Positions 1 through 64,000 of a DNA stretch of 64,000 nt are shown here, in pieces (position 1 is the first letter of the stretch; each line of letters starts with the position of its first letter). The position numbers and the translations under genes are program-made. The notes beneath the pieces were generated by a model. That model did no database searches and was not told the origin of the DNA. It saw nothing but the letters and a program-made list of their open reading frames with translations. Source of the stretch: Oceanospirillaceae bacterium (lineage in GTDB: Bacteria > Pseudomonadota > Gammaproteobacteria > Pseudomonadales > Oceanobacteraceae); the NCBI GenBank assembly GCA_002724925.1, contig PBQA01000016.1, positions 62,001-126,000 of the forward strand. The letters run 5' to 3'.

Positions 1-60
1 ACATATTTCAGATATGGATAGAGAACGAGCATTGTAAGCAGCATATATTGAATTATCCAT
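1..60 (-). CDS. 5' end of a gene truncated by the window edge; possible P-loop ATPase (tentative)
   Basis: Reverse complement of 1-60 reads ATG GAT AAT TCA ATA TAT GCT GCT TAC AAT GCT CGT TCT CTA TCC ATA TCT GAA ATA TGT = MDNSIYAAYNARSLSISEIC, open to the edge. Its ATG overlaps the phosphoesterase stop (ATGGATAA). 'YNARSLSISEI' resembles, from memory, the 'NARxLxxxEV' N-terminus of some bacterial ATP-binding proteins. Product is inference only. Confidence 0.45.
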   Translation of the reverse strand, partial: MDNSIYAAYNARSLSISEIC

Positions 61-1240
61 TGGACACTCCTATTTCTTTGAACTCGTTCCCAGAAATATC
101 AGCGATGTAACCCTCATCCTTAAATTCCGCCACAAGAACTTCGAGATCTTCTGGCATCAAGTGTTTCAAGTAGCTATTTAAATGCTTTATCTCACTATCT
201 TTTGCAATTCTTTTAGAACTATTTTCAAATATCTTAGCAACTTCTTCAATAATTTCCATTGACTTCAACGCTGAACCAAATCCACCTCTTTCAGGCAAGG
301 AATTACCTTCCGACAGTCGCCACCCTGATGTCATTGTCCATTCGTATGTTCTAAACTCTCCAGTAACACCGCCATTCTTAGCCGTCGCATCCAAATCCAC
401 ACTCAACACATAAAATTGGTTTGTAGTCCTGTCTTTAATTTTAGGGTACAGCTTTGCGGAAAGACTACCAGCCGAAAAAACAACCGGCCTAGAAGCTCCT
501 CTAGAGGGGCCATACTTAATATCAGGAAAATGTTTGTGACCATGTACAATCAACCAAGGACCCTTCCTACTATTCTGAACAGCTTCGATCAAATACTCTC
601 CCCCATCGATAGCCTCATAGTCTTCCTCTTGGTCCACATAATCCATTCTGAAAGGGTGATGATGAGTAACTAAAAGATTAAACTTCTTTTTTCTAACCGC
701 TTCGGATTTCATATAGTCTCTAATCTGATCTGCTGTCCTATTCGGAACTCTTCCATGCTTCCACTCATCACCATAACCGTGAAATGCGCTACTATTGACA
801 GATATCAAATTAAATTCTTCGTATTCTTTATGAGCCCAATTCCAAGCCCAGAAATGAGTATTATCGACTTTATTTGGAAACGGAAAATCATCTACTGAAA
901 ACTGCAAATTGTACTTTGGACAATGTGAGTTATTTAGCCTAGAATCATGGTCATGATTTCCAGGGACAACTATCAGGTTTTCTCTAGCAACTCGACTGTA
1001 GTCAGCAACATCCTTGACAAATTTCCATCCTACATCAAACCCTACCGGCGAACTTTTGTTAGAAATATCTCCGGAACACACCACATAATCTAGATTTACG
1101 TCTAGTTCTGATATTTTTTCCAGTATGCTCTTTGAAAACTCGTCATCCTCAGTCAATAGCCTAGTATCTTGACTAGATCCAGAGTTTTCCATGTGAAGAT
1201 CAGAGAAAACAAGCAAATTCAACATTCCATTGTCATTCAT
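53..1240 (-). CDS. Calcineurin-like metallophosphoesterase
   Basis: 395 aa ORF with the full motif set: FSDLH, CSGDIS, VPGNHDHD, THHHPF, HGHKH. Confidence 0.9.
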   Translation of the reverse strand: MNDNGMLNLLVFSDLHMENSGSSQDTRLLTEDDEFSKSILEKISELDVNLDYVVCSGDISNKSSPVGFDVGWKFVKDVADYSRVARENLIVVPGNHDHDSRLNNSHCPKYNLQFSVDDFPFPNKVDNTHFWAWNWAHKEYEEFNLISVNSSAFHGYGDEWKHGRVPNRTADQIRDYMKSEAVRKKKFNLLVTHHHPFRMDYVDQEEDYEAIDGGEYLIEAVQNSRKGPWLIVHGHKHFPDIKYGPSRGASRPVVFSAGSLSAKLYPKIKDRTTNQFYVLSVDLDATAKNGGVTGEFRTYEWTMTSGWRLSEGNSLPERGGFGSALKSMEIIEEVAKIFENSSKRIAKDSEIKHLNSYLKHLMPEDLEVLVAEFKDEGYIADISGNEFKEIGVSNG

Positions 1241-2060
1241 AATTTTTTACCAATATCTCACTTGCCACGTCCCAATTTTTCTTAAAGCCAGATATATGAC
1301 GCTTTACACTCACATCACTTACTATGTACTTTTCCTTCAATTTTTTTATAACTTGGGGAGTAGCCTTGTATGATAGTAAGAAATAAGCTTTTTTCTGATC
1401 TATGCGTTCCAACCAAGAATAAAGTTCTTCAAGTCTATCTGAGTCGAAACTACCAACTCCATATTCACCTGTAAATCGCCCACTATCAGAATAAGGTGGA
1501 TCTAGATAGACAAAGTCACCCTTTTTAGTAGCTCTAATGGCATCCCTTGCATCTAACCTTTGAATTGATGCCCGTAACAGCGAGTTCCGTATATGCTCAT
1601 ACTCTTCTTTAGAGGGAAACCCCCCTGTTCTACTACCATATGGGACATTAAAGAAACCCTGTCTGTTTGTTCTATAGATACCATTAAAGCAGTATCTATT
1701 TAGATACAAGAAACGCACTGCTCGGGAAAATTCATCTAAGACCTCAGGCTTCTGCGCTCTCAACTCATAATAATATTCTTTAGTTTGAGGAAGAGCACAG
1801 AGGACCGAATAAATATCAGCCCTCTCACACACCTGATTGTAAGCATTAATGAGTTCAGGGTTAAAATCGGATAATAGTGCTGATTTTGGCTGAATATGAA
1901 AAAACAAACACGCTGAACCGCAAAACGGTTCAACGTATCTTGTAAACCCAGCTGGAAGGTTTTTCACCAATACCGGTATTAACTTACGTTTACTCCCCGC
2001 CCACCGAATCAGTGGCTTAGAAGGCATTTCAATAACATCATTGGATAGGGTTATCACCAT
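1233..2060 (-). CDS. D12-class DNA adenine N6-methyltransferase (Dam family)
   Basis: Motifs IRWAGSKRKL, YVEPFCGSACLFF and YLDPPYSD. Alternative start at MPSKPLIRW (about 2027). Confidence 0.92.
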   Translation of the reverse strand: MVITLSNDVIEMPSKPLIRWAGSKRKLIPVLVKNLPAGFTRYVEPFCGSACLFFHIQPKSALLSDFNPELINAYNQVCERADIYSVLCALPQTKEYYYELRAQKPEVLDEFSRAVRFLYLNRYCFNGIYRTNRQGFFNVPYGSRTGGFPSKEEYEHIRNSLLRASIQRLDARDAIRATKKGDFVYLDPPYSDSGRFTGEYGVGSFDSDRLEELYSWLERIDQKKAYFLLSYKATPQVIKKLKEKYIVSDVSVKRHISGFKKNWDVASEILVKNYE

Positions 2061-2127
2061 CAGGACAAAATTCCATTCTCAATTCGATGTAGACTACCGG
2101 AGCATTACTGAACTTTTCCATTGGTTG

Positions 2128-5100
2128 TCAAGTTTCAGAGCACCAAACCCGAGCATTGCGGAACATCCGCATCCAGGCGCCGTCTTCGCTCCACTCTCCA
2201 TCTGGAATGTACGAGTTCTGAATCGCACGGAACACGCGCTCTGGGTGCGGCATCATGATAGTGACACGGCCGTCAGCGGCGGTCAGACCGGTGATACCCT
2301 GTGGTGAACCGTTCGGGTTCAGTGGGTATTGTTCGGTGACTTTGCCGTAGTTGTCGGTGTAGCGCAGCGCAATCTGACCCGCCAGTTCGTCGATGTCGGA
2401 TTCGTTGGCGAATTCTGCACGACCTTCACCGTGGGCGATGGCGATTGGCATACGTGAGCCTGCCATACCGGCGAGGAAGACAGAATCGGATTCCTGAACT
2501 TCGACCATGGCAACGCGGGCTTCAAACTGTTCGCTGGTGTTGCGAACAAAGTGCGGCCAGTGTTCAGCGCCCGGGATCAGTTCGTGCAGGTTGGAGAGCA
2601 TCTGACAGCCGTTACACACACCTAGAGCAAACGTATCGTTACGCTCGAAAAAGGCTTTGAATTGAGCACGGGCCTGTTCGTTGAACAGGATGGACTTCGC
2701 CCAACCTTCACCGGCACCCAGTACGTCACCGTAGGAGAAACCACCACACGCCACCAGGCCACGGAAGTTTTCGAAGGTCACAGAACCAGAAAGTACGTCG
2801 CTCATGTGCACGTCGACGGTGTCGAAGCCAGCGCGGTCGAAGGCAGCGGCCATTTCGATCTGGCCGTTAACGCCCTGCTCACGCAGGATCGCTACCAATG
2901 GGCGCTCATCGCCGAGGTCAGACGTAATGTCTTCGGTGATGTCCTCATTTATGTCAAAGCTCAGTTCGGCATGGATACCCGGATCTTCCGCGTCTAGCAG
3001 AGCATCAAATTCTTGCTTCGCGCAATCGGCGTTGTCACGCAGTGCCTGCATCTCAAAACTGGTCTGTGCCCACAGGCGCTGCCAGGTCACGCGGCTTTCG
3101 CTGAGGAATTCTTCGTCCTGGAAGCTGAAGGTAATCTGGTCGTCGTCGTTCAGCGTACCGATGACCTGAGTGCAGTCACCCAGACCCGCCGCTTCAAACT
3201 GTGCCAGTACTTCTTCCAGGTCGTCACGCTTCACCTGCATGACGGCACCCAGTTCTTCTGAGAACAGAGCAGCAGCAAGTTCATCTTTGTTTTCAGCTAA
3301 TAAGTCGAGCTTGATATCCAGACCGGTATGCGCGGCAAACGCCATTTCGGTCAGGGTGGCAAACAGGCCACCGTCTGAACGGTCGTGGTACGCCAGCAGT
3401 TTGCGGTCGGCGTTGAGGCCCTGTACCACAGCGAAGAAGGCTTTCAGGTCTTCTGCGTCATCCAGGTCAGGTGCGGTATCACCCACGCGGTTGAATACCT
3501 GCGCCAGACAGGAAGCACCCAAGCGGTTCTGCCCACGACCCAGATCCACCAGAATCAGGTCGGTGGCGTCGTCTGTGCGCTTCAGTTCTGGGGTCAAAAC
3601 TTTGCGGGCATCAGACACGGGCGCGAAACCGGTGATAATCAGGGACATTGGCGCAGTCACCGCCTTATCTTCGCCGTTTCCGTTTGCATCAACTTCGGTC
3701 CAGCGGGTCTTCATTGACATGGAGTCTTTACCCACAGGAATGGTTACCTGCAGCTCTGGGCAGAGTTCCATACCCACAGCTTTTACGGTGTCGTACAGTT
3801 TGGCGTCTTCACCGTCGTGGCCCGCTGCACACATCCAGTTCGCCGACATTTTGATGTCGGCCATCTTGTTGATCGGTGCGGCAGCGATGTTGGTGATGGC
3901 TTCTGCCACAGCTAAGCGACCGGAAGCTGGCGCATCAATCAGAGCCACCGGCGTACGTTCACCCATTGCCATGGCTTCACCGGCATAGGTGTCGTAAGAC
4001 GCCGTCGTTACAGCAACGTCAGCCACGGGCACCTGCCAAGGGCCAACGAACTGATCACGTGCGACAGTACCGGTAATCGAACGGTCACCAATGGTGATCA
4101 GGAAGGATTTACTCGCCACGGTAGGCAGCGTCAGGATGCGCTTGGCGGCATCGGTCATGTCGATGCCGTCGCTGCTGAAGGTGTCTTCGCTCTTTCCGCG
4201 GGTCGCGACATCACGATGCATACGTGGCGCTTTACCCAGCAGGACTTCAAGTGGCAGATCTACCGGGCTGTTGTCGAAGTGGCTGTCGGTGACGGTCAGG
4301 TGTTCTTCTTCGGTGGCGATACCGACGACGGCATAGGGGCAGCGTTCACGGGTACAGATGGCATCGAACGCCTCCATGTCTTCTTCAGCAACAGCCATGA
4401 CATAGCGTTCCTGAGACTCGTTACACCAGATTGCCAGCGGGCTCATGCCCGGCTCGTCATTCGGTACGTTACGCAGCTCGAATTTACCGCCACGGCCACC
4501 GTCAGACACCAGCTCAGGGAAGGCGTTAGACAAGCCACCCGCACCTACGTCGTGGATAAAGGCAATCGGGTTGTCATCGCCCAGCTGCCAGCAGCGGTCG
4601 ATCACTTCCTGACAGCGGCGTTCCATCTCTGGGTTTTCACGCTGTACCGAAGCAAAGTCCAGATCAGCATTCGACTGGCCAGACGACATAGACGACGCCG
4701 CGCCACCGCCCAGACCAATCTGCATCGCCGGGCCACCCAGAGCGATCAGGCGTGCGCCGACCGGGATATCACCCTTCTGAACATGGTCGTCACGGATATT
4801 GCCGTAACCACCCGCTATCATAATCGGCTTGTGATAACCACGAACTTCGCCGTCGTGCTCTTGTTCAAAGGTACGGAAATAACCACACAGCGCCGGACGG
4901 CCAAATTCGTTGTTAAACGCCGCACCACCGATGGGACCCTCGAGCATGATGTCGAGGGCTGAGACGATGCGATCCGGTTTGCCGTACTGGCTTTCCCATG
5001 GCTGTTCGAAGCCCGGAATTTTCAGGTCCGATACGGTAAAACCCGTCAGGCCCGCTTTTGGCTTGGAGCCTCGACCCGTCGCGCCTTCGTCACGGATCTC

Positions 5101-6060
5101 ACCACCAGAGCCGGTTGCTGCACCAGAGTGCGGAGCAATCGCGGTTGGATGGTTGTGCGTTTCTACCTTCATCAGGATATGCATGTCTTCCTGGTGGTAG
5201 CTGTAGTTACGTGCCTTTTCGTCAGTGTCCGGATTCGGGAAGAAGCGGCCCGTGTGGTGACCACGGATCACAGAGGCGTTGTCTTTGTACGCCGACAGAA
5301 TGTCTTCGCTGTAACACTCGTAAGTGTTTTTGATCATGGCGAACAGGGATTTGTCCTGATCTTCGCCGTCGATGGTCCAGCTGGCGTTAAAAATCTTGTG
5401 GCGGCAGTGCTCAGAGTTCGCCTGGGCAAACATCATGAGTTCAACGTCGGTCGGGTTACGATCCAGCTTAATGTAGTTTTCAACCAGATAATCGACTTCG
5501 TCTTCAGCTAAAGCCAGACCCAGATTCTGATCAGCGGCGATCAAGGCATCACGACCACCACCAAGAATATCAATGGTGCTCAGCGGCGCAGGCTCAGCGT
5601 GTGAGAACAGGTTGGCTGCCGCTGCGCTGTTTTCAAGAACCACTTCAGTCATGCGATCGTGCAGTACCGCAGCAATCGCATCACGGTCAGCGGCAGTTGC
5701 CCCCTCGATGTAGTAAGCAACACCGCGCTCCAGACGATCAACATTCGCCAAACCACAGTTATGAGCGATGTCCGTCGCTTTTGAAGACCACGGCGAAATG
5801 GTGCCAAAACGCGGCACGACTAAGAACAATTCACCAGCGCCGTCTTTCTGCTCGGCTTTCGGCCCATAGCGCAGAATACGCTCAAGGACAGTGAGTTCAG
5901 CGTCATTCAAATCGGCTTTCAGATCAGCGAAATGCGCAAACTCGGCATAAACACCGGTCACGCCCGGTACGGCTGACTGCAGCTTGGTGAGGATTTTGTT
6001 CTGACGGAATGAGGAAAGCGCCGGGGCGCCACGCAGCTCAAGCATGGTGGTTCGACTCAT
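2128..6060 (-). CDS. purL: Phosphoribosylformylglycinamidine synthase
   Basis: 1310 aa with FGAM synthase motifs ([31 protein letters not shown]) and a C-terminal glutamine amidotransferase domain ([20 protein letters not shown]). Confidence 0.98.
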
Positions 6061-6332
6061 AACAGGAAAAAAATGAGGCCGAATTGTACTGGATCAGCCT
6101 CTCATCTGCCATACAGAAGGCACAGCAAAAGAAAATCAGATCTGGACGGAAGAACAGTCTGTTCCCGGGTGAGTAACCTCAGGTAGTGCTAACTATGAGA
6201 TGTTTTCTGTATATATTTCAAAGCATTACCCAAGTTTCACTATTTCAGGCGCAGGTAAAATTCTTCCGCATCGCTGTTTTAACTGACTCACAGGAGCTAA
6301 ACTCTCAAGTCTAAGGGAGATGTTAAATACTT

Positions 6333-7778
6333 ATGACCAGGCTGCTGAACACCATAAGGAATGCAAGACGTGTATTAACCACACTGGCTGTGGTTGCATT
6401 GCTTGTGAGCAGCCGGCACCCAACTCTGCTCGATCAGATCATTGAAGAGGGCCGCCTGGTCGTCGTTACCCGCAACAACCCCACCACCTACTATGAAGAA
6501 CGTCAGGGCGCGACGGGCTACGAATACGAACTGGTTGAGTCATTTGCCGATTATCTTGGCGTAGAGCTTGAACTGATGGTGGTAGATAATCTTCAGGCCG
6601 CTATGGAAGCGCTCGAAAGCGGCGAAGCCCACATTTCAGCGGCCGGTTTCACCAAAGAGCAGACATCCGGCTATCCCGTGGTTTACGGCCCAACATACTC
6701 TTCCATATCAGAACAGATCGTCTATCGCCTGCGGACACCAAAGCCTGAGTCCATTGAAGACCTGCAAACCGGGCGTCTGATGGTTCCGGCAAAATCACGA
6801 CATGCACGCACTCTCAGACATTGGCAGAAGACCGAGCTACCGTCTCTGTCATGGCGGGAAACCAACGAGCTGGATGCATCTGACCTGCTGCAAATGGTGT
6901 CCGACCGCGAGCTCGACTTTACGCTGGTGAATTCGAATGAATTCCGCCTGATGCGTTCGTATCTCCCGAATCTCGACGTCGCGTTTACTCTCGGTGAAAT
7001 TCAGACCGTTGCCTGGGTCATGCCACGGCGTGCAGATGAATCGTTGCGGGATCGTACTTTTGATTTTTTCTACCGCCCTGAAACCGGCGTGCTGATGGCT
7101 GAGCTGTCGGAGCGGTTCTACGGCCACGTTGGCCAGTTTGATTACGTTGGGGCGCATCGTTTTCTGCGTCATAGCCGGAAAATTCTGCCGCGCTATGAAA
7201 AAGACTTCAAAGCCGGAGCTGAGAAACACGGCTTCGACTGGCGTTTGCTGGCAGCAATGGGCTATCAGGAAAGTCATTGGAATCCGAGAGCACGTTCATT
7301 TACGGGCGTCCGGGGTCTGATGATGCTGACCTTGAGAACCGCAGGTGAGCTTGGCGTCACTAACCGCCTGGATCCTTCGCAAAGTATTGCGGGCGGTAGT
7401 CGTTATCTGGCGGGATTACGCGAACGTCTGGATGAGTCCGTGCGCGAGCCAGACCGAACCTGGATGGCATTAGCCGCTTACAACGTAGGCTTTGGTCATC
7501 TGGAAGATGCGCGCAGGCTGGCCGAGAAGTTGGGCCGCAATCCCGACCTCTGGATCGATGTAAAAAAAGTACTACCGCTGCTGACACAGCAACGTTACTA
7601 CCGTCAGACTCGCTACGGCTACGCTCGTGGTCAGGAACCTGTGAATTACGTTCAGAATATACGCCGCTACTACGATGTTCTGATCTGGAATGAAGAGCAG
7701 ATCATTGCCGATGAGAGTGACAGCGAAGCCTTACACGGCTCCGATGTCCCTGTGACAGTTATTCCACCCTTACTCTGA
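6333..7778 (+). CDS. mltF: Membrane-bound lytic murein transglycosylase F
   Basis: SBP_bac_3-like N-domain plus SLT domain (AAMGYQESHWNPRARSFTGVRGLMMLT); purL-mltF-tadA neighbourhood. Confidence 0.95.
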   Translation: MTRLLNTIRNARRVLTTLAVVALLVSSRHPTLLDQIIEEGRLVVVTRNNPTTYYEERQGATGYEYELVESFADYLGVELELMVVDNLQAAMEALESGEAHISAAGFTKEQTSGYPVVYGPTYSSISEQIVYRLRTPKPESIEDLQTGRLMVPAKSRHARTLRHWQKTELPSLSWRETNELDASDLLQMVSDRELDFTLVNSNEFRLMRSYLPNLDVAFTLGEIQTVAWVMPRRADESLRDRTFDFFYRPETGVLMAELSERFYGHVGQFDYVGAHRFLRHSRKILPRYEKDFKAGAEKHGFDWRLLAAMGYQESHWNPRARSFTGVRGLMMLTLRTAGELGVTNRLDPSQSIAGGSRYLAGLRERLDESVREPDRTWMALAAYNVGFGHLEDARRLAEKLGRNPDLWIDVKKVLPLLTQQRYYRQTRYGYARGQEPVNYVQNIRRYYDVLIWNEEQIIADESDSEALHGSDVPVTVIPPLL

Positions 7779-7790
7779 AACTACACTGAC

Positions 7791-8405
7791 TCAGTCTGGG
7801 GCAGGAGATGCTTTTTTCAGCTTCTTTTTCCCCGCCCGGCGCATGGCAAAAAATTCAGTCATAGTCGTGGCGCACTGCTCAGCCTGCACGCCACCCACAA
7901 CCTCTACCTGCCAGTTAAGAAATGGCTTATCAAAAAAGCGCTCGGCGCTTTCCACAACGCCCGCTTTCGGCTCTGTTGTACCGTAAACCACGCGCCCGAT
8001 GCGACTGTGAATAATTGCGCCTGAGCACATGCTGCAGGGCTCTACTGTGACGTACAGAGTGGCGCCGCTCAGGCGATAATTACCAATACGCATGGCGGCA
8101 TCACGGATGGCGTTCACCTCAGCATGGGCGGTCGGATCAAGTGCAGTAATCGGAGAGTTTGATCCTACGCCGATAATCCGGCCGTCGCTGACAATCACAG
8201 CACCCACAGGGACTTCGCCCTGCTCTGCCGCCAGTGCCGCAAGATCGAGGGCGAAATTCATTCCCTCATCATCAGTGTTTACTTCCCGGCCATAGAGGCT
8301 CGCAGGATCAACTGCCACTGTCCCAGCCTCTGTCATCGAGTTCAGTATTCGCCTGATCATCCGACTTGAGCACCTTCTCCAGATCGGTAGCATGCTGCTT
8401 GGCAA
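7791..8405 (-). CDS. tadA: tRNA-specific adenosine deaminase
   Basis: Deaminase motifs HAEVNAIRDA and VEPCSMCSGAI. The first part overlaps the neighbouring CDS, so the real start is probably internal (about 8336 or 8261). Confidence 0.93.
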   Translation of the reverse strand: MPSSMLPIWRRCSSRMIRRILNSMTEAGTVAVDPASLYGREVNTDDEGMNFALDLAALAAEQGEVPVGAVIVSDGRIIGVGSNSPITALDPTAHAEVNAIRDAAMRIGNYRLSGATLYVTVEPCSMCSGAIIHSRIGRVVYGTTEPKAGVVESAERFFDKPFLNWQVEVVGGVQAEQCATTMTEFFAMRRAGKKKLKKASPAPD

Positions 8406-10146
8406 CCGTCAGATACTTCTTATCATCCTCAATCACTTCACTCAGAGCGAACAGGCTCTTCTTATCGTGGTGTTTGAACAGCTGCGCTGCACGTTGCGCC
8501 TGATAGGCACGGAACCCCATCAGCGACAGCGCCTTACGCCCCATCGACAACGCCGAGTCGAACGTTTCACGTTCAATGTGATCCGCACCGGCATGAAGCA
8601 ACTCCGCGGCTTCACGACGCCCAGCGGCACGGGCCAGAATTTTTATATCCGGATGATGACGCTTCACCTGATGAATGGTCTTCAACATACGCTGGTGATC
8701 ATCAATCGCCAGTACCAGCAAGTCGACGTCTTCAATGCCTGCGGTTTCCAGCAGGTCCATGCGGGCGGCATCACCGTAATACACTTTATGACCAAAGTTA
8801 CGAACAAGATCCACCTGGGCAGCATCGTGCTCAAGTACGGTGATTTCAAAGCCGTTCATGCGCAGCAGACGTCCCACGATTTGACCAAAACGACCAAACC
8901 CAACAAGAATCGCCTTCCCTTCCGGTTCTTTAATTGCATCATGGGCTCGTTCTGAGGCTTTCGCTCCGCGCAAGCGAGGCAGTACGAGGCGCTCATTAAT
9001 AACAAACAGTAAAGGGGTCAGTGCCATCGACAATGCCACGACCAGTGTCAGCGGGTCGATGATGTAAGCTGGCAGAACATCTCTTGCTGCTGCAAAGCTG
9101 AACAGCACAAATGCAAACTCACCCGCCTGCGCCAGCGAGAAAGTGAAAATGGCATTGCTACGACTACTGAGCCCGAATGCCTTACCCAAAATCAGCAGAA
9201 CCACCAGCTTGACCAGCACCAGCCCGCCAACCATTGCAAGGATTGGCCATGGATTCTCCATCAGTAGGGCAAAGTCGATTGAGGCACCCACCGAAATAAA
9301 GAACAGCGCCAGTAACAATCCCTTAAACGGCTCAACCTCGGCTTCCAGCTCATGACGGTATTCCGAGTTCGCCAGAACCACACCAGCAACAAAGGTACCC
9401 AACGCCGGAGACAGACCTATATGCTCCATCAGCAGAGCGATACCGACCACCAGAAATAGCGCTGTGGCGGTAAACATTTCACGTAAACGGGTTTCAGCAA
9501 TAATCCGGAAGACCGAGCGGCTCAACCAGCGACCAACAACAACAATACCGACAACAGCACCCAAAACCATCAGGGCACTCTGATAACCGGGCAGATTGTG
9601 CTTATCGCTGAACGTACCGACCTCTGCCACAGCTAGCAATGGCAACACCGCCAGCATTGGAATAACCGCAATATCCTGAAATAGAAGCACAGCGAAGGCC
9701 GACTGACCGCTGTCATTCTTCATCAGACCTTTTTCATTCAAGGTCTGCAGAACAATGGCGGTAGAAGATAATGACAGAACCATGCCGACCACGACCGCAT
9801 GCTGCCAATTATCCAGGTAAACCAGAGCAATACCGGCAATGACGGCACTGGTGATAACGACCTGCAGCCCGCCCATACCCACAATGGGTACACGCATGCG
9901 CCAGAGCTTCGATGGGTCAAGTTCTAACCCCACGAGAAACAGCATCATCACGACACCGAACTCAGCGAAGTGCATCACCTCTTCGATATCCTGACCAATC
10001 AGACCCAGCGCAAACGGGCCGATCACAGCGCCCGCACAGAGATAGCCGAGAACAGAGCCCAGGCCAAGACGAGCAGCAATAGGCACCGCAATCACCGCGG
10101 CGGCCAGAAAGACAAACGCCTGCATAAGGAAGCCAGCTTCATGCAT
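8308..10146 (-). CDS. CPA2-type monovalent cation:proton antiporter with TrkA-N domain (KefB/KefC-like)
   Basis: Multi-TM Na+/H+ exchanger domain plus Rossmann domain (GFGRFGQIVGRLLRMNG). Confidence 0.92.
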   Translation of the reverse strand: MHEAGFLMQAFVFLAAAVIAVPIAARLGLGSVLGYLCAGAVIGPFALGLIGQDIEEVMHFAEFGVVMMLFLVGLELDPSKLWRMRVPIVGMGGLQVVITSAVIAGIALVYLDNWQHAVVVGMVLSLSSTAIVLQTLNEKGLMKNDSGQSAFAVLLFQDIAVIPMLAVLPLLAVAEVGTFSDKHNLPGYQSALMVLGAVVGIVVVGRWLSRSVFRIIAETRLREMFTATALFLVVGIALLMEHIGLSPALGTFVAGVVLANSEYRHELEAEVEPFKGLLLALFFISVGASIDFALLMENPWPILAMVGGLVLVKLVVLLILGKAFGLSSRSNAIFTFSLAQAGEFAFVLFSFAAARDVLPAYIIDPLTLVVALSMALTPLLFVINERLVLPRLRGAKASERAHDAIKEPEGKAILVGFGRFGQIVGRLLRMNGFEITVLEHDAAQVDLVRNFGHKVYYGDAARMDLLETAGIEDVDLLVLAIDDHQRMLKTIHQVKRHHPDIKILARAAGRREAAELLHAGADHIERETFDSALSMGRKALSLMGFRAYQAQRAAQLFKHHDKKSLFALSEVIEDDKKYLTVAKQHATDLEKVLKSDDQANTELDDRGWDSGS

Positions 10147-10687
10147 CGCCCGGGTGCTCCTTAAGATACTTCAACAGACAGGAGCGATACTGCTCAACCG
10201 TTTTATCAAGGTCCTCATCCGGAGAATGACGACCATGATAAACCTCAAAGGTGGGTTTCATTTCCAGATGACAAACGTTCGCCATCCGCGGGTAATGAAG
10301 AAAATACTCACTCAACGGGCGCTCATTAACACCAGTGTCGCTGTAAGTATGCTCTGGTGCCCCGGCCGTCAATACAACCCACATATATTTGCCTGCCAGA
10401 CGCTGCTGCTTACGCCCGTAGGCATAGCCATATTCCAATACGAGATCCTGCCATTCACGCAACAATGCTGGCATGTTGTACCAATAGACTGGGTGCTGAA
10501 TAACAATAAGATCATGTTCAAGAAGCAATTTCTGTTCGGCTTCTACATCAATAAAAAAGTCTGGGTAGGTTTCATAAAGATCATGCACCGTCACATTGTG
10601 CAGGTCGCTGATACGGTTCAACAACGCACGGTTTGCTCTTGAGCGCTGATGAGCCGGGTGTGCATAGACAATCAAAGCCTTAGCCAA
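10139..10687 (-). CDS. KefF/KefG-type NAD(P)H oxidoreductase, ancillary to the K+ efflux antiporter
   Basis: Flavodoxin-like fold motifs (VYAHPAHQRSRANRAL, IVIQHPVYWYNMPALL); overlaps the antiporter start. Confidence 0.88.
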   Translation of the reverse strand: MAKALIVYAHPAHQRSRANRALLNRISDLHNVTVHDLYETYPDFFIDVEAEQKLLLEHDLIVIQHPVYWYNMPALLREWQDLVLEYGYAYGRKQQRLAGKYMWVVLTAGAPEHTYSDTGVNERPLSEYFLHYPRMANVCHLEMKPTFEVYHGRHSPDEDLDKTVEQYRSCLLKYLKEHPGDA

Positions 10688-10690
10688 GTG

Positions 10691-11050
10691 TCAGCCCCCT
10701 ACTTTTTTGACGGTAAATCCGCGCCTGGTCAGTTCAGAAACCAGAAGATCACGCTGCTCGCCCTGAATTTCAATAACGCCGTCTTTCAGGGCGCCGCCTG
10801 TGCCACACTTTTTCTTCAGCTCTTTGGCCAGAGTCTTCAGCTCACTACCAACCAGTGGGACGCCAGATACCAGAGTCATGACTTTGCCACCACGACCTTT
10901 GGTTTCGCGCGCGACTCTGACAATGCCGTCACCTTCTGGCGCCTGCTCCTGATCACAAGTACATTGGTCAACGGCTTCGCCGCACCCCGGACAGGCGCGA
11001 CCGAATTCAGTGGAGTATACGAGGCCACCGGATGAAGATTTTTTAGACAT
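10691..11050 (-). CDS. yciH: SUI1/eIF1-like translation factor YciH
   Basis: 119 aa; GKVMTLVSGVPL, KTLAKELKKKCGTGGALKDGVIEIQGEQRD. Confidence 0.92.
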   Translation of the reverse strand: MSKKSSSGGLVYSTEFGRACPGCGEAVDQCTCDQEQAPEGDGIVRVARETKGRGGKVMTLVSGVPLVGSELKTLAKELKKKCGTGGALKDGVIEIQGEQRDLLVSELTRRGFTVKKVGG

Positions 11051-11125
11051 GACGTGTTTCCGTTGTCAGAGCAGTTCAGCTGGAAACTACCCTAACCGGG
11101 AGATGGGTTCAATCAGGGGAGCAGT

Positions 11126-12748
11126 TCAGAAGAGCACATTATCTCTGGGAAACTTAAGAACCACCATAGTGCCATGCCCTTCTTCACTGGCCATGCTCAG
11201 CTCACCTCCCTGATTTAACATCAGATTATAGGCGACGGTCAGCCCCAGCCCTGTGCCCTCGCCTACGGCTTTGTTGCTGTAGAAGGGGTTGATGGCTTTT
11301 TCCAGCTGGCCCGAGTCCATACCACAGCCACTGTCTTTGATAACCAGGTTAATGTAGTTATCCTCCAGTTCTGAGGCGATCTCAATATTGCCACCGGCCG
11401 GCATGGCCTCGCAGGCGTTCTCGATAATTTTCCCGAGGATCAACCTCACCTGAGACGGCACAACGTCGACCTCAAGGCTTTCCTCTACGAGCGTAATCAG
11501 GCGGATGTCATCCCTCTGGCAGGCGTCAACAGTCCGCGCGGCTTCACGCAACAGGTCATTGAGAGACACTTTCTCTCGCTCCAGCGAATCGGAATCAGCG
11601 AACGTTCTCAGTTCGCTGATGATATTTCTGACACGCTCAAGACTGTGCTTGGACGCTGAAATTAACTCTGGCCCGTCGTCCTTCACAAACGCCAGATCAA
11701 TAGCGTCACGCATTTTCTCAAGTGTTGAGCGTAACTCGTTATCGTTAATTTTATCTTCGGCATGCTGATATTCTTCAGCAAGACTGATCAACTCACTGAG
11801 ATATTCACTCAAGGTCGCAATGTTGCTGTAAACCACCGCCACAGGATTATTGATTTCGTGAGCAACTCCAGCGGCGAGATGGCCTAGCGACGCCATCCGC
11901 TGTGCCTGAAGCAACAAAGCCTGCATTTTCTGAAGCTGATCGAGACTCGCCTGCAGGTTAGTATTACTTTCATGCAGCTCACGCGTTCGCGCGTGAACCT
12001 TTTCTTCAAGCTGCTCATTCAGCTGTTTCGCTTTCTGCTCCGCCGCCTGTCGTCGCTCCATCTGTAACTGCATCGCCGATAACAGGTCACGCATTTTCGA
12101 GGTGAGGTCATCAAGCTCTGTACCGGCAAGTGACTCTTCAACTTCCAGATTGAGCTGGGTAGGGCTGTGGACATCAGCATCAATAAGGCGACGGGTCAGG
12201 CGACGTACCGGCCCCGTCAATCGCAAGCGCAGTACTATAAGAAGTACGACAATCAGTGCGAGTGTGCGCCCCAGGTCTGCAAGCAGTACGATAATCGCAC
12301 GTCGCTCAAAACCCGCGTTCACCTGAGACTTATCGGCAAGCAAAGTGACTTCACCGATGACCGATGGTGACTCAGTGCTGTTGGTACGATACTGCTGAGG
12401 CACGTAGAGTTGAGTGGTGAACTCAAGTAAATCCTGACTATCAGACACACTGCCCTGGCGAATCATAAAGTCAGTATTCACTTCACTAACCTGCGCTGCA
12501 ACGACCCCCGGATGAGTCAGAAGACTGTCGAGACCCGCAGTCAGGCTACGCTGGTCGTAATTATAGAGGGCCAGAGCGGCCGTCGTGACAGAACGTTCAA
12601 GCTGGGTATTCACAGATTGATCAAAGTTCTTCTGAGCATCACGATAATCCACCACCATCTGTATGCCGCTGAATACAAGTCCGGCAAGAAGGCTCCAGAT
12701 AACCACCTGAAGGGTGAGTTTTTTATCAATCGAAGTCACTGGCAACAC
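11126..12748 (-). CDS. Membrane sensor histidine kinase
   Basis: N-terminal TM/periplasmic region, HisKA (LAAGVAHEINNPVAVVYSN) and HATPase (NACEAMPAGG, DSGCGMD, GEGTGLGLT). Confidence 0.9.
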   Translation of the reverse strand: MLPVTSIDKKLTLQVVIWSLLAGLVFSGIQMVVDYRDAQKNFDQSVNTQLERSVTTAALALYNYDQRSLTAGLDSLLTHPGVVAAQVSEVNTDFMIRQGSVSDSQDLLEFTTQLYVPQQYRTNSTESPSVIGEVTLLADKSQVNAGFERRAIIVLLADLGRTLALIVVLLIVLRLRLTGPVRRLTRRLIDADVHSPTQLNLEVEESLAGTELDDLTSKMRDLLSAMQLQMERRQAAEQKAKQLNEQLEEKVHARTRELHESNTNLQASLDQLQKMQALLLQAQRMASLGHLAAGVAHEINNPVAVVYSNIATLSEYLSELISLAEEYQHAEDKINDNELRSTLEKMRDAIDLAFVKDDGPELISASKHSLERVRNIISELRTFADSDSLEREKVSLNDLLREAARTVDACQRDDIRLITLVEESLEVDVVPSQVRLILGKIIENACEAMPAGGNIEIASELEDNYINLVIKDSGCGMDSGQLEKAINPFYSNKAVGEGTGLGLTVAYNLMLNQGGELSMASEEGHGTMVVLKFPRDNVLF

Positions 12749-12781
12749 TCAGGTTCTGTTGTGTAACTGGAAGTATAGACC

Positions 12782-13267
12782 CTATCGGGGAATTGGAATC
12801 GCGGTACGGTCCACAACTTTACGCATTACAAAAGAAGAATGGACACCGCTGACCCCTTCGATACGCGTCAGAGTGCCCAACAGAAACTGCTGATACGCAT
12901 CCATATCCTCGACCAGCACCTTGAGTACATAGTCCGCCGACTGTCCGGTAATGAGATAGCACTCAAGTACCTCAGGGCAGGCGGCCAGCTTTTCTTCGAA
13001 GTTGTTGAAACGTTCCGGCGTGTGCCTGTCCATGCTGATATTAATCAGTGCCAGCAGATCCAGCCCCAGCTTACGCGCGTCCAGTAAGGCCCGGTAACCT
13101 GTGATCAGACCGCTGTCTTCCAGGGCCTTTACACGACGCGAGCAGGGGGATGGAGATAACCCTACCCTATCAGCCAGCTCCAGATTGCTGAGACTACCGT
13201 CCTGCTGCAACAGATCCAGAAGGTGTCGATCGGTGCGATCGAGCACCACAGGAGTTGTTTTAGCCAT
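12782..13267 (-). CDS. Lrp/AsnC-family transcriptional regulator
   Basis: 161 aa, HTH (DRTDRHLLDLLQQDGSLSNLELADRVGLSPSPCSRRVKALE) and RAM domain. Confidence 0.93.
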   Translation of the reverse strand: MAKTTPVVLDRTDRHLLDLLQQDGSLSNLELADRVGLSPSPCSRRVKALEDSGLITGYRALLDARKLGLDLLALINISMDRHTPERFNNFEEKLAACPEVLECYLITGQSADYVLKVLVEDMDAYQQFLLGTLTRIEGVSGVHSSFVMRKVVDRTAIPIPR

Positions 13268-13557
13268 CGTTTAACCCATGAAAGCAATAATTAACCATAA
13301 TAAAACATATTTACAGATACTTATTGCCCAATCAATCATTTTTAAAGGCACATTTGCAATCATTCTCCGCAACAAGAGGCATACACTATGTCCATACTGT
13401 GAAGGCAGCCGGTGATTCCAATCAGACACCGGTGGCGGGACGCTCAAAAGGCCGACCGAAGTACTACTCAAAAGGCAGTGACTACCCAGCCAGACAGTTG
13501 ACATACACGACTGAAATTACCCATTCAGAACCAACGGACAGAACCACGGATAAGACA

Positions 13558-15243
13558 ATGACTACGCCTGCGAACCCGCGCTTCAACCACTCCAAATACC
13601 GCGCCTTCCCGCGTGTGACGCTTGACGACCGCCAGTGGCCATCGAACGCCCTGAGCACAGCGCCACTCTGGTGTTCTGTGGATCTACGTGATGGTAACCA
13701 GGCACTTATCGACCCGATGACCGTAGAACAGAAGAAACAGATGTGGGCCCTCTTGGTACGCATGGGTTTCAAAGAAATCGAAATCGGTTTCCCATCTGCG
13801 TCACAACCTGATTTCGACTTTGCACGCTGGCTGATTGAAGCCCGCCAGATCCCTGACGATGTCACTGTTCAAGTACTAGTGCAGGCTCGCGACGAGTTAA
13901 TTGAACGCACGTACGAAGCACTGCGCGGTGTACGCCGGGCAGTAGTGCATGTTTATAACTCCACCTCTCCGGTGCAACGCAATAAAGTCTTCGGGCTTGA
14001 GAAGAGTGGCATCATCGACATCGCCCGCAAAGGTGCAGCCAAGGTAATGGCGGAGTCTGAGAAGTTTCCTGAAACAGAATGGGTATTTCAGTACTCTCCT
14101 GAAAGCTTCTCAAGCACTGAAGTCGAGTTTGCCACCGAAGTGTGTAACGCCGTCATTGATGTGTGGCAGCCAACGCCTGACAACAAAACCATCATCAATC
14201 TGCCTGCGACGGTGGAATCAGCCATGCCGAACGTCTTTGCTGATCAGGTTGAATGGTTCTGCCGTCATGTCGACAAGCGCGACAGTATTACGGTGAGCAT
14301 TCACACCCACAATGACCGTGGTTGTGCCGTCGCAGCAGCAGAACTGGCGTTACTCGCTGGCGCCGACCGCATAGAGGGGACGCTTCTGGGTAATGGTGAG
14401 CGCACTGGCAACATGGACATAGTAACGATGGCCATGAACCTCTACAGCCAGGGCATCGACCCCGAGCTCGACATCAGCATTGCTGACGACATCATTGCGA
14501 CCGTAGAAGAATGCACCAACATTAAAACGCACCCGCGCCACCCGTGGTTGGGAGAACTGGTTTATACCGCCTTTTCTGGCAGCCACCAGGACGCAATCCG
14601 TAAGTGTCTTGCGCAGCAGAGCGAAGATGAGCACTGGGATGTTGCCTACCTGCCGATTGATCCGCAGGACATCGGCCGCACGTACCAGTCGGTTATCCGG
14701 GTAAACAGCCAGTCGGGTAAAGGCGGCGCCAGTTACATTGTCGAACAGGCGTTAGGTGTCACTCTGCCACGCTGGATGCAAATCGAACTGGCACAACACA
14801 TTCAGTCAGCGTCAGAGCGTGAAGCGCGTGAGCTGAGCAGTGAAGAGATTGTTGCTATCTTCCGCCAGGCCTTTATGCCTCGCGGTGGGCACTACGAGCT
14901 GTCTGGTTATCAGACAGAACATGACAGCCTGCACCACACGATTCAGGCGACATTAAATGATGGCCAGAACCTGATCTCACTGCACGGTAAAGGCAGCGGC
15001 AGTATCAGTGCCTTCGGCGACGCTCTGCACAAGACGACCGGGCTCGACCTGCAGGTTGTTCAGTTTGAAGAGGTCTCTCTCGGCGAAGGCTCAGATGCTC
15101 AGGCAATGGCGTTTGTTCAGATCAGCTTACAAGGCCAGCGTTTTACCGCGGCCGCCCAGGATGGCGACACTCTGGCAGCCAGCCTTGAGTCAATCGTGAC
15201 GGCATTAAATATCGCCATCGCTCAGGGCGTTAAAGCAGCCTGA
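13558..15243 (+). CDS. leuA: 2-isopropylmalate synthase
   Basis: HMGL-like domain (WCSVDLRDGNQALIDPM) and LeuA dimer domain. ORF opens at 13324, but the likely start is 13558 (MTTPANPRFNHSKYRAFP). Confidence 0.95.
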   Translation: MTTPANPRFNHSKYRAFPRVTLDDRQWPSNALSTAPLWCSVDLRDGNQALIDPMTVEQKKQMWALLVRMGFKEIEIGFPSASQPDFDFARWLIEARQIPDDVTVQVLVQARDELIERTYEALRGVRRAVVHVYNSTSPVQRNKVFGLEKSGIIDIARKGAAKVMAESEKFPETEWVFQYSPESFSSTEVEFATEVCNAVIDVWQPTPDNKTIINLPATVESAMPNVFADQVEWFCRHVDKRDSITVSIHTHNDRGCAVAAAELALLAGADRIEGTLLGNGERTGNMDIVTMAMNLYSQGIDPELDISIADDIIATVEECTNIKTHPRHPWLGELVYTAFSGSHQDAIRKCLAQQSEDEHWDVAYLPIDPQDIGRTYQSVIRVNSQSGKGGASYIVEQALGVTLPRWMQIELAQHIQSASEREARELSSEEIVAIFRQAFMPRGGHYELSGYQTEHDSLHHTIQATLNDGQNLISLHGKGSGSISAFGDALHKTTGLDLQVVQFEEVSLGEGSDAQAMAFVQISLQGQRFTAAAQDGDTLAASLESIVTALNIAIAQGVKAA

Positions 15244-15251
15244 CCGGGGAG

Positions 15252-16982
15252 TTACTCTTCAGGGTTCTCCTCACCTCGCTGTGCGCCAGTCAGACCCCCA
15301 CCTGTGACGGTGGGGTCGTCTTTTACACGAATGACCCGCGCCGGAATGCCTGAACGCTCGAATTCGGCGAACCAGACTTTCTGATTTTTCTGCAACGTAT
15401 CTCCCGGACCTTTGACTTCCAGTAGTTCAAAGCCTTCATTTTTTGGGAATCGAATCAGGTCTGGAAGACCTGCTTTATGCTGCCTCAGATCCTTCACCAG
15501 AAAACGGAACATTCCCTGCCATGCCGACACTGGAATACGTTCAACGGATAAGCGGATCAGGTCTTCGGTTAGTACCGCCCAGTGTACGAAGGGATTCGCG
15601 ATGCCCTGCTTCTGCTGGTAGGTAAACAGCGCATGCGCAAGAAGCACATCAGACGACTCAAGAGCCTGCCAGCAAGTATCAAATTCGCTTTTACGCAATG
15701 CCATGAAGTCAGCTTCATACAAATCCGCTGGTCGCATCTGAAACGGATGGAAAAACGCCCCCGGAACGGCTGCATAAATAGCAGACCAGAATACAAGGCC
15801 AAACATCCCCGGAATTAGCAGGTTCTCGCAGTAAACCAGCCGATCGCCAGGACTCTCAGACTCGAGGGCAGCGGCGACGGCGCGCTCAACGCCCAGCGAT
15901 AAACGAGTTTCAGCAGGCATCGTCAAAATGTCTTCTTCGGGGCTTGAAACCCTGTCAGCAAGACGACGACATAATTCGCGGTTGTACTTCATTTTGCGCG
16001 GCACAAATGAGAGTAAAAACTGATGCTCTTCTTCATTGACTGGAGCATCAGCCATGTCAGAGGCCAGTGCGTCGGCTTCGTTGTTTCGCCCCTGTGATAC
16101 TAAGATTCTGAGGCGTCTTTCACGGGCCGGATGGCGTACACTACGCTCGTAGACCGCCAACGCACTGTCAGTGTCTCCGAGTCTTTCCAACTGACGTCCG
16201 ATATCGACCAGAAAACGGTGACGACGACGCCTCAGTGTTGGTTCGTCCGAGGCTGGTAAGCGATCTGCGATCAGGCAAAGCGCTTCTATGCTTTGGTCTT
16301 TGAGGTCACCCGCCTCATCGCGTAAAGCATGATACACCCGGTGGGCTTCGAGATCGGCGCGCTGGTGGCACCAGCGACTCGCACTGTTGAGCTGGTAGGA
16401 CTCATAACGATAAATGCCCAGGTCACGCAAAACAAACTCAGTAAAATCCTGATACAGGTTCCCGAAAAAAAGAAGCCGGAAGGTTTCCAGCTCCTGCTCT
16501 CCATAAACGCAGTAAATGTCGGTATCTGGCAAGTCAGGCACGTAAACTTCGGGTTCCTCCATCATGAGCGCCAGTAACTCTGGCTTACGCAACGAAGAAA
16601 CTGGCTTTTGGTCGGCCTGTGCCTGAATAGCTGAAGCCAGCTCCGGGCGCGTATACAGATTCAACCAATCAGTTTCATCCGGAATCACACCCGAGCCGAT
16701 AGAATAAATTTGAATAAAACGATGGCTGCTTAACTCGCCCGCCGCGCCGTCAATGTCAGAAATTTCAGAGTAGATAATTTTGTCGCGCCGGAACCAGTCT
16801 CCACGACGACTGAGCAGACGCACATACAAAGCCTGAGCGTCTTCAGACAGAGACAAAAAGTCATCAAAGAAAGCGCGCTCAGACTCATTAAGAATGTCTG
16901 CATAAAGCTGCGAGACATGATTGAGAAGGTAAATGAAGTTGTCGAGATAATACTTCTCGGGAAGATCCGGAGCGACGGACAT
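15252..16982 (-). CDS. VRR-NUC domain nuclease (bacterial FAN1-like)
   Basis: C-terminal VRR-NUC signature (FPKNEGFELLEVKGPGDTLQKNQKVWFAEFERSGIPARVIRV) after a helical repeat region. Confidence 0.85.
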   Translation of the reverse strand: MSVAPDLPEKYYLDNFIYLLNHVSQLYADILNESERAFFDDFLSLSEDAQALYVRLLSRRGDWFRRDKIIYSEISDIDGAAGELSSHRFIQIYSIGSGVIPDETDWLNLYTRPELASAIQAQADQKPVSSLRKPELLALMMEEPEVYVPDLPDTDIYCVYGEQELETFRLLFFGNLYQDFTEFVLRDLGIYRYESYQLNSASRWCHQRADLEAHRVYHALRDEAGDLKDQSIEALCLIADRLPASDEPTLRRRRHRFLVDIGRQLERLGDTDSALAVYERSVRHPARERRLRILVSQGRNNEADALASDMADAPVNEEEHQFLLSFVPRKMKYNRELCRRLADRVSSPEEDILTMPAETRLSLGVERAVAAALESESPGDRLVYCENLLIPGMFGLVFWSAIYAAVPGAFFHPFQMRPADLYEADFMALRKSEFDTCWQALESSDVLLAHALFTYQQKQGIANPFVHWAVLTEDLIRLSVERIPVSAWQGMFRFLVKDLRQHKAGLPDLIRFPKNEGFELLEVKGPGDTLQKNQKVWFAEFERSGIPARVIRVKDDPTVTGGGLTGAQRGEENPEE

Positions 16983-17064
16983 GCTCAGCTATTAGCCTTA
17001 TGACGTTAACATCAGGACATAATAGCAGGCGCAGCGGCCCGCCCAAGACCGCTGCGCAGAATTC

Positions 17065-17283
17065 TTATTTTTTTGTCTGGTGAGGGTGGTGATGTACCGG
17101 AAAGGTGCGACCGTAGGTAATCATCTCTCCCAGAATCAGGCCACCAAAGAAGCCCGTTAAAGCAGCCTCAAGGGACGCACCCACCATGCTGCCTATTACT
17201 ACGCCAAAGCCGGCACCCAGCAGGCCACCGAAAACCATCGACTTGCGACGATACGCCGCTATTTTGCCTTTTCTCATTTGCAT
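17065..17283 (-). CDS. Small glycine-rich membrane protein, unknown function
   Basis: Short ORF with two Gly-rich hydrophobic segments. ORF track starts at 17292, but a GGAGG precedes the internal ATG at 17283. Confidence 0.6.
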   Translation of the reverse strand: MQMRKGKIAAYRRKSMVFGGLLGAGFGVVIGSMVGASLEAALTGFFGGLILGEMITYGRTFPVHHHPHQTKK

Positions 17284-17624
17284 TTCCTCCAAATGTTCAA
17301 CCTGTTGAACAGGGCATGCTTGAAGACAGCTCAGTCCCCGAAAAGTTGCCAGTGAAATAACAAATTTTCAGGTTATTTCCGCTGCCTGACTTTTAATTTA
17401 TCACAGCCTTTTAAAGCTGCAATATTGTGGCGTAGAAGGTCGCAGTGCTAACAGAGAAAACACGACTTACATCAAGATTGCGGGAGAGATAAATGCTGAT
17501 GAATGGTGCAGAAATACTGGCATTTCGGCAGGTCGCACCAGTCGCGTGCAGACAGCTGTACAGTATTGGTAAATTAATGAGGCAGATAAAAATTTGTCGG
17601 CTTTGACAGAGAGATGAGGTTCTG

Positions 17625-17653
17625 AAGAAAAGCAGGCCAATGGCTGGCCTGCT
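17625..17653 (-). terminator. Rho-independent terminator of slyD
   Basis: Minus strand: AGCAGGCCA-GCCAT-TGGCCTGCT then TTTCTTC; 9-bp perfect stem. Confidence 0.75.
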
Positions 17654-17667
17654 CTGTCATACGGATA

Positions 17668-18153
17668 TCAGTGCTCAACGCCACCTTCACCGTGCACGTG
17701 ACCGTGCTGCAGTTCTTCTTCGCTGGCTTCACGGATGCTCTCAACTTTTACAGAGAACGCCAGTGACTTACCTGCCAGAGGGTGGTTCGCATCAACAGTT
17801 ACTTCAGTTTCGTCGACTTCAGTCACGATCAGATTGATCGGACCGTGCTCAGTCTGAGCAGTAAACGCCATGCCCGGCTCTACGCTTTCAACGCCCTGAA
17901 AAGCTTCGTGAGGTACTTTCTGAATACGCTCATCGCTGTACTCGCCGTAGGCATCTTCAGGTGCGATGGTTACGTCCAGTTCATCACCAACCTGCTTACC
18001 TTCCAGCGCTGCTTCCAGACCTGGGATGATGTTCTGCGCACCGTGTAGGTACGTCATTGGCTGACCACCTTCTGAAGAGTCGATCACTTCGTTGCTGGCA
18101 ACGTCAGTGACTTTGTAGTGAATGGTAACGACTTTCTGTTGTTCGATGGTCAT
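17668..18153 (-). CDS. slyD: FKBP-type peptidyl-prolyl isomerase, SlyD family
   Basis: VTIHYKVTDVASNEVIDSS, IAPEDAYGEYSDERIQKVP. Upstream extension to 18234 is probably untranslated. Confidence 0.92.
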   Translation of the reverse strand: MTIEQQKVVTIHYKVTDVASNEVIDSSEGGQPMTYLHGAQNIIPGLEAALEGKQVGDELDVTIAPEDAYGEYSDERIQKVPHEAFQGVESVEPGMAFTAQTEHGPINLIVTEVDETEVTVDANHPLAGKSLAFSVKVESIREASEEELQHGHVHGEGGVEH

Positions 18154-18230
18154 AGTGTTTCCCGTAATTGTTTGCCCGACTGGGCTGAATGTAGCCCCCA
18201 GTATAACAAGCCACACGCTGAGGAAAACCG

Positions 18231-20522
18231 TCACAGCAGGCGGATTTTGTCCATGACGGCATTTCTTGAGAGAGTTCGCACCCTGGAGTCCCTGTCAAAC
18301 CGGACTTTCAGGTAATCGCTATCCTCACTGATAACAATACCTTCACCCAAAGTGTCGTGAACGATTCTGGGTAACTTTTTATCATCATTGAATTTGCTGT
18401 CGATCACGCCACCCGGGCGTTTCACCTGCCCTACTGGCGCAGAGGCCTCGAACCGTACTTCAAGATCTCCGGCGCCAAGATGCGCCAGATAATGCCCTAA
18501 CCATTGCGGTTGATAGCCGTCCTGACCGCGGAGTATATAGGCGCTGTCTCCACGAGCGATTGTTTCAAACAGCTCCCGGGAACGTGATACGCCCAACTCC
18601 CGTTCGAAGCTACTGGGCATTTCGCGATCTGAACATTCGCGAAGTGGTTTATCCGGAGTATCTGGTGCAAGCAGGTGCAGCTGCTTACGCGCCCTGGTCA
18701 TACTGACGTAGAGAAGTCTACGTTCACTCGCGATATCCGCCGCCGTCGTGAACTCTCCTTCCGGATGGTACGGGAAATACTGACCGTTCAGCCCCGGAAT
18801 AATCACAGTATCCCACTCCCGTCCCTTGCTTTTGTGAGCACTGGTCAGGGTGACCCTCTGGTCAGACTGGTTCTTCTGTAACTTTACTTTCTGCAGAAGA
18901 GCCCGCCAGTGCTCGGATAATTCGCTCGCGCTGAGATCAGTACTCCGGGCATAACTCATAAACGCACGAATAGTCTCTATCCGGTCGTCGCTCTGTTGTG
19001 CGCTGAAGGCATTATCACGAATGCCCTCTTCCAGTTCGGTTTGCTCAGCGTAATCTTTCAATAACCGCCAACCTTTCATGTTAGTCAGCTCAGCCGCAGA
19101 TATGATCTGTGCACGCACTTCGAGCTGTTGTATCTGCCATTTGCTCAGATCGTCCGGCAAAGCCTCTATCAGGGCCTCGCCGTAGCCGTGAGTCACAGCG
19201 GCCATTTTCTGGGCGATACGTTCAAGGAGTGCACGTCTGACTTTAGGGAACGGCGTCGTCAGTATGTGTAACCAGCTTTCCTCACGGCTACGGAGCGAAC
19301 GCTCGCTGAAACGACCGGAAGCGATTTCCAGAAGCAACCAGAATATCCGTAATTCCCAGGCCTCCAGTACTGATCGACTGTGATCCAGGTGGTAAGGAAT
19401 ATCTTCTTTCAGAAGGCTCAGTTCTAACGCCGCCGACAGAGACCATATACGGTGGATAACAACGATGTCGGCGTTAGCATCCTGCTCAATGGCGTCGCGG
19501 ATCAACTTTATGCTGAAAGCAGCTTCATTCCGGACCCGGTGCAGTTTCACCCGTGTATCGGGCGTCGTTGAGTGCGATAAACCCGTTACGGCTTCGCGTT
19601 CGCGGTTATGGAAAATCAGGTGATTAGCGCAGAAGCTGAGCGCATGGCCGTAGCGGAAGGTATGCGGCAACTGATACGTCGTCGCATCGCCAAACTCCTG
19701 CGCAAATCGGCTTACGATAAATTCGGGCTTTGAGCCGCGGAATTCATAAATCGTCTGATCCGGATCACCAATAACAACAACATTGCCTCGCCCACCCCAG
19801 AGCATATGCAGAAGCGCCTGTTGAACATCATTAATGTCCTGATACTCATCCACCAGTATCCATTGCATATGACCACCAAAGTGGTCGGCCAGCTCAGGAT
19901 GCGACCGTAAACACATCACAGGGTCATAGAGCATGTCGGAATAACTGATGCGAGAGTTCGAGCGACGCCAGTCTTCGAAGCGGTAGAAGAGTTCGGTAAA
20001 AATCCGACACTCTGGTGGGTAATCGAGTGTTTCCAGAACGTCGGCGGCTGGCAACAACCCTGACTTAACTAAATCAAGAAACGCCATCGCAGGTTCTACC
20101 CACTTGCGCCTTTGCGACAGAATATCCTGACGGGTGTCATCGTCGGCTATTTCCTGCAGTAAACGCCAGACAATACTCTCGGTCTCTCCATCAGAAAGTA
20201 CTTTCCCTTGCCATTGAGGTAAAGCGCCCATGCCGATCAAGCGATCATAAATCTTCAATCCTAACGAGTGGAACGTTCGGATCTGAGGCAGAGGTTGACC
20301 ACTGACAAGTGACGTCAGACGCTTCTGAAAATCTTCCTGCGCCGCCTTGTTGTACATCAACACCAGCATCCGCCGCGCAGGTACATTCTCTTGCAGGCGA
20401 GCCTGAATAAAATGAGTCAGTGTCGATGTTTTTCCAGCGCCCGCCACAGCAAGCACCCGGGCATGCCCCTCTCGATGGGCGACGACGGCTTGTTGTTCAC
20501 GGGTTAACTGGGAAAGAGACAC
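18231..20522 (-). CDS. UvrD/Rep-family ATP-dependent DNA helicase
   Basis: SF1A motifs: AVAGAGKTSTLTH, LVDEYQDIND, GDPDQTIYEFRG, TSAHKSKGREWDTVIIPG, LLYVSMTRARKQL. Confidence 0.93.
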   Translation of the reverse strand: MSLSQLTREQQAVVAHREGHARVLAVAGAGKTSTLTHFIQARLQENVPARRMLVLMYNKAAQEDFQKRLTSLVSGQPLPQIRTFHSLGLKIYDRLIGMGALPQWQGKVLSDGETESIVWRLLQEIADDDTRQDILSQRRKWVEPAMAFLDLVKSGLLPAADVLETLDYPPECRIFTELFYRFEDWRRSNSRISYSDMLYDPVMCLRSHPELADHFGGHMQWILVDEYQDINDVQQALLHMLWGGRGNVVVIGDPDQTIYEFRGSKPEFIVSRFAQEFGDATTYQLPHTFRYGHALSFCANHLIFHNREREAVTGLSHSTTPDTRVKLHRVRNEAAFSIKLIRDAIEQDANADIVVIHRIWSLSAALELSLLKEDIPYHLDHSRSVLEAWELRIFWLLLEIASGRFSERSLRSREESWLHILTTPFPKVRRALLERIAQKMAAVTHGYGEALIEALPDDLSKWQIQQLEVRAQIISAAELTNMKGWRLLKDYAEQTELEEGIRDNAFSAQQSDDRIETIRAFMSYARSTDLSASELSEHWRALLQKVKLQKNQSDQRVTLTSAHKSKGREWDTVIIPGLNGQYFPYHPEGEFTTAADIASERRLLYVSMTRARKQLHLLAPDTPDKPLRECSDREMPSSFERELGVSRSRELFETIARGDSAYILRGQDGYQPQWLGHYLAHLGAGDLEVRFEASAPVGQVKRPGGVIDSKFNDDKKLPRIVHDTLGEGIVISEDSDYLKVRFDRDSRVRTLSRNAVMDKIRLL

Positions 20523-20667
20523 AGGCAGACAGGCTCAGGATGTAGGATGAAAGAAACCTGAATGGTACGGAGTGACCTGTGTGGATGCAATTCACACAGG
20601 CAGCAAACACAGAAAAGCGCTCTGAAACTGATGCCTCAGAGCGCTATTCTTACATCGACACCTAGGA

Positions 20668-22128
20668 TTACGAGGCCGCTTTTGCCGTGGCCATCCCAGA
20701 CCCAGACACAGACGCAGACTCTGCTTCGTCATCCAGTTCATGCGCTGCCGCTTCCAGCATGGCAAATTCTTCGGCCGCGGTATTAGCAACAAGATTATTA
20801 CGGCTGTAACCAAAGAAGTAGGCTGCACCGATTACGAACAGCACCACGGTGAAGAAGAACGCACGAGGATCGAACGCATACACACCGGTCAGAGCAATCA
20901 GCGCCAGAACCAGCGCAATACCGGAGGTCACGACACCGCCCGGGGTTTTGTATGGGCGTGGCATATCAGGCTGGCGAACACGCAGCAGAATGTGACTCAG
21001 GGCCATCAGCGCATAAGACACGGTTGCACCAACTACCGCCATCGCCAGCATCAGATCGCCCTCTCCACTCAGGGATGCCAGAAAGCCCAGAACACCCGGT
21101 ACGATTAAGGCACGAGATGGCACTTTACGCGCACTGGTCACCGACAATGACTTCGGCAGGTAACCCGCACGAGACAGAGCAAACACCAAACGGCTGTAGC
21201 CGTAAATGATTGAGAAGAAGGACGCGATCAGACCCGCCAGACCCAGCACGTTTACCGCCGTAGCCAGGTTCTCGTTACCGGTGACTTTCAGAGCATCCAC
21301 TAACGGCACTGCGCTGCCGCCCATGGCTTCAGCGCCCGCCGCACCGGCAAGCAGTACTACAACCAGAAGTGCAGTGAACAGCAGGAAGACCATGGCACCG
21401 ATAATACCTTTAGGGACATCTTTGGCTGGGTTCTTCGCTTCTTCGGCCGCCAGAGGGACGCCTTCTACGGCAAGGAATAACCACATCGCAAACGGCAGTG
21501 CCGCCCACACACCGTACCAACCAAATGGCAGGACTTCTGATGCACCGGCTGCCGCTGTCGGAGCAATATCAAACAAGCGGCTGGCGTCGAAATCGCCGAT
21601 TAACGCTATCGCTGTCGCCAGAATCGCAAACACCGCTAAGGCACTGATCACCATCATGACCTTCAGAGCTTCACCGACACCGGCCAGATGAATACCGATA
21701 AACACCAGATAAAAACCTGCGTAAACCAGCGGGCCATTGAACCCGGTGAGTTCTTCAAAAGCCGAACCGATAAATATCACAATCGCCGCCGGAGCCAACG
21801 CATATTCAATCAATACAGCGAGGCCGGTTAAATAACCGCCAGCTGGCCCCATCGCCTGACGCGCAAAGGAATAACCACCACCGGCGGCCGGAATCGCCGC
21901 CGACATTTCTGCCAGCGATAACACCAGAGTAAAATACATAATCGCCATTAATACGGCAGCGATGGCAAAGCCGCCCCAACCCGCTTCGGCGAGACCGAAG
22001 TTCCAACCGGCGAAATCGCCGGAAATCACATACGACACGCCAAGACCTGCGAGCAGAATCCAGCCGGCGGTGCCGCGTTTTAACTGGCGCTGAGCCAGGT
22101 ACTCCTGATTAACTTTAGGTGCAGACAT
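20668..22128 (-). CDS. eat: Ethanolamine permease (APC superfamily)
   Basis: 12-TM APC protein directly downstream of eutBC. Confidence 0.9.
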   Translation of the reverse strand: MSAPKVNQEYLAQRQLKRGTAGWILLAGLGVSYVISGDFAGWNFGLAEAGWGGFAIAAVLMAIMYFTLVLSLAEMSAAIPAAGGGYSFARQAMGPAGGYLTGLAVLIEYALAPAAIVIFIGSAFEELTGFNGPLVYAGFYLVFIGIHLAGVGEALKVMMVISALAVFAILATAIALIGDFDASRLFDIAPTAAAGASEVLPFGWYGVWAALPFAMWLFLAVEGVPLAAEEAKNPAKDVPKGIIGAMVFLLFTALLVVVLLAGAAGAEAMGGSAVPLVDALKVTGNENLATAVNVLGLAGLIASFFSIIYGYSRLVFALSRAGYLPKSLSVTSARKVPSRALIVPGVLGFLASLSGEGDLMLAMAVVGATVSYALMALSHILLRVRQPDMPRPYKTPGGVVTSGIALVLALIALTGVYAFDPRAFFFTVVLFVIGAAYFFGYSRNNLVANTAAEEFAMLEAAAHELDDEAESASVSGSGMATAKAAS

Positions 22129-22173
22129 AATGGTCTCTCCGTTTTCAGATTAAAAAGTGCAGTTTTAAATGCG

Positions 22174-23034
22174 TTAGGAAATTAAAAAGTTTTTATTGCT
22201 GGATACCGTTTCAACAACGTCAACCTGAGTTCGGTCTTTTAAATTGACGCCCGATAACTTCAGGTGTCGGGATTCATCCAACAGATATTGAGTACGACGC
22301 GCGGCCTCGCTGTAAGAAAGCCCTGCCGGGCGGATATTTGAAATGCAGTTACGTGCCGCATCGGTCAGGCCGACATGCGGTTTGTAGGTCAGATACAGGC
22401 CGAGGCTATCCGGTGAACTCAGCCCCGGACGCTCACCAATTAACACGATCACACAACGGGCATTCAGCAACTCCCCCACTTCATCACCGACAGCAACGCG
22501 ACCCTGTTCGACGATAGAAATCGGTGCTAACGAGTAGTCGTATAAGTGCGGCAGCAGTGTTTCGAGAAACGGCACCACATTCTGCTGTACTGCCAGCGAT
22601 GACAGACCATCGACGATCACGATGCCAAGGTCATATTCGCTGCTGACGTCGACATCAGAGCCTGCTCCCCCGGAGATGTCATGCTGTAGCAAAGCACGCG
22701 AATGCTCATTCAAGCGACGTCCTAAATCCGGACGCTGCAGGTATTCCATCCGGTCAGACGCACGGCTGTGCAGGCGATGAATATCGCTGACACGGCTACT
22801 GATCACGTCAGAGTCCTCAATGGCCGAAATCAGGCCGTCGCAATCCAGCGGAAAATGCACCGCATCGCGGGCACGAGCATGCGATAACTGAAACTCCAGA
22901 AGTTCTTTGGTCGGCAGGCTGACACCGGCACGCCCTAAACCGATACGGGCATCGGTAAATTCGCGCAGACGACGCCACGGGTTTTCGACCACAGGATTCT
23001 CTACAAAACCGGTTGAATTATTTTTCATCGTCAT
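22174..23034 (-). CDS. eutC: Ethanolamine ammonia-lyase, small subunit
   Basis: EutC family sequence (ARIGLGRAGVSLPTKELLEFQLSHARARDAVH, LIGERPGLSSPDSLGLYLTY). Likely start MTMKNNSTG, not the ORF start at 23103. Confidence 0.95.
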   Translation of the reverse strand: MTMKNNSTGFVENPVVENPWRRLREFTDARIGLGRAGVSLPTKELLEFQLSHARARDAVHFPLDCDGLISAIEDSDVISSRVSDIHRLHSRASDRMEYLQRPDLGRRLNEHSRALLQHDISGGAGSDVDVSSEYDLGIVIVDGLSSLAVQQNVVPFLETLLPHLYDYSLAPISIVEQGRVAVGDEVGELLNARCVIVLIGERPGLSSPDSLGLYLTYKPHVGLTDAARNCISNIRPAGLSYSEAARRTQYLLDESRHLKLSGVNLKDRTQVDVVETVSSNKNFLIS

Positions 23035-23038
23035 CCCC

Positions 23039-24439
23039 TCAATGTTGACCGGATGCAGGCGGGAGTGAATTGAGTGAACGAGCAAACGGCTCCGGTAGCG
23101 CATCGTTTAATACAAAGGCATCGCCCATGATCTGCATACGCGCTAACCACTGCGCGAACTCCGGTGCGGGCTGGCTACCCAATACGCGGCGGGCATAAAG
23201 TGCATCGTGGAAAGAGGTCGTCTGATAATTCAGCATGATGTCGTCAGAGCCGGGAATGCCCATCACAAACGAACAACCGGCTACACCTAATAAAGTCAGC
23301 AGGTTATCCATATCGTTCTGGTCGGCTTCGGCATGGTTGGTGTAACAGACATCGCAACCCATCGGCAGACCAAGCAGTTTTGCGCAGAAGTGATCTTCGA
23401 GACCGGCACGAATAATTTCTTTGCCGTCGAACAGATATTCCGGGCCAATAAAACCGACCACGGTATTAATTAACAGTGGATTAAACTTACGCGCGACGGC
23501 ATAAGCGCGGACTTCGCAGGTCTGCTGATCCAGCCCGTGATGGGCATTGGCCGACAACGAGCTGCCCTGCCCGGTTTCGAAATACATGACGTTATTGCCC
23601 ACCGTACCGCGCTTTAAACTCAGTGCAGCGTCCTGGGCCTCGGCCAGCGTCGCAATATTGAAACCGAAGGACGAGTTAGTGGCTTCGGTACCACCAATCG
23701 ACTGAAATACCAGATCCACCGGAGCACCGGCTTCAATGCATTCAATGGTGTTGGTCACATGAGTGAGCACGCACGACTGAGTAGGAATCTCATATTTACT
23801 GATGACTTCATCCATCAGCGTCATCAATTTGATGGCTTGCGCAACGTTATCGGTAGCTGGGTTGATACCAATCACGGCATCGCCATTACCGTATAGCAAA
23901 CCATCGAGAATACTGGCGGCGATGCCGTTCACATCATCCGTCGGGTGATTCGGCTGCAGGCGTGTCGATAGATGCCCCGGTAAGCCAATGGTGTTACGGA
24001 ATGCGGTTTTTACGTGGCACTTTTTCGCGACCAGAATCAGATCCTGATTGCGCATGATCTTAGATACCGCCGCTGCCATCTCGGGCGTAATACCAGCGCG
24101 AACACCGGTTAGAACGTCAGGTGTGGCCATATCGCTCAACAGCCAATTACGGAAGTCGCCAACCGTCAGATGTGAAATGGCCGAAAACGCCTGCGCATCA
24201 TGCTCGTCGATGATCAGACGAGTCACTTCATCGTCTTCGTACGGCACCAATGCTTCATTAAGAAACGTTTTCAGCGGCACATCGGCCAGCACCATCTGTG
24301 CAATCACCCGTTCTTCGGCGGAGCGTGCAATCACACCGGCAAGGCGGTCGCCGCTTCTGGCTGGTGTGGCTTTCGCCATAACCTCTGCCAGGTTTTCAAA
24401 GTGCCAGGTCTGTTGACCGGCGGTATAGCTGTATTTCAT
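23039..24439 (-). CDS. eutB: Ethanolamine ammonia-lyase, large subunit
   Basis: EutB family sequence (ANAHHGLDQQTCEVRAYAVARKFNPLLINTVVGFIGPEYLF). Confidence 0.97.
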   Translation of the reverse strand: MKYSYTAGQQTWHFENLAEVMAKATPARSGDRLAGVIARSAEERVIAQMVLADVPLKTFLNEALVPYEDDEVTRLIIDEHDAQAFSAISHLTVGDFRNWLLSDMATPDVLTGVRAGITPEMAAAVSKIMRNQDLILVAKKCHVKTAFRNTIGLPGHLSTRLQPNHPTDDVNGIAASILDGLLYGNGDAVIGINPATDNVAQAIKLMTLMDEVISKYEIPTQSCVLTHVTNTIECIEAGAPVDLVFQSIGGTEATNSSFGFNIATLAEAQDAALSLKRGTVGNNVMYFETGQGSSLSANAHHGLDQQTCEVRAYAVARKFNPLLINTVVGFIGPEYLFDGKEIIRAGLEDHFCAKLLGLPMGCDVCYTNHAEADQNDMDNLLTLLGVAGCSFVMGIPGSDDIMLNYQTTSFHDALYARRVLGSQPAPEFAQWLARMQIMGDAFVLNDALPEPFARSLNSLPPASGQH

Positions 24440-24674
24440 AAAATTCCTTCACATCCTGAAACGGTTTCCGTAAACAGGAACACTTGTTGCTGTGTCTTAC
24501 GAAGGAGTAGAGCGATAGATATTCCAGCGGCCTATCGAATTTTGGCAAAGTTTTTCAGAACCGCTGAAAAGCTGATGCCATGGGCCTCGCAGCTGGTTAG
24601 GATGACTGCAGTCCGATATATATCCCGGAAGAAACCTAAAAAAGTAAGGTGAGAATCCGGGTCAGGAGCAGAAA

Positions 24675-25661
24675 ATGCACCAAGACCAGACAATCAATGC
24701 ACCGACTCAGAGCATCGAACCCCTGCACTCAACAAATACCAGTGAAGCGTGTGATGCAGATCTTCACGCCCGCAACCTCACCAACTGGCAGCAGGAATAT
24801 GACCAGCTCTCTGGCGGCCACTTCTACGGGCGGATCGATGAAATTACCTTAGAAGGTATGCAGGTCTTTAAAGAACACACCAGCCAGGCACTGCGTCAAC
24901 AATGCAATGTCTGGCCTGATGCCATCTGGTTAGGTATTTCTGCCGAGCCCGCCGACTGCCGTATTAACGGCCTTGAGGTCGATAACAACCAGATTATGTG
25001 TCGCCCCGGTGCCTGCGATTTTGAACTGGTGACGCCAGATGACTTCGACATTTATGGCTTAGTCATTCGCACCGATGCTTTACTGGCGGCGGCAGAGAAT
25101 GACGAACTGAATCTTCAGGGATTATCACTGCACGAACACCCGCGCCTCGCGATACCTGAACAGGACCTGGCTCAGGTGAGACACCTACTGAGTAAGCTGG
25201 TTAGTCCAGAAACACCCGATCTGCACCAACGTCTGCAGCGTGATCTTATTCTGCGTACCCTGTTAGACCTGCTGAAAAAAGAAACACCGGCAAAACGCCC
25301 GGCCACCAGCTACGCCCACCGCAAAGCCGTGGTCGATAAAGTGAAAGCCTGGATGGACATGAATCAGGATGCACCGCTCACCATCACTGAACTCTGTGAA
25401 CTGACACACACCAGCCGCCGCACCCTGCAGTACAGCTTTGAAAGTATTCTGGGAATCAGCCCGCTGAAATTCTTAAAAACCGCACGTTTAAATCAGGTAC
25501 GGCGCTCGCTGTTGGCATCTGAGAACAATGAGCGACCTATTGCTTCGATCGCTGCTGATTGGGGCTTCTGGCACCCAGGACAATTTGGGCAGGACTATAA
25601 AAAGCTGTTTGGGGAAATGCCGTCGGAGACAGTGTCGAGGGTGGAGCTGGTTACAGGCTAA
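24675..25661 (+). CDS. eutR: AraC-family regulator, EutR-like
   Basis: C-terminal AraC HTH (LTITELCELTHTSRRTLQYSFESILGISPLKFLKTARLNQVRRSL); divergent from eutBC. Confidence 0.85.
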   Translation: MHQDQTINAPTQSIEPLHSTNTSEACDADLHARNLTNWQQEYDQLSGGHFYGRIDEITLEGMQVFKEHTSQALRQQCNVWPDAIWLGISAEPADCRINGLEVDNNQIMCRPGACDFELVTPDDFDIYGLVIRTDALLAAAENDELNLQGLSLHEHPRLAIPEQDLAQVRHLLSKLVSPETPDLHQRLQRDLILRTLLDLLKKETPAKRPATSYAHRKAVVDKVKAWMDMNQDAPLTITELCELTHTSRRTLQYSFESILGISPLKFLKTARLNQVRRSLLASENNERPIASIAADWGFWHPGQFGQDYKKLFGEMPSETVSRVELVTG

Positions 25662-25907
25662 GCCAAATATTTCAGACAGATGCTTTCCAGAATTATTTCA
25701 ACCAACGCATCCGACGTTTCCCGCTCAATATCACTGATTACATGGCACGTAAAACAGGTCGCCCCGGGACACGACCCGAGAAAGTCTTCATTCAATTGCC
25801 GGGGCTAGGTTTTACTCGCCGGCCATTTCATCAGCAATATTTCACGGCGCCGCACGCATGCTGGTCTCAACAACTCTGAAAAGCCTCAAACACAAGCCCA
25901 CCATTCA

Positions 25908-25933
25908 CAAAAAAGCCCCGTTTCCGGGGCTTT
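25908..25933 (-). terminator. Rho-independent terminator of the hydroxylase/reductase operon
   Basis: Minus strand: AAAGCCCCG-GAAA-CGGGGCTTT followed by TTT; 9-bp perfect stem plus T tract, about 30 nt past the stop at 25964. Confidence 0.8.
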
Positions 25934-25963
25934 CGATTTCTTACTTCAGCATCTCTACAGAAC

Positions 25964-27142
25964 TTACGCCTGCTGCGCTGCAACCTGACCATGTTCCGTC
26001 AGGGCTTTGATACCACTGATCCGGTTGGCTTCGGCGGCCAGTACTTTTTCTTCGTCGCTGGCGTATTTCTCATCCCACTCCAGCACTTTAGGTGTCATCA
26101 GGTGGTGCCACAGCGGTGGGCACAAGGCAACAACGATGGTGGTCAGGTAGCCGTTGATCATAGTCGGTGCTTCTGGGTATGGGCGCAGGTCCTGGTATGG
26201 CACTTCACCGTGTGCGTGGTGGTGAGAGTGACGGGTCAGGTTGAACATGGTCCATGAAGAGAAGCGCTTGTTGGTGTTCCATGAGTGACGTGGCTGCACT
26301 GGCAGTTCTGGGTTGCGCACCATGCCGTAGTGTTCCATGTAGTTTACGATTTCCAGCAGCGCTTTACCGAACAAGCCCGCACCGATAAACATCAGCATGG
26401 TTTCTACGCCACCCGCCAGGTAAGCCAGCGCAACGATGATGGCGCTCATGCCGTAGCCACGCAGTACCGAGTTACGAATCGACAGTGGGTTATGCCCCAT
26501 TTTACGCAGGCGCTCGGCTTCGAGTTTAAGTGCGCTGATGTTGCCCTTAATGGTCGATGCCAGTACGTGGAAATAGACGTTGCGGCCACGCGGTGCAGTG
26601 GCAGGATCTTTAGTCGTACTCACGTAACGGTGGTGACCGTAAACATGTTCAACGGCGAAGGCGACATCGAAGCTGAAAGCCAGCAACCAGCGACCAATAA
26701 ACATTGAGGTCGGGTCCCAGGTACGATGCGTCAGTTCATGGCCGGTAATGGTGCCCACCATACCAATCATCAGGCCGGTCATAAGCAGAGCGCACAGATC
26801 TGACACCCAAGTGCCCTCGGCTTTAGCTGCCAGAACATCGTAACCGGTCAGGCTGGTGAGCATTTCTCCCAGACCGAACAGATCACCGGCACTCACCTGC
26901 CAGAAATAGGCAAAGACAATCAACGAAAGGAGAGGCAATGCTAACCAGAGCTGCGCAGTCAAAATACCCGGGTGTTTAAAGTCAGGAGTCGTTGTGTCAT
27001 CCCCCAACACAGCGTCCAGTACGATATAGCCGCCGAAGATGGCGATCAGACCATAAATAATCCAGTCGGCGCCGAGGAACATTGCCGCTGCGGCAAGCAG
27101 ACCAATGGCGTGAAAAAGAAAGTATTTGAGGTAATGGAACAT
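25964..27142 (-). CDS. Membrane di-iron hydroxylase, XylM/AlkB family
   Basis: His boxes HELTH, EHVYGHHRYV, NYMEHYGM and RHSHHHAHG. N-terminus and C-terminus (PPLWHHLMTPKVLEWDEKYASDEEK) resemble XylM. Confidence 0.9.
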   Translation of the reverse strand: MFHYLKYFLFHAIGLLAAAAMFLGADWIIYGLIAIFGGYIVLDAVLGDDTTTPDFKHPGILTAQLWLALPLLSLIVFAYFWQVSAGDLFGLGEMLTSLTGYDVLAAKAEGTWVSDLCALLMTGLMIGMVGTITGHELTHRTWDPTSMFIGRWLLAFSFDVAFAVEHVYGHHRYVSTTKDPATAPRGRNVYFHVLASTIKGNISALKLEAERLRKMGHNPLSIRNSVLRGYGMSAIIVALAYLAGGVETMLMFIGAGLFGKALLEIVNYMEHYGMVRNPELPVQPRHSWNTNKRFSSWTMFNLTRHSHHHAHGEVPYQDLRPYPEAPTMINGYLTTIVVALCPPLWHHLMTPKVLEWDEKYASDEEKVLAAEANRISGIKALTEHGQVAAQQA

Positions 27143-27190
27143 AGGATTCTCCTTCCGTTATGCTCTTTTATGTTAGATTTAAATTCTGTC

Positions 27191-28240
27191 TTATCCGGCT
27201 TTTTGGGTATGCGAACGGTCGGTAAACCGGTCGCAATAAATTCCGTTTTCGCTCATGCCTAATTTCTTCAGGCAGCTTTCTGCAGCGTCCAGCATGGGCG
27301 GCGGGCCGCACATGTAGGTTTGGGTAATGTCGGTTAATTCAGGAATAACATCCGTGACCAGACCGCGACGCCCTTCCCAACTGCTGCCCTCTGGCTCTTC
27401 AGACAACACAGGAATAAAGCGGAAGCGGCCCGACCAGTTGCGGGAAATACGGGATATTTCTTCAAGCGCACACAGGTCTTTCTCGGTGCGCGCGCCAAAC
27501 AGGAAGGTCACATCACGGTCGATTTTGTGGTTCATGGCGTCTTCGAGAATGGCAAGCACTGGCGCGATTCCGCTGCCGCCGGCGATCATTAACATCTCTC
27601 CGCCACGTTTATCACCTGAGTCCTGACGCAGATAAAAATCGCCGTAAGGGCCATCTACCGTGACTTTGTCACCAACGACTGCATGGTGATTCGCCCAACC
27701 AGACATTTCGCCGCCCGGCACTTCGCGGATAAAGAATGTCACGTGATTGCCCTGTGGTGGTGTCGCGAATGAATAACTACGAGGGCCAGACGAGATTGAA
27801 GGCGTTGAAAACAGAGCGTACTGGCCGGGCACGTAGGTGGTCTCTTCTGGCAAAGTCACAGTGACACGGACCATGTCGACGGTGAGCTTTTCAATCGCCG
27901 TAATCTCCCCTTCCTGCACGTTTGCCACAGACGTGCCATCAGACAGACCATCAACAAAAACAGTAACGTCAGACTTCAACTGCGACTGGCAACCAAGAAT
28001 GTATTTATTATCTAGATCTTCAGAGCTGAGAATAAAAGCGGATGAGGTTAACTCTTTAACCTGACCGTCCTGAAGCTTGCACTTACAGGTTGCGCACCCA
28101 CCGACTTTGCAGCTATACGGAAAGCGAACACCCTGACGTAACGCGGCGGTCAGAATGGTCTCTTTCGGGTTTACCGTGAACTCCCCAACGCCTTCGATAG
28201 TTAAGGTATGTGGTTTCGCAGATTTGAACAGCCCAAACAT
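27191..28240 (-). CDS. [2Fe-2S] ferredoxin/FAD-NAD(P)H reductase, XylA-like electron donor
   Basis: CKVGGCATCKCKL plus C at LGCQ (2Fe-2S), RSYSFATPP, AGGSGIAPVLAIL, MCGPPPMLDAAE; closely follows the TOL XylA layout. Confidence 0.9.
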   Translation of the reverse strand: MFGLFKSAKPHTLTIEGVGEFTVNPKETILTAALRQGVRFPYSCKVGGCATCKCKLQDGQVKELTSSAFILSSEDLDNKYILGCQSQLKSDVTVFVDGLSDGTSVANVQEGEITAIEKLTVDMVRVTVTLPEETTYVPGQYALFSTPSISSGPRSYSFATPPQGNHVTFFIREVPGGEMSGWANHHAVVGDKVTVDGPYGDFYLRQDSGDKRGGEMLMIAGGSGIAPVLAILEDAMNHKIDRDVTFLFGARTEKDLCALEEISRISRNWSGRFRFIPVLSEEPEGSSWEGRRGLVTDVIPELTDITQTYMCGPPPMLDAAESCLKKLGMSENGIYCDRFTDRSHTQKAG

Positions 28241-28466
28241 TGCTCTGATTTCTCATTGTTAGATTGTCCGACAATACTACAATGTGAAATTGCGAGGGGA
28301 AGGTTATAAACGGCCATAAAGAAACGTAAAGACTCAAAAACTCTGTTTAATGATCAACCTATAACCCCACGTAAAGTTGGGTTAAGTAGATACAACTTGA
28401 GGAATCATGGGGGGTAGAAGGAGAGTGAGAATAGGCCAGAGGCATTACTATGGCGTACAAGCAATT

Positions 28467-28500
28467 GTGCGCTTACTTGATCTGAATCAAGCAAGCGCAC
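28467..28500. promoter_or_regulatory. 34-bp near-perfect palindrome containing an FNR/ANR-type box
   Basis: GTGCGCTTACTTGAT-CTGA-ATCAAGCAAGCGCAC; core TTGAT-N4-ATCAA at 28477-28490. Arms match at 14 of 15 positions. Confidence 0.65.
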
Positions 28501-28552
28501 TCGCACTGTAAAAAGGGGGATCAAAAGAGAGCTGAGATAATCCGCCAGGACC

Positions 28553-29134
28553 TCAGGACATACCGTTAGGAAAATCTTCCAGACCTGCAGTCAACGATGA
28601 ACGCTGAGGCAACAATGCTTCGGTATAGATCTTCAGTTGTTCAACCGCGTAGTGCGCACGCCGCTCAAGGTAGTCATCTGATTCACGGCCCTTACCCTGC
28701 CAGAGTTCAGACGCATCACGAAGAATCAGATGCTCTGGTAACCAGAGTAAACGTGAGTTTTTGTAGCCACTACCGCGAAGTTCAGCGACAACAAAGGCGC
28801 CTCCTACAGAGCCAGAGACCGCAACCAGTAACGCGGGTTTATGCGCAAACTGCGGGTGGTTGCACCAGAGAAACAGGTTCTTCAACCCGGCAGGCGCCAT
28901 GCCGTGCCACTCAGGCACCACAAACACCAACCCATCAGCCTGAGTAATTTTGTCCTGCACTTCTCTGACCTGATCATTCGCCTCACGCTCGCCATTCCAC
29001 AATGGAAGGTCCGCCTTGAAGAGATCAACCACGTCAGCGCCACCTTCAAAGAAGCGCGTGTTCAGTTCTTGTGCCAGACGCAGGCTTTGTGCGCCATCAC
29101 GATGGCTAGCACTGATAATTGCGTAATTTGCCAT
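28553..29134 (-). CDS. NADPH-dependent FMN reductase-family flavoprotein
   Basis: ISASHRDGAQSLRLAQEL, FVVPEWHGMAPAGLKNLFLW. Confidence 0.85.
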   Translation of the reverse strand: MANYAIISASHRDGAQSLRLAQELNTRFFEGGADVVDLFKADLPLWNGEREANDQVREVQDKITQADGLVFVVPEWHGMAPAGLKNLFLWCNHPQFAHKPALLVAVSGSVGGAFVVAELRGSGYKNSRLLWLPEHLILRDASELWQGKGRESDDYLERRAHYAVEQLKIYTEALLPQRSSLTAGLEDFPNGMS

Positions 29135-29203
29135 AGTTACTCCTTATAGCTAATCCGTAAATTTGCTTTTTATGTCTGTGCACAAAAAAGCAGAAAAGTT
29201 CGC

Positions 29204-29812
29204 TTAAGCCGCGTACGAAGGGCGCTCTTTCATGGCCGCGTACCAACGCTGGATATTGGGGTACTCATCGCCAACACGGACTTTAACAATTCGGGCAAAA
29301 TCGATCGCACAGACTGCGGTAATATCGGCAATAGAAAACTGGCTGCCCGCTATCCAATCGTTATTTTCAAGCTGTGCTTCCAAAACGGGTAATGCCTTGA
29401 GGAAGTTTTTCGCGCTTTCTTTACCGAACTCTTCCACCGGTGTCATGCGATCCTTAAAAAAGCCGGTGATGTGTTGGAAAGCAAACATTGCAGGGTACAG
29501 AACCATAGACTCCATTCTGTGTTCCCACATATCGATGATGGCCCGCTCTTTTGGCGTCTTACCAAAGAGGCTGCCCTCGTCAGATATTTCATCAAGATAA
29601 CGGCAGATCGCCGGTGTTTCTGACAGGCACAAGCCGTCGTCCAGCTCCAGAACCGGCACTTTAGCGAATGGGTTCTTCGCACAGAACTCCACTTTAAGGT
29701 TGTCACCAGCGCCGAGATCTAGTTCTTCACGGTCATAAGCGATGCCTTTTTCGGCGAGTACCATACGAACACGACGTGGATTTGGGGCGTGCGGGTTATC
29801 ATAAAGTTTCAT
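29204..29812 (-). CDS. Glutathione S-transferase family protein
   Basis: MKLYDNPHAPNPRRVRMVLAEKGI, LSETPAICRYLDE; GST C-terminal domain. Confidence 0.9.
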   Translation of the reverse strand: MKLYDNPHAPNPRRVRMVLAEKGIAYDREELDLGAGDNLKVEFCAKNPFAKVPVLELDDGLCLSETPAICRYLDEISDEGSLFGKTPKERAIIDMWEHRMESMVLYPAMFAFQHITGFFKDRMTPVEEFGKESAKNFLKALPVLEAQLENNDWIAGSQFSIADITAVCAIDFARIVKVRVGDEYPNIQRWYAAMKERPSYAA

Positions 29813-29886
29813 GGAGCAAAGGCCTCTGTCGGCATGAGTAAAGTCTCAAGCTAACCAGAGGCTAAGGTGCGGTCAAGGTTGATAAC

Positions 29887-30825
29887 TTATTGTTGCCCTG
29901 AGATAGCTAATGCGGTGGCCACCGCTGCCGTGCGATTCTCAACACCCAACTTACGGAATACAGGCTCAAGATGCTTATTCACCGTTCTGGGGCTCATCTC
30001 CAGTATTTGCGCAATTTCCTGATTGGTTTTGCCCCGACTGAGCCAGAACAGTACCTGCGTCTCACGATCGGTAAGATCAAACGCTGCCTGCAGGGCCTTA
30101 CGCGCAGCAACCTCTTCATTCAATACGAAGCGCATCAGGTACTCTCCCGGTAACGGGCGACCCAGATATCGGACACTGACTTCGGCCTGATCGGACGTTA
30201 ATCGCAGCATGGCATTTCTCTCTGGCGAGCGGGTCAACCATGCAGGTAAATCCTGGCTTAATACCGGTTGCCAGCTTGCCAGTTCAGCCCCTGTGCTTCC
30301 CAGCAGTTCTTCGGCGACTCGCGTTGCCCAGAGCAAGGTTCCGTTGACATCACAGGCAAACGCCGGCTGTCCCATTTCTTCAAGGGCACGACGGGCGCTC
30401 TTGGTTTTCATTGCCGTAGACAGGTGCACCTGCACACGTGCCAGCATTTCATCGAGGTTGACCGGCTTGGTCAGGTAGTCGACACCGCCAGCCTCAAGCC
30501 CTTTTAATACATCACTGCTGTCGCTCAGGCCTGTCAGAAATATGACCGGCACGTCTTCACTATCAGGTGAGGCTTTCAACGCACGACAGGTCTCAAACCC
30601 ATCCATGCGCGGCATCACACCATCCATCAGAATCAGATCGGGCGTCATTAATCGGGCGATATTTAATGCCTGCTCACCATCCATTGCGACTAATACGGTA
30701 TACCCTGCGCCGGCTAAAGCCTCATTCATAAAGGCCAGAGATTCGGGTGTATCGTCAACGATCAGAATCGTCCCTGAGTTTCCAGTCGCGGTACCCGGTT
30801 TAGACGAGCCTGTTTCAGGACTCAT
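29887..30825 (-). CDS. Response regulator: REC, PAS-like region, LuxR-type HTH
   Basis: REC (ILIVDDTPES, LILMDGVMPRMDG, FLTGLSD, YLTKPV) and HTH (LTDRETQVLFWLSRGKTNQEIAQILEMSPRTVNKHL). Confidence 0.92.
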   Translation of the reverse strand: MSPETGSSKPGTATGNSGTILIVDDTPESLAFMNEALAGAGYTVLVAMDGEQALNIARLMTPDLILMDGVMPRMDGFETCRALKASPDSEDVPVIFLTGLSDSSDVLKGLEAGGVDYLTKPVNLDEMLARVQVHLSTAMKTKSARRALEEMGQPAFACDVNGTLLWATRVAEELLGSTGAELASWQPVLSQDLPAWLTRSPERNAMLRLTSDQAEVSVRYLGRPLPGEYLMRFVLNEEVAARKALQAAFDLTDRETQVLFWLSRGKTNQEIAQILEMSPRTVNKHLEPVFRKLGVENRTAAVATALAISGQQ

Positions 30826-33800
30826 GGTGTTTCACTCCCAATACTGGACTCACCAGTATTATCTTGTGACTTCGGAGATTGAGCATCCAGGCGCTCGGAG
30901 CACATGGCATGAACGTCAGCAAAACGGAACGATGTTATGCAACGCTTAAGTTCTCTGATGAAATCAGGATCAAGCTGTTCCTGCTCACAGACATCAATCA
31001 GGCTTTCCAGCCCGGCCACATAACCCAGTTGCGAAAATGACATAAATTCACGTAATCGTGCGTCGCTGACGGGAGCGACGCCCCCCTGTTCTGCCACCGC
31101 CTGAGCGCTGCCTTCATAAACCCAGCTGAGATCCAGTTGGCGCGCAATTTTATCGAGTAACACCTGATCCTTCATGGGTTTAATCAGATAGTCATCGTTT
31201 AAACGAAGGCCGGGTTCAGAAAGTGCGCCGTTACCTTCTGCTGATACCCGATCTTCCGCATCCGCTGACACCATAATAACAGGTGCAGAAAAACCATCGC
31301 TACGGAGCTTCTGTAACAAGGTCCAGCCGTTGCGCCCCGGCATGGAAATATCCAGCAATAACAGGTCAATACGCGCTTCGCTCAGTACAGCTTCGCACTC
31401 ATCGGCGTCCGAAGCTTCGAGAACGGTAAAACCCAGTGGCGATAAGGTTTCACTGATAAGTCCGCGATGCGATGGTTCATCATCGACAGTGAGTACGACT
31501 CTTCTATCGCCTTCATATCCTATGATTTTCTGAGCCGGAGCCACAGGTTTGTCCGTCAGGTGAGCTTTTCTCTCAATACTGGAAAGCATCATAGTCAGAC
31601 GAAAAGTACTGCCCGAACCCGGAGCACTTTTCAGTGTGATTTCACCGCCCATAATATCAGCCAGCAGCTGGCTGATCGTCAGTCCCAGACCCGTGCCCGG
31701 CTGTTGTGGATGTCCGGGTTTACGAATACGTTCAAATGGCTGGAATATCTTTTTATGCTCTTCAGCACTGATCCCCGGGCCAGTGTCTTTCACTGTGAAC
31801 TCAGCAACCTGACTGCGATATTTTACGCTCAGGGTAACACCGCCAGACTCTGTATATTTCACGGCATTCGATAACAGATTAGTAAGAATCTGGCGCAGGT
31901 GTTTTTCGTCGGTGCGTACCATATCTGGTAAGTAGGCTGGTGCATCGTAGGTAAACGTAATTCCCTTAGCCACCGACTGCAGACGAAACATTTCGGCCAG
32001 GTCATTCAGCAAGCGCTTCAGGTTGACCTCATCACGGCGGATCTCAAGTCGCCCGGCCTCAATACGGGAAAGATCCAGCAGGCCTTCAATCAGGTCGGCA
32101 AGATACTCGCCGCTGCTACGGATCAGATTAACCTGACGCTGCTGCTTCTCACTGAGGCCATCACTTCTTTCGAGTAATTGTGCGTACCCCAGTACTGAAT
32201 TCAATGGGCTACGTAGCTCATGACTGATGCCCCCCAGATAGCGACTTTTTGCCTGATTAGCGGCTTCTGCCAGCTCTTTCGCCTGCTGCAGCGCACGGTC
32301 TGTTTCTTCGTGAGCGGTAATTTCCTGCGACAGCAGATCCGTTTGTTTTGTGGCTTCGTCGAGAGCCAGTTCCCGACTCTCATTAGCGAGTACAAATAAC
32401 CAGATGAGAACACCGACAATAATCATCAACAACACATACACCTGCAACAGACTACTGCCGAGCAAAGCTTGCATACTGTTATCAGACGGCGCCTGCATAT
32501 ATACCAACCAGAACAACAGCCCCACAATGCCGCCAATAATGGTCAACAGACCTGAGAACTGAAGAATACGAGGATTAAGACGATGCACTAAGCGGTCTGG
32601 AAGTATGGTCGTCAGCGTCGCGGCAATCTGATCACTGAAGCGTGCGTTGTCTTTGCACTGATCATGACAACGAGATTCAAGAGTGCAGCACAAGGAGCAT
32701 ATATGTCCGTTGTAGGCTGGGCAAACGGCAATGTCTTCGCGGTCAAATTCGTTCTCGCAGACAATACAGGTTAGCTGCTCGGTCGCTGGCGACAGTGGAA
32801 TAATCTCACGTGCAAGATAGTACTTGCCTCCGGTAATCAGAGCGATAAACGGTGCCAGAAAGAACGCAGTAAATAGCGAAATAAACGAAGACATCGCCTG
32901 TGCCGTCTCTCCCCAGATACCGGTGAACGACAGTATCCCGCACAAAGACGCGAGCACCATCGCGCCAAAGCCCACAGGATTAATGTCGTAGAGATACGCC
33001 CGCTTAAACTCAATATGCTTAGGGCTCAGGCCTAACGGTTTATTAATCACCAGGTCAGCAACGAGCGCACCGACCCAAGCCACAGCGACATTCGAATAAA
33101 TACCCAGAATATGTTCGAGTGATTCGTACACACCCAGTGCCATGACCAGAATAGCGATCATAACGTTGAAGAATAACCAGACCACACGACCTGGGTGACT
33201 GTGAGTCAGGCGCGAAAAGAAATTCGACCAGGCGATTGAGCCCGCATAGGCATTGGTCACGTTAATTTTCACCTGACAGAGCACCACGAAAATACCCGTC
33301 AGAGCCATCACCGCCAGCGGTGAATCGGTCAGATAGCTGAACGCAACAGCGTACATGTGGGTCGGGTCACCCGCCTCGTCATAACCAAGCCCATGACTGA
33401 GTGCCAGCACGACCAGAAACGATCCGGCCATGATTTTAATGGCCCCCATCAGAATCCAGCCCGGCCCGCCAATGATCAAGGCCGTCCACCAGCGTAGTCG
33501 CTGACCCGGTTTCGGCTCTGGTAAAAAACGCAGGAAGTCGACCTGCTCACCTATTTGGGCAATCAATGAAAAGATGACGGCGGATGCAGCACCAAAATAG
33601 ATCAGACTGACGCCGCTGCCCTGTGACGGTGCAACCGGTGATTCAAAGTTCATCCAGTCGCTGATGGCCTGAGTTTCCTGCCACAGAATAAACACGAACG
33701 GCGTCAGCTGCAGCAGAAACCACAGCGGTTGCGTCCATAACTGAAAACGGGAAATCAGGGTAATCCCGTGAGTCACCAGCGGAATCACAATCAAAGCACT

Positions 33801-34262
33801 GATCAGATAGCCCAGCCATAAGGGTACAGAAAAGAGAATATCCATGGCCGACGCCATGATAGCGGCCTCGAGCGCCATGAAGATAAAGGTAAACGACGCG
33901 TAGATCAGCGAGGTGACGGTCGAGCCGATATAGCCGAACCCGGCTCCCCGACTGAGCAGATCAATGTCGACCCCATAGCGCGCAGCGTAATAGCTGATGG
34001 GAATCGCCGTCAGAAAGATGATCGCAGAGACCACCATGGTCGCCAAAAGCGCAGCATGAACGCCATAGACCAGTGTGATGGCAGCCCCGATGGCCTCCAG
34101 CGCCAGAAACGAGATGGCGCCCAGTGCGGTATTGGATACCCGCGCTGATGACCAGCGGCGAGCGTTCTTACCCGTAAACCGAAGTGCAAAGTCTTCGAGT
34201 GTCTGGTTGGCAACCCAGCGATTGTAGTTACGACGGGTAGTCAGTAGTTGAGGGTTTGCCAT
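30822..34262 (-). CDS. NCS1-type transporter domain fused to Cys-rich region and hybrid histidine kinase with receiver
   Basis: Residues ~1-490 multi-TM cytosine/purine permease-like; Cys cluster ~499-536; HisKA (GGISHELRSPLNSVLGYAQLL); HATPase (GTGLGLTISQLL); REC (VLTVDDEPSHRG, LLLDISMPGRNG). ATGA overlap with the response regulator. Confidence 0.9.
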   Translation of the reverse strand: MANPQLLTTRRNYNRWVANQTLEDFALRFTGKNARRWSSARVSNTALGAISFLALEAIGAAITLVYGVHAALLATMVVSAIIFLTAIPISYYAARYGVDIDLLSRGAGFGYIGSTVTSLIYASFTFIFMALEAAIMASAMDILFSVPLWLGYLISALIVIPLVTHGITLISRFQLWTQPLWFLLQLTPFVFILWQETQAISDWMNFESPVAPSQGSGVSLIYFGAASAVIFSLIAQIGEQVDFLRFLPEPKPGQRLRWWTALIIGGPGWILMGAIKIMAGSFLVVLALSHGLGYDEAGDPTHMYAVAFSYLTDSPLAVMALTGIFVVLCQVKINVTNAYAGSIAWSNFFSRLTHSHPGRVVWLFFNVMIAILVMALGVYESLEHILGIYSNVAVAWVGALVADLVINKPLGLSPKHIEFKRAYLYDINPVGFGAMVLASLCGILSFTGIWGETAQAMSSFISLFTAFFLAPFIALITGGKYYLAREIIPLSPATEQLTCIVCENEFDREDIAVCPAYNGHICSLCCTLESRCHDQCKDNARFSDQIAATLTTILPDRLVHRLNPRILQFSGLLTIIGGIVGLLFWLVYMQAPSDNSMQALLGSSLLQVYVLLMIIVGVLIWLFVLANESRELALDEATKQTDLLSQEITAHEETDRALQQAKELAEAANQAKSRYLGGISHELRSPLNSVLGYAQLLERSDGLSEKQQRQVNLIRSSGEYLADLIEGLLDLSRIEAGRLEIRRDEVNLKRLLNDLAEMFRLQSVAKGITFTYDAPAYLPDMVRTDEKHLRQILTNLLSNAVKYTESGGVTLSVKYRSQVAEFTVKDTGPGISAEEHKKIFQPFERIRKPGHPQQPGTGLGLTISQLLADIMGGEITLKSAPGSGSTFRLTMMLSSIERKAHLTDKPVAPAQKIIGYEGDRRVVLTVDDEPSHRGLISETLSPLGFTVLEASDADECEAVLSEARIDLLLLDISMPGRNGWTLLQKLRSDGFSAPVIMVSADAEDRVSAEGNGALSEPGLRLNDDYLIKPMKDQVLLDKIARQLDLSWVYEGSAQAVAEQGGVAPVSDARLREFMSFSQLGYVAGLESLIDVCEQEQLDPDFIRELKRCITSFRFADVHAMCSERLDAQSPKSQDNTGESSIGSETP

Positions 34263-34277
34263 CCGGTCTCCAGGAAG

Positions 34278-34331
34278 TCTGCTGTCGCGTCCATAAATCT
34301 TCTATCGCGTTTGTAAAATCTGTTATCGCAT
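34278..34331. repeat. Three imperfect 13-bp direct repeats spaced 20 and 21 bp
   Basis: TCTGCTGTCGCGT (34278), TCTTCTATCGCGT (34298), TCTGTTATCGCAT (34319); consensus TCTKYTRTCGCRT. Confidence 0.7.
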
Positions 34332-34482
34332 CCTGGCGACTTATATTAATCATATCCCGTGCCAACTCGTATGCGTCAAATGACGTACCCCGGTGGAGCG
34401 TTCAACGAATGTTCTGACACTGTCTCTACAGGCAATCTGAAAAGGTCACAGCAACCACAAACTACCTAAGTGAGGCCTGACT

Positions 34483-35739
34483 ATGCGACTACCATCCTTT
34501 GAAAACACAGCGCTTGCACGGCGCGGTTTTCTGAAAAACTTACTCGCAATACCCGCCGCCCTGATGCTTGCACATACAAGCGTTCCAGCGTTGGCAGACG
34601 AAGCGAACACCACCGGTCTGGCAGTAACGGACGATACCGTTAAAGTCGGTATTCTGCACTCTGTTACTGGCACCATGGCGATCAGTGAAACCGGTTCAGT
34701 ACAGGCAGAGAAGCTTGCGATTGAACAGATCAACGCCATGGGCGGTGTGCTTGGCCGCAAGATTGAATACATTCAGGAAGACGGCGCCAGCGACTGGCCG
34801 ACCTTTGCTGAGAAATCCAAGAAGCTCCTGGTTCAGGATAAAGTCGCGGCCGTCTTCGGTTGCTGGACTTCAGCCTCACGTAAAGCTGCTCTTCCAGTTT
34901 TTGAGCAGTATAACGGCATGCTCTACTACCCAACCTTCTACGAAGGTCTGGAACAGTCACCTAACGTGATCTACACCGGTCAGGAAGCGACTCAGCAGAT
35001 TCTTGAAGGTCTGGACTGGGCGGCTCGTGAAAAAGGTGCGAAGAAATTCTACCTGCTGGGTTCTGACTACATCTGGCCACGTACGTCCAACAAAATTGCC
35101 CGCAAGCACATCGAAAACGTACTGGGTTCAAAAGTGGTGGGTGAAGAGTACTACCCACTGGGTCACACTCAGTTCAACTCTGTGATCAACAAAATCAAGC
35201 TGAAAAAGCCTGACGTTGTATTCATCTCAGTGGTGGGCGGTTCCAACGTTGCCTTCTATAAGCAGCTGAAAGCGGCCGGTATCGACATGGGCAAAGAGAA
35301 GCCGCTGTTCCTGACCATCTCAGTCACCGAGGATGAAATCCTTGGTATTGGCGGTGAGAACATTGAAGGCATTTACGCTTCAATGAAGTACTTCCAGTCT
35401 CTGCCTAACGAAAACAATCAGGCGTTTGTAAAAGCGTTCAAAGAACGCTGGGGTGACGACATCGTGATCGGTGACGTAACTCAGGCAGCTTACCTTGGCC
35501 CATGGTTGTGGAAAGCAGCGGTCGAAAAAGCCGGTTCTTTTGACATCGATAAAGTTCGTGAAGCCTCTCCTGGTATCGAGCTGACAACAGCGCCAGAAGG
35601 TTACGTCCGTGTTCATAAAAACCACCACCTCTGGTCGAAAACCCGCATCGGTCTGGCTGAACCAGATGGCCAGTACAAAGTGGTTTATGAAAGTGATGAC
35701 CTGATCGAGCCTGATCCATTCCCTGAGGGTTACCAGTAA
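34483..35739 (+). CDS. urtA: Urea/short-chain amide ABC transporter substrate-binding protein (UrtA/FmdD-like)
   Basis: Leu/Ile/Val-binding-like family (KVGILHSVTGTMAISETGSVQAEKLAIEQINAMGGVLGRKIEYIQEDGASDWPTFAEK); followed by UrtBCDE-like genes. Confidence 0.9.
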   Translation: MRLPSFENTALARRGFLKNLLAIPAALMLAHTSVPALADEANTTGLAVTDDTVKVGILHSVTGTMAISETGSVQAEKLAIEQINAMGGVLGRKIEYIQEDGASDWPTFAEKSKKLLVQDKVAAVFGCWTSASRKAALPVFEQYNGMLYYPTFYEGLEQSPNVIYTGQEATQQILEGLDWAAREKGAKKFYLLGSDYIWPRTSNKIARKHIENVLGSKVVGEEYYPLGHTQFNSVINKIKLKKPDVVFISVVGGSNVAFYKQLKAAGIDMGKEKPLFLTISVTEDEILGIGGENIEGIYASMKYFQSLPNENNQAFVKAFKERWGDDIVIGDVTQAAYLGPWLWKAAVEKAGSFDIDKVREASPGIELTTAPEGYVRVHKNHHLWSKTRIGLAEPDGQYKVVYESDDLIEPDPFPEGYQ

Positions 35740-35845
35740 AACCCCACGCAATACCAAGGTTAATTAACTGACCTTTCCTTCCGGAAGCGGCCCGCACCAT
35801 TCACCGGGCCGCAACCGGGCTTCTGATCCACCGGGGAGAAACATC

Positions 35846-36772
35846 ATGTTTGCCGAATATTCTGCATCCGAGCTTACCTCCATTTTTGCTATGCAAGGGT
35901 TTGCCGGACTTATCCTGTTTTCTGTTTTTGTTCTGATGGCACTCGGCCTGGCGATTATTTTCGGCCAGATGGGTGTGATCAATATGGCACACGGCGAATT
36001 TATGATTCTCGGTGCTTACGTTACCTACATAATTTCAAATCTGTTTGCTGACTACCTGCCAGTGATTTACGACAGTTATTTCTTTGTCGCCATGATTGTT
36101 GCCTTTTTCGTGACGGCGGCTCTCGGGGCCTTTGTGGAATGGGCGATGATCCGTCATCTGTACCGTCGCCCACTTGATACCCTACTCGCCACCTGGGGTC
36201 TCAGCCTGATTCTTCAGCAGCTCTACCGCAGTGTGTTTGGTGCACGCGAAGTGGGTGTCACTCTGCCTGACTGGCTCATGGGATCGTACCCGGTAACCGA
36301 TCTTGTTGAGGTTCCCGTCAACGGCCTCTTTGTTATGGGCCTGACGATTGTTATTACCGTCGGCGTTGCATTAATGATGCAGAAATCCCGCTTGGGTAAA
36401 CAAACCCGTGCCGTTGTACAGAACCGTCCGATGGCTGCGGCTGTTGGGATTAATACCGAGAAAGTTGACCGCATGACATTTGCACTCGGCTGCGGCATTG
36501 CAGGTATCGCCGGTTCTGCCTTCACCATGATCGGTTCTACCGGTCCGACGTCTGGTCAGCTGTATATCGTTGATACCTTCCTTGTTGTTGTGTTCGGTGG
36601 TGCATCCAGCCTTCTGGGTACCGTCGCCTCGGCCTTCACCATCTCTCAGGCCCAGTCAACGATGGAGTTTTTCCTCAGCGGCTCAATGGCCAAAGTACTC
36701 ACCCTGCTGTTTGTGGTCGGCATTCTGATGCTTCGTCCTCAGGGTCTGTTCACTCTCAAAGTACGTCACTGA
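35846..36772 (+). CDS. urtB: Urea/amide ABC transporter permease (UrtB-like)
   Basis: Branched-chain-type permease; GQMGVINMAHGEFMILGAY. Confidence 0.9.
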   Translation: MFAEYSASELTSIFAMQGFAGLILFSVFVLMALGLAIIFGQMGVINMAHGEFMILGAYVTYIISNLFADYLPVIYDSYFFVAMIVAFFVTAALGAFVEWAMIRHLYRRPLDTLLATWGLSLILQQLYRSVFGAREVGVTLPDWLMGSYPVTDLVEVPVNGLFVMGLTIVITVGVALMMQKSRLGKQTRAVVQNRPMAAAVGINTEKVDRMTFALGCGIAGIAGSAFTMIGSTGPTSGQLYIVDTFLVVVFGGASSLLGTVASAFTISQAQSTMEFFLSGSMAKVLTLLFVVGILMLRPQGLFTLKVRH

Positions 36773-36787
36773 GCAGGAGTCTAATTG

Positions 36788-37975
36788 ATGAATAAATTTG
36801 CCGATTTTATTGCCCGCAATCAGTACAGCCACATGATCATTCTTGCAGTTCTACTGCTGGTGATCCTGCCGCTGTCGATGGATATCTTCCGCCTTAACCT
36901 GGTGGGTAAATATCTCACTTACGCCTTCGTTGCCCTCGGTCTGGTTCTTTGCTGGGGCTACGGTGGCATTCTCAGCCTCGGTCAGGGGGTATTCTTTGGC
37001 CTGGGCGGTTACTGCATGGCGATGTTCCTGAAACTGGAAGCCTCGTCACCTGAAAATACAGCGATTCAGTCTACTCCCGGCATTCCGGACTTTATGGACT
37101 GGAACCAGCTCACCGAACTGCCATGGTTCTGGGAACCCTTCCACAGCTTTGGCTTTACTCTGTTCGCTGTTATTGCTGTGCCCGCGGTCTTCGCTTTTAT
37201 CATTGCTGTTGCCATGTTCAAGCGTCGTGTCGGTGGTGTGTACTTCGCCATTATTACGCAGGCGGTTGCGGCCATCCTGACCATCCTGATTATCGGTCAG
37301 CAAGGTTACACCGGCGGTGTGAACGGTATTACTGACCTGCGCACACTGCATGGTTGGGATATCCGCACTGACGAAGCGAAATACATCCTCTACTACATCA
37401 ACGCGCTGCTGCTGTTTATCTGCCTGTTCGTTGCCGCTTTTGTGATTAAAAGCAAACTTGGTCGCTTATTGGTCGCGATGCGTGAAAGTGAAGAGCGTGT
37501 GCGTTTCTCTGGCTACGATGTTTCTGGCTTCAAGATCTTTATCTTCTGCCTCGCCGCTGCGATTTCAGCGATTGGCGGTGCCATGTTCACCCTGCAGGTT
37601 GGCTTTATGTCACCGACCTTCGTCGGCATCGTGCCTTCGATTGAAATGGTGATCTTCTGCGCACTGGGTGGTCGCCTGTCAATCCTGGGCGCGGTGTACG
37701 GCACCCTGTTGGTTAACTGGGCGAAAACCAGCTTCTCTGAATCCTTCCCTGAACTCTGGTTGTTTGCCATGGGTGCATTGTTCATCGGCGTAGTAATGGC
37801 CTTCCCGAATGGCCTGGCCGGTATTTACCAGCGGTATATCGAACCTCTGCTGCTGAAACTGAGCAAAAAGGACGATTCACCTTCGGCACCTACTCCTGCA
37901 GCGAAAGATGCTTCATCCGACAAAGCAGATAACAACGAAGAGACACTGACTTCTGAGGAGCGCAAACATGCTTGA
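36788..37975 (+). CDS. urtC: Urea/amide ABC transporter permease (UrtC-like)
   Basis: LivM-type permease (LCWGYGGILSLGQGVFFGLGGYCMAMFL). Confidence 0.9.
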   Translation: MNKFADFIARNQYSHMIILAVLLLVILPLSMDIFRLNLVGKYLTYAFVALGLVLCWGYGGILSLGQGVFFGLGGYCMAMFLKLEASSPENTAIQSTPGIPDFMDWNQLTELPWFWEPFHSFGFTLFAVIAVPAVFAFIIAVAMFKRRVGGVYFAIITQAVAAILTILIIGQQGYTGGVNGITDLRTLHGWDIRTDEAKYILYYINALLLFICLFVAAFVIKSKLGRLLVAMRESEERVRFSGYDVSGFKIFIFCLAAAISAIGGAMFTLQVGFMSPTFVGIVPSIEMVIFCALGGRLSILGAVYGTLLVNWAKTSFSESFPELWLFAMGALFIGVVMAFPNGLAGIYQRYIEPLLLKLSKKDDSPSAPTPAAKDASSDKADNNEETLTSEERKHA

Positions 37976-38732
37976 GTCAACGAAATCCATTCCGGCAAAA
38001 GACTTTGTCTTGAGCGTAGAAGGTCTGACTGTGTCCTTCGATGGTTTTAAAGCAGTGAACGATTTATCGCTGTACGTCGAAGAACAGGAAATCCGCGTCA
38101 TTATCGGCCCTAACGGGGCCGGTAAGACGACGGTACTGGATCTCATCTGCGGCCGTACCAAGGCCACTGAAGGTTCGATTAAATTTAAGGGTAAAGAATT
38201 AACCAAGCTGAACGAACACCAGATTGTTCACGCAGGCGTTGGTCGGAAATTCCAGAACCCATCCATTTATGAAGACCTGACGGTATTCGAAAACCTTGAA
38301 CTGTCGTTCCCGCGTGGACGCAACGTCTGGGGTGCCCTCTTCTTCCGTCGCGATAAAGAGGTCGTCGACAAAGTAAAAGAAATCGCTGACATGATTTTCC
38401 TTGGCGACAAACTCGATACCTCAGCGGATCTGCTGTCACACGGTCAGAAGCAATGGCTGGAAATTGGCATGCTGCTGATTCAGGACCCTGAACTCCTGAT
38501 GCTGGATGAGCCGGTTGCTGGTATGTCGGTCTCTGAACGTAAACAAACCGCAGACCTGCTACACCGAATTACTAAAGACCGCTCAGTACTTGTGATTGAA
38601 CACGATATGCAATTCGTTGCCGACATCGCCGACCGGGTGACTGTGCTTCACCAGGGCAAGGTTTTATCTGAAGGCTCAATGGATCGGGTGCAGTCTGACC
38701 CGAAAGTCGTTGAAGTTTATCTCGGTCACTAA
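37968..38732 (+). CDS. urtD: Urea/amide ABC transporter ATP-binding protein (UrtD-like)
   Basis: Walker A GPNGAGKTT, Walker B LLMLDEPVAGMS; 8-bp overlap with urtC. Confidence 0.92.
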   Translation: MLESTKSIPAKDFVLSVEGLTVSFDGFKAVNDLSLYVEEQEIRVIIGPNGAGKTTVLDLICGRTKATEGSIKFKGKELTKLNEHQIVHAGVGRKFQNPSIYEDLTVFENLELSFPRGRNVWGALFFRRDKEVVDKVKEIADMIFLGDKLDTSADLLSHGQKQWLEIGMLLIQDPELLMLDEPVAGMSVSERKQTADLLHRITKDRSVLVIEHDMQFVADIADRVTVLHQGKVLSEGSMDRVQSDPKVVEVYLGH

Positions 38733-38743
38733 GGAGGCCTGCC

Positions 38744-39433
38744 ATGCTGCAATTAAACGATTACTCAGTGGCCTACGGCCAGAGCACCATCATTGATGGT
38801 ATGAACCTGACCCTTAAAGAGAACGAAATCATTGCCATCCTCGGTCGTAATGGCATGGGCAAAACCACATTGATGAAATCCCTGATTGGCATGATTCCAA
38901 GTAAGGGAGGCACGGTTAAATTAGCCGACAAAGAACTGTCGCCATTAAAGAGTCACGAGCGCGTCAGTGCTGGTCTGGCCTTCGTGCCGCAGGGCCGGAT
39001 GATTTTCTCCACCATGACCGTAGAAGAAAACATCGAAACCGGACTGACCAGCACCGGTGAACGTCACATTCCATCCGATCTCTACAGCATCTTCCCGGTG
39101 CTGGATGAAATGAAACATCGTCGGGGTGGAAATCTGTCGGGCGGTCAACAGCAACAGCTAGCCATAGCGCGTGCGTTAGCGAGTAACCCTGATGTCCTTA
39201 TTCTGGATGAACCCACCGAGGGTATTCAGCCCAGCATTATCAAAGATATGGCCAAAACGCTGAAAGAGATACGCACTCAGCGTGGCTTATCGATTCTGGT
39301 TTCCGAACAGGTGCTCAGTTTTGCACTGGATGTCGCTGACCGGATTCTGGTGATTGAAAAAGGAAAAATTGTACTGGACGTACCGGTCGAAGAAGCCGAC
39401 CAGGAAACCATTTCAAAATACCTTTCTGTTTAA
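38744..39433 (+). CDS. urtE: Urea/amide ABC transporter ATP-binding protein (UrtE-like)
   Basis: GRNGMGKTTLMKSL, LSGGQQQQLAIARAL, LILDEPTEGIQPS. Confidence 0.92.
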   Translation: MLQLNDYSVAYGQSTIIDGMNLTLKENEIIAILGRNGMGKTTLMKSLIGMIPSKGGTVKLADKELSPLKSHERVSAGLAFVPQGRMIFSTMTVEENIETGLTSTGERHIPSDLYSIFPVLDEMKHRRGGNLSGGQQQQLAIARALASNPDVLILDEPTEGIQPSIIKDMAKTLKEIRTQRGLSILVSEQVLSFALDVADRILVIEKGKIVLDVPVEEADQETISKYLSV

Positions 39434-39445
39434 GCGGAGAACATT

Positions 39446-40492
39446 ATGCGTCACGGTGATATTTCCAGTAGCCCAGATACCGTTGGTGTTGCAGTCGTTA
39501 ATTATAAAATGCCACGTCTTCACAGCAAAGCTGAAGTCCTCGACAACGCGCGCAAAATAGCCGACATGATCAAGGGCATGAAAGTCGGACTACCAGGCAT
39601 GGATCTGGTGGTATTCCCAGAGTATTCAACAATGGGAATCATGTACGACGAAGAGGAAATGTACGCCACTGCTGCCACTATCCCGGGTGATGAAACGGAC
39701 ATCTTCGCAGCTGCATGCAAAGAGGCCGATACCTGGGGAATTTTTTCACTAACGGGCGAACAGCACGAAGAACACCCGAATAAAGCGCCCTACAACACGT
39801 TAGTCCTGATCAATAACGAAGGCGAAATCGTTCAGAAATATCGTAAGTGCATTCCGTGGTGCCCGATTGAAGGCTGGTATCCGGGCGACCGCACTTATGT
39901 GAGTGAAGGTCCGAAAGGATTAAAAATCAGCCTGATTATCTGTGACGACGGAAACTATCCGGAAATCTGGCGCGACTGTGCCATGAAAGGCGCCGAACTG
40001 ATTGTTCGTTGTCAGGGTTATATGTACCCAGCCAAAGAACAGCAGATCATGATGGCGAAGACCATGGCGTGGGCCAACAACTGCTACGTGGCCGTCGCCA
40101 ATGCGACGGGCTTCGATGGTGTGTATTCGTATTTTGGTCACTCTGCACTCATCGGTTTTGACGGCCGCACACTCGGCGAATGTGGTGAAGAAGACATGGG
40201 AGTCCAGTATGCCCAATTGTCAGTCTCACAGATTCGCGATGCCCGCAAAAATGATCAGTCGCAGAACCATTTATTCAAACTTCTGCACCGAGGTTACAGC
40301 GGCGTACACGCGTCCGGCGACGGTGATAAAGGCATCGCAGACTGTCCATTTGAGTTCTACCGTACCTGGGTGACCGACGCAGAAAAAGCGCAGGCCGATG
40401 TTGAAGCCATGACCCGTACAACGGTCGGCGTTGCCGACTGTCCGGTGGGGAATTTACCGGTCGAAGAACGTCCAATGGAGGCTGGCGAGTAA
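39446..40492 (+). CDS. amiE: Aliphatic amidase
   Basis: Strong resemblance to Pseudomonas AmiE from the N-terminus ([42 protein letters not shown]); nitrilase-fold E-K-C residues ([28 protein letters not shown]). Confidence 0.95.
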
Positions 40493-40506
40493 TCGCCTGA
40501 TAACCG

Positions 40507-41577
40507 ATGGTCTTCGTCACTGATCGCATTCGTTCACAGGCACAATCACAAAGCCAACCTTTGTTGTCACGCTTTGCCTTTCAGCCAGCTGAAGTGTCAG
40601 CGCACCTGAAAGCCTGCATCCGGAGTCAGGATGCTGTGATTGATCGGCTTGAATCACAACTGAACGTGATCAGTGCCGGACTTAACGACCGTCGGCGTCC
40701 ACTGCTCTCAGCGCTATTTATCGGGGCGACCGGCGTTGGTAAAACCGAAATGGTGCGGCAGGTCGCGCAAGCGATTCACGGTCGCAGCGATGCTTTCTGT
40801 CGTATCGATATGAATACCCTCGCACAAAGCCACTACAGCGCAGCCATCACAGGTGCGCCGCCAGGCTATGTGGGCAGCAAAGAAAACCTCAGCTTACTTA
40901 ACGAAGAACTGATCAGTGGCACAAGCTCGCGCCCGGGCATTGTCCTGTTCGATGAAATAGAAAAAGCAGACCACTCGGTGGTACTGAGTCTGATGAACAT
41001 CCTCGACAACGGCACCCTGAAGCTGGCGTCGGGACAGAAGTCGATCAGTTTCACCAATACGCTGGTGTTTATGACGAGCAATGTCGGCAGCCGCTTCGCG
41101 GAGTCATTACGCTGGCTGGACTCCGTTCCCGGCGTTAACCGCAGTGGTCTTTATAAGCGCGCACTGGAACGCCATTTTAATACGGAATTTATCAACCGCA
41201 TTGGCATTGTTGAGTATTTCTCAGCACTGACCACAGACGATATGCCAGACCTGGTGGAAGGTCTTGAAAAGTCACTGAACGCTCAACTTAAACGCCATAA
41301 CACCAGTATCGAACTGGAGCCTGCTGTTCGTGATTTTATTGTGACGACGTCGGGATTTCGTAAGTACGGCGCGCGTGCCATTGAGCGACGCTTTCGTGAT
41401 CTTGTGGTGACCGAAGTTGCGCGCTATCTGACCTCGCACTACGAAGACATAAATATACACCTGCAGGGGGTTCTGTCAGATCGACGGATCTCACTGCTTC
41501 CGGTTTCCCTTGCGGAAACACACTCTGAATTCCCTTCCGAACCGGAATTTACCCCGAAAAGCCCTAAGGCTACCTAA
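40507..41577 (+). CDS. amiB: ClpA/ClpB D2-like AAA+ ATPase, AmiB-like
   Basis: Walker A FIGATGVGKTEM, Walker B IVLFDEIEKAD, sensor 1 VFMTSNVGS, ClpB-type C-domain (FRKYGARAIERRFRDLV); directly after amiE, as in Pseudomonas amiEB. Confidence 0.85.
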   Translation: MVFVTDRIRSQAQSQSQPLLSRFAFQPAEVSAHLKACIRSQDAVIDRLESQLNVISAGLNDRRRPLLSALFIGATGVGKTEMVRQVAQAIHGRSDAFCRIDMNTLAQSHYSAAITGAPPGYVGSKENLSLLNEELISGTSSRPGIVLFDEIEKADHSVVLSLMNILDNGTLKLASGQKSISFTNTLVFMTSNVGSRFAESLRWLDSVPGVNRSGLYKRALERHFNTEFINRIGIVEYFSALTTDDMPDLVEGLEKSLNAQLKRHNTSIELEPAVRDFIVTTSGFRKYGARAIERRFRDLVVTEVARYLTSHYEDINIHLQGVLSDRRISLLPVSLAETHSEFPSEPEFTPKSPKAT

Positions 41578-41587
41578 GGAGAAAACC

Positions 41588-42817
41588 ATGACTGATACCA
41601 TCATTAAAATTGATCTCAGTAAATCCGCTTATGACAATGACCAGGTTCACAACCGCTGGCATCCGGACATTCCGATGGTAGCAACCGTAAAACCCGGTGA
41701 TGACTTCATTGTTGAATGTTATGACTGGACCGGTGGTCAGATTGAAAATAACGACGACGCTTCCGACGTGCGTGACGTCGACCTGAGCCAGGTTCACTTT
41801 TTATCCGGCCCAATTAAAGTCGAGGGCGCAGAGCCAGGCGACCTGTTAGAAGTTGATATCCTCGACATCGGTGCCTTTCCTGATAGCCAGTGGGGCTTTA
41901 ATGGCTTCTTCTCGAAAAAGAACGGCGGTGGCTTCCTGACTGACCGCTTCCCGGAAGCACAGAAATCCATCTGGGACTTCAACGGTATGATGACCAGCTC
42001 GCGTCACGTTCCAGGCGTTGAATTTGCCGGTATTCTCCACCCTGGTCTGATCGGCTGCCTGCCAGACAAGAAAATGCTGGATATGTGGAATACTCGTGAG
42101 AAAGCGTTAGTTGACACCGACCCTGAGCGCGTTCCAGAGCTGGCAACACTGCCTTATGCAGAGACCGCTCACATGGGTCGCTTATCGGGCGATGAAAAAG
42201 CCAAAGCCGCAGCAGAAGGCGCCCGTACTGTTCCTCCGCGTGAGCACGGTGGTAACTGTGATATTAAAGACCTGACTCGCGGTTCTAAAGTCTACTTCCC
42301 TGTCTATGTTGATGGCGCGGGCCTGTCTGTGGGTGACCTTCACTTCTCACAAGGTGATGGCGAAATTACGTTCTGTGGTGCCATTGAAATGGCCGGTTGG
42401 ATTCACATGCGCGTTAATATCATCAAGGATGGTATGGCGAAATATCAGGTTAAAAATCCAATTTTCAAACCAAGTAAAATGGTACCGAAATACGACGATT
42501 ACCTGATTTTTGAAGGTATTTCTGTTGATGAGGATGGTAAACAGCATTACCTGGATACCAGCATTGCCTATCGCCAGGCCTGTCATAACGCCATTAACTA
42601 TCTGACCCAATTCGGTTACAGCGAAGCACAGGGTTACGCCATTATTGGTTGTGCGCCGGTACAGGGCCACATCAGTGGTGTGGTTGATATTCCGAACTCC
42701 TGTGCGACGCTTTGGTTACCAACGGATATCTTCGAGTTCGACGTGCAGCCGAATTCCGAAGGACCTAAGAAACACCTCGATGGCAGCATCGACATTCCAA
42801 AAGCACCAGATCTTTAA
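41588..42817 (+). CDS. fmdA: Formamidase/acetamidase
   Basis: FmdA/AmdA family sequence (VPGVEFAGILHPGLIGCLPDKKML, VPPREHGGNCDIKDLTRGSKVYFPVYVDGAGLSVGDLHFSQGDGEI). Start taken at MTDTIIKID, after AAGGAG. Confidence 0.95.
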   Translation: MTDTIIKIDLSKSAYDNDQVHNRWHPDIPMVATVKPGDDFIVECYDWTGGQIENNDDASDVRDVDLSQVHFLSGPIKVEGAEPGDLLEVDILDIGAFPDSQWGFNGFFSKKNGGGFLTDRFPEAQKSIWDFNGMMTSSRHVPGVEFAGILHPGLIGCLPDKKMLDMWNTREKALVDTDPERVPELATLPYAETAHMGRLSGDEKAKAAAEGARTVPPREHGGNCDIKDLTRGSKVYFPVYVDGAGLSVGDLHFSQGDGEITFCGAIEMAGWIHMRVNIIKDGMAKYQVKNPIFKPSKMVPKYDDYLIFEGISVDEDGKQHYLDTSIAYRQACHNAINYLTQFGYSEAQGYAIIGCAPVQGHISGVVDIPNSCATLWLPTDIFEFDVQPNSEGPKKHLDGSIDIPKAPDL

Positions 42818-42832
42818 TAAGGGGATTTAACT

Positions 42833-43210
42833 ATGCCACTCTATGATTATAAATGCCCTGAGCACGGTGTATTCCAGGAACTGGCTTCGATGGAGCACCA
42901 TGATAAACCCGCGTTCTGCCCGCAATGCCAGACTATGTCTGCGCGGGTGATTGTGTTGCCACCTGAAATTGCCAGCATGATCAAAGAGCGGCGGGAAGCC
43001 ATGGAAGCGAACGAAAAAGCAAGTCACTCGCCGGACGTAATGACCGCCGGTGAATTCCATGCGCGCGAGAAGGAAAAGCAGGAGCGCCATGCCCACAAGC
43101 ATGGTAGCAACTGTGGTTGTAACGCGAAAAAACGTCGGAGTAATCTGATGTATACCGCGGAAGGCAACAAGATGTTCCCCTCGATGCGGCCATGGATGAT
43201 CAGTCACTGA
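42833..43210 (+). CDS. fmdB: FmdB-family zinc-ribbon protein
   Basis: MPLYDYKCPEHGVFQELASMEHHDKPAFCPQCQ (CxxH / CxxC); adjacent to fmdA. Confidence 0.9.
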   Translation: MPLYDYKCPEHGVFQELASMEHHDKPAFCPQCQTMSARVIVLPPEIASMIKERREAMEANEKASHSPDVMTAGEFHAREKEKQERHAHKHGSNCGCNAKKRRSNLMYTAEGNKMFPSMRPWMISH

Positions 43211-43286
43211 CAGCTCACTGCAGCTCCTGAATCACCTTGCAGTTTTTTCGGGGGTTGTTTCTGAGGCGATCAGTGTTTTGAGACTT

Positions 43287-43312
43287 CCCCGGGCATTTGC
43301 CCGGGGCTTTTT
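43287..43312 (+). terminator. Rho-independent terminator of the amide operon
   Basis: CCCCGGGC-ATTT-GCCCGGGG then CTTTTT; 8-bp perfect GC-rich stem plus T5. Confidence 0.88.
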
Positions 43313-43363
43313 GATAAGACGACGAAGTATGCCTGTCGCCTTATTTAACTGATAAAAGATTTA

Positions 43364-45262
43364 TCAGTCGGCGTTACGTGCAGGCGCATTACCGCCCTTA
43401 CGATGAGGCTTACGAGGCTTATCTTTAGAATCGCGGCTGCCTTTAAAGTCACGACTGCCTTTAAAATCACGGTCTTTCGACCCCTTACCTTTAAAGCCAC
43501 CGTCACGACGCTTAGGCCCACCCGGCTTGCGCTCAGGTACACCGGCTTCGCCTTTAAACTCTTTAATTTCAAGCGCACGACCACACACACGAGCATTACG
43601 CAGTGTTTTCATCGTTTCTGGTGGCATACCTGCTGGCAGATCAACAATGGAGTAGTTTTCCAGAATCTCGATATGACCGATATAACGACTTTCGAGGTCC
43701 GCTTCGTTTGCTACCGCACCCACAAGGTTGCCCGGACGCAGACCGTCATCGTAGCCAACACCCACCATGTAGCGCACCATATCGACACCCGGCTGACCTT
43801 TTAATGGCAGCGGGTTAATGTCTGGTGTCGCTTTACGGCCACGGTTGCCGCGATCACCTCTGTCGCGTGGTTCACGCTGCTGACGAGGCTCACGATCATC
43901 GCGGTCACGCTTTTTGCGTTCCTGCATTTTCTGATCGGCTTTTTCATCAATAAACAGCGCTTTGTCACCCTGAATCAGGCTTGCACACGCAGCGGCAACG
44001 TCGAGTGCATCGACCGGATGTTCCGTCAGAACCGACTCGATAATTTCACGGTACAGTGCATTTTTCTCGGTATTCAATGCATCAATAATACGCGCACGGA
44101 AAGCTTCACGACGCTTCTCATTAACCTGCGCTGCGCTTGGTAGCGGCATTTCTTCAATCGGCTGACGCGTGGCTTTTTCGATATCACGCAGCATGCGCTT
44201 TTCACGACCACGTACAAATACAATCGCTTCACCTTCACGCCCAGCACGGCCAGTACGACCAATACGGTGAACGTACGACTCTGTATCCTGTGGAATGTCG
44301 TAGTTGATAACGTGGCTGATACGTTCAACGTCAAGACCACGAGCGGCAACGTCGGTCGCCACGATCATGTCGAGCTTGCCTGCTTTCAGCTTTTCAACAG
44401 CACGTTCACGCTGCTGCTGGGGAATGTCGCCGTTCAGAGGTGCACAACGGAAGCCGTTCGCAGCCATAAAGTCAGCCACTTCTTCCGTTGCCTGCTTGGT
44501 GCGCACGAAAATCATCATGGCATCAAAATCTTCAGTTTCGGCGATACGCAGCAGTGCGTCATTCTTATGCACACCACCTACAAACCAGTAACGCTGACGG
44601 ATACGGTCATTGGTGGTTGTCTTTGATTCAATCTTCACCTGTACCGGTTCGTTCAGGTGAGTTTCAGCGACACGCTGGATTTCTTTTGGCATGGTTGCCG
44701 AGAACAGAGCGACCTGACGCTTTGCCGGTGCCTGCTCCAGAATCCAGTTTACGTCGTCGATAAAACCCATACGCAGCATTTCATCGGCTTCATCAAGGAC
44801 AACCGCCTTAATGTCAGCCAGACTCAGAGTACCGCGACGCAGATGGTCCATCACACGACCCGGCGTTCCCACCACCCACTGTGGTCCGCGCTTAAGCTCA
44901 CGCAATTGACTGCCGTAGTCTGAACCACCGTAAATAGCAGTCACGTTGATGCCGCTCATGTGCTTGCTGTAGGTCTTTGCCGCTTCTGCGACCTGCTGAG
45001 CAAGTTCACGGGTTGGCGCCAGAACGAGCACCTGTGGTGTACGGAAGTCAGGATTGGTACGCACCAGCAGTGGCAGTGCAAATGCTGCGGTTTTACCAGT
45101 ACCCGTCTGGGCCATACCCAGCACGTCTTTGCCTTCCAGCAATGGCGGAATACTGTTTGCCTGAATGGCAGAAGGCGTTTCGTAACCCAGCTCTTCAAGA
45201 ACACGGAGTACAGGAAATGGAAGGCCCAGGCTCGCAAAGCCTGTGCTGTTAGAATCGGTCAT
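43364..45262 (-). CDS. deaD: DEAD-box ATP-dependent RNA helicase DeaD/CsdA
   Basis: Q-motif, AQTGTGKTAAF, VLDEADEML, SAT, HRIGRTGRAGREG, DbpA RNA-binding region and basic RGG/KG-rich tail. ORF track starts at 45280. Confidence 0.95.
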   Translation of the reverse strand: MTDSNSTGFASLGLPFPVLRVLEELGYETPSAIQANSIPPLLEGKDVLGMAQTGTGKTAAFALPLLVRTNPDFRTPQVLVLAPTRELAQQVAEAAKTYSKHMSGINVTAIYGGSDYGSQLRELKRGPQWVVGTPGRVMDHLRRGTLSLADIKAVVLDEADEMLRMGFIDDVNWILEQAPAKRQVALFSATMPKEIQRVAETHLNEPVQVKIESKTTTNDRIRQRYWFVGGVHKNDALLRIAETEDFDAMMIFVRTKQATEEVADFMAANGFRCAPLNGDIPQQQRERAVEKLKAGKLDMIVATDVAARGLDVERISHVINYDIPQDTESYVHRIGRTGRAGREGEAIVFVRGREKRMLRDIEKATRQPIEEMPLPSAAQVNEKRREAFRARIIDALNTEKNALYREIIESVLTEHPVDALDVAAACASLIQGDKALFIDEKADQKMQERKKRDRDDREPRQQREPRDRGDRGNRGRKATPDINPLPLKGQPGVDMVRYMVGVGYDDGLRPGNLVGAVANEADLESRYIGHIEILENYSIVDLPAGMPPETMKTLRNARVCGRALEIKEFKGEAGVPERKPGGPKRRDGGFKGKGSKDRDFKGSRDFKGSRDSKDKPRKPHRKGGNAPARNAD

Positions 45263-45453
45263 ATTTTCACCTGTGTACAATCGCTTAGGGGCTTACCGTT
45301 GACGGTCAGTTCTCTGCTGTCCGTGCAATGCTCAATGAGGCATCTGTTGACCCCGAACACCCCTCAGGGTGCTGCTGACACGGTGTTGCCCGACGATCTG
45401 ATTTAAAAGGGTGGCGGAGTATACACAAATCATCGCGCTTTTGCTCATCTATT

Positions 45454-45483
45454 TTGCTCTCATGGGCAGTGCCTGCGTATAAT
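45454..45483 (+). promoter_or_regulatory. Putative sigma-70 promoter for ppnP
   Basis: TTGCTC - 18 bp - TATAAT, about 30 bp before the ppnP start. Confidence 0.45.
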
Positions 45484-45512
45484 CGCCCGCCAGATCCACA
45501 GGAGAGTCTGAA

Positions 45513-45794
45513 ATGTTAAAAGTAAACGAGTATTTTGATGGCAAGGTAATGTCGATTGCCCTGCAAACAGAGACGCTGCCGGCCACTGTTGGCGTGATGG
45601 AGCCAGGCGATTACGAATTCGGCACCAGCCAGAAAGAAGTCATGACTATCGTGTCAGGCAAGATGGAAGTGCTGCTGCCGGGCAGCGAAGAATGGCAGAC
45701 CTTCACGAATGGTGAATCCTTCGAGATTGAAGCTAATGTGAAGTTCAAAGTGCGCCTGTCAGGTCAGACTGCTTACTTCTGCACCTACGAGTAA
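45513..45794 (+). CDS. ppnP: Pyrimidine/purine nucleoside phosphorylase
   Basis: 93 aa cupin (YaiE/DUF1255): NEYFDGKVMSIALQTETLPATVGVMEPGDYEFGTSQKEVMTIVSG. Confidence 0.93.
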   Translation: MLKVNEYFDGKVMSIALQTETLPATVGVMEPGDYEFGTSQKEVMTIVSGKMEVLLPGSEEWQTFTNGESFEIEANVKFKVRLSGQTAYFCTYE

Positions 45795-45811
45795 GTGAAG
45801 CACTTCAGAGT

Positions 45812-45838
45812 CACATCGGGCGCTCAGCGCCCGATGTG
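45812..45838. terminator. 12-bp perfect hairpin between convergent genes
   Basis: CACATCGGGCGC-TCA-GCGCCCGATGTG between ppnP (+) and the GGDEF/EAL gene (-); no clear T tract. Confidence 0.5.
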
Positions 45839-45860
45839 TCACTCATCAGTAACCTCGCGC

Positions 45861-48506
45861 TCAGTTCAGCCGCAACTCGTCAACAGGGACCGGGCGACTG
45901 AAGAAGAAACCCTGACAGGTTTCACAGCCATTATCCCGAAGGAAGTGCAACTGACCTTCCGTTTCAACCCCTTCAGCCAATACCTGCAATCCCAGGCCTT
46001 TCGCCATCTGAATGATCGTCCGGGTAATCACTTTGCCTTCGTCTTCAACTTCAACGCTCTGAACGAAGCCACGATCGATCTTAAGCTTATCAACCTGGTA
46101 ACGATGCAAATAAGACAACGAGGAATAGCCGGTTCCAAAGTCATCGATTGCCAGTGCGACGCCCAATGCCTTCAGCCCTGAAATAGTACTCAGTACCTGA
46201 GAGCTGGGTTCGAGCAGAGCGCCTTCTGTGATTTCCAACTCAAGCCAGCTCGGATCAATACCCGTTTCTTCCAATAGAGCGGTGAGGCGCCCCACCAGGC
46301 CACCGGCCATAAACGTGGGCTGGGTAATATTGACAGCGACAGTGATCTTCTCAATACCGTCCTGTTGCCAACAAGCAATCTGCCGACAGGCAACACCAAG
46401 CACATAACTATCGAGATCCGGCATCATGCCCCCCTCTTCTGCCACGGGTAAAAAGCGCCCCGGAGGAATGACCTCGCCATCAGGCGTATGCCAGCGAATA
46501 AGAGCTTCGACACCCACCACTCGTCCCTCTGTCAGTTCAACCTGAGACTGATAATACAGGCGCAACTCATCTTCTGTCGTCAACGCCTGGCGCAGGCGAT
46601 TACCCAGTTCGAGGCGGTCAGCTACGACCTGCGTCATCTCATTGCTGTAGACCTTGTACATGTTGCGGCCTTCTTTCTTAGCCTCGTACATGGCCACATC
46701 GGCGTTACTCAGTAACTGAGTCACATCCGCACCGTGATCCGGGAACATAGTGACACCGATACTGGCGCCAATATAAAAGTCTTTCCCTACCCCCACATCG
46801 AACGGCGTCTTGAGTAATTCGAGAATAATACCGGCGACTTTTTCAACCTGTGCGACATTACCAACGCTCTCAAGCACAACCACAAAGTCATCACCGCCCT
46901 GACGCGCAACAGTATCTGAATCTCTCAGTCGCTGGCGCAGACGTTTAGCAAAGTCCTGCAGGAGACGGTCGCCGGCGGGATGCCCCAGACTGTCATTAAT
47001 ATGTTTAAAATGATCGAGATCGATAGCAATAACGCCGACTTTACGCTGATTAATGGTCGCATCAGCAATGGCACCCTCAAGACGACTCAGTAACAGGTGC
47101 CGGTTAGGCAGATTGGTTAAAGAGTCGTAATTAGATAAATGCTTAAGCTGCTGTTCATGCTCTTTAATGCGCGACATGTCGGAGAAGACGCCAACATAAT
47201 GCGTAATACGCTTCTGTTCATCACGTACTAAGGTCAGGGTTAACCATTGCGGGTAGCTTTCGCCATTCTTACGCGTCGTCCAGATCTCTCCGCGCCAGTA
47301 GCCACGGTCTCTGAGCTGACTATTAATGCGCTGATAGAATTCTTGATTATGACGGCCGCAGCGAAGAAAACTCAGCGGCTTCCCAAGTGCTTCCCGCTCA
47401 GAATATCCAGTGATGGTGTTAAACGCAGGATTTACCGCTTCTATTTTCTGCTGGGCGTCGGTGATAACTACGCCCTCCATTGAAAATTCAAATACCGTCA
47501 TCGCCAGGCGCAGGCGATTTTCCCGCGCCTGCTGCTCGGTAATATCCTGTACTGAGCCAACACGCGCGACCACCCGTCCTTCGGCATTAACGATGACCTC
47601 TGCACGCCCATGAATCACTTTTTCTGTACCCGATGGCAACGTAATTCTGTAGGTCATGTCAGACGGTTTGCACTCGTTCATGCTCTCCGTCAGTGTCTGC
47701 GCTACACGCTCTATATCTTCAGGGTGTATAAACTCGAAATACTGTGAAAGGCTGACGATTTCGAGGTTTTCATCCTGTTCAAAAATCGCGGCCGTTTGTG
47801 GAGTGATGGTGATCTGATCGTTTTCAACATCGTCGTACCAAGAACCGATATTCGCCAGACGTTCAGTCTGGCGTAGCAGATGCTCACGATCTTCGAGTAC
47901 TTCCATCACATGCAACCGCTCCTGCATCAGCAAGCAGAATTGCGCGAACGTGCCAAGCTGAGTCAATTTGCGCGGAGACAGACGCAATGTCGGGTCATCA
48001 AATGTAAGAAATAACCAACCCGTCACACCATAATCGTTCAGCAGAGGAATGGTAGAAAGGCGATTCCCTCCGAGGTAGTGACGCAATGCTTCTTCATTCG
48101 GGCTTTCGTCATCTGCAAAAGAGCAACGTGGTGAAATACTGGCATCCTGGGTAGACCATCCCCCGCGAACAACATCAGCCAGTTGATCAGTATCATTAGG
48201 AGAAACAGCAACGGCTAATTCAGGGCGTTTACCCGAGTCATCTGTCGCTATATACAGAGCCGCAGCTCTGGCTTTCAGAACACGAGCCATCTGAAACAGG
48301 GCACCCTCGACATCGGTCGCAAAGGTCGCTGCGCGGGTGGTAATAAACACCCGGATTGTTCTCTCCAGGATGGTCTCCAGACGTAAATCCGCCGCACCAA
48401 AGCGTCCACTTTTCATGACACCTGCACGACGACTTTCTTCTTCTACACGTTTCCATCCCTCACTCGGCTGATATTTCCCTTCAGCTGTTGAGGTCAGCAC
48501 AACCAT
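45861..48506 (-). CDS. PAS/GGDEF/EAL protein (cyclic-di-GMP metabolism)
   Basis: PAS regions, GGDEF domain (NYDSLTNLPNRHLLLSRLE; signature GGDDF), EAL domain (VGVEALIRWHTPDG, IDDFGTGYSSLSYL). Confidence 0.95.
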   Translation of the reverse strand: MVVLTSTAEGKYQPSEGWKRVEEESRRAGVMKSGRFGAADLRLETILERTIRVFITTRAATFATDVEGALFQMARVLKARAAALYIATDDSGKRPELAVAVSPNDTDQLADVVRGGWSTQDASISPRCSFADDESPNEEALRHYLGGNRLSTIPLLNDYGVTGWLFLTFDDPTLRLSPRKLTQLGTFAQFCLLMQERLHVMEVLEDREHLLRQTERLANIGSWYDDVENDQITITPQTAAIFEQDENLEIVSLSQYFEFIHPEDIERVAQTLTESMNECKPSDMTYRITLPSGTEKVIHGRAEVIVNAEGRVVARVGSVQDITEQQARENRLRLAMTVFEFSMEGVVITDAQQKIEAVNPAFNTITGYSEREALGKPLSFLRCGRHNQEFYQRINSQLRDRGYWRGEIWTTRKNGESYPQWLTLTLVRDEQKRITHYVGVFSDMSRIKEHEQQLKHLSNYDSLTNLPNRHLLLSRLEGAIADATINQRKVGVIAIDLDHFKHINDSLGHPAGDRLLQDFAKRLRQRLRDSDTVARQGGDDFVVVLESVGNVAQVEKVAGIILELLKTPFDVGVGKDFYIGASIGVTMFPDHGADVTQLLSNADVAMYEAKKEGRNMYKVYSNEMTQVVADRLELGNRLRQALTTEDELRLYYQSQVELTEGRVVGVEALIRWHTPDGEVIPPGRFLPVAEEGGMMPDLDSYVLGVACRQIACWQQDGIEKITVAVNITQPTFMAGGLVGRLTALLEETGIDPSWLELEITEGALLEPSSQVLSTISGLKALGVALAIDDFGTGYSSLSYLHRYQVDKLKIDRGFVQSVEVEDEGKVITRTIIQMAKGLGLQVLAEGVETEGQLHFLRDNGCETCQGFFFSRPVPVDELRLN

Positions 48507-48755
48507 ACAAATTCTCTGGCTCCTGATATCGCTTACGCTGGCACAACCTGATGACCCATGGTCATATACATATCAGACGAGCCTTACTGCTTGGTATCCG
48601 GGCGCCATTCAGACTCTATCACCCGGTAGATGTCTTGAAGTGTAGACTATCAATATGAGGTGTAACTGACTTTTTAACAATTTGAAAGAATCCGGGGAAC
48701 TTTTTAGAATCAAAACTGTTTCCGAGCCGCCTCAATAATCCACACAGGCCAAAAA

Positions 48756-49013
48756 ATGTACACTAAAGAGCACCTTTTACAGCTGGTTCAGATGACGATG
48801 CCATTCGGCAAATATCAGGGAAAACGCATTTGCGACATTCCTGAAGAATATCTGCTGTGGATGCAAAAGAAGGGGTTTCCTCAGGGGCATCTGGGCGACC
48901 TGCTTGCTATGATGCTTGAGATACGTATTCACGGGGTAGAAGACGTTCTTCAACCTCTGAAGAAAGCGTATCCGGCAAAGTTGATACAACCCGAGGCAAA
49001 AGGAACCCACTGA
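48756..49013 (+). CDS. DUF3820 family protein
   Basis: 85 aa; MPFGKYQGKRICDIPEEYLLWMQKKGFPQGHLGDLLAMM. Confidence 0.85.
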   Translation: MYTKEHLLQLVQMTMPFGKYQGKRICDIPEEYLLWMQKKGFPQGHLGDLLAMMLEIRIHGVEDVLQPLKKAYPAKLIQPEAKGTH

Positions 49014-49016
49014 ACT

Positions 49017-49724
49017 ATGGCCACGCTTGGTATTCTCGAATGTGATGTTCTCTATGACGACCTGATCGACGATTATTCCTCGTATGGCGTCATGTTGTCT
49101 GAGCTTCTTTCCAGCATTGATCCGCACCTGAACTATATTTTTTACCAGGTTCACGACGGTGAACTGCCGTCTCATGGAGACTGTGATGCCTATTTACTGA
49201 CCGGCTCGAAAACCGGCGTCTACGATACTGAGCATTGGCTGCCTCCATTAATGGACTGGGTACAGGAAGCGCACGCCCGAAAAGAACGCATGCTGGGTAT
49301 ATGCTTTGGCCATCAACTATTGGCGCACGCTCTGGGTGGCCACGCGGGATTAAGCAATAAAGGCTGGGGGGTGGGGAACCATATGACGGAGATAGATCAT
49401 CGTCCTATGTGGCTCAACGATGATCAACCAGCGTATCAGCTGATCTACAGTCACAAAGACCAGGTATCCTCATTGCCTGAGGAAGCGCGCAGACTCGCTT
49501 GCAGTGACTTCTGCGAGTACGCCGCCTGGTATCTCAGCGATCTCGTATTGAGCTTTCAGGGGCATCCTGAATTTACCCCAGAGTACTTCAGAAGATTGCT
49601 GGAGCGTCGCAGAGAAGACGTCGGCGACGAGCGGTTGACGCAGGCGATGAATACCTTAGAGCAACCAAACGACAGCGAGACCATTGCGCGCTGGATGATC
49701 GAATTTATTCATCTACCTCGATAG
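49017..49724 (+). CDS. Class I glutamine amidotransferase-like protein
   Basis: GATase motif LGICFGHQLLAHALGG; catalytic-type FQGHPEF. Confidence 0.9.
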   Translation: MATLGILECDVLYDDLIDDYSSYGVMLSELLSSIDPHLNYIFYQVHDGELPSHGDCDAYLLTGSKTGVYDTEHWLPPLMDWVQEAHARKERMLGICFGHQLLAHALGGHAGLSNKGWGVGNHMTEIDHRPMWLNDDQPAYQLIYSHKDQVSSLPEEARRLACSDFCEYAAWYLSDLVLSFQGHPEFTPEYFRRLLERRREDVGDERLTQAMNTLEQPNDSETIARWMIEFIHLPR

Positions 49725-49726
49725 GC

Positions 49727-49960
49727 TCAGAGAAACTTCTTTACGTACCAACAGCTGGCTTTAATATTGAATGAGTTCTCAGTAGCCCACTGCAGCCCGG
49801 ATTCGACCAGTTGCTCGGCGAGCCCCTTGCCTCGTAACCGGAATGGGACGTAGGTGTGCGTAAAATTCACACTGTCACCCTTCAGAACGTAGTCGAGTAC
49901 GCACTCATTGCCATCCTGTTCAATCACAAAGCGGGACTTCTCTGATTCGTGTTTGACCAT
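49727..49960 (-). CDS. GNAT-like N-acetyltransferase (YjdJ/COG2388 type)
   Basis: 77 aa; FTHTYVPFRLRGKGLAEQLVESGLQWA. Confidence 0.8.
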   Translation of the reverse strand: MVKHESEKSRFVIEQDGNECVLDYVLKGDSVNFTHTYVPFRLRGKGLAEQLVESGLQWATENSFNIKASCWYVKKFL

Positions 49961-50002
49961 GGTTTCGTTCTCTCTTTTATCTTTCGCTGGATCTGGGCCG
50001 TA

Positions 50003-50323
50003 TCAGGCCTCAGGATTGCTGTGCACTGCCAACACAAGGGATACCGGGCGATAGCCTTCCAGTACCACTGAGCCTGGGTAGCGATTACCGCCATCGACAC
50101 TGAACTCAAATTCATAGCCGCGTATCAGTACCGGCCGCCCTTTTACGAACTTAATACGCATATGCGCCAATGATACGGTGTCGTCCAGCAGTTGCAGGTT
50201 TTCCTGCTGACACTGTTTGCGCAGGTATCTGAGCGCCAGCACCCGTGCCGCTTGCTGTCTCTGAATCGCGGGCCAGCCAAGCAGCCCCAATCCGGCAATT
50301 GCCGCTATGACCAGTAATTCCAC
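50003..50323 (-). CDS. DUF3301 domain protein
   Basis: N-terminal TM then CQQENLQLLDDTVSL and YEFEFSVDGGNRYPGSVVLEG. Confidence 0.8.
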   Translation of the reverse strand: MELLVIAAIAGLGLLGWPAIQRQQAARVLALRYLRKQCQQENLQLLDDTVSLAHMRIKFVKGRPVLIRGYEFEFSVDGGNRYPGSVVLEGYRPVSLVLAVHSNPEA

Positions 50324-50409
50324 CCGTACCTCATCTGTGGGCCTGTGATATTATCCGCGCTGAGAGTAACACACCTGTATGACCCGTCAGTATTCCGGAG
50401 GTTTCCATC

Positions 50410-50691
50410 ATGGCCAACCGCGCCTGCGCCTGCCATATTCTCGTTAAAACCCGTGAGGAAGCCGAATCTCTGCTGAAGCAACTGAACAAAGGGGCTGAGT
50501 TCGACAAGCTGGCACGTAAACACTCCACGTGCCCGTCCGGTAAACAGGGTGGCTCACTGGGTGAGTTCGGTCGCAACGATATGGTCAAGCCCTTTGCAGA
50601 CGCTGTCTTCAAAGGCCCCCTTCTGAAGGTACAAGGGCCGGTGAAAACCAAATTCGGCTGGCACCTGATTAAAACACTTTACCGTCAGTGA
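50410..50691 (+). CDS. ppiC: Parvulin-type peptidyl-prolyl isomerase C
   Basis: 93 aa; ACHILVKTREEAESLLKQLNKGAEFDKLARKHSTCPSGKQGGSLGEF. Confidence 0.95.
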   Translation: MANRACACHILVKTREEAESLLKQLNKGAEFDKLARKHSTCPSGKQGGSLGEFGRNDMVKPFADAVFKGPLLKVQGPVKTKFGWHLIKTLYRQ

Positions 50692-50725
50692 AGACGCTGG
50701 CGCCCCTCAAAATACGGAGAACACT

Positions 50726-51799
50726 ATGATGACACCCGGTCTGTTTCACACACTAACGGTCGCCGACAGGCAACCGCAAGGCCTCTACCTGAGCGATGAC
50801 AGCGGCGAGCGCGTGCTCCTGCCCAACCGTTTTGTGCCTGAGGGCATAGAAGCCGGCAGTACGCTTGAGGTATTTATTTACCTCGATTCCGATGATCGTC
50901 TGATCGCGACGACTCAGCGCCCAAGAGTGCAACTGAACCAGGCTGCAAGCCTGATGGTGAAAGACGTAAACCGTACGGGCGCCTTCCTCGATTGGGGCCT
51001 GCCTAAAGATCTGTTCGTTCCTTTTGCTGAACAGAAGCAACGGATGGAAGCCGGGCAATCGTACGTCGTGTATGTGACCAGCGACAACACGGGGCGTTTA
51101 ATCGGTACGACTCGTCTGAATCGTTTTATTAAAGATGAAGCGAGTGCCAACTGGCCGGGGGCTGCAGATCCGTATCAGATGGGAGACAAAGTGAAGCTAC
51201 TGATCGCCCAGCGTACCGATATTGGCTACAAAGCCATTGTCGATAACACTTACTGGGGCGTACTCCACAGCAGCCAGATTCATAAAGCGATTCGTGTGGG
51301 TCAGAAGACTGAGGGCTTTATTCGACAGGTACGAGAAGACCAGCGCCTGGACCTCAGCCTTGAGCCTATCGGCCATCAGCGCGCTGATTCGCTGTCAAAA
51401 CGCATTCTGCAGAAACTTGAAGACTCCGGCGGCACTCTGGGTCTGAATGACTACAGTCCGGCAGAGCTGATCGAAATGCACTTTGGCGTCAGCAAACGAG
51501 CCTTCAAGATGGCCGTCGGCAAGCTCTATAAAGAGCGCGCCATTGTGATTGAAGAAACGGGTATCCGCTTAGCCAGTGACGAGGATCGCAAGCAAGCGCT
51601 GAAAAAAGCCGGGGGCAAAGCCAATCCAAAGGCTAAACCAAAGCAACAGGCGGCGAAAAACAGCGCTAAGAAGCATACCGAACGGAAAGAGCAGCCCAGC
51701 ACCAACAAGGATGACAGCCCTTCCCCTGCACCTCGGAAAAAAACGGTATACCGCAATCCCAAGACTTCCTCGGGCAAGACTCTGCGCCTGAAGAAGTAA
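50726..51799 (+). CDS. S1-domain RNA-binding protein, CvfB family
   Basis: VKDVNRTGAFLDWGLPKDLFVPFAEQ and second S1-like segment; Lys-rich tail. Confidence 0.88.
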   Translation: MMTPGLFHTLTVADRQPQGLYLSDDSGERVLLPNRFVPEGIEAGSTLEVFIYLDSDDRLIATTQRPRVQLNQAASLMVKDVNRTGAFLDWGLPKDLFVPFAEQKQRMEAGQSYVVYVTSDNTGRLIGTTRLNRFIKDEASANWPGAADPYQMGDKVKLLIAQRTDIGYKAIVDNTYWGVLHSSQIHKAIRVGQKTEGFIRQVREDQRLDLSLEPIGHQRADSLSKRILQKLEDSGGTLGLNDYSPAELIEMHFGVSKRAFKMAVGKLYKERAIVIEETGIRLASDEDRKQALKKAGGKANPKAKPKQQAAKNSAKKHTERKEQPSTNKDDSPSPAPRKKTVYRNPKTSSGKTLRLKK

Positions 51800-51948
51800 G
51801 CCCTGTCAGGTCAGACACGTCCCCTCACCACCAGAGGCGCTCTGGTGTGTGGTGAAGGGCTTCAGACTCGTTTTCTGTGACGAAAACGCGTATAGTCGCG
51901 GCCTTTGATTACGTCCCAAAATCTGCCTACGCAATTCAGGAAGTGCCT

Positions 51949-53544
51949 GTGATTTCTACCGCTAATATCACCATGCAGTTCGGTGCCAAGCCGCTGTTCG
52001 AGAACATCTCTGTCAAATTCGGAGATGGCAACCGCTACGGCCTCATCGGTGCCAACGGTTGTGGAAAATCTACCTTCATGAAGATCCTCGATGGCTCACT
52101 GGAGCCAAGCGGAGGTAACGTCAGCGTGTCACCGGGCGAACGCCTGGGTAAGCTGCATCAGGATCAGTTTGCGTTTGAAGAATGCACTGTGATCGATACC
52201 GTGATGATGGGCAACAAAGAGCTATGGGCCATCAAAGAAGAGCGTGATGCCATCTACGCCAACCTTGAAGCCACCGAAGACGACTACATGCGCGCCGCTG
52301 AGCTTGAAGGCGAGTTCGCAGAAATGGACGGCTACACCGCCGAAAGTCGCGCGGGTGAGCTGTTGCTCGGCGCCGGCATTGAGACCGAACTCCACCAGGG
52401 CCCTATGTCTGAAGTCGCGCCGGGCTGGAAGCTGCGTGTGTTACTGGCTCAGGCACTGTTCTCAAACCCGGACATCCTGCTGCTCGACGAACCGACCAAC
52501 AACCTCGACATCAACACGATTCGTTGGTTGGAAGGCATCATCAATGACATGAAGTGCACCATGATCATCATCTCGCACGACCGTCACTTCCTGAACTCTG
52601 TGTGCACGCACATGGCCGACATTGATTACGGCGATATCAAGATCTACCCGGGTAACTACGACGACTTTATGATCGCCTCGACCGCAGCACGCGAGCGCCT
52701 GCAGTCAGAGAATGCCAAGAAGAAAGCTCAGATTGCTGAACTGCAGCAGTTTGTATCGCGCTTCTCGGCCAACGCGTCGAAAGCGAAGCAGGCCACCAGC
52801 CGCGCTAAGCAGATGGAAAAAATTAAGCTCGACGACATTAAGCCTTCGAGCCGTCAGAACCCATACATCCGCTTCAATCAGGAGAAGAAACTCCACCGTC
52901 TGGCGCTGGAGATCGAAGGTCTGGCGCATTCATACGATGGCGAAGCTCCACTGTTCAAGAACACCAACCTGCTGATTGAAGCCGGCGAAAAAATTGCCGT
53001 GATCGGTGCCAACGGTGCGGGTAAAACAACCTTCCTTAAGTGTCTGGTCGGCGACGTTACGCCAACGGCTGGCACCATCAAGTGGGCTGAAAATGCTGAC
53101 CTTGGCTACTACGCTCAGGATCACGAATACGAATTCGATATGGGCGGTACACTGTTTGAATGGATGGAACGCTGGAAAACCGAGAAACACGACGATCAGG
53201 CTGTGCGTGGCACACTGGGTCGCCTGCTGTTTAACCAGGACGACATTAAGAAGCAGGTGAAAGTCTGCTCTGGTGGAGAAAAAGGTCGTCTGCTGTTCGG
53301 CAAGCTGATGATGAACGATCACAATGTTCTGCTGATGGACGAACCGACCAACCACATGGATATGGAATCCATTGAGTCGCTGAACATGGCGCTGGAAATG
53401 TACGAAGGCACCCTGATGTTCGTATCGCACGACCGTGAGTTCGTGTCGTCACTGGCGACCCGGATTATCGAAATACGTGACAATGAGATCGTCGACTTCC
53501 ACGGGACTTATGACGAGTACCTGAAGTCCCTGGGCATTGAATAA
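51949..53544 (+). CDS. ybiT: ABC-F family ATPase, YbiT-like
   Basis: Two ABC cassettes ([42 protein letters not shown]). Likely GTG start at 51949 ([25 protein letters not shown]). Confidence 0.93.
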
Positions 53545-53574
53545 GCACTCCGCTGCTGAATCAATCCAAATGGA

Positions 53575-53599
53575 TGACTGAGCCATAACGGCTCAGTCA
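53575..53599. terminator. 10-bp perfect hairpin between convergent genes
   Basis: TGACTGAGCC-ATAAC-GGCTCAGTCA spanning the GH114 stop region; no strong T tract. Confidence 0.45.
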
Positions 53600-54462
53600 C
53601 AGGCAAACCGGAAGCTGTCATCAAGCTCGAGTGGCAGCACCATTGAGCTTAACCCCAAAGCGAGCATTTCATCGCAAAAAAGCGCCCGCGCCTCTGAGTC
53701 GTTGACGAGTCCATCTGCATATTCTGCGTGCAACACTGGCTTGCCGGCATCAATAAATGGAGTCAGGCGCTCGCACTCATCGTATTCATAACACTCTTCA
53801 TTCACCGCAAAATCAAATGACGTTACTAACTCACTGATCTGGTCGAGATCATTCTTGAGACCAATCAACAACCCGCGCTCGTGGGCCGCCGAGGCCAGAA
53901 AGCGGTTATAGGCCAGCTGATCACTACCCGATAAAGAGAATCCGGAGTCATTGGCATAGCCATCAACGTTATCAGGTTCGACGCCATCGCAACCTTTATC
54001 TGCAGCAAGGTCCAGCCGGGCTTCCATGACCGCCTCAAGCGAGGACGCTCTGACATCCAGCCACTTCTCGCCGGGCCAGCCGTCCAGAGGGTTTCCCAAC
54101 GCCGCCTGCTCAAAGTCACCTGCATCGTCGCGCCAGTCCTCCCATGAGCCAGCCGAGAAGTAACAGATCACCAGCCGGCCCTGTGCCTGCAGGTCGTCGA
54201 TCACAGAGGTGTCAGTATCGAACAGGTCAACATCGTAAATATCGACGTCGTAGCCCGTATTCAAGCTTCCCTGCAACTGCCAGTGCCAACTCATACCGAC
54301 TGCCAGAGCACTGCTAGCAGGGTTATCAGAACCAGTCGAATCGCTCTCGCCCTCTGACTCCTGACCGGATTCAGGATCAGATGCACCGCAGGCACTTAAC
54401 AAGCCCAAAGCTGCCAGAAGTAATAATGAACGCGACATCATTTTATAAAGCGATGACTTCAT
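53593..54462 (-). CDS. Putative lipoprotein, GH114 endo-alpha-1,4-polygalactosaminidase-like
   Basis: Lipobox LLSAC; GMSWHWQLQGSLN, VICYFSAGSWEDWRDD, CDGVEPDNVDGY. Confidence 0.88.
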   Translation of the reverse strand: MKSSLYKMMSRSLLLLAALGLLSACGASDPESGQESEGESDSTGSDNPASSALAVGMSWHWQLQGSLNTGYDVDIYDVDLFDTDTSVIDDLQAQGRLVICYFSAGSWEDWRDDAGDFEQAALGNPLDGWPGEKWLDVRASSLEAVMEARLDLAADKGCDGVEPDNVDGYANDSGFSLSGSDQLAYNRFLASAAHERGLLIGLKNDLDQISELVTSFDFAVNEECYEYDECERLTPFIDAGKPVLHAEYADGLVNDSEARALFCDEMLALGLSSMVLPLELDDSFRFACD

Positions 54463-54671
54463 AGTGAGCTACTCTTAATCAAACGGTGAGACAATCTGCC
54501 ACCATGTCAGTGTGACTCTCGCACGACAATGCGAGCCGATTCTCATTTTCATCGTAACGTGAGTGGTATGCTCCCGTCGTTCGAATGTGGCTGAGCCGGA
54601 GTACGATCGGAGCTACGTAAACTATAGAGCACATTCGAACAATCAATGTGCTTGAGACAACAGGAATTTTT

Positions 54672-55304
54672 ATGCGCCCCGTCACCCGGGAAGAGTACCC
54701 GCTTGAAAACCTCCACAGAATCGTTTCCGGCGTCACCTTCTTCAAAGAGCTACTAAAAACCGATCCGGAGCAATTTGAATTACTGATGACGCAGGCGCGG
54801 TTTGTCACCGCCGAACAGAATGAAATTGTGCTGCACAAAGGTGACGGTGCAAACGTATTGTATTTTTTACTGCGAGGCGAGCTGGACGTTATTGCCGATG
54901 ACAACGCGGAAGAGCCTCTGGGCACCATTAATCCGGGCGAACCATTCGGTGTCATGGCCATGGTATTGAATTTTAAACGTTCAGCGTCCATCCGGGTCTC
55001 AAGCAAGAACGCCCTGCTGGCAGGCATTGAATTTGATCACTTCCGTCACAACGACAACGCCAGTATCTTCAGCCTGACAACGCGTATTACATTCTTCCGC
55101 ATGCTGAACAGCAACATCCGTTGGGCGCTGGAGCGCAACAAAATGGAAGCGCCTGACCATAGCCTGGTCGCACGTATACGTTCACTACCTATTTACTCGG
55201 GCGAGAAGAATACCGCTGCTGAATTGCATGCACTGATGGAGCTCGCTCATCTTCAGGCAGAATTACTGCGCGACTGGAATGACGCCTGCCAGGCAATCAA
55301 CTGA
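54672..55304 (+). CDS. Cyclic nucleotide-binding domain protein
   Basis: CNB fold segment (EIVLHKGDGANVLYFLLRGELDVIADDNAEEPLGTINPGEPFGVMAMVL). ORF opens at 54648; CAGGA precedes the ATG at 54672. Confidence 0.8.
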   Translation: MRPVTREEYPLENLHRIVSGVTFFKELLKTDPEQFELLMTQARFVTAEQNEIVLHKGDGANVLYFLLRGELDVIADDNAEEPLGTINPGEPFGVMAMVLNFKRSASIRVSSKNALLAGIEFDHFRHNDNASIFSLTTRITFFRMLNSNIRWALERNKMEAPDHSLVARIRSLPIYSGEKNTAAELHALMELAHLQAELLRDWNDACQAIN

Positions 55305-55424
55305 CCTGACTTATCTACTTCTGAGCTGGATCAATTTGTTCAGCAATTAGGACATATGTCTCCTTTCCCCCCTATAGTGATGGGCATAGAATAAAGACTC
55401 TCATGCCCTTATTAAGCGTTGCTC

Positions 55425-56687
55425 ATGCCTGAATTTGTTTCCTGGATTCTGATTACACTCGCCGTACTGGCATTGATCGGAATTATCTTCGAAGAAGTCA
55501 TTCATATTAACAAAGCCCAATCGGTACTGTTTTTTGGCTCAGTGTCCTGGGTCATTCTGTTTGCCGCGAGTATCGGTACTCCTGAGCATCATGCGATTGA
55601 GGAAGGCCTGAAAGAAAATATCGGTGAAATTGCCGCACTCTGGCTATTTCTCACTGCGGCCATGACCTTTGTTGCTTATCTGAATAAAAAAGGCCTGATT
55701 GAAAGTGCTATTTTCAAGGTGCTTCCGCAGCAGATATCCGAACGAAAGCTGATGCTGCTGACCGGCTTGTTTGCTTTTGTTTTCTCATCGCTCGCCGACA
55801 ACATCACCGCAACGCTGGTATCAATCGCTCTTATTCTGTCATTGCAGTTACCTGCTCAGAAAACACTGCGATTCGCCGCGATTGCCGTCTTTGCGGTTAA
55901 CTCAGGTGGTGTTGCTATGATTACAGGCGACGTCACAACGCTGATGATATTTCTCGCCGACAAGGCAGAAATCACCAGCTTACTGATGCTTTCTTTGCCA
56001 GCGTTCTGCGCCGTTCTCGTTCTCATGGCACTGCTGATGTTACCGATGTCCGGCCAGGTGAGTGTCACTAAAACGTCGCACGATCTGCAACGGGTCGATA
56101 TCGTCGTCGCAGGTATCTTCCTGCTGACGATTATGACAACGATCGCATTCAATGTGCTCTTTGATATTCCACCGGTACTGACCTTTCTGACCGGGCTATC
56201 CATTATGTTTCTAGTGGCCAAAGGTATGGGCGAAGATACCGAGGATGACCCCATCATGGACTACGTACGACGGATCGAGTTCGATACCCTGATGTTCTTC
56301 CTTGGTATTCTGTTGGTCGTTGGCGCATTAAAAGAAATCCGTGCGCTGGACTCCTTTGTTGCCGTTTACGAGTATCTGCCCGCATGGCAGGCGAACTATC
56401 TTATGGGTTTGTTTTCCTCAATCATCGACAACGTTCCTCTCACCGCAGCATTGCTTAAATCTGACGTAGTAATGAATCCGGCCGAGTGGCTGGCACTGAC
56501 TTACGCCGTCGGCGTCGGTGGCTCGCTTCTGATCATTGGCTCAGCGGCAGGAATCGTCGCCATGAGTAAAATTGAGGCATTAACCTTCGGTACTTATCTC
56601 CGCTTTATCGTCGCCTTACTGCTGGCTTACACCGTTGGTTATGCGCTGACCATGGGGTTAGGAACCCTGATTTTTGCTCAAACCTGA
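55425..56687 (+). CDS. nhaD: NhaD-type Na+/H+ antiporter
   Basis: Multi-TM ArsB/NhaD family (SSLADNITATLVSIALIL, IIDNVPLTAALL). Confidence 0.92.
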   Translation: MPEFVSWILITLAVLALIGIIFEEVIHINKAQSVLFFGSVSWVILFAASIGTPEHHAIEEGLKENIGEIAALWLFLTAAMTFVAYLNKKGLIESAIFKVLPQQISERKLMLLTGLFAFVFSSLADNITATLVSIALILSLQLPAQKTLRFAAIAVFAVNSGGVAMITGDVTTLMIFLADKAEITSLLMLSLPAFCAVLVLMALLMLPMSGQVSVTKTSHDLQRVDIVVAGIFLLTIMTTIAFNVLFDIPPVLTFLTGLSIMFLVAKGMGEDTEDDPIMDYVRRIEFDTLMFFLGILLVVGALKEIRALDSFVAVYEYLPAWQANYLMGLFSSIIDNVPLTAALLKSDVVMNPAEWLALTYAVGVGGSLLIIGSAAGIVAMSKIEALTFGTYLRFIVALLLAYTVGYALTMGLGTLIFAQT

Positions 56688-56690
56688 CGA

Positions 56691-57422
56691 CTAACGATTT
56701 TGCTCATAGCGAATTGCGAGTGATTGCAGAGCCCGCTCGTGTGAAGCCTTCCAGTATTTCATTTCAGCGGGCTCCTCAACGTCAGTCGGCCACTTAAGGC
56801 CATAGCCATTCGGTCTGAATAAAGGTGCAAACAAAGCGCAGGCTGTGAGATCCGCACGGGTAAATTCATCACCGACCAGATATCGGGTATTTGCATATAT
56901 CTGTCGTAACTCGTTCAGCAATTCATCCATATCGTTCATTGCTTTGTGAGCACTGGTTTCGTTGATGTTCATCCAGCCACGTAAGGTATTCGAGAGCTTA
57001 CGATAACCAACGTAGAACATCATGCTGACTATCATGCTCTGTTTTGCAGTAAGCAAGGGCACGATTGCTCTCGGGAACGGCAACAGGAAATGATAATTGA
57101 ACGTTCTGACGGCAGGACCAGCGATCAGATCAAGTCGCTCTTCCCAGACTTTCGCCTGTTCAGCGAGCGCCGGATCTTTGGGCGTCAGAGAGCGCTCAGG
57201 ATATTTTGACTCAAGGTAATCAATGATCTCTGCACTGCCCTGAATAATATCTTTGCCGTCTTCAAGAACCGGCACCTGAGACTTCGAGGCCATTTGCAGT
57301 AATTTGCGCACATGAGGCCCAGGCACAAGATTTATCTTTTGATATTTCAGTCCCTTAAAATCCAATGCCCAGCGAACTTTTTCGCAGTAGTGGGACACTG
57401 GGAACTGATACAGCTTTATCAT
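56691..57422 (-). CDS. Glutathione S-transferase family protein
   Basis: MIKLYQFPVSHYCEKVRWALDFKGL; GST-like N and C domains. Confidence 0.88.
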   Translation of the reverse strand: MIKLYQFPVSHYCEKVRWALDFKGLKYQKINLVPGPHVRKLLQMASKSQVPVLEDGKDIIQGSAEIIDYLESKYPERSLTPKDPALAEQAKVWEERLDLIAGPAVRTFNYHFLLPFPRAIVPLLTAKQSMIVSMMFYVGYRKLSNTLRGWMNINETSAHKAMNDMDELLNELRQIYANTRYLVGDEFTRADLTACALFAPLFRPNGYGLKWPTDVEEPAEMKYWKASHERALQSLAIRYEQNR

Positions 57423-57431
57423 CGGGCCTCC

Positions 57432-57944
57432 TCAGCGGGGTCCCGATGCACTCCGGACTTCCGCCTGAAATTGCTGCCAGCTTTCCACGATACCAGCAGC
57501 AGTTTGTGGACTTTCTCCACTGAAAATATCATCCGGGGACAGAACTGATCCTTTTGCAACGCACGCTTCCTTGACGATCCCGGTTGCTACCAGTTTTTTC
57601 CCCACGTAAAAATCGTGTCTGAAGTACACGTACTTCGTATCCCACCCAAGAAGAGTGGTGTCCATCTCCAGTCGGGCGAGAAATCCCACCGGACGGATAT
57701 AAACCAGATCCTGCGCAGCGATAAGACGCATACCTGCAGGTCGCTTTAACTCATGCTTTAACCCTCGCCAGAACTGAAACCTGCCGAGCTCCATAAAACT
57801 GAGGAAACGGAAGTTCGGAAGGTGATTCCGCCACCCCATATCATGCGGCTGTATGCGGTAAGTCTGCCGAACCGTCGCGCTTTGGCTGTGTAGTTTCTGG
57901 CGGCTGAATAACCAAAGAAGAAAAAATCGTATTAACAGATTCAT
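57432..57944 (-). CDS. Thioesterase-like hotdog-fold protein
   Basis: MGWRNHLPNFRFLSFMELGRFQFW, VYFRHDFYVGKKLVATGIVKEACV. Confidence 0.75.
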   Translation of the reverse strand: MNLLIRFFLLWLFSRQKLHSQSATVRQTYRIQPHDMGWRNHLPNFRFLSFMELGRFQFWRGLKHELKRPAGMRLIAAQDLVYIRPVGFLARLEMDTTLLGWDTKYVYFRHDFYVGKKLVATGIVKEACVAKGSVLSPDDIFSGESPQTAAGIVESWQQFQAEVRSASGPR

Positions 57945-57955
57945 GGCTTTTCCTG

Positions 57956-58507
57956 TCAGGGCAAATAGAACTGCAATTCTACTTCTGCGCCTTTAATTGT
58001 ATCTTCGATCGGCATTTGCCTAGCCTCTTCTGATTCATCCCAGAGCAACTTTCCGGAAAAATTCAGTGTCGACTCCTGAGGTATTTCACGAAACACATCC
58101 GGAAGTACACCACGAGAGGAACCATTGTTTCCCATGGATTCCCAGGACATCGAAGGCAAAGATAAATTCAGGGGCCTTTTGTCTTTATTTTTATTTTCTT
58201 CTTTTACTTTCGTTACTGTCTTCAGAAACGTTTTTTCGGCTTCAGAACTTTCTTCTGTTTCTGCGATTTCTGAAGCCTCAGTATTCTGGACTGAAGTATC
58301 GTCCTCGACCTGCGCCTCTGTCTGAGAGGCAGTGCCCATTTCTGACCATAATTTCGAAACTGGCTTCTCTCCACGCAATATTTTTGCAGTCTGATCGTCA
58401 CATCCGACCAGAAAAATAATCGAAATAAGACTTACTACAGACATCCTTATCCAATGTGGCTTCAATCCTGAAGCCTGATTTCTGCGGTCTGTCTTTGATA
58501 ACGTCAT
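57956..58507 (-). CDS. Hypothetical lipoprotein
   Basis: Lipobox FLVGC after a hydrophobic stretch; low-complexity Glu/Lys middle; no recognised domain. True start may be MSVVSLISII. Confidence 0.6.
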   Translation of the reverse strand: MTLSKTDRRNQASGLKPHWIRMSVVSLISIIFLVGCDDQTAKILRGEKPVSKLWSEMGTASQTEAQVEDDTSVQNTEASEIAETEESSEAEKTFLKTVTKVKEENKNKDKRPLNLSLPSMSWESMGNNGSSRGVLPDVFREIPQESTLNFSGKLLWDESEEARQMPIEDTIKGAEVELQFYLP

Positions 58508-59844
58508 AATATCATTCAGCTGTTTTCCTCCAAATAGCGTCTCGGCGCCATTTGAGGCTTAAAATGTCTACCTGTTCACACTTCAGAGAACAATCATTCA
58601 TTAATCCAACTACAGCCTCGATGCCATCCTGATAAATGAGCATGGGCCAATCATTTCTCAACCACACCGGCACGCCGTTTTCCTGCCATACATTCTTCAA
58701 TGACTTCGTCTGCCTGCCTTCACAGCGCAGCTGCTTCTGGGCGCAATCGCGGGCAGGCACGAGCGACCAACCTTCTGGCAGCGGCTGGCTGTTTCCTGAG
58801 GACGCGATGGTACCCCGCCCCCATGATACCGGTATACAGTCGACACGATCTGGCGTCGTTTGTTCACTCCAGATATATAGGTGCTGCCTGAAACGCTGGA
58901 GTACGACGCCGTCGAAGCGAGTACTCGGTTGTCGGTCTGCTGCTGCACTTAATGCCTGATCTAACCAATGCCAGACTTTCTTCCCTTGCGGCAGAGGTAA
59001 GCCGTTTTTCGTCAGCCAATACCTAACCATGTGAAAGCGCACACGCTCAGGCTGATCAAGAAGTGCCTCTACAGACAGACAGAAAGGAGCCGTCGCCGGC
59101 CAATCACATTCGCTAAGTGCCGCATCGGAAATCGGCGTCAGCAACTCCAGCAACAATTGGTAGTCTGCGGATAAGTGATGGGTCGTGTCGATCAGGGTGG
59201 ATTCAACGGCGGGATACCGTACTTGTAACGACGGCATCAGGGTGTGACGTACCCAGTTACGATCGAAGGTCTGATCACGGTTCGAATCATCTTCGATCCA
59301 GCTCAGACCGCGGGCTGCCAACGCTAACTGCTCGCGGGTAAACGCGAGCCAGGGGCGTACAATTGTGCGTTGATCTTCAGGATCACGTGTCAGTTTGCGT
59401 CTTGCGGGCATACCCGATAAACCGGTGAGACCACTGCCGCGAAACAAACGCAGCAGCAGAGTCTCGGCCTGATCCGAGCCGTGATGCGCGGTCAGCAGGA
59501 GTGCATCGTCAGGAAGTCGTTGCTCAAATGCGGTGTAGCGGGCATCACGGGCGGCGGCTTCAATGCCACGACCTGTGTATTCAAGAGTCACAGTCTGCGC
59601 AACAAAGGACACGCCAGCGTCTTCGCAGTAGCGCTGGCATTCAAGCTGCCATCCATCTGCATCAGGATTCAGACCGTGATTTACATAAATGGCCGTGACC
59701 CGTGCGCGCCACTCTGGTTGAGACGCAACGCACTCAAGCATCAGACGTGAGTCCATACCGCCACTCAATGCGAGGAACACAGGCCGCGCAGTGTACTCTG
59801 CGAATACCGGTGTGAGTGCCTTTATCAGCTCACTGCGCAGCTGC

Positions 59845-63339
<3,495 letters not shown>

Positions 63340-63446
63340 ACTGCCCCCCGATGAAGATGGAGGGATTGTACCGTATAGGGGATGGGTTTGTTGAAAAGCA
63401 GAATCGGTTTATTAAAAAGCGGTATGGTTTACGAGGACACAACTAC

Positions 63447-63671
63447 TCAGTTGTACCCGAGCGACGCCTGAATCTCTTTTATCCGCTGACATTCATCGTC
63501 GATGTCATCACACAAAGACGACAGGCTATCCTGCTCGAGCGCCGGTGCCAGCTGAGCATCATGGACAGGTAGATGGGGCGGTAACTCACCCTTGCCCCGC
63601 ACGATTCTGACCAGGTTAAAAAGCAGACTCTGGACCTGCTGATCGACAACACCTTCTTGTTGATTCATCAC
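63447..63671 (-). CDS. Hypothetical protein
   Basis: 74 aa ORF in the gap between dnaE and the tatD-like gene. Confidence 0.45.
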   Translation of the reverse strand: MMNQQEGVVDQQVQSLLFNLVRIVRGKGELPPHLPVHDAQLAPALEQDSLSSLCDDIDDECQRIKEIQASLGYN

Positions 63672-63833
63672 TCATGTGTCCTGAAGCTCACGGAAACTAC
63701 TCTGAGCATAGTTGCTCTCGGGAACTTTGCCCGGGCTCCATGCTGTCTTACCGGTTGCATCATTAGTATAATGATATGGCTCACGCTTTTATCAGGTAAT
63801 TTGTCCCTTTCATGACTATTTGTCACTTTTGTT

Positions 63834-64000
63834 ATGTCTAAAAAACGCAGAGATATTCCGGCTTTTGGCCTACCGATCATCGAAACCCACTTCCACCTGG
63901 ACTATCTCAAGGATGCTTCAGTGGGAGACATTCTTCAGCAGGCACGAGATATCGGCGTCGAACGTTTTATGACGATCGCGGTTGCGCCGGAAAATATGGA
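63834..64000 (+). CDS. TatD-family metal-dependent hydrolase, truncated by the window end
   Basis: ATG at 63834: MSKKRRDIPAFGLPIIETHFHLDYLKDASVGDILQQARDIGVERFMTIAVAPENM; HxH motif. Confidence 0.85.
   Translation, partial: MSKKRRDIPAFGLPIIETHFHLDYLKDASVGDILQQARDIGVERFMTIAVAPENM

Follow-up and report, generated by a model that had tools for sequence, protein, structure and literature searches.

A four-gene cassette beside purL

The window analysed here, a stretch of 64,000 nucleotides from an Oceanospirillaceae bacterium, corresponds to G000:C10:62001-126000, and the 468-kb contig runs on past its edge. At this edge lie, on the reverse strand, a gene for a Dam-family (D12) adenine-N6 DNA methyltransferase (MTase) of 275 residues (1233..2060; PF02086, TIGR00571), a gene for a calcineurin-like metallophosphoesterase of 395 residues (53..1240; PF00149, E 3e-11) and the first 20 codons (1..60) of a third gene. 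An earlier note on this DNA had read the first two products, and the overlaps between the genes, as the open reading frames and family matches now bear out; it had guessed from 20 residues that the third product is an ATPase, and had asked for the contig to be extended in the 5′ direction. The extension shows that the third gene is cut by the window edge only, and that its complete frame (G000:C10:60303-62060, reverse strand; L002:14303-16060) encodes a P-loop ATPase of 585 residues, matching the ORC-CDC6-like family PF24389 (E 5.4e-92, 309.8 bits, cut-off 27), as the guess had it. Directly after the ATPase gene comes a fourth one, for a CARF6 protein of 303 residues, which lies outside the window (G000:C10:59395-60306; L002:13395-14306) and was missing from the earlier account, as was the exchangeable effector slot described below. 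Genes 1 and 2 share the eight-base start/stop overlap ATGAATGA (1233..1240, reverse strand) and genes 2 and 3 the eight-base overlap ATGGATAA (53..60, reverse strand), both suggestive of translational coupling, and genes 3 and 4 overlap by four bases. The MTase start is separated from the purL stop by a 67-base gap (2061..2127, reverse strand).

The four-gene block, of 4.7 kb, has a GC content of 38.6%, against 51-52% in its surroundings, in keeping with the AT-richness remarked on before. GATC is mildly depleted in the cassette (16 sites, 22.5 expected) and in the window (289, 334.8 expected). The cassette stands directly downstream of purL and has a RelE/NadS toxin-antitoxin pair on its other side. 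The content of this spot varies among congeners: those with 76-88% identical purL DNA carry other genes there, and in two of them the same toxin-antitoxin region occupies the spot without the cassette. A strong PF24389 match was found in 8 of the 392 genomes sampled from the order (the window's own counted) and in none of the four congeners within that sample. In Thalassolituus sp. UBA1087, whose PurL protein is 85% identical, a 50%-identical cassette also adjoins purL, and the purL-adjacent site has thus been used repeatedly. When 72,556 plasmids were searched separately with the CARF6, ATPase and phosphoesterase proteins, each search returned the same five records, with the genes adjacent; two of these plasmids are conjugative. 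Several other copies lie on chromosome-sized contigs, and known defence genes are among the neighbours of some cassettes in a plain family count, made without a control set. Judged by its low GC content, variable insertion spot and plasmid carriage, the cassette is mobile and patchily distributed.

Other features of these surroundings were also recorded. The RelE-type toxin and NadS/MqsA-like antitoxin that adjoin the cassette lie at L002:12618-13239; the antitoxin is conserved beside purL in the genome G733, and the toxin-antitoxin region is present, without the cassette, in G736. Near the pair there is a sequence of 42-46 bp (L002:12477-12522), inverted copies of which stand beside purL in three congeners (L140, 2509-2554, reverse complement; L141:9607-9648; L142, 2635-2676, reverse complement). 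It may bound the purL hotspot; in the window genome an inverted copy beside purL was not seen. Beside the Methylobacterium plasmid cassette, a gene for a CHAT protein with a weak TPR-S match and one for a second metallophosphoesterase (L006:10475-13947) likely form another defence operon.

The ATPase, the CARF6 protein and the phosphoesterase

The nucleotide-binding motifs of the ATPase, namely Walker A (GPRGSGKT, called invariant) and Walker B (DELE), are near-invariant in its homologues. One of these (L005:6983-8743) is labelled in RefSeq as an EutP/PduV microcompartment protein, a name that seems to be a P-loop misannotation. The product of gene 4 matches the PADLOC CARF6 family PDLC01918 (E 4.6e-98), and the cassette thus has the arrangement of an ORC-CDC6-like/CARF6 system, in which the CARF6 gene comes after that of the PF24389 ATPase. 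Residues D98, Y128, G171, G255 and K257 of CARF6 are invariant, and E22, R24 and E173 are further conserved positions. As the only match of its sequence profile in the PDB was a designed protein, a fold search was needed. The predicted structure (pLDDT 95.9) matched in Foldseek the SAVED domains of Cap5 and Cap4 and the CARF domains of Csm6 and Cam1, with E-values of about 1e-4 and modest TM values of 0.3-0.4, and it also matched unrelated Rossmann folds. The model therefore supports a CARF/SAVED Rossmann-like fold, and CARF6 is a putative nucleotide-binding sensor or regulator.

In the phosphoesterase, D14, H16, D58, N95, H96, H193, H235 and H237 are invariant or near-invariant in the homologue alignment. 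Its predicted structure (pLDDT 93.9) finds Lmo2642, Rv0805, SMPDL3A and GpdQ ahead of Mre11, and both sequence and fold comparison place it closer to class III cyclic-nucleotide phosphodiesterases and SMPDL3A than to SbcD/Mre11, so that a DNA nuclease is not the sole reading of this protein. The SbcD model reaches 19.5 bits, below its cut-off of 77.65. No endonuclease family of Pfam or NCBIfam scores above cut-off in any of the four proteins, and the endonuclease-labelled matches in PADLOC are weak, partial and confined to the phosphoesterase domain. The analogy with SbcD/Mre11 and SbcC drawn in the earlier note does not hold, since the ATPase is ORC-CDC6-like and not of the SMC/ABC type; a nuclease/ATPase pair of the SbcCD kind was rejected on this family and fold evidence. 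The phosphoesterase also matches two defence models, DS9_1 (E 3e-19) and DS8 (E 1e-8), far under their cut-offs. SMPDL3A-like metallophosphatases are described as enzymes essential to the anti-phage systems DS-8 and DS-9 (PMC13092281), and the calcineurin-type effectors of other conflict systems have been predicted to be nucleotidyl phosphodiesterases (PMC7159879).

Conservation of the unit and its link to host Dam

A scan of genome contigs with the single ATPase sequence gave nothing; an alignment of ATPases, used on bacterial and archaeal species genomes, gave 80 loci, 73 of which are complete enough for gene order to be judged with profiles of the four proteins. In all 73 the genes for phosphoesterase, ATPase and CARF6 follow one another in a single order and on one strand, with the phosphoesterase gene, as the enzymatic effector, immediately 5′ of the ATPase gene. 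The co-occurrence of the genes across genomes, which the earlier note had proposed as a check, is thus borne out, with hosts that include Pseudomonadota, Bacteroidota, Actinomycetota, Acidobacteriota, Verrucomicrobiota, Planctomycetota, Gemmatimonadota and SAR324. The four proteins also agree in their pairwise distances, which are correlated at r 0.75-0.88, the maximum of 999 permutations being 0.17. At the level of sequence, phosphoesterase, ATPase and CARF6 are therefore one conserved unit. No relative of the ATPase was found in the viral contigs and phage genomes searched; within these sets, then, it is not carried as phage cargo.

The MTase matches the D12 and Dam models (PF02086, E 1e-44; TIGR00571 Dam, 204.5 bits, cut-off 114.85) and has a DPPY motif that is invariant across 59 homologues. 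The nearest solved structures are DpnM (1e-40) and EcoDam (8e-28). The equivalents of EcoDam N120, R124 and P134, residues known from the EcoDam-DNA complex, are retained in the cassette MTases, and the closeness to DpnM and EcoDam, together with these residues, makes GATC the likely target site. Against this site, the position of EcoDam K9 is Arg in 53 of the 59 homologues, and Y138 is not conserved.

A Dam-family MTase gene stands immediately 5′ of the unit in 55 of the 73 complete loci and is absent from that place in 18. Two of these 18 (L054 and L077) have the MTase on the opposite side of the unit, and in three (L019, L020 and L024), whose hosts lack Dam, the slot is taken by a D12 MTase of another kind, the D12 match having been computed for L019, of which the other two are homologues. 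In L071 a Dam-type MTase (308 bits) lies 3 kb away, beside a DUF6996/DUF6997/DUF7226 protein (L071:1653-3810), possibly a DpnII-like restriction-modification pair next to an MTase-less cassette. The remaining loci have no MTase. Host genomes were searched with the Dam model, and each match was sorted as belonging to the cassette or lying elsewhere. For 12 MTase-less cassettes, L071 among them, the host could be searched; 11 of these 12 hosts carry a Dam elsewhere (242-314 bits), as do all seven hosts in the subset with the full upstream sequence, against 3 of the 55 hosts of MTase-bearing cassettes, the window's included, with another Dam over the cut-off (Fisher 3e-9; 2e-7 with the seven full-upstream loci). 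The lone exception is L066, whose 4.6-kb contig was placed in a metagenome bin of 1.3 Mb and is near-identical to L060; one of these two cassettes is in a Nitrosomonadales bin and the other in an Alteromonadaceae bin, and the L066 contig may be misbinned. The MTase-less state has six origins on a quick ATPase tree. In a paired phylogenetic test with five supported contrasts, a mean of 4.5 go in the same direction and none in the opposite one, with p 0.0625 at best, since a sign test on five independent contrasts cannot pass 0.05.

These counts show that, in the loci compared, the MTase accompanies the unit, the exceptions being mostly in hosts whose genome has another Dam. Read most simply, they mean that the METHYLTRANSFERASE of the cassette is replaceable by another Dam, Dam-type methylation being needed and suppliable in trans. 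As MTase-less cassettes occur with a host Dam and MTase-bearing ones mostly without, the cassette probably requires GATC-type methylation, as in restriction-modification, and the repeated absence of the MTase amounts to a natural complementation experiment. Alternatively, the MTase could be missing from Dam-positive hosts because double methylation is harmful and not because it is redundant; this would account for the losses, but it leaves the retention of the MTase in nearly all Dam-less hosts unexplained. Complementation by a host Dam also fits that part of the earlier note which saw a methylation-protected, non-classical restriction-like design, the part that does not stand being its effector pair of the SbcCD type. 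We found no description of Dam redundancy for such cassettes in the literature searched, though an earlier one is possible.

Candidate mechanism, wider family and known systems

In more distant PF24389 loci the CARF6 gene is kept downstream of the ATPase and the effector changes; some of these family assignments rest on small home-made profiles. An HD-CE effector goes with a C5 cytosine MTase in L121, L123 and L163; in L120, L161, L164, L166 and L167 an N6 or C5 MTase accompanies a PRTase-CE or a protein weakly resembling PRTase; and in L124, L125, L127 and L169 the PRTase-CE goes with a HAD protein, no MTase being seen. The MTases of the distant loci have the motifs PCQ/ENV or NPPY/NPPF. L165, with an N6 MTase and a broken ATPase frame, looks degraded. 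The MTase-less loci with PRTase-CE, ORC-CDC6-like ATPase, CARF6 and HAD protein (L124:4734-11477, with NADAR too; L127:4167-10251; L169:5821-11882) are possibly a methylation-independent subtype. There are also longer ATPases, of about 830-1240 residues, with PF24389-like domains (L126:5040-8759, L170:6060-9770, L168:6332-8830 and L171:6243-8804); a weak CARF6 match adjoins those of L168 and L171 and not the two longest.

We propose, with a probability of about 0.6, that the cassette is a mobile, restriction-like defence operon in which methylation marks self, the ATPase and CARF6 sense, and the phosphoesterase answers. Self DNA would carry a mark set, probably at GATC, by the MTase or by a host Dam. 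The ATPase and CARF6 would survey DNA and be switched on by unmethylated foreign DNA, CARF6 acting as a nucleotide-binding sensor or regulator, and the phosphoesterase would be the effector. With moderate confidence, we consider it more likely that this effector acts on nucleotides or on a nucleotide signal than that it is a plain restriction endonuclease, because elsewhere the ATPase and CARF6 core has HD or PRTase in the slot, and a PRTase is, to our knowledge, not expected to cleave DNA. An effector that cleaves nucleic acid is possible. Should it be a nucleotide enzyme, self recognition by methylation would be tied to nucleotide-targeting immunity, a combination that we did not find described. 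More tentatively, the cassette and its relatives might form a restriction-like immune family that works without site cutting, in which methylation licenses self, the ORC-CDC6-like ATPase and CARF protein are the sensor of unmethylated DNA, and an interchangeable nucleotide-acting enzyme, be it a phosphodiesterase, HD or PRTase, responds. Such a family would join the logic of restriction-modification with that of nucleotide-signal immunity.

Conventional restriction, by an ATPase-powered DNA nuclease of the Mre11/SbcD type whose cleavage is blocked by GATC methylation, with CARF6 as a structural subunit, would agree with the complementation of the MTase by Dam, the calcineurin fold with its complete metal site and the presence of Mre11/SbcD among the fold and sequence matches. 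It is made unlikely by the weak score of the SbcD models, the rank of Mre11 well below Rv0805, SMPDL3A and GpdQ, an ATPase that is not SbcC-like, and the sister systems, in which the effector slot is occupied by HD or by a PRTase, with no DNA cleavage expected of the latter. A scheme of the CBASS or type III kind, where CARF6 senses a cyclic or modified nucleotide that the phosphoesterase degrades as an off-switch, or by which it is activated, and where the MTase only tunes triggering, can draw on the SAVED and CARF folds matched by the CARF6 model and on the phosphodiesterase-like character of the phosphoesterase. We regard it as improbable, since the four genes include no nucleotide cyclase and a scan of upstream genes in relatives lacking the MTase found none. 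Plasmid carriage (two plasmids being conjugative), the adjoining RelE/NadS pair in the window genome and the selfish restriction-modification logic of an MTase with a toxic partner recall a selfish module for addiction or maintenance, or else the epigenetic regulation of a mobile element; the cell would then die once the MTase is lost, and defence would not be primary. We give this reading little credence, in view of the several copies on chromosome-sized contigs and the known defence genes among the neighbours; moreover, maintenance and defence can coexist. That unrelated genes were dropped by chance into a hotspot, as the variable purL-adjacent site of the congeners might suggest, is already contradicted by an order kept in 73 of 73 loci over several phyla and by correlated distances.

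By the families that its proteins match, the proposed restriction-like defence operon is not a type II restriction-modification system, SbcCD or CBASS. With the first it shares a DNA MTase, near DpnM (1e-40) and EcoDam, but no restriction endonuclease family was detected in its four proteins (Pfam, NCBIfam). With SbcCD/Mre11-Rad50 it shares a calcineurin fold beside a P-loop ATPase, whereas neither the SbcD nor the SMC/ABC-type SbcC family matches the cassette. CBASS and type III CRISPR differ by their cyclase, which is found neither in the four genes nor in the genes scanned upstream in related cassettes without an MTase. BREX combines self marking by a DNA MTase, a phosphoesterase-type component (PglZ) and an ORC/Cdc6-type ATPase (BrxC/BrxD), without a classical type II endonuclease (PMC12839542). 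The cassette, with its MTase, phosphoesterase and ORC/Cdc6-type ATPase, resembles it in outline; however, no homologue of PglZ, PglX, BrxC or BrxL is among the PADLOC and Pfam matches, and the CARF6 protein belongs to the cassette. DS-8 and DS-9, reported in DefensePredictor work, depend on a metallophosphatase active site for defence and resemble the cassette in the sub-threshold model matches and SMPDL3A-like fold of its phosphoesterase, but DS-8 consists of one protein that includes NACHT, the partner in DS-9 is a HAD protein, and for neither system is an MTase or a CARF protein described in the part of the source that we drew on (PMC13092281).

Others have already catalogued components of the wider family: PADLOC has profiles for CARF6, and Pfam lists PF24389-PF24391 as consecutive entries. 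In the literature on CARF6, PF24389, PRTase-CE and CARF with metallophosphoesterase we found no description of the whole, though an earlier one is possible. What was a guess from a truncated locus has become a defined, testable four-gene system across several phyla. It shares with the HD-CE (PF24391) and PRTase-CE (PF24390) loci the ATPase family (E 5e-92), the CARF6 family group and the order effector-ATPase-CARF6, several of those loci also having a DNA MTase, whereas its own effector is a metallophosphoesterase, its MTase is of the Dam family, and its ATPase and CARF6 form a separate branch, with cross-matches of about E 1e-5 to 1e-22.
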